Below are positions 1 to 20,426 of a stretch of 20,426 nucleotides of DNA, piece by piece. Position numbers and translations under genes: made by a program. Positions within the stretch are counted from its first letter, which is position 1. Every line of letters begins with the position of its first letter. The notes beneath the pieces are model-generated. The model saw only the letters and a list, made by a program, of their open reading frames with translations. It had not been told where the DNA came from and did not search any database. The DNA comes from a virus, in the IMG/VR virus record IMGVR_UViG_3300025168_000879, positions 1-20,426 of that record. The stretch is one strand, 5' to 3'.

Positions 1-484
1 CGTATCCCCAGAACTCTTCAAGAGTTAAACGTATTATAATTACGCGAGAATCATTCCCGAAAGCACCATTTTCATATTCACTTGCTATTTCATAGGAAGT
101 AACGATACACGGAGGATAAGTTAACATGCTCCCCTCTATAACTAACTTACAAACGCCAGGACCTAATCTCCCGCTATTAGGGTCTCTAGGTTCAACAGAT
201 TTGCGAGCCACCTTAATAGCCTCATCAACTTTGTCGGCACTTCCGAACATAGCAGCAATATGAGGTAATGTAAATCTTATCTCAATATCAATAGAGAGTG
301 CAGTAGACCCCACCCACAAACGAAGAGGGGCTCTTCTTTTAAAGATATCCGTCTTATTGTATCCAGCCCTCTTCTTCTCTACGATTCTAGGGTTTTCATA
401 AAAATCAATATTGCCGGTACCTTCTACGTAAAGATATCCAAATCTTTCTGACCTGCGCTGTAGTGTGTTTCCTGGTAAGCTCAT
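1..484 (-). CDS. 48: Baseplate tail-tube cap, gp48-like (partial, C-terminus beyond window)
   Basis: The reading frame is open from an ATG at 484 to the window edge, giving 161 residues beginning MSLPGNTLQRRSERFGYLYV. Its ATG overlaps the stop of the tape measure gene by one base (TAATG), so translation is probably coupled. The visible part contains a basic segment, then IDIEIRFTLPHIAAMFG, and near the edge a stretch with PPCIVTSYEIASEYE followed by VIIIRLTLEEFWGY. In T4 the order is gene 29 (tape measure), 48 and 54; gp48 caps the baseplate hub and starts tail-tube polymerisation. Position directly after the tape measure and the general pattern of the segment fit gp48. The name is an inference from synteny and remembered family pattern, not from an alignment. 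gp54, the other tube-junction protein, is the alternative. Confidence 0.6.
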   Translation of the reverse strand, partial: MSLPGNTLQRRSERFGYLYVEGTGNIDFYENPRIVEKKRAGYNKTDIFKRRAPLRLWVGSTALSIDIEIRFTLPHIAAMFGSADKVDEAIKVARKSVEPRDPNSGRLGPGVCKLVIEGSMLTYPPCIVTSYEIASEYENGAFGNDSRVIIIRLTLEEFWGY

Positions 485-2343
485 TATAGTGTAGTATCCT
501 CGGCTATTTTTATTCCGCCATGTTCAGAAATCCAAGTCCATAGTTTTTCCATGAACGCGTCTTTTGATGAGAAAGTAACCTTGGAGGCAGCCTCTGCAAA
601 CCCATTCTTAACGGCATTTTCCATCATGGTACTAGATTGCTCTAATCGAGCCCTCGCACTAACTTCATCGTGGGTCATTCTGGCAGATTGGAATTTGCCA
701 ATGCGTTTCGAAATACTAGGCATATCTCTGTAGTTGCCGGCCAGGGCATTATTTCTTTCAGCGACTCTGGCTTCGGATTCGGCATTGAAGGCCCTCTGAG
801 CACCACCAATCGTTTGAGTTCCAAAGAGCTTACCCCAGACATCTCCCGCGAACTTGAACCCAGGTATCATTGCGACTATAGAAAGCATCCCTTTCATTAA
901 CTCCGCAAATAATGTATCAAAACCATTTACTAGAAAAGTAAAAGCGTAATTCATATTATTTATAGCTTGGTCTAAAACAAATCCGAGGGTAGCACTAAGA
1001 ACCTTACCCATATTTATCCAAGCGTCACTTAGTATCCTAGGAAGTGCTTCTTTCACTACATCCCATGTATTGACAATGGTGTTTATAATCGTGCCGATAC
1101 CTCCACCTGTAATAAAGTTTATAAGAGTCCGCACGGCAACTTCGGCTAATGTAAAGATGTTACCCAAGGTAGGTATTAATTTAGACCACCATTCTGTTAG
1201 CTTTTGCCACCCAGACATACCCTTATCACTACTAACAAATTCTTTAAGAAATTGCATTGTATCGGTAGTTATTGCTAGTAGTTTATCGGCTGACCACGCA
1301 GCAATTTCTGTCGCGAGCTTTACTAAGTTATCACCAAGACCAGTTTGATTCTCGGTTAATTTGTCTATAGATGGTTGAAGAACACCAAAGAATGCGTTAG
1401 TAATCTTGTTCATAAAGGTGCTCAACATTGAGTTCAAGTCCTGACTTGCAATAAGCTCTGCCGTAGCTCTTTTAAGGTCCACTTGCAATTTCGCCAGACT
1501 AGGCAGGTCTCTGTTCATTTTGTCCATAATTGCAAATGATTCCTTGCCAACTCCAAATCTCTCACCCAATTCCGCACGCCTCGTACTAGCCATCCTACCA
1601 GTACCGAACAGTCCAGACTTTTGCAACGCAATAGGTATTTCTCGTATAAACGCCATCATCTCTTCAGAGTTCATCATAGAAATGTCTGCTGGTAAGCCTA
1701 TCTGAGTCCGCAAACCCATTCCCTTAATACCCGCATCCAAAAATGGATTAACGGCGTCTATGACCCCTTGCAACGACTCTCCGCCGCCACCCATAGCCGC
1801 GGCCATGGTGGATACAACTTGTTGGAAGCTATTTGCGAATTCTGGACCGTACACACCTGCGTGTTGAGCCATAACCTTTGAGTTTGATTCAAGAATGCCA
1901 GCTAGTATCTCAGGGTTGGCCTGAGATATATCTCGTAAATTCATAAGCATAGTAAGACTTTTAGTTTGCTGTTCCAAACTCAACCCCATCGTATTATTTT
2001 GAGTCTTAGCAAGCCTTAAAAAAGGTGCATCGTCTAACCCTAAAGCACTCATCTTACCTAAGACTTTCATGAATTCCTTGGTATTCTGGCCTAGCCCTCT
2101 CATCACAAAGTTACCAAAGTTGTTTAAAACCTTATCAAACCTTCCTGGGAGGTCGGTTACTTTTTCAAGAACCGAATACATCTTACCCTGTTGGAAAGAC
2201 CCAGTCTTCATCATCGCGCCTTTTAACCCTTCACTAGTGCTAATAGCTTGTGCTAAGGCACTTTGAACAGTACGGAGGATACCGTTACTTCGGTCCACAC
2301 TTGATTTTAAATCCTCTATTGCTTCTGATATATCTCTAGCCAT
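484..2343 (-). CDS. 29: Tail tape measure / baseplate hub protein, gp29-like
   Basis: The 619-aa product is close to the size of T4 gp29 (about 590 aa), which sets tail length and sits inside the tube. The start is well supported: TAAGGA lies seven bases upstream of the ATG at 2343. The N-terminal 100 residues look helical and heptad-like. The middle is Met/Gly rich (AAAMGGGGES). Residues roughly 385 to 520 hold several long hydrophobic helices with Gly-rich turns (INFITGGGIGTIINTIVN, LSIVAMIPGFKFAGDVW), typical of tape measure proteins that later contact the host membrane. It is followed by the gp48-like gene with a one-base overlap and preceded after 18 bases by the 150-aa gene. The tape measure role is likely from size, composition and order; direct homology to gp29 is less sure. 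Confidence 0.7.
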   Translation of the reverse strand: MARDISEAIEDLKSSVDRSNGILRTVQSALAQAISTSEGLKGAMMKTGSFQQGKMYSVLEKVTDLPGRFDKVLNNFGNFVMRGLGQNTKEFMKVLGKMSALGLDDAPFLRLAKTQNNTMGLSLEQQTKSLTMLMNLRDISQANPEILAGILESNSKVMAQHAGVYGPEFANSFQQVVSTMAAAMGGGGESLQGVIDAVNPFLDAGIKGMGLRTQIGLPADISMMNSEEMMAFIREIPIALQKSGLFGTGRMASTRRAELGERFGVGKESFAIMDKMNRDLPSLAKLQVDLKRATAELIASQDLNSMLSTFMNKITNAFFGVLQPSIDKLTENQTGLGDNLVKLATEIAAWSADKLLAITTDTMQFLKEFVSSDKGMSGWQKLTEWWSKLIPTLGNIFTLAEVAVRTLINFITGGGIGTIINTIVNTWDVVKEALPRILSDAWINMGKVLSATLGFVLDQAINNMNYAFTFLVNGFDTLFAELMKGMLSIVAMIPGFKFAGDVWGKLFGTQTIGGAQRAFNAESEARVAERNNALAGNYRDMPSISKRIGKFQSARMTHDEVSARARLEQSSTMMENAVKNGFAEAASKVTFSSKDAFMEKLWTWISEHGGIKIAEDTTL

Positions 2344-2361
2344 TATTTAATCCTTAGAGGG

Positions 2362-2814
2362 CTACAACATGTTGGTCATGTTGGAGTCTCCCCCTACTAG
2401 GTATTTAGTAGGGGAAACGACAGAAAGGTCTCTTAGCTTTCGAACGTCATATTGTCGAATAAATTCTTTAAGTACATTCTTACCTTTCTTAGTAAAAAGC
2501 CTACCAAGCAGTACAGCCGTCGGCCAGGGAATAGGACCTTTCGAAGAAAACGTCTCGATTACCTTATCTCTAACCCCTGCTCCATCGATATAGTTTAAGT
2601 TAATAGCCAACATCATTCTATGTCCCGCTTTAGTAGGGTAAAAGGCGTTGCCTGTTTTCTTACTTTGAAGGAGCATTACAAACGGATTAGAGTCCGTACC
2701 TGACTTACTCCGGTAATAAAATGTGTAAAGATTGGAGGCAAAAGACGCTACGCGATTTACCGTACCTATCCTGTACTTTGCATTTTCTAAATTTACATCA
2801 ATATCCGGTTTCAC
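2362..2814 (-). CDS. Probable baseplate/tail protein, 150 aa (position of gp28/gp51)
   Basis: The 150-aa protein has a core reading TFYYRSKSGTDSNPFVMLLQ and then MMLAINLNYIDGAGVRDKV. This resembles a small protein common in marine T4-like phages with the general pattern YY-x-PK-x-YDxxPLV followed by GLNLHYL, which I remember as baseplate-associated or unassigned. It lies directly before the tape measure, where T4 carries gene 28, so a hub or assembly role is plausible. The start is GTG at 2814. An in-frame ATG is absent; a nearer ATG at 2822 is out of frame and stops after three codons. AGAGGGG at 2826-2832 is the likely ribosome site. Its exact T4 counterpart is unknown to me. Confidence 0.5.
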   Translation of the reverse strand: MKPDIDVNLENAKYRIGTVNRVASFASNLYTFYYRSKSGTDSNPFVMLLQSKKTGNAFYPTKAGHRMMLAINLNYIDGAGVRDKVIETFSSKGPIPWPTAVLLGRLFTKKGKNVLKEFIRQYDVRKLRDLSVVSPTKYLVGGDSNMTNML

Positions 2815-2819
2815 TTTCT

Positions 2820-2842
2820 CATGTACCCCTCTATTATATATA
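2820..2842 (-). promoter_or_regulatory. Late-type promoter box, ribosome site and 3-codon mini-ORF before the 150-aa gene
   Basis: On the minus strand TATATATAAT (2842-2833) runs straight into AGAGGGG (2832-2826). An ATG at 2822 follows after three bases and opens a mini-ORF, Met-Arg-Lys-stop, whose TGA overlaps the GTG start at 2814 as GTGA. The box resembles the T4 late promoter core TATAAATA, but its function is inferred. Confidence 0.4.
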
Positions 2843-2843
2843 G

Positions 2844-3161
2844 ATGTGGAGCGGAGAAGACAACCTAGATAACGAAATTGCTGAGTTCGTAGAACAAATC
2901 GACTATGCTTTGTCCTTTGCTTTTAAAGAAAAGTGGAAACATAGATTCTCGTCAAGTTTTATTAACATATTCCAAGAAAAAATAATGACAGCTTTAAAAC
3001 GCAAAAAGCCGTTTAAGCTATCAACTTTGGAGGCGACTTACATTACTAAATATAACTATAAAATTGAGTATGTTAGAGACTTCTTTAAGTGTATTAATAT
3101 AAGTCTTTACAAACCTTTGATAGTCGATGACAGGTATAAAAGGAGAACCTCCTCTCAGTAA
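2844..3161 (+). CDS. Hypothetical protein, 105 aa, unrecognised
   Basis: This small plus-strand gene is divergent from the 150-aa gene and convergent with the nuclease gene, whose stop is nine bases away. The product has an acidic N-terminus (MWSGEDNLDNEIAEFVEQID), then a helical Phe/Lys-rich middle and a basic C-terminus (DDRYKRRTSSQ). The alternation of hydrophobic and charged residues looks like a real folded helical protein, and no larger gene occupies this interval. No Shine-Dalgarno sequence precedes the ATG; ATTATATATAG lies immediately upstream, so the message could be nearly leaderless. I do not recognise the family and assign no function. Like the other plus-strand islands it may be an early or middle gene. 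Confidence 0.6.
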   Translation: MWSGEDNLDNEIAEFVEQIDYALSFAFKEKWKHRFSSSFINIFQEKIMTALKRKKPFKLSTLEATYITKYNYKIEYVRDFFKCINISLYKPLIVDDRYKRRTSSQ

Positions 3162-3170
3162 TCACTTAGT

Positions 3171-3989
3171 TCAAGGACTTTTTTTAGGTCTTTGATAGTG
3201 CCCTTTTTCTACAGCTCGCTTAGCTTTAATAGTTTCAATAAGCTTCTCTGCTTTTACAGGGTCAGCACCTTGAGCTGGGCAGATGTCCTTATACCCGCAC
3301 CAGTCGCAGAAGCGATTCACTACAGGATGAAAGTCGTCTTTCTTTCTCTTTCTAATGTCCCAAACTTTACCTTTTTGGTCTCTTAGGAACATGGCAACGT
3401 GGCTTGCAGGATACTTAATAGATACGAACTTATCTAGGTGAGGGTAGTAATGTGCTACGGTCACACGGTCTATAGGAACATCGTACATTTTATGTATAGC
3501 GTACGCGTACATCTGCATTTGAGCGTCATTGTACAAACTTCTTTTAGATGCGGCTCTTTTACTAGTTTTATAATCTATCACTAGCAAATCTCCAGTCTTA
3601 CCCATAACGACACGGTCAATAATACCATTCAAGTCATAACCTTCACAGGGAGACGGTACAGTAAAACGCATCTCAGTACTGACGGTTTCAGTTAAAGGTT
3701 TATTAAAAACTAAAAAGTTTCGAAGAGATACTTCGGTTAAGGACTCCTTCTCTTTTCCAAAAGTGTACTGGCTGCGGATAGACTTAGCTATAGCATCGAG
3801 CTCCTCATAGGTTTCACAGTTAACGCCATCCTCAAGAATCTTGTGAATGAACTGACCGAACTGCAGAGCGTCCGTAGAGAGGGTATCATTGAAATCTTCC
3901 TTCAAATAATCAATATATTTGAATTTGTACTTCTTTTTACACTCGTCGAAGACTTTAATTTTACTAGGAGACACTTTATTTATAAACAT
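3171..3989 (-). CDS. RecB/Cas4-family PD-(D/E)XK nuclease with probable Fe-S cluster
   Basis: The 272-aa protein shows the RecB-type nuclease motifs in order: FGQFIHKIL with His49, GIIDRV with Asp125, VIDYKTSK with Asp139 and Lys141, and DAQMQMYAYA with Gln157/Gln159. Cys17, in FDECKKKYKFKY, combines with Cys228, Cys231 and Cys237 in FCDWCGYKDICPA. This is the one-plus-three cysteine layout that holds a 4Fe-4S cluster in AddB and Cas4 nucleases. It should therefore be a DNA exonuclease or a single-strand nuclease used in recombination, replication or end processing. The substrate cannot be told from sequence. Its ATG abuts the primase ATG on the other strand with no base between them (CATATG), which suggests a link to replication although it sits among baseplate genes. 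Confidence 0.85.
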   Translation of the reverse strand: MFINKVSPSKIKVFDECKKKYKFKYIDYLKEDFNDTLSTDALQFGQFIHKILEDGVNCETYEELDAIAKSIRSQYTFGKEKESLTEVSLRNFLVFNKPLTETVSTEMRFTVPSPCEGYDLNGIIDRVVMGKTGDLLVIDYKTSKRAASKRSLYNDAQMQMYAYAIHKMYDVPIDRVTVAHYYPHLDKFVSIKYPASHVAMFLRDQKGKVWDIRKRKKDDFHPVVNRFCDWCGYKDICPAQGADPVKAEKLIETIKAKRAVEKGHYQRPKKSP

Positions 3990-4979
3990 ATGAACATTCC
4001 ATCCAATATCATTAAAGACTATTTACACGAGAAATTTGAAGATTTTTTAGTAAATAATGAAGAATTCTTAGTACCGTCAATATTTATGGACGATACTAAA
4101 TTCCACATGTCTATAAACTTAGCTACAGGCTTATGGCAAGATTTTAAATCTAAAGAGACGGGAAATTTCCCACAGCTAGTAGCTCACGTTGAAGGTATAT
4201 CATATCAGGAAGCTCATAAGTACATTGGAAGGAAGTTATTTGATTCTCCAGAAGCTTTATTCGATGTCTCTACAGTCCGCCAGACAGAAATCTATACGGG
4301 AGAATCTAAGATAGGGGAAGAGTTTTCTAACTTTAAAAAATTAAATATTGCAAGCGCTCTTCTTTCAAAGTCTCTAACGGAACGGTTATCTGCAAAAGCG
4401 GTTATTTCTAGAAAATTGGAAGGGTTCCCTTTCTACGTAGGAGTTGAGGGAAAATACTCTAACCGCCTAATTATACCTTATAAGTATAATAATGATATGA
4501 TTTACTTTCAAGCGAGGAGTTTGTCCTCTTATGGTATGAAGTATTTAAACCCGGGAAAAAGTACACATGGAGTTAAATCTAGCGAGATTCTTTTCCCTTT
4601 CAACGAATCCTTAGATTACGTAATTATTACGGAAGGTCCTATGGATGCCATAACTTTACAAGTAAACGGCTTAAACGCAACATGCGTTCAAGGTAGTATG
4701 ATGTCGTACGTACAAGCAAGAATGCTTACTAAAAAGAAAGTAATCCTTAGCTTTGATAACGATGAAGCAGGTCGAACGGGGGAAGAAAAAGCACGTAACC
4801 TTTTACTACGTCTGAACACTCCAGAAATTTATAACGTACAACCTCCCAAAGCTTACAAAGATTGGAATGCTTTCCACATAGACCTGGATAACCCCAAGGG
4901 TATGAGGGAGTACGTTAAGTCTCATATCCATCAGATGGACTTTGAGTACTTTGTATCTAAAGGTCTATCGGCAAATTAG
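3990..4979 (+). CDS. 61: DNA primase, gp61-like TOPRIM protein
   Basis: The protein is 329 aa, close to T4 gp61 (342 aa), which makes RNA primers for the replisome with the gp41 helicase. The TOPRIM core is clear: VIITEGPMDA with Glu215, and VILSFDNDEAGRTG with Asp256 and Asp258, the metal-binding residues. The preceding region (SNRLIIPYKY, IYFQARSLSS, KYLNPG) matches the usual DnaG-like RNA polymerase fold. The N-terminus aligns by pattern with a DnaG zinc-binding domain (PSIFMDDTKFHMSINLATG, then LWQDFKSKETGNFPQLVAHV) but has no cysteine there; Cys232 is the only cysteine in the protein. The ATG at 3990 is chosen over one at 3843, which would overlap the nuclease gene by 147 bases. The C-terminal 15 bases overlap the convergent structural gene. 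It could instead be a primase-related TOPRIM protein without priming activity. Confidence 0.8.
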   Translation: MNIPSNIIKDYLHEKFEDFLVNNEEFLVPSIFMDDTKFHMSINLATGLWQDFKSKETGNFPQLVAHVEGISYQEAHKYIGRKLFDSPEALFDVSTVRQTEIYTGESKIGEEFSNFKKLNIASALLSKSLTERLSAKAVISRKLEGFPFYVGVEGKYSNRLIIPYKYNNDMIYFQARSLSSYGMKYLNPGKSTHGVKSSEILFPFNESLDYVIITEGPMDAITLQVNGLNATCVQGSMMSYVQARMLTKKKVILSFDNDEAGRTGEEKARNLLLRLNTPEIYNVQPPKAYKDWNAFHIDLDNPKGMREYVKSHIHQMDFEYFVSKGLSAN

Positions 4980-5936
4980 CGCAAATTTATCGCTATAAAT
5001 GGTCTCGTCCATTAGTGTGTATTTCACTTGGATTTGATATCGACCAACAGCGGAAAACGAATAAGTATACTTCATAGTATCATCAGAAGTTATATTATCT
5101 ACATCGGTAAACGCTTGCATTGTAGTCCACTCTTCATTATTCTCATCATACTTTTTAATTTGTATTTGAGCGTCTTGAATAACAGAATCGTTAAAAATAC
5201 TCCGGATGTCCTTAGGGACTGAAGTATCGTTTAAAGAGATAGAAGTATTTATGGATAGAGTAAGGACACTATTAACATTAACATACTTCTGCAGTAACTT
5301 ATTACTTGTCGTAACAGATAGAGGTTCAGCCAACCCCATTATGGTATCATTCCATAAATCAAAAGTATTTATATAAACCTTTGGCGCAGCTCCTTCATAA
5401 TCTACGATGGTCCAAAAATCGTAGTACTTACCTACGCCTGACGCGTGAGATGTATCAGTCTGGTAATTTGAAACCAGAGGTCCGCCAACATCAGTAAGAG
5501 CGGAAGTGGATATAGCAAGAGGCTGAAGTACTACAGAAAAGTGACCCTCTTTAATTCTGTAAATCCCGCTCGCTGCGCTAACACTGCCATCATATCCTGT
5601 AACATCAAATGCTGCATTGGAGGGAAGGGTTTGACGAACTCTACCTGCTCCACTAAAATTAACCCAGCGCATGTCCACAGAAGAAGTAGTGGAAGAACTA
5701 ATAAGTCCATACTCAGAGCTAGAGGAGTTATAATCCAGATAAGCTTCAGGGTCTCCGTTGGAAGCGGTCGAAAGTCTAGTGGTCGGAGCCTCTTGGTCTC
5801 TAATGGCAACTACAGAGCACACCTGATAAGGGTCGGCGTATACTCCATTCTTAATATAGAAGAACTCCAACGCAGTTTTACCCAAAGCGGTTGGACGGTT
5901 CTTTCTAGGAACTACAGTGATGTTATTGATTTTCAT
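4965..5936 (-). CDS. Virion structural protein, beta-rich with Ig-like C-terminus
   Basis: The 323-aa product is rich in Ser, Thr, Val and Tyr with short alternating strands, as in phage tail or fibre proteins. The C-terminal part (about 260 to 323: MKYTYSFSAVGRYQIQVKYT, then SDKFALICR) has the look of an Ig-like domain of the type that decorates virions. The N-terminus, MKINNITVVPRKNRP and then LEFFYIKNGVYADPYQV, resembles an N-terminal block I remember from other myovirus structural proteins, but I cannot name the family. It follows the gp26-like gene and its -1 frame extension, so a baseplate or tail-fibre role is the best guess. No strong ribosome site precedes the ATG. Its end overlaps the primase gene by 15 bases. 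Confidence 0.6.
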   Translation of the reverse strand: MKINNITVVPRKNRPTALGKTALEFFYIKNGVYADPYQVCSVVAIRDQEAPTTRLSTASNGDPEAYLDYNSSSSEYGLISSSTTSSVDMRWVNFSGAGRVRQTLPSNAAFDVTGYDGSVSAASGIYRIKEGHFSVVLQPLAISTSALTDVGGPLVSNYQTDTSHASGVGKYYDFWTIVDYEGAAPKVYINTFDLWNDTIMGLAEPLSVTTSNKLLQKYVNVNSVLTLSINTSISLNDTSVPKDIRSIFNDSVIQDAQIQIKKYDENNEEWTTMQAFTDVDNITSDDTMKYTYSFSAVGRYQIQVKYTLMDETIYSDKFALICR

Positions 5937-5950
5937 GGCGGACAGTCTAC

Positions 5951-6157
5951 TTATCTACCCCTGTGGCCGCCATTTGTTGATTGTTCCTGTGCTTTTTTTT
6001 GAGCTTCTTGCTCAGCTACGTATAGTTGCAGATAACGGTTCCTTTGAAGGGAGGACATCTCTAAAACGGAAGCATGTGAAAATTTGCAGTGTCTTACTAG
6101 AGCAAACGATTCCTGGTCTAACACTTCGACCGAGCATCGAACCTCTAGCTCGTAAAG
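5951..6157 (-). CDS. -1 frame extension of the gp26-like gene (or separate small gene)
   Basis: Directly after the gp26-like stop the minus strand has a 68-codon open stretch in the -1 frame, ending at TAA 5953-5951. It reads through QESFALVRHCKFSHASVLEM and then a charged helix YVAEQEAQKKAQEQ. This pattern (aromatic or His, FS, hydrophobic, a Met, and a Glu/Lys/Gln-rich tail) resembles small proteins encoded beside gp26 homologues in marine T4-like phages. The frame has no ATG before the conserved part. A GTG at 6124 would give 57 aa but has no ribosome site at normal spacing. Upstream the frame is open back into the gp26-like gene past a slippery sequence at 6157-6163, so expression as a frameshift fusion of 355 aa is the favoured reading. 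It fills the 208-base gap before the next gene. Confidence 0.55.
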   Translation of the reverse strand, partial: LYELEVRCSVEVLDQESFALVRHCKFSHASVLEMSSLQRNRYLQLYVAEQEAQKKAQEQSTNGGHRGR

Positions 6158-7017
6158 AAAAAATTTGAGTTTATCCCTATAGACTGAGTGTTTTCAGCGT
6201 CACATTTGTCGCAAATCCAGTCCGTGTCTGTATTAAGCCCATAAGAAGGAGAGAAAATAACTTTCCTGAGAGCGGCCACATCACGTACCGTAGTACCTTC
6301 AAGGAACAGAGATATGATGGTTTTATCCGTAACCCCTTCTACTTCCAAAATATAATCAGGTAAAGATTCAATAACTTGCTTAATGGACTGAATGTTAGGT
6401 TCATCTACAACTCGTAAAGCGGCTACTCGAGCGGTCTTTTTAGAGTCAGGTAAAGTTACAGTAGTTTCAGACTCAATGTCTCCTTCTAAGTAATCAACTT
6501 CCATAGAAGATAATTGATAATCTAAGGTCGACTCATGAGAGCAAGAATCACACTCCACAGCATACTCGTACTTCGAACCATAGGATAGCTCTCTAATTTT
6601 ATATAAGCAGAATAGCTTATCTGGGACAGTTAAGTCTTTATAAGCAGGACCTTGAATACAATCTGAGAGGACCTGGTTTAAAGCATTTAAGGCTCTATCT
6701 CCTTGAGAGCCTGATTGTATTCTCTTCTCATCAGAAAACTTCAAGGCTCGAACTTTAACAGTATCAGAATCATAATCTGAGTACATTCTCCCAAGAGATG
6801 GAAGGTTAAACTCTATGTACGAGTCTACATTTTTAACGTTTTCAAGGAGAGACGCAACCGCATCTTTTATCTCTGATACTTGAGGCACGGTAGAGTTCGC
6901 AGGCGAAGGTGGAGCTGTAGGTGATACCTCTGCACTTCCTTCTTCAAATTCTTGAGCGAGGTCTACAATATTTTTACTTTCTTTATCTTTACCAAACATA
7001 ATGTTACAAATCGTCAT
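6145..7017 (-). CDS. 26: Baseplate hub assembly protein, gp26-like, with two CxxC pairs
   Basis: The 290-aa protein has a low-complexity N-terminus (about residues 20-50, Glu/Pro/Ser rich) and then the T4 baseplate protein pattern: YIEFNLPSLGRMY, ALKFSDEKRI and KLFCLYKIRELSYGSKY. Two cysteine pairs, C156xxC159 in VECDSCSHES and C269xxC272 in WICDKCDAEN, probably bind zinc together. T4 gp26 (208 aa) is needed for hub assembly; the extra length here is mostly N-terminal. The start could be ATG 7017 or the seventh codon ATG at 6999 (MFGKDKE); neither has a Shine-Dalgarno sequence. The divergent UvsW gene begins 12 bases away. A slippery heptamer near the end suggests that a longer -1 frameshift form is also made. 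Confidence 0.7.
   Translation of the reverse strand: MTICNIMFGKDKESKNIVDLAQEFEEGSAEVSPTAPPSPANSTVPQVSEIKDAVASLLENVKNVDSYIEFNLPSLGRMYSDYDSDTVKVRALKFSDEKRIQSGSQGDRALNALNQVLSDCIQGPAYKDLTVPDKLFCLYKIRELSYGSKYEYAVECDSCSHESTLDYQLSSMEVDYLEGDIESETTVTLPDSKKTARVAALRVVDEPNIQSIKQVIESLPDYILEVEGVTDKTIISLFLEGTTVRDVAALRKVIFSPSYGLNTDTDWICDKCDAENTQSIGINSNFFFTS
6157..6163 (-). promoter_or_regulatory. Candidate -1 programmed frameshift site (U UUU UUC)
   Basis: In the gp26-like frame the codons are AAT TTT TTC TTT ACG AGC TAG. The heptamer T TTT TTC fits the X XXY YYZ rule for simultaneous slippage, and AAAT before it extends the run. Slippage by -1 leads exactly into the 68-codon extension. Downstream, CGAGC (6152-6148) can pair with GCTCG (6135-6131), and TTCGA (6141-6137) with TCGAA (6129-6125). 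These are short stems that could stimulate pausing. Confidence 0.5.
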
Positions 7018-7030
7018 AAAGGACTATAAT
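7003..7030 (+). promoter_or_regulatory. Candidate sigma70-type promoter for the UvsW operon
   Basis: A perfect TATAAT at 7025-7030 is preceded after 16 bases by GTTACA at 7003-7008, four of six matches to TTGACA. The predicted start near 7037 would lie downstream of the ATG at 7029 and favour the ATG at 7053. A second AT box, TATATAATAG (7035-7044), follows. Confidence 0.35.
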
Positions 7031-8399
7031 GACAGTATATAATAGTAGCCTTATGAGAATTATAATAGATAATCTGGTTTCAATTTTAGAAACCGACCAT
7101 GATAAGCTGAAAAGTATACTGGAGAAAAAGTATCAGTATAGGGTAGAAGGGTACCAATACGTTACATCGTACAAAAGAGGGCACTGGGATGGCTTTAAAA
7201 AGTTTTTCCAAAAAACTACAGGAAAGTTCGGTACGGGTCTACTATCATATATTAAATATGATTTGGAAGTAGGAAATATAGAGTATGAAATAGAGGATAA
7301 AAGAAAAAGTATAAACATAAAGGATTATACAATATCTTCAATAGAATATAGAGATTATCAAAAACAGTTAATAGAAAAAGCTCTAGAAGAAAAAGGATGT
7401 ATTATACAAGCCCCTACTGGTTCTGGAAAGACAATTGTACTTGCAGGACTTTTAAGAGCTTTAGAGGGCAAGACCGGTCTTATAATTTTTAACAAGAAAC
7501 AACTAGTCCACCAGACATATAAGTTTCTAACTAAACATGGGTTTGACGTAGGAGTTGCTTTTGGAGAAGGGGTTGATATTAAACCAATGACCCTGTGTAC
7601 TATTCAGTCTATAGATAAGGTATTAGATACACACTTAAAACATTCAGAGTTTATCATTTTTGATGAAGTTCATGAATTCTCTAAAGGTAAACTAGCGACC
7701 AAAGTAATAAAGTCTTTCCCAAAAGCACAATTCAGAATAGGCATGACAGCAACAGTACCAACAGATAAGATAGCTAAACTTACCCTAATTTCAGCTTTAG
7801 GACCAGTGGTTAAAGAAGTAGAAGCCTCAGATTTAGTTGAGCTAGGATTTTTAACTAAACCTAAGATTCACATTTTACCAGCTCCAAGTGTAGTACTTGA
7901 AGATAGTGATTCCTATTTTGAAGTATACCGTAAGTCTATTACTGAGAATGATTTACGTAATCAGATGATATCAGCTATGGTTAAAGATTTCAATAAGAAC
8001 CCTTCCAAGACTTTGATTTTAGTTAAAGACTTAGCTCACGCTGAGGTTTTACAAAAGCTTATACCAGACTCTTTAAAACTAGAAGGTAAAGACGATTTAG
8101 TAACCCGACAAAAAACTATTGACCAGTTTACAGCTTCTAAGCATTCTGTCTTAATAGGAACTACAATTATGCAAACCGGAGTCGATATCCCAGAAATAAC
8201 TCACTTAATAAATGCTAGAGGTCTTAAGTCTGAAATAGCCACCTTACAGGCTTTAGGTAGAGCTTTGCGGATACACAAATCCAAATCAAAGGTTTATATT
8301 TTTGATTTTAAAGACCAAGCTCCCTATTTAAGTAAACACTCTAAAGAGAGAATAAAACACTATAAGTCCCTAAACTTTGAGGTCGTAGACCATGCGTAA
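7029..8399 (+). CDS. uvsW: UvsW-like superfamily 2 DNA helicase
   Basis: T4 UvsW is an ATP-dependent helicase that unwinds R-loops and branched DNA and helps shift replication from origins to recombination. This 456-aa protein has the N-terminal UvsW pattern (RVEGYQYVTSYKRGHWDGFK, compare GYRF...GNWDG in T4), then Walker A APTGSGKT (128-135), DEVH (212-215), MTAT (239-242), GTTIMQTGVDIPE (378-389) and motif VI LQALGRALR (406-414). T4 UvsW is about 503 aa. AAAGGA at 7018-7023 supports ATG 7029, but ATG 7053 (MRIIIDNL) matches the expected N-terminus and the promoter-like TATAAT better; the choice is open. It overlaps the next small gene by eight bases. Confidence 0.88.
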   Translation: MTVYNSSLMRIIIDNLVSILETDHDKLKSILEKKYQYRVEGYQYVTSYKRGHWDGFKKFFQKTTGKFGTGLLSYIKYDLEVGNIEYEIEDKRKSINIKDYTISSIEYRDYQKQLIEKALEEKGCIIQAPTGSGKTIVLAGLLRALEGKTGLIIFNKKQLVHQTYKFLTKHGFDVGVAFGEGVDIKPMTLCTIQSIDKVLDTHLKHSEFIIFDEVHEFSKGKLATKVIKSFPKAQFRIGMTATVPTDKIAKLTLISALGPVVKEVEASDLVELGFLTKPKIHILPAPSVVLEDSDSYFEVYRKSITENDLRNQMISAMVKDFNKNPSKTLILVKDLAHAEVLQKLIPDSLKLEGKDDLVTRQKTIDQFTASKHSVLIGTTIMQTGVDIPEITHLINARGLKSEIATLQALGRALRIHKSKSKVYIFDFKDQAPYLSKHSKERIKHYKSLNFEVVDHA

Positions 8400-8619
8400 A
8401 AAGAAAGAAAAATATAAAGTAAACCGTCTCGAAGAGTTTGACATTGAAGAATTCCGTGATGTTATAAAGAATCTAGATAAACTTGTAACCGAAAATGTTA
8501 TAACAGAGGATACCGCAAAGGTATTAACCAACACTATTGGCCAACTCACGCTTATACGTGACAAGCATATTGATGCTTTGATTAGTTGGCTTAAGCAGGA
8601 TTATATTTTAGACGATTAG
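8392..8619 (+). CDS. Small charged helical protein, 75 aa, in operon with UvsW
   Basis: The ATG lies inside the end of the helicase gene (ATGCGTAA), with GAGG about nine bases upstream, so translation is coupled to UvsW. The product begins with a basic patch (MRKKKEKYKVNR) and then two or three amphipathic helices (FDIEEFRDVIKNLDKLVTEN, DKHIDALISWLKQDYILDD). In T4 a 76-codon gene, uvsW.1, occupies the same place, but I see no clear sequence similarity, so the analogy is by position only. It ends head-on against the 632-aa gene, sharing TTAG. A helicase partner or a regulator of the shift in replication would be possible roles; none is shown by the sequence. Confidence 0.65.
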   Translation: MRKKKEKYKVNRLEEFDIEEFRDVIKNLDKLVTENVITEDTAKVLTNTIGQLTLIRDKHIDALISWLKQDYILDD

Positions 8620-10514
8620 ACTTCCTCGGTCTCTTCTTCAGAGCCCGGCTCACCAGTTAGTTCTTCTAGAGCGTTTTGAGCGGCTGCTAGGTCGGCCTTA
8701 GCTTGTTCGATTTGCTCATCTTGCTCTTCAACTTGTGCCTCTTCTTCCTCCACTGATTCCTCTTCAGCTGTCATAGACTGGCCTTTTGAAAAATCAATAT
8801 CTTGGAATAAGTCTTCAAGGTCTCCGGCAAGGTCTACAATCTCTTCTTCGCTAATTGCAGGTTTGTCAGGTGCTGCACTATCAGGGTCTTCAAGTTCTTC
8901 CTCAGGTGCTGCTTCTTCCCCTGCTGCCATTGGGTCTAAACCTTCTTTCATTACTTTTTCGTCTTTACCTGGCTTTTCCTTCTTGGCTTTCTTAACTTCT
9001 TTCTTTTCCTTGCCAATTTTCTTATCGATTTTGTCTACATCGCCATCGCCATCCATATCTGCCTCAGTGTCGGTGCCTTCTTTATCATCCTCTTCGGGCT
9101 TTCCACCTTTCATTTTCACAGCTAGGTCTTTTGCTTTTTTAGCAACGGCCTTAAGCTTTTTAAAGTTTGGTGCGTCCGCTTCCTCATCACCTTCTTCTCC
9201 TTCTTCCTCTTCGTCCTTGTCTTTGCCTTTGCCTTTAGGGGACATCATGTCCTTAACAGCTTCCTGAAGATTGACCGGTTTCATGAAGTAGTTTAGCTCT
9301 TCGTCGTCAAATTCTACACCTTCAAATAATTCAGAGATGAAGTCTGAAACGTCAAGTACTCCAACACCGCTTTTGTTCTTCATGTAAGAAGCAAACTCTT
9401 TAGATATTTTCTGGTTAACACCTCCATCTGACAGGTGCTCAGAGAGAGTACTAAACAGACTTGATTGGGCTTCTGCGAGAGTTTTAAATGAAGGTACCAT
9501 CTTCAAATTGTTAATATTGATGCCATACTTAGCATTTAACATTTCAACAATAACCCCTTTTAAAGGCTTCTTAAGTTCAAAAATCTTAGATGTGAAAGAC
9601 TTGATATCTTTGCTTGACACAGTACCTGGGTTGATTACGTCGTATGTAGACGCTAGAACTTCTTGTATTTCCCTTTTGCTCGCGAGCGCGAAGTATGGGA
9701 TTTCTTCAACAACACCTACTAATTTCTGTTCAATTTTGCTAACACCTTCGTAAATACAAGATGCAAGCTCTGAGATGTACTCATTATCGTGCCAGGCTTT
9801 AGAAAGATTCCCTTTCGCATTGATGATTTCTTTACGTACTAGTTCATTTTCACAAATCATCTGGTACAGGTCTGACTGAGCGTTAGTAGGAACTACCATC
9901 TCAGACAGCTGTTGTGAGTCTTGTTTTGGCAGGTCGTACGCTTTAGATATGGCGTTGTTAAGTTTTAAAGCATTTATTACAGTCATGCTAACTTCTTCAA
10001 GACCGTGTATCTCTTTCTTGATAGATTCTTTTAACTCTTGAATCTGTTGGAACTTTTCACTATCTCCATCAAAAATATTTTTATCTAAAGAATCTTTCGC
10101 TTTTTGGACTTGAGCGCGATAATCATTGGCTTGGCTTCTATTTGTAAACGACGTAAGAAGGTCTTCGAAACTTGAAGTGGCCGCTTCATAGTTGCTCTCT
10201 CTTAACATACCTACAAAATCAGATACTTTGGACTGTGTATAATTGTCCATATACTCATCTGATAGAACCTCGCTCAGTTGTTCAGTTTCAAAGCCGTACA
10301 ACCTAATAGAGTCGTTAACCGTTTCAAAGGAACAACTTATGAGGTTATCGGACTCTGAAATTAAAGATAAAGAATTGGCTTCGTTATCTATTTTTAGGAT
10401 TGCGAGATTCTCGCGAGTACTTCGACTTAGATAATCTACTGCCTCATTAATTTTGGTAAGTGATTTGTCTCGTGTATCGAAAATAGAAGTTAATTTGTAA
10501 TTGGGATTGGCCAT
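8616..10514 (-). CDS. Large virion or head-assembly protein with acidic tail and EF-hand-like loop
   Basis: The 632-aa protein follows the portal gene, where T4 has the prohead core, protease and scaffold genes. Residues 1 to about 420 look like a mostly helical domain that I do not recognise. From about 430 it becomes Glu/Asp/Lys/Ala low-complexity sequence with alternating acidic and basic blocks, ending very acidic (EEEEAQVEEQDEQ, EEETEEV). Residues 486-497, DMDGDGDVDKID, fit the 12-residue calcium-binding EF-hand loop at positions 1, 3, 5, 6, 8, 9 and 12. An acidic helical tail would suit a scaffold or core protein, but this is inference. ATG 10514 is preferred; the frame can be extended to a TTG at 10550. 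Neither has a Shine-Dalgarno sequence. Confidence 0.6.
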   Translation of the reverse strand: MANPNYKLTSIFDTRDKSLTKINEAVDYLSRSTRENLAILKIDNEANSLSLISESDNLISCSFETVNDSIRLYGFETEQLSEVLSDEYMDNYTQSKVSDFVGMLRESNYEAATSSFEDLLTSFTNRSQANDYRAQVQKAKDSLDKNIFDGDSEKFQQIQELKESIKKEIHGLEEVSMTVINALKLNNAISKAYDLPKQDSQQLSEMVVPTNAQSDLYQMICENELVRKEIINAKGNLSKAWHDNEYISELASCIYEGVSKIEQKLVGVVEEIPYFALASKREIQEVLASTYDVINPGTVSSKDIKSFTSKIFELKKPLKGVIVEMLNAKYGININNLKMVPSFKTLAEAQSSLFSTLSEHLSDGGVNQKISKEFASYMKNKSGVGVLDVSDFISELFEGVEFDDEELNYFMKPVNLQEAVKDMMSPKGKGKDKDEEEEGEEGDEEADAPNFKKLKAVAKKAKDLAVKMKGGKPEEDDKEGTDTEADMDGDGDVDKIDKKIGKEKKEVKKAKKEKPGKDEKVMKEGLDPMAAGEEAAPEEELEDPDSAAPDKPAISEEEIVDLAGDLEDLFQDIDFSKGQSMTAEEESVEEEEAQVEEQDEQIEQAKADLAAAQNALEELTGEPGSEEETEEV

Positions 10515-10529
10515 AAGATTGTGACTAGT

Positions 10530-10543
10530 ATAGTATATACTAT
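10530..10543. repeat. 14-bp perfect palindrome ATAGTATATACTAT
   Basis: The palindrome lies 16 bases before the preferred start of the 632-aa gene, in the gap after the portal gene. It contains AT boxes readable as promoters on both strands and could be an operator or simply a promoter-like AT element. If the TTG start at 10550 were used, it would be coding. Confidence 0.4.
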
Positions 10544-10581
10544 CGTTCAACGTGATTTTGTAGGTAAACTTTTATAAAACT

Positions 10582-12300
10582 TTATCCTTGAGGGGGTTGT
10601 GGTGCGCCGGCGCCGGCAGGAGGTTGACCTGGAACAGGTGGGACTTCTCCTCCCTCACCCGGAGGAAGTTGACCTTCCATTCCCGGAGGAGCCATTCCAC
10701 CACCCATCATAGGTGGAGCAGGTGGGGCTAGTTCAGCTTGCTGTTTAGCCATTTCTTCTTGGTCTTTCTTTAGCTGCTCTTTGATTTCTTTAATCTCAGC
10801 ATCACTAAAGTTGAAGTAAGTTTTGTAAATGTAATCGTTGGGGAACAACATCAAACCTTTCGCAGCCTGTACAATTCTTAACCTTTGCTCATCAGTTTCA
10901 AGCCTACGCTTTAGGAACATATCCGAAGGTGGGTACAAGGTCACCTTAAAGTTATTATACATTATTGCAGGAAAGCCTTTTAGTTGTAAGTGCCTACGAC
11001 ATAACTCTCTAAGGCCTGATTCAACATCTCTCTGAAGTCTCATTACTGTCTTAGAGAACTTCACGTCCAATTGGCTTAGGTTAGATTTCCGTTCTCCTGA
11101 TTGCTCTTTTTCAACAATAAAGTCCTTTGGCACTTTAAGAGCAGCTAAAAGCTTATCTCTAAAATACTTAACGTCATCAACATCTCCTAGGTTTTGCGCC
11201 CCGGGAAGAGTTTCAACTTTTGTTCCTTGTCCATTTCTGGTAGGGATAAAGAAGTCTTCATCTGCTGACAGAGGGTTGTACCTTTCATCAATAGAGCCTG
11301 TATCTGGGTTCCAAAACTTCTCTTTCTTAAACTTCTGCTTAATGCGTTCCATGAAGTTTTCTACCTTACTTTGGGGGATAGAACCGGTTTCAATATAGAA
11401 TGCTCTTCTTTCTGGAGCACGCTGTAATCTGTATATAAGCATTGCATCCTCCATCATTTTGAGAGAGTTCCAAGCTTGTATAGCAGGTGCTAAGATAGAC
11501 TTCCCATAAGGGTAATAATTAGCATCGGAAGTGTGACGTCTAAAATGAATAATCTGATTTTTATCTAGAGTAAGTACACTGCCCGCACCATTACCTCCTG
11601 TACCCACAGAATCCATAGGAGGTCTTCCTCCCGCCTGTTCACCAGGTCTTGGAATTTCTTGGTAGAATTTCTGAAGGTACCCGTAAGTATCTTCTACTCG
11701 GTAGATGAAGTTTGGGTTTAGAATTTTAATCCGCTGAATTCCAGACTTTGACTGGTTTAGATTTACAATGTTTTCCACAAAGCAATCTCCAAACTTAGCC
11801 ACATTTCTTGTAATATCCCAAATGTGAGTTTCTAAATCTATCTTCTTGATGAATTTCTCTACCGCCTCTTTTACAATTTTATCTTCAGTTTCCACTACGA
11901 ATGGAGTTCCATCCTCATTTTTTAAAGTGGCGTCGTCAGAGTAAATGTCACATGCGGCCCCAATCTCGGGATAATCGTCCATCATCTCATACTTTCTGTA
12001 TCGAGTTCGTCTAGAGTGTTCTACCTTTGGAAGCTTTAGGAAACCTTTGGTAACGCCAATACTTGCCTGACCCGTAGCACCATGGTCTGGCATAAGGTCT
12101 CCACCTTTAGCGTCTTGAGCATCACCCGCGAGAGGTGGGGCAAGAGTAGGTCTTCCTTTCTTTCGTCCGAAAAATTTGCTAAAGAAAGCAAAGAATCGTC
12201 CGTTGCCGAAGGAGCTCCCACCATGCCTTACTGCCTCAGGGAATTCTGTGAAATTCTCATTGAGGTTATTATTGTCTTCGTTTAATCCTTTAGAACCCAT
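10582..12300 (-). CDS. 20: Portal protein, gp20-like
   Basis: The portal is the dodecameric ring at the head vertex through which terminase pumps DNA and to which the neck attaches. The 572-aa product (T4 gp20 is 524 aa) carries typical T4-type portal sequence: YPEIGAACDIYSDDA, QIIHFRRHTSDANYYPYGKS, RAPERRAFYIETGSIP, and LPGAQNLGDVDDVKYFRDKL followed by LAALKVPKDFI. The N-terminal 80 residues are Gly/Arg rich with an FFAFFSKFFGRKKGR patch. The C-terminus from about residue 525 is a Pro/Gly/Met-rich low-complexity tail (PPAPPMMGGGMAPP). The gene starts inside the end of the terminase gene with a 19-base overlap, so the two are expressed together. Confidence 0.9.
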   Translation of the reverse strand: MGSKGLNEDNNNLNENFTEFPEAVRHGGSSFGNGRFFAFFSKFFGRKKGRPTLAPPLAGDAQDAKGGDLMPDHGATGQASIGVTKGFLKLPKVEHSRRTRYRKYEMMDDYPEIGAACDIYSDDATLKNEDGTPFVVETEDKIVKEAVEKFIKKIDLETHIWDITRNVAKFGDCFVENIVNLNQSKSGIQRIKILNPNFIYRVEDTYGYLQKFYQEIPRPGEQAGGRPPMDSVGTGGNGAGSVLTLDKNQIIHFRRHTSDANYYPYGKSILAPAIQAWNSLKMMEDAMLIYRLQRAPERRAFYIETGSIPQSKVENFMERIKQKFKKEKFWNPDTGSIDERYNPLSADEDFFIPTRNGQGTKVETLPGAQNLGDVDDVKYFRDKLLAALKVPKDFIVEKEQSGERKSNLSQLDVKFSKTVMRLQRDVESGLRELCRRHLQLKGFPAIMYNNFKVTLYPPSDMFLKRRLETDEQRLRIVQAAKGLMLFPNDYIYKTYFNFSDAEIKEIKEQLKKDQEEMAKQQAELAPPAPPMMGGGMAPPGMEGQLPPGEGGEVPPVPGQPPAGAGAPQPPQG

Positions 12301-13769
12301 TGCATATATTCCTTAAGTTTTTCTTTTTCATTAAGGTCACCATATTTAGACCTTGAGATTGGATTTGCGGTTGTTTTTGTGTTAGCATCTGATTTTATAG
12401 TTTCTATCGATATAGGACTTTTTAAGAAAATTTGATTACAGGCATACATTCCTATTGCGAGACTCATGACTAAATCGTCGTGATATCCTTCATCTGCCTG
12501 CATTTTTCCGTTCTCGGTAATAATAAATGTTTGTAATTCCTTAACCGTTCGTTGAGAGTTTATTTTGTATCTGGAGGTTCTAAGACCTTCTTCTAAAACG
12601 CTCAAAATGGTGTCTCTATTCTTTACCGTAACGAGGATACCAATATCCCCCTTAGAGTCACACCACATATTTTCGTATTCCAACTCATCCCAAAGCTCTT
12701 CAATTAGAGCTAGACCTAGGCCGTTTCTCTCTACAATCACATAAGCTAGATTATACTTTGTAGCCTCGTCATGTATTGTTTTTGCAAAAGCTTTTAAGGA
12801 GACGTTATTAGAGTAAAACTCAGCTACCTGCTCTCCATTGTACATGTTAATAATGTGGAAAGCTGAATAGTCTTTCTCTCTACCAAAGGACGCGTCTACT
12901 GATAGCGCGTACGTATGTAACTTCTCAGGCTCCTTATATGACCTCATCCTATTATTGTACTTCGTTACGCAGTCTATTTCTGTGTTATCTGTTAGTCTGC
13001 GAAGTGTGTCTGCATTAATAAACGTATCACCTGTACCTAGGAAATCGCATTCATACTCTTGGCTCCACATTCTGTCACCTAGTGCTGGTCTCATTTCTAA
13101 GGCCCACTTCTCTGTGTACTCAGGATGCTCTCTCCAGTAAATATCAATTACATTAAATCCATTCTCTCCTCGCTCAGCCCCCTTGTATATTTCATAATAC
13201 AAATTAGACATCCCGTTAACTGTAGAAAGTAATACTGCGTTACCACCCGTGGATAGCGTCGGATACATAGCAGCCCAGAAGTCTGCCATATCAGGTATAA
13301 AAGCAGCCTCGTCTACAATTAGAAGAGATACCGACTCACCACGACCGGCACCTGCAGGTTGTGACCTAATTCTACTTCCAGTTTCCAAGACTAGGTTGTG
13401 CTTGTTCTTTTCGTGAACACCCGGTTTTAACCAATAAGGCAACTCTTCGTACATTTCAATAACTCGTCTGAGGAAGGACGTAGACTCTCGGTCACCAATG
13501 GATACAACCATGCACATCTTTTTCTCATGGAAGATAATAAACCACAAAGCGTAAGCACACATGATAGTGGTTACTCCAGCCTGGCGGAACTTTTTAATTA
13601 CATTAAATCTGTTAGAATTGATTTCCGTTACAATTCTGTTTTGGAACCGGTATAAATCAAATGGTACCTGACCCCTTACAGGGTGGATGATTTTTATATA
13701 TTTTTTAATAAAATAAACAGGGTCCTCAGAGCATTTTTCGAACTCTTTTAAAATTTCTTGTTTATCCAT
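12282..13769 (-). CDS. 17: Large terminase subunit, gp17-like
   Basis: This is the DNA-packaging motor with ATPase and nuclease domains. From ATG 13769 it is 495 aa (T4 gp17 is 610). The adenine-binding region PFDLYRFQNRIV is followed by a deviant Walker A, FRQAGVTT (61-68), Walker B LLIVDEAAF (Asp153, Glu154) and coupling motif LLSTVNG. The C-terminal RNase H-like nuclease has Asp292 in SVDASFG, Glu347 in IVERNG and Asp431/Asp432 in YHDDLVMS. The frame extends upstream to 13940, but that start would overlap the divergent gene by more than 130 bases; ATG 13769 begins MDKQEILKEFEKC, typical of the family. A TATATAAAA box lies 24 bases upstream. The P-loop has Val where most terminases have Lys. 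Confidence 0.92.
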   Translation of the reverse strand: MDKQEILKEFEKCSEDPVYFIKKYIKIIHPVRGQVPFDLYRFQNRIVTEINSNRFNVIKKFRQAGVTTIMCAYALWFIIFHEKKMCMVVSIGDRESTSFLRRVIEMYEELPYWLKPGVHEKNKHNLVLETGSRIRSQPAGAGRGESVSLLIVDEAAFIPDMADFWAAMYPTLSTGGNAVLLSTVNGMSNLYYEIYKGAERGENGFNVIDIYWREHPEYTEKWALEMRPALGDRMWSQEYECDFLGTGDTFINADTLRRLTDNTEIDCVTKYNNRMRSYKEPEKLHTYALSVDASFGREKDYSAFHIINMYNGEQVAEFYSNNVSLKAFAKTIHDEATKYNLAYVIVERNGLGLALIEELWDELEYENMWCDSKGDIGILVTVKNRDTILSVLEEGLRTSRYKINSQRTVKELQTFIITENGKMQADEGYHDDLVMSLAIGMYACNQIFLKSPISIETIKSDANTKTTANPISRSKYGDLNEKEKLKEYMQWVLKD

Positions 13770-13792
13770 GTTATTTATTATAGTGCAGTTAC

Positions 13793-13801
13793 TTTTATAT
13801 A
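13793..13801 (-). promoter_or_regulatory. Late-promoter-like box TATATAAAA before the terminase gene
   Basis: On the minus strand TATATAAAA lies 23 bases from the terminase ATG, a spacing that would leave a short leader. A second box, TATAATAAATA, is closer to the ATG. Both sit in the 34-base divergent gap shared with the glycosyltransferase-like gene. Similarity to the T4 late core TATAAATA is partial. Confidence 0.35.
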
Positions 13802-13803
13802 GC

Positions 13804-14505
13804 ATGGCAAAATATGCATTTATCCCTTCTAGGACGGGCAAATCGAAAACTTTAGAAAAACTAAAGGATTTTTTCACATTGGCGGGATACACTGTAAAGG
13901 TATTAGTGGGGGAATCCTCCATCTTTAAAGCATATAGCAACGCAGTACGAGAGTGTAAATTAGCGGCTCAAGATAAGGTTGTTATGTGCCACGATGATAT
14001 TGAAATTTTAAGTAAGCCTGAAGTTTTCAATAATCTCTTAGATACACATTTTAAAACGCCAAAGGCTGGGTTTCTCGGGGTAGCGGGCACTTGTTACTTC
14101 CCAGACCACGCAGTTTGGTGGAACGGCTATGGGGCAGACCATAAGCCTATGGACCCTCAAAACCCCTTGCGCGGGTCTATCTTTCACGGGGAAACCCCAG
14201 AGAATATGAGGTTAGAACTTTATGGACCTCATGGGAATACCGTAGTTATGGATGGTGTTTTCTTAGCTACTACCGGCGCTGTGTTAAATTCCATTCAACT
14301 AACCCAGCCAAAGTCTTTTGAAGGGGGTTGGCACTTCTATGATGTCTTTTACACATACCAAGCATTTAAAAAGGGATTTGTAAATCGTACCTCTCCTATG
14401 CTTATTCGACATGAGTCCGTGGGAGAACTTGACGAGTTGTATAATAAAAATAGGTTAGCCTTTCTTAAGCTGTGTGGTTCTGACCTTCCTATTCAAGCCT
14501 TCTAA
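13804..14505 (+). CDS. Glycosyltransferase-like protein (GT-A fold)
   Basis: The 233-aa protein looks like a small GT-A glycosyltransferase of the kind grouped as glycosyltransferase-like families. An early block, SSIFKAYSNAVREC, is followed by VVMCHDDIEIL, where HDD (63-65) occupies the place of the metal-binding DxD motif. Then come FLGVAGTCYFP, VVMDGVFLATTG, a GGWHFYD acceptor-site-like motif (174-180) and IRHESVG near the end. It would transfer a sugar from a nucleotide donor, but acceptor and sugar are unknown; modified phage DNA, a virion protein or host surface glycan are all possible. It sits alone on the plus strand between virion genes. ATG 13804 is chosen because an ATG at 13768 would overlap the terminase start; no Shine-Dalgarno is present. 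Its stop shares CTAA with the facing gene. Confidence 0.65.
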   Translation: MAKYAFIPSRTGKSKTLEKLKDFFTLAGYTVKVLVGESSIFKAYSNAVRECKLAAQDKVVMCHDDIEILSKPEVFNNLLDTHFKTPKAGFLGVAGTCYFPDHAVWWNGYGADHKPMDPQNPLRGSIFHGETPENMRLELYGPHGNTVVMDGVFLATTGAVLNSIQLTQPKSFEGGWHFYDVFYTYQAFKKGFVNRTSPMLIRHESVGELDELYNKNRLAFLKLCGSDLPIQAF

Positions 14506-15005
14506 TAGTGTAAGGTGTAAATCTTTTTAAAAGCTTCTTCTGGGAACTGTCTTAGGAGCTTCTCCAACTTTTCGGTCATAGCGCCCTTTTTAGATGCTAT
14601 TACAATTGAGTTACAGTGCTTACTTATGTAATCAACAAAATCACTGGTAATTTCTTCACTATCGTATTTTATAGCATTAGGGTCTTGCTCTTCCCCTAGC
14701 ACCACAGTCTTAGTGGCTTTTTCCGCGAGTTCAGCTAATACAAACTTAGATTGCATAGTCGAGTTACTGCCAAAACTAGGATGAGGGATTACCAAAGTAT
14801 ATGGTATGTCTAACTTTTGGAGTACATGCCCAGCAACAACATTAGCACCTTTATAAGATGGAAGATATGCGTAATGTATTTCTAAGTCATTCAATACATT
14901 AGCCAGCTTACTTACAGCTTTTGTCCATGTCTTTGAGCTGTTACCGCGTCCTTTTTTAGGAAAATTTTCATCTCCAAAAAAGACCGCGACATTTCTATTA
15001 CTCAT
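14502..15005 (-). CDS. Rossmann-like protein, possibly SLOG-related, 167 aa
   Basis: The protein starts MSNRNVAVFFGDENFPKKGR, a beta strand and loop as in nucleotide-binding Rossmann folds. It continues with alternating strands and helices: HYAYLPSYKGANVVAGHVLQ, then LDIPYTLVIPHPSFGS, TKTVVLGE and SIVIASKKG. The pairing of a hydrophobic strand, a Gly-containing turn and a vLe-ipy-lviP strand recalls SLOG/YpsA-type proteins, which bind nucleotides or their derivatives, but I see no decisive motif. Its ATG overlaps the stop of the Gly/Ala-rich protein gene (ATGA), so the two are translationally coupled. The end overlaps the glycosyltransferase gene by four bases. The function is unknown. Confidence 0.45.
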   Translation of the reverse strand: MSNRNVAVFFGDENFPKKGRGNSSKTWTKAVSKLANVLNDLEIHYAYLPSYKGANVVAGHVLQKLDIPYTLVIPHPSFGSNSTMQSKFVLAELAEKATKTVVLGEEQDPNAIKYDSEEITSDFVDYISKHCNSIVIASKKGAMTEKLEKLLRQFPEEAFKKIYTLHY

Positions 15006-16936
15006 CGAGCATTGCCGCCTGTTTTGTTGCCAATAGAAAACATGTCTTGAGCGATTCTGTTAGTTCCTTTTAATACACCGCCTGTTCCTTTTGCCACGCC
15101 TCCTACTGCCTTGCCTACTCCTCTCACTGTTCCTCCAGCAAGTGCACCGGCTCCGCGTGCTGTACCGCCTACTACCTTACCTGCACCTCTCACTGCTCCG
15201 CCGGCAGCCATACCAGCTCCGACTCCTGCAACACCAGCACCTATTGCTCCGTATTTCGCTACTTTACCAGCAGCCCCAAGACCAAATTTAGTAATTCCTT
15301 TGGCTGCTCTGTAGCCTGCTCCGGCAACTTTTCCACCTGCTTTAAGTCCCGTCGCAGCTCCTCTGTATTTGTAACTCTTAGTAAAATCAGAAGCACGTCT
15401 TGCTGCTCCCGCTTCGGCGCCTCTTAGCTTCCCAGCTTGCTTGGCGGCTTTGATTTCCCCTTTGGCTTTTTCTTTTTCTGCTTGTTTTTCAGTAGTTCCG
15501 GGCTTGTGTACCTGAGGTCTTCCTTTATCACTTCCAAGAGATTTGACGGCGCCTTTAACATTACTTTTAACGTCTCGAGCTACATCTCCAAAACCAAAGT
15601 CACCTCCCGCTGGAGTCACTTTCGGGTTGCTGGCCTTATCGGTTCTTAGCTGTTTCGTAGTTCGTTGAATTTTTGAACCAACCCCTTTCCTCCCGGTTCC
15701 TACCGTGCGAGTGGTAACAAATTTGTGCCCTCGTCTCTTAGTTGTTTTGCCAGATTGTGTCGTTGCCTTTTCTGCTGTTTTCGCGCCGGCTTTTGGCGCT
15801 GTCATAGCGGCCAGACTTGGATTAATTACCGTCTTAGCAGGTTTTTCATCCGCAGTGCTGCCTGGTCTAAATGTTGCTTCCTTAAGCTTTCCACTTTCAT
15901 CCTTTTCCTGTCCTAACTTTTTAAGACCTTTGCCTGCTAAACCTGTTGTTTTCTTTATAGCACCACCGGCAACCCGACCTGCACCTGTCATAGCTCCACC
16001 GGCTATTTTACCACCTTGATTAGCTACTGCTCCGCCAGCCTTTAAGCCTGACCCTACAACCTGACCTACTGCGGCAGCAGCGTTCCCAACGATAGGAATC
16101 GCGTTCAAAGGAGCTGTGATTGCTTTAACTCCTGTACCTGCTGCTTTTAAACCTCCACCTACTGCTTTACCTGCTAGTTTGGTTGTCCCCCCAGCGGCCC
16201 TTCCACCAGTTTTTGCTAAGTCTGCGCCTGCTGCTCCTACCTTCTGGACAGCCTCTCCTCCTGTGCGAGATGCTTTTTTCATACCACTCTTCACTTGTGA
16301 GCCAAATGTTTTCTTCTTGTCGGCAGCCACATCTAATGCGACATCACCGGCGCCGAATTCATAAAGAGAGCCTTTGCTGAAAGAAGGTGTAATAGACTCC
16401 TTTGCAAACTTGTCTTTGAGACGTGCCATACGTCCTTTAATCTCTTTACCCGCTGCCAAAGCTAGAAGGGCTTTTCTAATTTTAGCCCCAGTATTTCTTT
16501 TATCTCCGTCTTTTTCGTTACTATGTTCTTTCCGGAAGTGTGCCATCATGCTTTTATCATTCTCATTACCATGCGCTTTCATGATACCTCCGCGCTTTTT
16601 AATCATAGCATCACCTACACGCTTTAGGCGTTTTTGTCCTTCGTCAACTTTCTCGCCATGGGCTTTAGCGGCAGCTTTTACCTCACCTTTCTTGGCCTTT
16701 TTAACACCTTGGGTAGCTCCTCTGATAGCAGTTTCTGCACGAGAGTCCTTACCTGAATCCCAGTCAATTGGCTTCTTTTGTTGACGCTTACGGTTAGCTG
16801 CGGCTCTGGCGTTAAATCCAGTAATCAACGTATCCAGCTTCTCACTATCTCCCTTGCTTAGCTTACCCTGTTGTTTTTTAATCATGAGCTTAGCTAAATC
16901 ACGGTTTTTCTTCTCTGTTAAGATGTTTTTTTGCAT
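15002..16936 (-). CDS. Gly/Ala/Lys-rich repeat protein, probable virion component
   Basis: The 644-aa protein is strongly basic and repetitive. Residues 1-185 are Lys/Arg-rich and helical. A short module FGAGDVALDV (194-203) is followed by a Gly/Ala block (about 222-340) with glycine repeats. A Lys/Thr linker (345-440) leads to a second copy of the module, FGFGDVARDV (447-456), another basic linker, and a second Gly/Ala block (about 525-625). There four 11-residue units beginning GG are perfect in phase. Glycine-zipper repeats of this kind can insert in or pack against membranes; the basic parts could bind DNA. It lies between a neck-like gene and the terminase. A role in DNA ejection or as an internal head protein is inference. 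I do not recognise a family. Confidence 0.6.
   Translation of the reverse strand: MQKNILTEKKNRDLAKLMIKKQQGKLSKGDSEKLDTLITGFNARAAANRKRQQKKPIDWDSGKDSRAETAIRGATQGVKKAKKGEVKAAAKAHGEKVDEGQKRLKRVGDAMIKKRGGIMKAHGNENDKSMMAHFRKEHSNEKDGDKRNTGAKIRKALLALAAGKEIKGRMARLKDKFAKESITPSFSKGSLYEFGAGDVALDVAADKKKTFGSQVKSGMKKASRTGGEAVQKVGAAGADLAKTGGRAAGGTTKLAGKAVGGGLKAAGTGVKAITAPLNAIPIVGNAAAAVGQVVGSGLKAGGAVANQGGKIAGGAMTGAGRVAGGAIKKTTGLAGKGLKKLGQEKDESGKLKEATFRPGSTADEKPAKTVINPSLAAMTAPKAGAKTAEKATTQSGKTTKRRGHKFVTTRTVGTGRKGVGSKIQRTTKQLRTDKASNPKVTPAGGDFGFGDVARDVKSNVKGAVKSLGSDKGRPQVHKPGTTEKQAEKEKAKGEIKAAKQAGKLRGAEAGAARRASDFTKSYKYRGAATGLKAGGKVAGAGYRAAKGITKFGLGAAGKVAKYGAIGAGVAGVGAGMAAGGAVRGAGKVVGGTARGAGALAGGTVRGVGKAVGGVAKGTGGVLKGTNRIAQDMFSIGNKTGGNAR
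15071..15202 (-). repeat. Four 11-residue glycine repeats in the 644-aa protein
   Basis: Residues 579-622 read GGAVRGAGKVV, GGTARGAGALA, GGTVRGVGKAV, GGVAKGTGGVL. The 33-base coding units have diverged at the DNA level but keep phase. The earlier block has similar units (GGTTKLAGKAV, GGGLKAAGTGV at 249-270). Confidence 0.75.
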
Positions 16937-16942
16937 ACTACA

Positions 16943-16951
16943 GTATTTAGT
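16943..16951 (-). promoter_or_regulatory. ACTAAATAC box six bases before the 644-aa gene
   Basis: The minus strand reads ACTAAATAC, six bases, then ATG. The same nonamer lies three bases before the start at 20026 and also near 2401-2409 upstream of the tape measure gene. It resembles a T4 late promoter core; the spacing leaves almost no leader. Confidence 0.4.
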
Positions 16952-16955
16952 GTTT

Positions 16956-17480
16956 TTAACTTATGTCTTCCGGAAAAACTTCAGGTGAGTCTCTCATAAC
17001 CTTAGCCGAAGCCTGAAGATGAAATACTCCGTACGCAGAAAACCCCTCTTCAACTACTTGGTACACCTCGTAGAATATATTTTGAAAAGAAGGTTTTAAC
17101 ACATCTCCGGCCTTTAAAGGTCTGGAGAGTTCGTTTTCTAGATATGCTTTATTGAACGTAAAAACCTGGTCGTTTGAAATTTCAATACCAAACTCGGTTA
17201 AGTTCTCTTCTAAAGCTCTTGGGTCATAGTGAGCCCATACCACTTTAGGGTAAGGGTTGATAGCCTTCATACGCTGTTCATCATACAAGGTATCGTGCGA
17301 GCCATCTTCCTCAAAAGTGTAAATTAAAACCTTAGACCCTGAAACTTTAATAAGTTCATCATCCACGGCATTAAATAGATTAATATCCGGGTTGTTTAAA
17401 TCAAATAGGTTCAGGCTCCCATCAGCATCATCAGAAGGGACGATGTTGTGGTTAAACTCAGATATTTTTTTCTTTACCAT
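16956..17480 (-). CDS. 14: Probable neck/head-completion protein, gp14-like
   Basis: The 174-aa product matches the general pattern of T4-type neck proteins: DTLYDEQRMKAINPYPKVVW (compare the YGE...P motif), a middle with LTEFGIEI and FTFNKAYLENEL, then SRPLKAGDVLKPSFQNIFYE, and VFHLQASAKVMRD near the end. In T4, gp13 and gp14 close the filled head before tail joining. Here the gene lies upstream of terminase and portal on the same strand, as gene 14 does in T4 (13-14-15-16-17). The gp14 assignment rests on remembered motif order and synteny, not an alignment. The ATG at 17480 has no clear Shine-Dalgarno sequence; ATAACATACAATAGT lies directly before it. Confidence 0.5.
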   Translation of the reverse strand: MVKKKISEFNHNIVPSDDADGSLNLFDLNNPDINLFNAVDDELIKVSGSKVLIYTFEEDGSHDTLYDEQRMKAINPYPKVVWAHYDPRALEENLTEFGIEISNDQVFTFNKAYLENELSRPLKAGDVLKPSFQNIFYEVYQVVEEGFSAYGVFHLQASAKVMRDSPEVFPEDIS

Positions 17481-17504
17481 ACTATTGTATGTTATCTAGG
17501 GGTG

Positions 17505-17633
17505 CTAGAGAAGAATCACGCGCGGGCCTTGAGCTACGTTTGATACTCCCTCCGAGCCGCAGTATATTAAAGCAGATACTAGAATGAGGGTGTATATGAG
17601 AAGTGCTAATCGAACCTTAGTCCTGTACTTCAT
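17505..17633 (-). CDS. 42-aa signal-anchor or lipoprotein-like small protein
   Basis: This short gene occupies the apparent gap between the neck-like gene and the two-helix membrane gene. ATG 17633 lies inside the end of the upstream gene (17-base overlap), a spanin-like arrangement. The product has a basic start (MKYRTKVRL), a hydrophobic stretch ALLIYTLILVSALIYC, and a short tail, CGSEGVSNVAQGPRVILL. This looks like a lipoprotein signal with Cys25, but the residue before the cysteine is Tyr, unlike the usual Gly/Ala/Ser, so lipidation is doubtful. If lipidated it could be an outer-membrane spanin; otherwise it is a small inner-membrane protein. The length, basic N-terminus, hydrophobic core and overlap argue for a real gene. 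Confidence 0.5.
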   Translation of the reverse strand: MKYRTKVRLALLIYTLILVSALIYCGSEGVSNVAQGPRVILL

Positions 17634-18165
17634 TATCGCCTAAAGTTTTATGCACAATATCCGACATCAGCTCAACAGGGTCTTTCGGCTCTTTGGTATC
17701 TACAACTGTCTTCAAAATAGATGCCAGTTGAGTAACAACCAGTGTTATCAAGGTTGCCGCCACAGCAATAGATTCGGTATCTAACATAGACATTGCGAAG
17801 AGGAATGCAATCGTGCACGTACACAAATACAGTGCTCCAAATACCGCAAGGTGTTTTCCGGCACGTTCCTTAGCAGTCTCAGATGCTCTAATGGTATCAA
17901 TCTGTCCCTTCAGGTTTGCTTGTCTTAGGCGAATCTCTCCGTCAATTTCCGCTTTACGTAATGCGATAGCCTCTTTGGTTGAACCTAGAAGCTGAGCTTC
18001 CTTACCATCTCTATCCCCAGCCGCAGGTGGAGCAGCCTCAGAAGGTGATGCTTCTTTCGTTTTAGCATTTTCTTGTTCTTCAATCAGCGCCAGTGCTTCT
18101 TCAGGCGTCAACTCAGCAAGCTTAACGTTCCCTTTCTTATCATATGTTTTTTTGTAATTAGGCAT
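17617..18165 (-). CDS. Two-helix membrane protein with cytoplasmic-type coiled coil, 182 aa
   Basis: Residues 1-60 are polar with a Pro/Ala/Ser-rich linker (SPSEAAPPAAG). Residues 65-103 form a charged heptad-like helix (EAIALRKAEIDGEIRLRQAN). Two membrane spans follow at about 105-127 and 131-152, joined by a very short turn (LDTES), so both ends should face the same side. The C-terminal 30 residues are acidic. A ribosome site, AGAGGA, precedes the ATG by nine bases. It follows a single-span coiled-coil gene and overlaps the 42-aa gene, making a trio of membrane genes. A holin or a membrane-anchored accessory protein is possible, but its hairpin topology and long N-terminus are not typical of known holins and I recognise no family. 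Confidence 0.6.
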   Translation of the reverse strand: MPNYKKTYDKKGNVKLAELTPEEALALIEEQENAKTKEASPSEAAPPAAGDRDGKEAQLLGSTKEAIALRKAEIDGEIRLRQANLKGQIDTIRASETAKERAGKHLAVFGALYLCTCTIAFLFAMSMLDTESIAVAATLITLVVTQLASILKTVVDTKEPKDPVELMSDIVHKTLGDNEVQD

Positions 18166-18169
18166 TATA

Positions 18170-18457
18170 TTATTCCTCTTCAGAAGGTGAAACCCTTCCC
18201 GCCATCATTTCGGCCATATGAGTCATTTGAAGCTGGATGAGCTTTATGTTAGTGTTATTCTCTTGAAGCAGGTCACTCATGCTTTCCATGCGTGCTTCAA
18301 GCTTACCGATAGATGCGGTATTGCCCTCTATTTTTTCTTGGTTCCTCGCGATATCAGACTGTAAAGAGAAAAAGAAAAATAAAACAAAAGCAAGAGGACC
18401 GATAACAGCCATTAGTGCTTTGGTGTGAGTGAGGTTAATATATTGTGATTCTTTCAT
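18170..18457 (-). CDS. Single-span membrane protein with coiled coil, spanin-like topology
   Basis: From ATG 18457 the product is 95 aa. A short N-terminus (MKESQYINLTHTK) is followed by one membrane span at about 14-33 (ALMAVIGPLAFVLFFFFSL). The rest is a charged heptad-repeat helix (DIARNQEKIEGNTASIGKLE, MESMSDLLQENNTNIKLI) ending acidic (SPSEEE). An N-terminal anchor with an extended coiled coil resembles an inner-membrane spanin, but the same shape occurs in unrelated phage proteins. A GTG at 18481 would add eight residues; ATG is preferred because a TATAAATC box ends two bases from that GTG and would leave it no leader. Four bases separate its stop from the next gene, so the two are cotranscribed. 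Confidence 0.55.
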   Translation of the reverse strand: MKESQYINLTHTKALMAVIGPLAFVLFFFFSLQSDIARNQEKIEGNTASIGKLEARMESMSDLLQENNTNIKLIQLQMTHMAEMMAGRVSPSEEE

Positions 18458-18482
18458 ATTGGTGCGGGCAGTGATAAGCACT

Positions 18483-18490
18483 GATTTATA
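18483..18490 (-). promoter_or_regulatory. T4-late-like promoter box TATAAATC
   Basis: On the minus strand CTATATAAATCAG lies in the 46-base gap before the spanin-like gene, giving seven of eight matches to TATAAATA. A start about six bases downstream would leave a leader of roughly 20 bases before ATG 18457. It would drive the membrane-gene trio. Confidence 0.5.
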
Positions 18491-18503
18491 TAGTATCCGA
18501 GGA

Positions 18504-18740
18504 TTATTTCTTTAGTACTCCTTTCTTCCACTTACGGTAATTCTTAGTTTCATCACCTCCGCGATTTGCCATTTTTCTCCCTATTCGATAATGGGTGACT
18601 AGAGATTTTTGGTGGGCCTCTTCTTGCTCCGGACTATTATGCTCCGCTTTGTCAGCAGCCTTAGATTGGGCCTTAGCTTTTCGCCTTAGCCTTTTCATTC
18701 CTCCGGAGCCTTCGAGTAAGTGATTAAAGAAGTTTTTCAT
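18504..18740 (-). CDS. 78-aa basic protein with capsid-targeting-like N-terminus
   Basis: The protein starts MKNFFNHLLEGSGG and then becomes strongly basic (MKRLRRKAKAQSKAADKAEH, YRKWKKGVLKK). In T4 the internal head proteins IPI-IPIII begin with a short MKTYxEFIxE peptide that targets them into the prohead and is removed by protease gp21 after (L/I)xE. Here LLE at residues 8-10 followed by Gly fits that cleavage rule, with the same MK-aromatic opening. A small basic protein packed with DNA in the head is therefore plausible. The start at 18740 follows the stop of the upstream gene by six bases; there is no Shine-Dalgarno sequence. No family is recognised. Confidence 0.55.
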   Translation of the reverse strand: MKNFFNHLLEGSGGMKRLRRKAKAQSKAADKAEHNSPEQEEAHQKSLVTHYRIGRKMANRGGDETKNYRKWKKGVLKK

Positions 18741-18746
18741 GTTTTA

Positions 18747-19391
18747 TTAATTAACTAAGTAGGTGTCCCATTTTAGGTTGCCCTGCATGTTGCCGCCGTT
18801 GCTGTCCATGTGCCATTGGTAATTCCCCCACTTTACACAATGTAACAAAAACATCGTGAAGGCTCGAGCCGCAGCTCCCCCATCATCACCATCAATAACT
18901 TGAGTATTATGAATAGGTATTACTAGAGTACTTCTGTTGTGGTATTGGCCGGTGTTGTACTGTATACTACTAGCGCCTACAGAATCAGTCAGGTCACTCC
19001 ATGGTGTTATTTTTTCGCCATCACCTCCTGAGGCGAAGATAATACCTGAAGATTGTAAACCATGACCGTTATAGTTGGCGTTGTACGATGAAACTTGGTA
19101 TGTTTGTTTGTGTTCCGACCATGGTAAACCTGTTGTGGTAAAACTTACGCGGGTGTCCTCAGCGTTACTATAACCCATAGTACATTGGTATGCCGACACT
19201 GTAGTACAGAGACCCTCCGGAGGCCATAGTCCGCTGGTGGATTGTCCGTATGTGACTAGTTTATACTGGAAAACGAAATCCTGAGTATGTACTAACATAT
19301 CGTAAGTCGTGCCTGATGCTACGAAGATTGGAGCTGCACTAGCACTGGTCGTGCTTGAGGAAGAATAAGATATGCCAATTGGTGGTGTCAT
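18747..19391 (-). CDS. Hypothetical Ser/Thr/Gly-rich protein, probably structural, 214 aa
   Basis: The product is rich in Ser, Thr, Gly, Tyr and Asn with predicted short beta strands and no membrane span (MTPPIGISYSSSSTTSASAA at the N-terminus; WGNYQWHMDSNGG near the end). Composition resembles tail-fibre tips, decoration proteins or other beta-rich virion proteins. Three cysteines (CTTVSAYQC and LLHC) are present. On the minus strand CTATATAAGGT lies directly before the ATG at 19391, and there is no ribosome site at normal spacing. It lies between the repeat-bearing basic protein and the 78-aa basic protein, all in one direction. I do not recognise the family, so function stays open. Confidence 0.5.
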   Translation of the reverse strand: MTPPIGISYSSSSTTSASAAPIFVASGTTYDMLVHTQDFVFQYKLVTYGQSTSGLWPPEGLCTTVSAYQCTMGYSNAEDTRVSFTTTGLPWSEHKQTYQVSSYNANYNGHGLQSSGIIFASGGDGEKITPWSDLTDSVGASSIQYNTGQYHNRSTLVIPIHNTQVIDGDDGGAAARAFTMFLLHCVKWGNYQWHMDSNGGNMQGNLKWDTYLVN

Positions 19392-19420
19392 ACCTTATAT
19401 AGCGCCGGTCGAGATATACT

Positions 19421-20026
19421 TTATTTACTTTTTGAAGAGTAACTAAGTGCGCGATTCGCGTCTCTCGTTCTCGCTGCCGCTTCTCGTTTAATACGTTTTA
19501 GACGATTTTGTTCCTGCTGAGATGCGGCCTTAACTTCGGACTTCTCTCCCTTCTTCAAAGACTCAGTACTCTTTCTATGAGCACCCCGTCTAGCTTTGTG
19601 TTCAGCTTGGGTCTGTTGTTTACGTTGTGCGGTTACCTTATTTGCAATTGCAACTCTTTGTGCTGTATTTGCTTTAATATGTTCTAGACGTGCCTTGGCA
19701 TTAATTTTACCGTAGTTAGGAGTTTTAGGGCCTTTATCTCCAGTCCTTCTATCTTTACCACCTTTGTCTTCCTTCCTTCGCTCAGGTTGCGCGTTCTCAG
19801 TTACTCCCGTAAGTTGAAACTTCCTTTCGATTTTTTTGGTTTGAAGGGGGCTTTGAAATTTACCAGTTTTTAACTCGTAGTCAGTTCCTCTCTTTTTCTT
19901 CTGAAGAGGAGAAAGAAACCTATCGGTTTTGAGGTTAAACTCTTTTTTCTTTCTTTGAGTCTGTAATGCGGATTGCACGCGGGTGGCCATCCCGACGAAC
20001 TCTTGCAGCTTTCCGTTTCTATACAT
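19421..20026 (-). CDS. Basic protein with three 20-residue repeats, 201 aa
   Basis: From ATG 20026 (MYRNGKLQEFVGMATRVQ) the product is very Lys/Arg rich. Residues 19-78 hold three in-phase repeats of exactly 20 residues beginning SALQ, SPLQ and SPLQ, each with a basic run and a (E/D)F/Y-x-L core; the first two also share LKT and F. After a Lys/Asp/Gly-rich linker, residues 95 to 201 form one long charged helix region (ARLEHIKANTAQRVAIANKV, then RLKRIKREAAARTRD). The composition suggests nucleic-acid or virion-interior binding, but this is inference. A frame extension to a TTG at 20047 is possible; ATG 20026, three bases after an ACTAAATAC box, is preferred. Confidence 0.6.
   Translation of the reverse strand: MYRNGKLQEFVGMATRVQSALQTQRKKKEFNLKTDRFLSPLQKKKRGTDYELKTGKFQSPLQTKKIERKFQLTGVTENAQPERRKEDKGGKDRRTGDKGPKTPNYGKINAKARLEHIKANTAQRVAIANKVTAQRKQQTQAEHKARRGAHRKSTESLKKGEKSEVKAASQQEQNRLKRIKREAAARTRDANRALSYSSKSK
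19793..19972 (-). repeat. Three tandem 60-bp (20-residue) coding repeats
   Basis: The protein repeats start at residues 19, 39 and 59 of the basic protein: SALQTQRKKKEFNLKTDRFL, SPLQKKKRGTDYELKTGKFQ and SPLQTKKIERKFQLTGVTEN. The third unit decays after its FQL core. Confidence 0.75.
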
Positions 20027-20029
20027 ACT

Positions 20030-20038
20030 GTATTTAGT
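20030..20038 (-). promoter_or_regulatory. ACTAAATAC box three bases before the start at 20026
   Basis: The minus strand reads GTACTAAATACAGTATG. The nonamer is identical to the one before the 644-aa gene. If it acts as a late promoter core, transcription would begin at or inside the start codon, implying a leaderless message. Confidence 0.4.
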
Positions 20039-20050
20039 ACTCACCAAGAG

Positions 20051-20426
20051 TTACTTTAACTTCCCTTTTCGAATTTTTTTAAAACCACCCTCTTCGGTAC
20101 CCATGGATTGGTTAAACTGTCTTTTCTCTCTTTTACGTTGCAGGTTCGCTTTTCTATGAGAAATGTACGTCTTTGCTGCCTTAGGTGTCAGTTCCCCATC
20201 CTTGTCACGTATGCCCATCATTATGTGATTCTTAACATGACGTACACGGGTGTTTTCTTTGCCAGCCTTACTATCTTGCTTTTGGTTTAATCTTTGTAGA
20301 GCATTTCCTGCTTTTCGGGTATGACCCTTTGGAGCGTTCGTACCTCCTGCGGCTTCTAACCCTCTTAGCTGTTCCGCACGCCTAGTACCTCTTTGATGAC
20401 GGTCTTGTTGTCTTAAGACTCGCTCA
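20051..20426 (-). CDS. Basic hypothetical protein (partial, N-terminus beyond window)
   Basis: The frame is open from the right edge to TAA at 20053-20051, giving 124 visible residues. The sequence is Lys/Arg/Gln/Asn rich and helical (LRQQDRHQRGTRRAEQLRGL, then GGTNAPKGHTRKAGNALQRL, and NHIMMGIRDKDGELTPKAAK), ending in a basic tail IRKGKLK. No cysteine or membrane span is seen. It is followed on the same strand by the basic repeat protein, about 24 bases away. Together with the 78-aa and 644-aa proteins it makes four strongly basic products in this end of the window, which could be internal head proteins. No family is recognised. Confidence 0.6.
   Translation of the reverse strand, partial: ERVLRQQDRHQRGTRRAEQLRGLEAAGGTNAPKGHTRKAGNALQRLNQKQDSKAGKENTRVRHVKNHIMMGIRDKDGELTPKAAKTYISHRKANLQRKREKRQFNQSMGTEEGGFKKIRKGKLK

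Follow-up and report, generated by a model that had tools for sequence, protein, structure and literature searches.

The window analysed here, meaning the whole stretch of DNA, is the 20,426-base IMG/VR virus record IMGVR_UViG_3300025168_000879, which comes from a T4-superfamily myovirus; the features described below lie on its minus strand unless stated otherwise. It encodes a terminase, a T4 gp20-type portal (Pfam E 4e-90), a UvsW-like helicase, a PD-(D/E)XK nuclease and a Toprim protein, together with a 290-residue open reading frame (ORF) at 6145-7017 that has two candidate start codons, ATG 7017 or ATG 6999. This ORF belongs to the family of short tail assembly chaperones (TAC-N) that includes T4 gp26: it matches PF12322 above the curated threshold (E 2.9e-15, 57 bits versus a cut-off of 24.5) and also PHROG 150, annotated as 'baseplate hub' (E 6.1e-18). 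A previous sequence-only reading had called its product a gp26-like hub protein; membership of the gp26 family is borne out, whereas we prefer to see in it a tail assembly chaperone rather than a structural hub component. The N-terminal ~65 residues of the protein (6820-7017, minus strand), found in the window's clade, are missing in SP-15-type and cyanophage-type relatives, and the same region is modelled with low confidence. The gene is flanked by that of the UvsW-like helicase and by a 323-residue ORF, and searches of the window with Pfam and PHROG profiles recognised no tape measure gene. Elsewhere in the window, a 644-residue Gly/Ala/Lys-rich ORF with degenerate ~66-nt repeats (15002-16936, minus strand) is without a Pfam match, and a glycosyltransferase-like gene (13801-14505, plus strand; PF13712, E 3.7e-11) overlaps the 5' end of the long terminase ORF on the opposite strand.

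The gp26-like ORF ends with AAT TTT TTC TTT ACG AGC TAG, in which the tandem Phe codons form, in the phase xxT TTT TTC, a T TTT TTC heptamer (6157-6163) of the kind that allows a -1 shift, and in which the zero-frame TAG (6145-6147) terminates the short form. Read in the -1 frame from 6157, the sequence stays open for 68 residues up to a stop codon at 5953-5951, so that the extension, which resembles the T/gp51 domain, occupies 5951-6157 and a fusion would count 287 + 68 = 355 residues. The position of the heptamer, the open frame to 5951 and the two product lengths of 290 and 355 residues had all been given correctly by the sequence-only reading, which had proposed that a -1 frameshift adds a second domain to the gp26-like protein. 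It had also been right that no ATG precedes the conserved part of the extension: the first start codon in this frame, and the only candidate for an independent start 5' of the conserved part, is a GTG at 6122-6124, with an ATG further on at about 6058. Since 32 in-frame X XXY YYZ heptamers occur in the about 20 ORFs of the window, a slippery heptamer by itself is no evidence beyond chance. What does rise above chance, as judged by comparison of sequences, is where the heptamer lies, that the -1 frame is conserved and that the heptamer does not vary among relatives (57/57 and 151/151, see below). The window taken alone gives modest support for a frameshift, and the relatives decide.

A close relative, L003, whose protein is 94% identical, was compared codon by codon with the window. 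In the -1 extension, dN was 0.026 and dS 0.29, much as in the gp26 ORF (dN 0.029, dS 0.19). Nine of the 13 changed codons of the extension were synonymous (P 4e-4 versus random changes), compared with one or two when the other frames were read, and 10 of the 15 differences fell at codon position 3 (P 0.009). On these codon comparisons, both the gp26 ORF and the -1 extension are under purifying selection. The GTG at 6124 is replaced by GTT in L003, where the frame is kept and no start codon is found before +86.

A scan for UvsW gene neighbours brought up 57 distinct sequences of the gene in the window's clade, with -1 domains that are, except for L003 (94%), roughly 28-49% identical to that of the window; a scan of genome contigs returned no relatives, and the diversity of the A1 alignment prevented its use as a scan query. 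The -1 frame was open in all 57, and the heptamer invariably lay 19 nt ahead of the stop, as T TTT TTC in 39 and as T TTT TTT in 18. A second, distant group of 157 cyanophage-like loci (151 distinct) carried an invariant T TTT TTC at -13 from the stop, with TTT TTC in 151/151 and a preceding codon that always ended in T, while Phe-Phe pairs elsewhere in the same genes were written TTT TTC in only 5 of 167 cases. Members of each group are mutually related, so that the counts of 57 and 151 are not independent events; however, codons a few positions away from the heptamer of the cyanophage-like genes showed many synonyms, and this variation of neighbouring codons indicates that the invariance does not simply reflect recent common descent. 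The same heptamer was also found in S-PM2, P-SSM2 and S-RIM2, and the same kind of -1 site in Agrobacterium phage Atu_ph07, Pseudomonas phage PA5oct and Stenotrophomonas phage RAS14. The slippery site is therefore universal in the close and distant -1 relatives that were compared and, together with the loss of the start codon in L003, this comparative evidence strongly supports the proposed addition of a second domain by a -1 frameshift; the refuting conditions named by the sequence-only reading did not overturn it.

As for what might stimulate slippage, the sequence-only reading had pointed to complementary segments downstream of the heptamer that could interleave into a pseudoknot. The segments do exist in the window: an inverted repeat, CGAGC (6152-6148) with GCTCG (6135-6131), is present in L003 too but absent from the predicted fold, and TTCGA (6141-6137) faces TCGAA (6129-6125) as the proposed second arm. 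The pseudoknot did not hold up: L003 has TCCAA, which breaks the second pairing, and the 57 nt 3' of the heptamer folded no better than shuffled sequences in the window (z -0.59; L003, z -1.17). An H-type pseudoknot was thus dropped for this phage. A Shine-Dalgarno-like AGGG (6175-6178), 11 nt 5' of the heptamer and also present in L003, may be a stimulator. Such a motif, 8-9 nt upstream of the heptamer, characterises the cyanophage-like set (143/151, versus 10% of control windows), in which the RNA downstream of the heptamer also folds better than shuffles (mean z -2.1); since it is found near the slip site in only 2 of the 57 clade relatives, we do not claim it for the window. RNAalifold returned no structure on mixed alignments, and it was only after restriction to sequences without length differences that a covarying stem emerged. 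In 28 distinct clade relatives, a stem of at least 5 pairs starts 7 nt after the heptamer and holds the stop codon inside; compensatory changes turn its outer pair from G-C to A-U and the next pair from C-G to U-A, and where the stop is TAA instead of TAG, a change of C to U in the opposite arm restores the pair (G-C to A-U). This covarying stem-loop, which encloses the gp26 stop codon, was seen in L229-L294 at 7-34 nt after the heptamer. The window could form only about four pairs of it, as read from its sequence. A simple stem-loop 7 nt after the heptamer is the better candidate stimulator in relatives outside the window's sub-clade.

The homology of the two parts was followed to T4 itself. 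A profile of the cyanophage gp51 domain detected both the -1 domain of the window (HMM E 1.5e-6) and the C-terminus of T4 gp51 (E 2.3e-6), both E-values referring to a small set, and hhalign aligned the window and cyanophage domains with a probability of 87. Against PHROG 634, the cyanophage domain scored 1e-28, while the direct match of the window domain was weak (E 0.09). These profile comparisons place the -1 domain, cyanophage gp51 and the C-terminal part of T4 gp51 (PHROG 634) in one homologous family. The PHROG 150 profile covers T4 gp26 at positions 10-236 and T4 gp51 at positions 3-281 of 282, so that gp51 consists, end to end, of the short-form profile plus the extra domain while gp26 corresponds to the short part only. 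T4 genes 26 and 51 (NC_000866 115802-117228; L009) are paralogues, gp51 being an in-frame fusion of a gp26-like part and the extra domain. T4 and the window hence share the same families (PF12322/PHROG 150 and PHROG 634), with gp26 as short form and gp51 as fused long form, but T4 uses two genes without a frameshift where the window has one gene and a slip site. Particles of T4 lack gp51, although their assembly requires it (PMC3004832). The short form had no match in a sequence search of the PDB; its AlphaFold model (pLDDT 75.8) gave no significant match in a PDB fold search, YqbN (3klu) appearing only at E 3 with a probability of 0.20, so that the search did not bear out the fold known from the chaperones HK97 gp13 and XkdN/YqbN.

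These sequence comparisons indicate that the window gene very probably gives rise to two chaperones, a short and a long one, by a -1 ribosomal slip on its T run, and we hold with high confidence the explanation as a whole, namely a T4-superfamily chaperone pair made of a short form and a -1 frameshifted long form. Most ribosomes would stop at the TAG at 6145, giving the 290-residue TAC-N form, the counterpart of lambda gpG and T4 gp26. A minority, as we infer, would slip back on T TTT TTC, the two Phe-tRNAs that sit on TTT TTC re-pairing on TTT TTT, and would read on to 5951 to make the 355-residue TAC-NC form, the counterpart of lambda gpGT and T4 gp51. If lambda is a guide, the part common to both forms may bind the tape measure protein while the extra helical domain would recruit tail tube subunits, and both forms would then leave.

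The parallel with lambda G/GT (Xu et al. 2004, reviewed in PMC5009743), already drawn by the sequence-only reading, has gained in substance: since cyanophage gp51 and the C-terminal part of T4 gp51 are homologues of the -1 domain, correspondence of the window pair to the short and long chaperones of lambda is strongly supported at the sequence level. As in lambda, a small -1 ORF overlaps a short ORF, the slip site lies just before the short stop and the long form gains an extra domain. Several relatives repeat the lambda gene order (tube, G, T, tape measure): in SP-15, LIS04 and immuto, the tail tube gene lies on one side of the pair and the tape measure gene on the other; the window pair, unlike that of lambda, adjoins no recognised tape measure gene. 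No sequence similarity was detected between lambda G and the window short form, and the slip sites also differ, T TTT TTC in the window versus G GGA AAG in lambda. The cyanophage (Kyanoviridae) gp26 and gp51 share with the window the -1 heptamer T TTT TTC and a homologous -1 domain, but their short form is only ~20% identical, the overlap differs in length, with the heptamer 13 nt before the stop, and they have a Shine-Dalgarno-like stimulator and a stronger stem-loop. A chaperone with a GTTTTT slip motif is known in Vandenendeviridae/Andersonviridae (phage Adele, PMC12846349); it too is made by slipping -1 on a run of T's where the short chaperone gene ends, yet it belongs to different virus families, and the likeness is one of slip motif and gene position.

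Three other explanations were weighed against ribosomal slippage. The small domain might be a gene of its own on which ribosomes re-initiate once past the gp26 stop, from GTG 6124 or an ATG near 6058 in the window and from an ATG at +2 in many cyanophages. RefSeq does annotate cyanophage gp51 as a separate gene with its own start, 114 of the 157 cyanophage-like loci have the ATG at +2, and L008, L026 and L030 appear to carry the domain as a gene with its own ATG. Yet the GTG is lost in L003, 27 of the 57 clade relatives have no ATG, GTG or TTG in the -1 frame between its opening and +70, the 78-codon -1 ORF of PA5oct contains no start codon at all, the gp51 start annotated in S-RIM2 (+50) cuts into the domain, and independent initiation would leave the invariance of the heptamer without a need. 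We therefore consider a separate gene improbable. The annotated cyanophage 'gp51' genes start at arbitrary ATGs in RefSeq (NC_020859 6448-6636, NC_006883 7214-7390 and NC_006820 151187-151363), and their real product is probably a gp26-gp51 -1 frameshift fusion.

The frame might also change before translation, if RNA polymerase slipped on the run of T's. A T6 homopolymer is indeed present, but six T's are short for efficient polymerase slippage, the codon phase is fixed at xxT TTT TTY with C as the seventh base in 39/57 clade members, and relatives carry stimulators typical of ribosomal slippage, all of which makes a transcriptional origin of the shift very unlikely. A run of six T's is error-prone as well, and the gene could in principle lie in one frame that a sequencing or assembly error had split, or be a degraded pseudogene. 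This reading has next to no probability left and is refuted by independent relatives: the phase is the same in L003 and in the 57 + 151 distinct sequences, which come from many assemblies, the recurrence of the arrangement in independent contigs excludes a base-count error, which the sequence-only reading had named as a possible refutation, and both parts are under purifying selection.

A -1 ribosomal slip is the reading that we retain for the window; many relatives place the gp51-like domain differently. In SP-15 (L004, 3680-3920), LIS04 (L005) and GXN1 (L006), it lies in the +1 frame relative to gp26, and an NCC CGA TTY motif common to the three at the end of gp26 makes these sites sequence-based candidates for +1 programmed frameshifting. 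The domain also lies in the +1 frame in Mel-JY01 (L010), immuto (L011), L015-L025, L027-L029, L031 and L032; YTT TGG CCT is invariant just before the gp26 stop in Mel-JY01, immuto and over a dozen marine IMG/VR contigs, and several members lack a start codon before +73, so that this group is a second candidate +1 class, again from its sequence motif. It seems slightly more probable than the contrary that one chaperone family has switched repeatedly in how it produces its long form: by a -1 slip (window clade, cyanophages, Atu_ph07, PA5oct, RAS14), by a +1 slip, as a gene with its own start (L008, L026, L030) or by duplication and in-frame fusion (T4 26/51). If true, the +1 branch and the covarying stimulatory stem that contains the stop codon would be the unreported parts.

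A 2016 review described G-T frameshifting as widespread 'except T4' (PMC5009743). The chaperones of T4-like phages were identified by Vladimirov, Gautam and Davidson (2022, Virology 566:9-15), and, going by what PMC10885494 and PMC12846349 relate of that work, the assignment of gp26/gp51 as chaperones and poly-T slippage in T4-like phages have apparently already been published. Contrary to the earlier review, the present locus adds one more firm case, with many relatives, of T4-related phages that use lambda-type frameshifting for their chaperones, in a family long thought to lack a decoding trick known in tailed phages. It also explains the truncated look of cyanophage 'gp51', earlier noted to have only about 20% of the length of T4 gp51 (PMC3037559): the missing front part is gp26. 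In annotation, gp26 and gp51 of many marine phages should accordingly become one frameshifted product.
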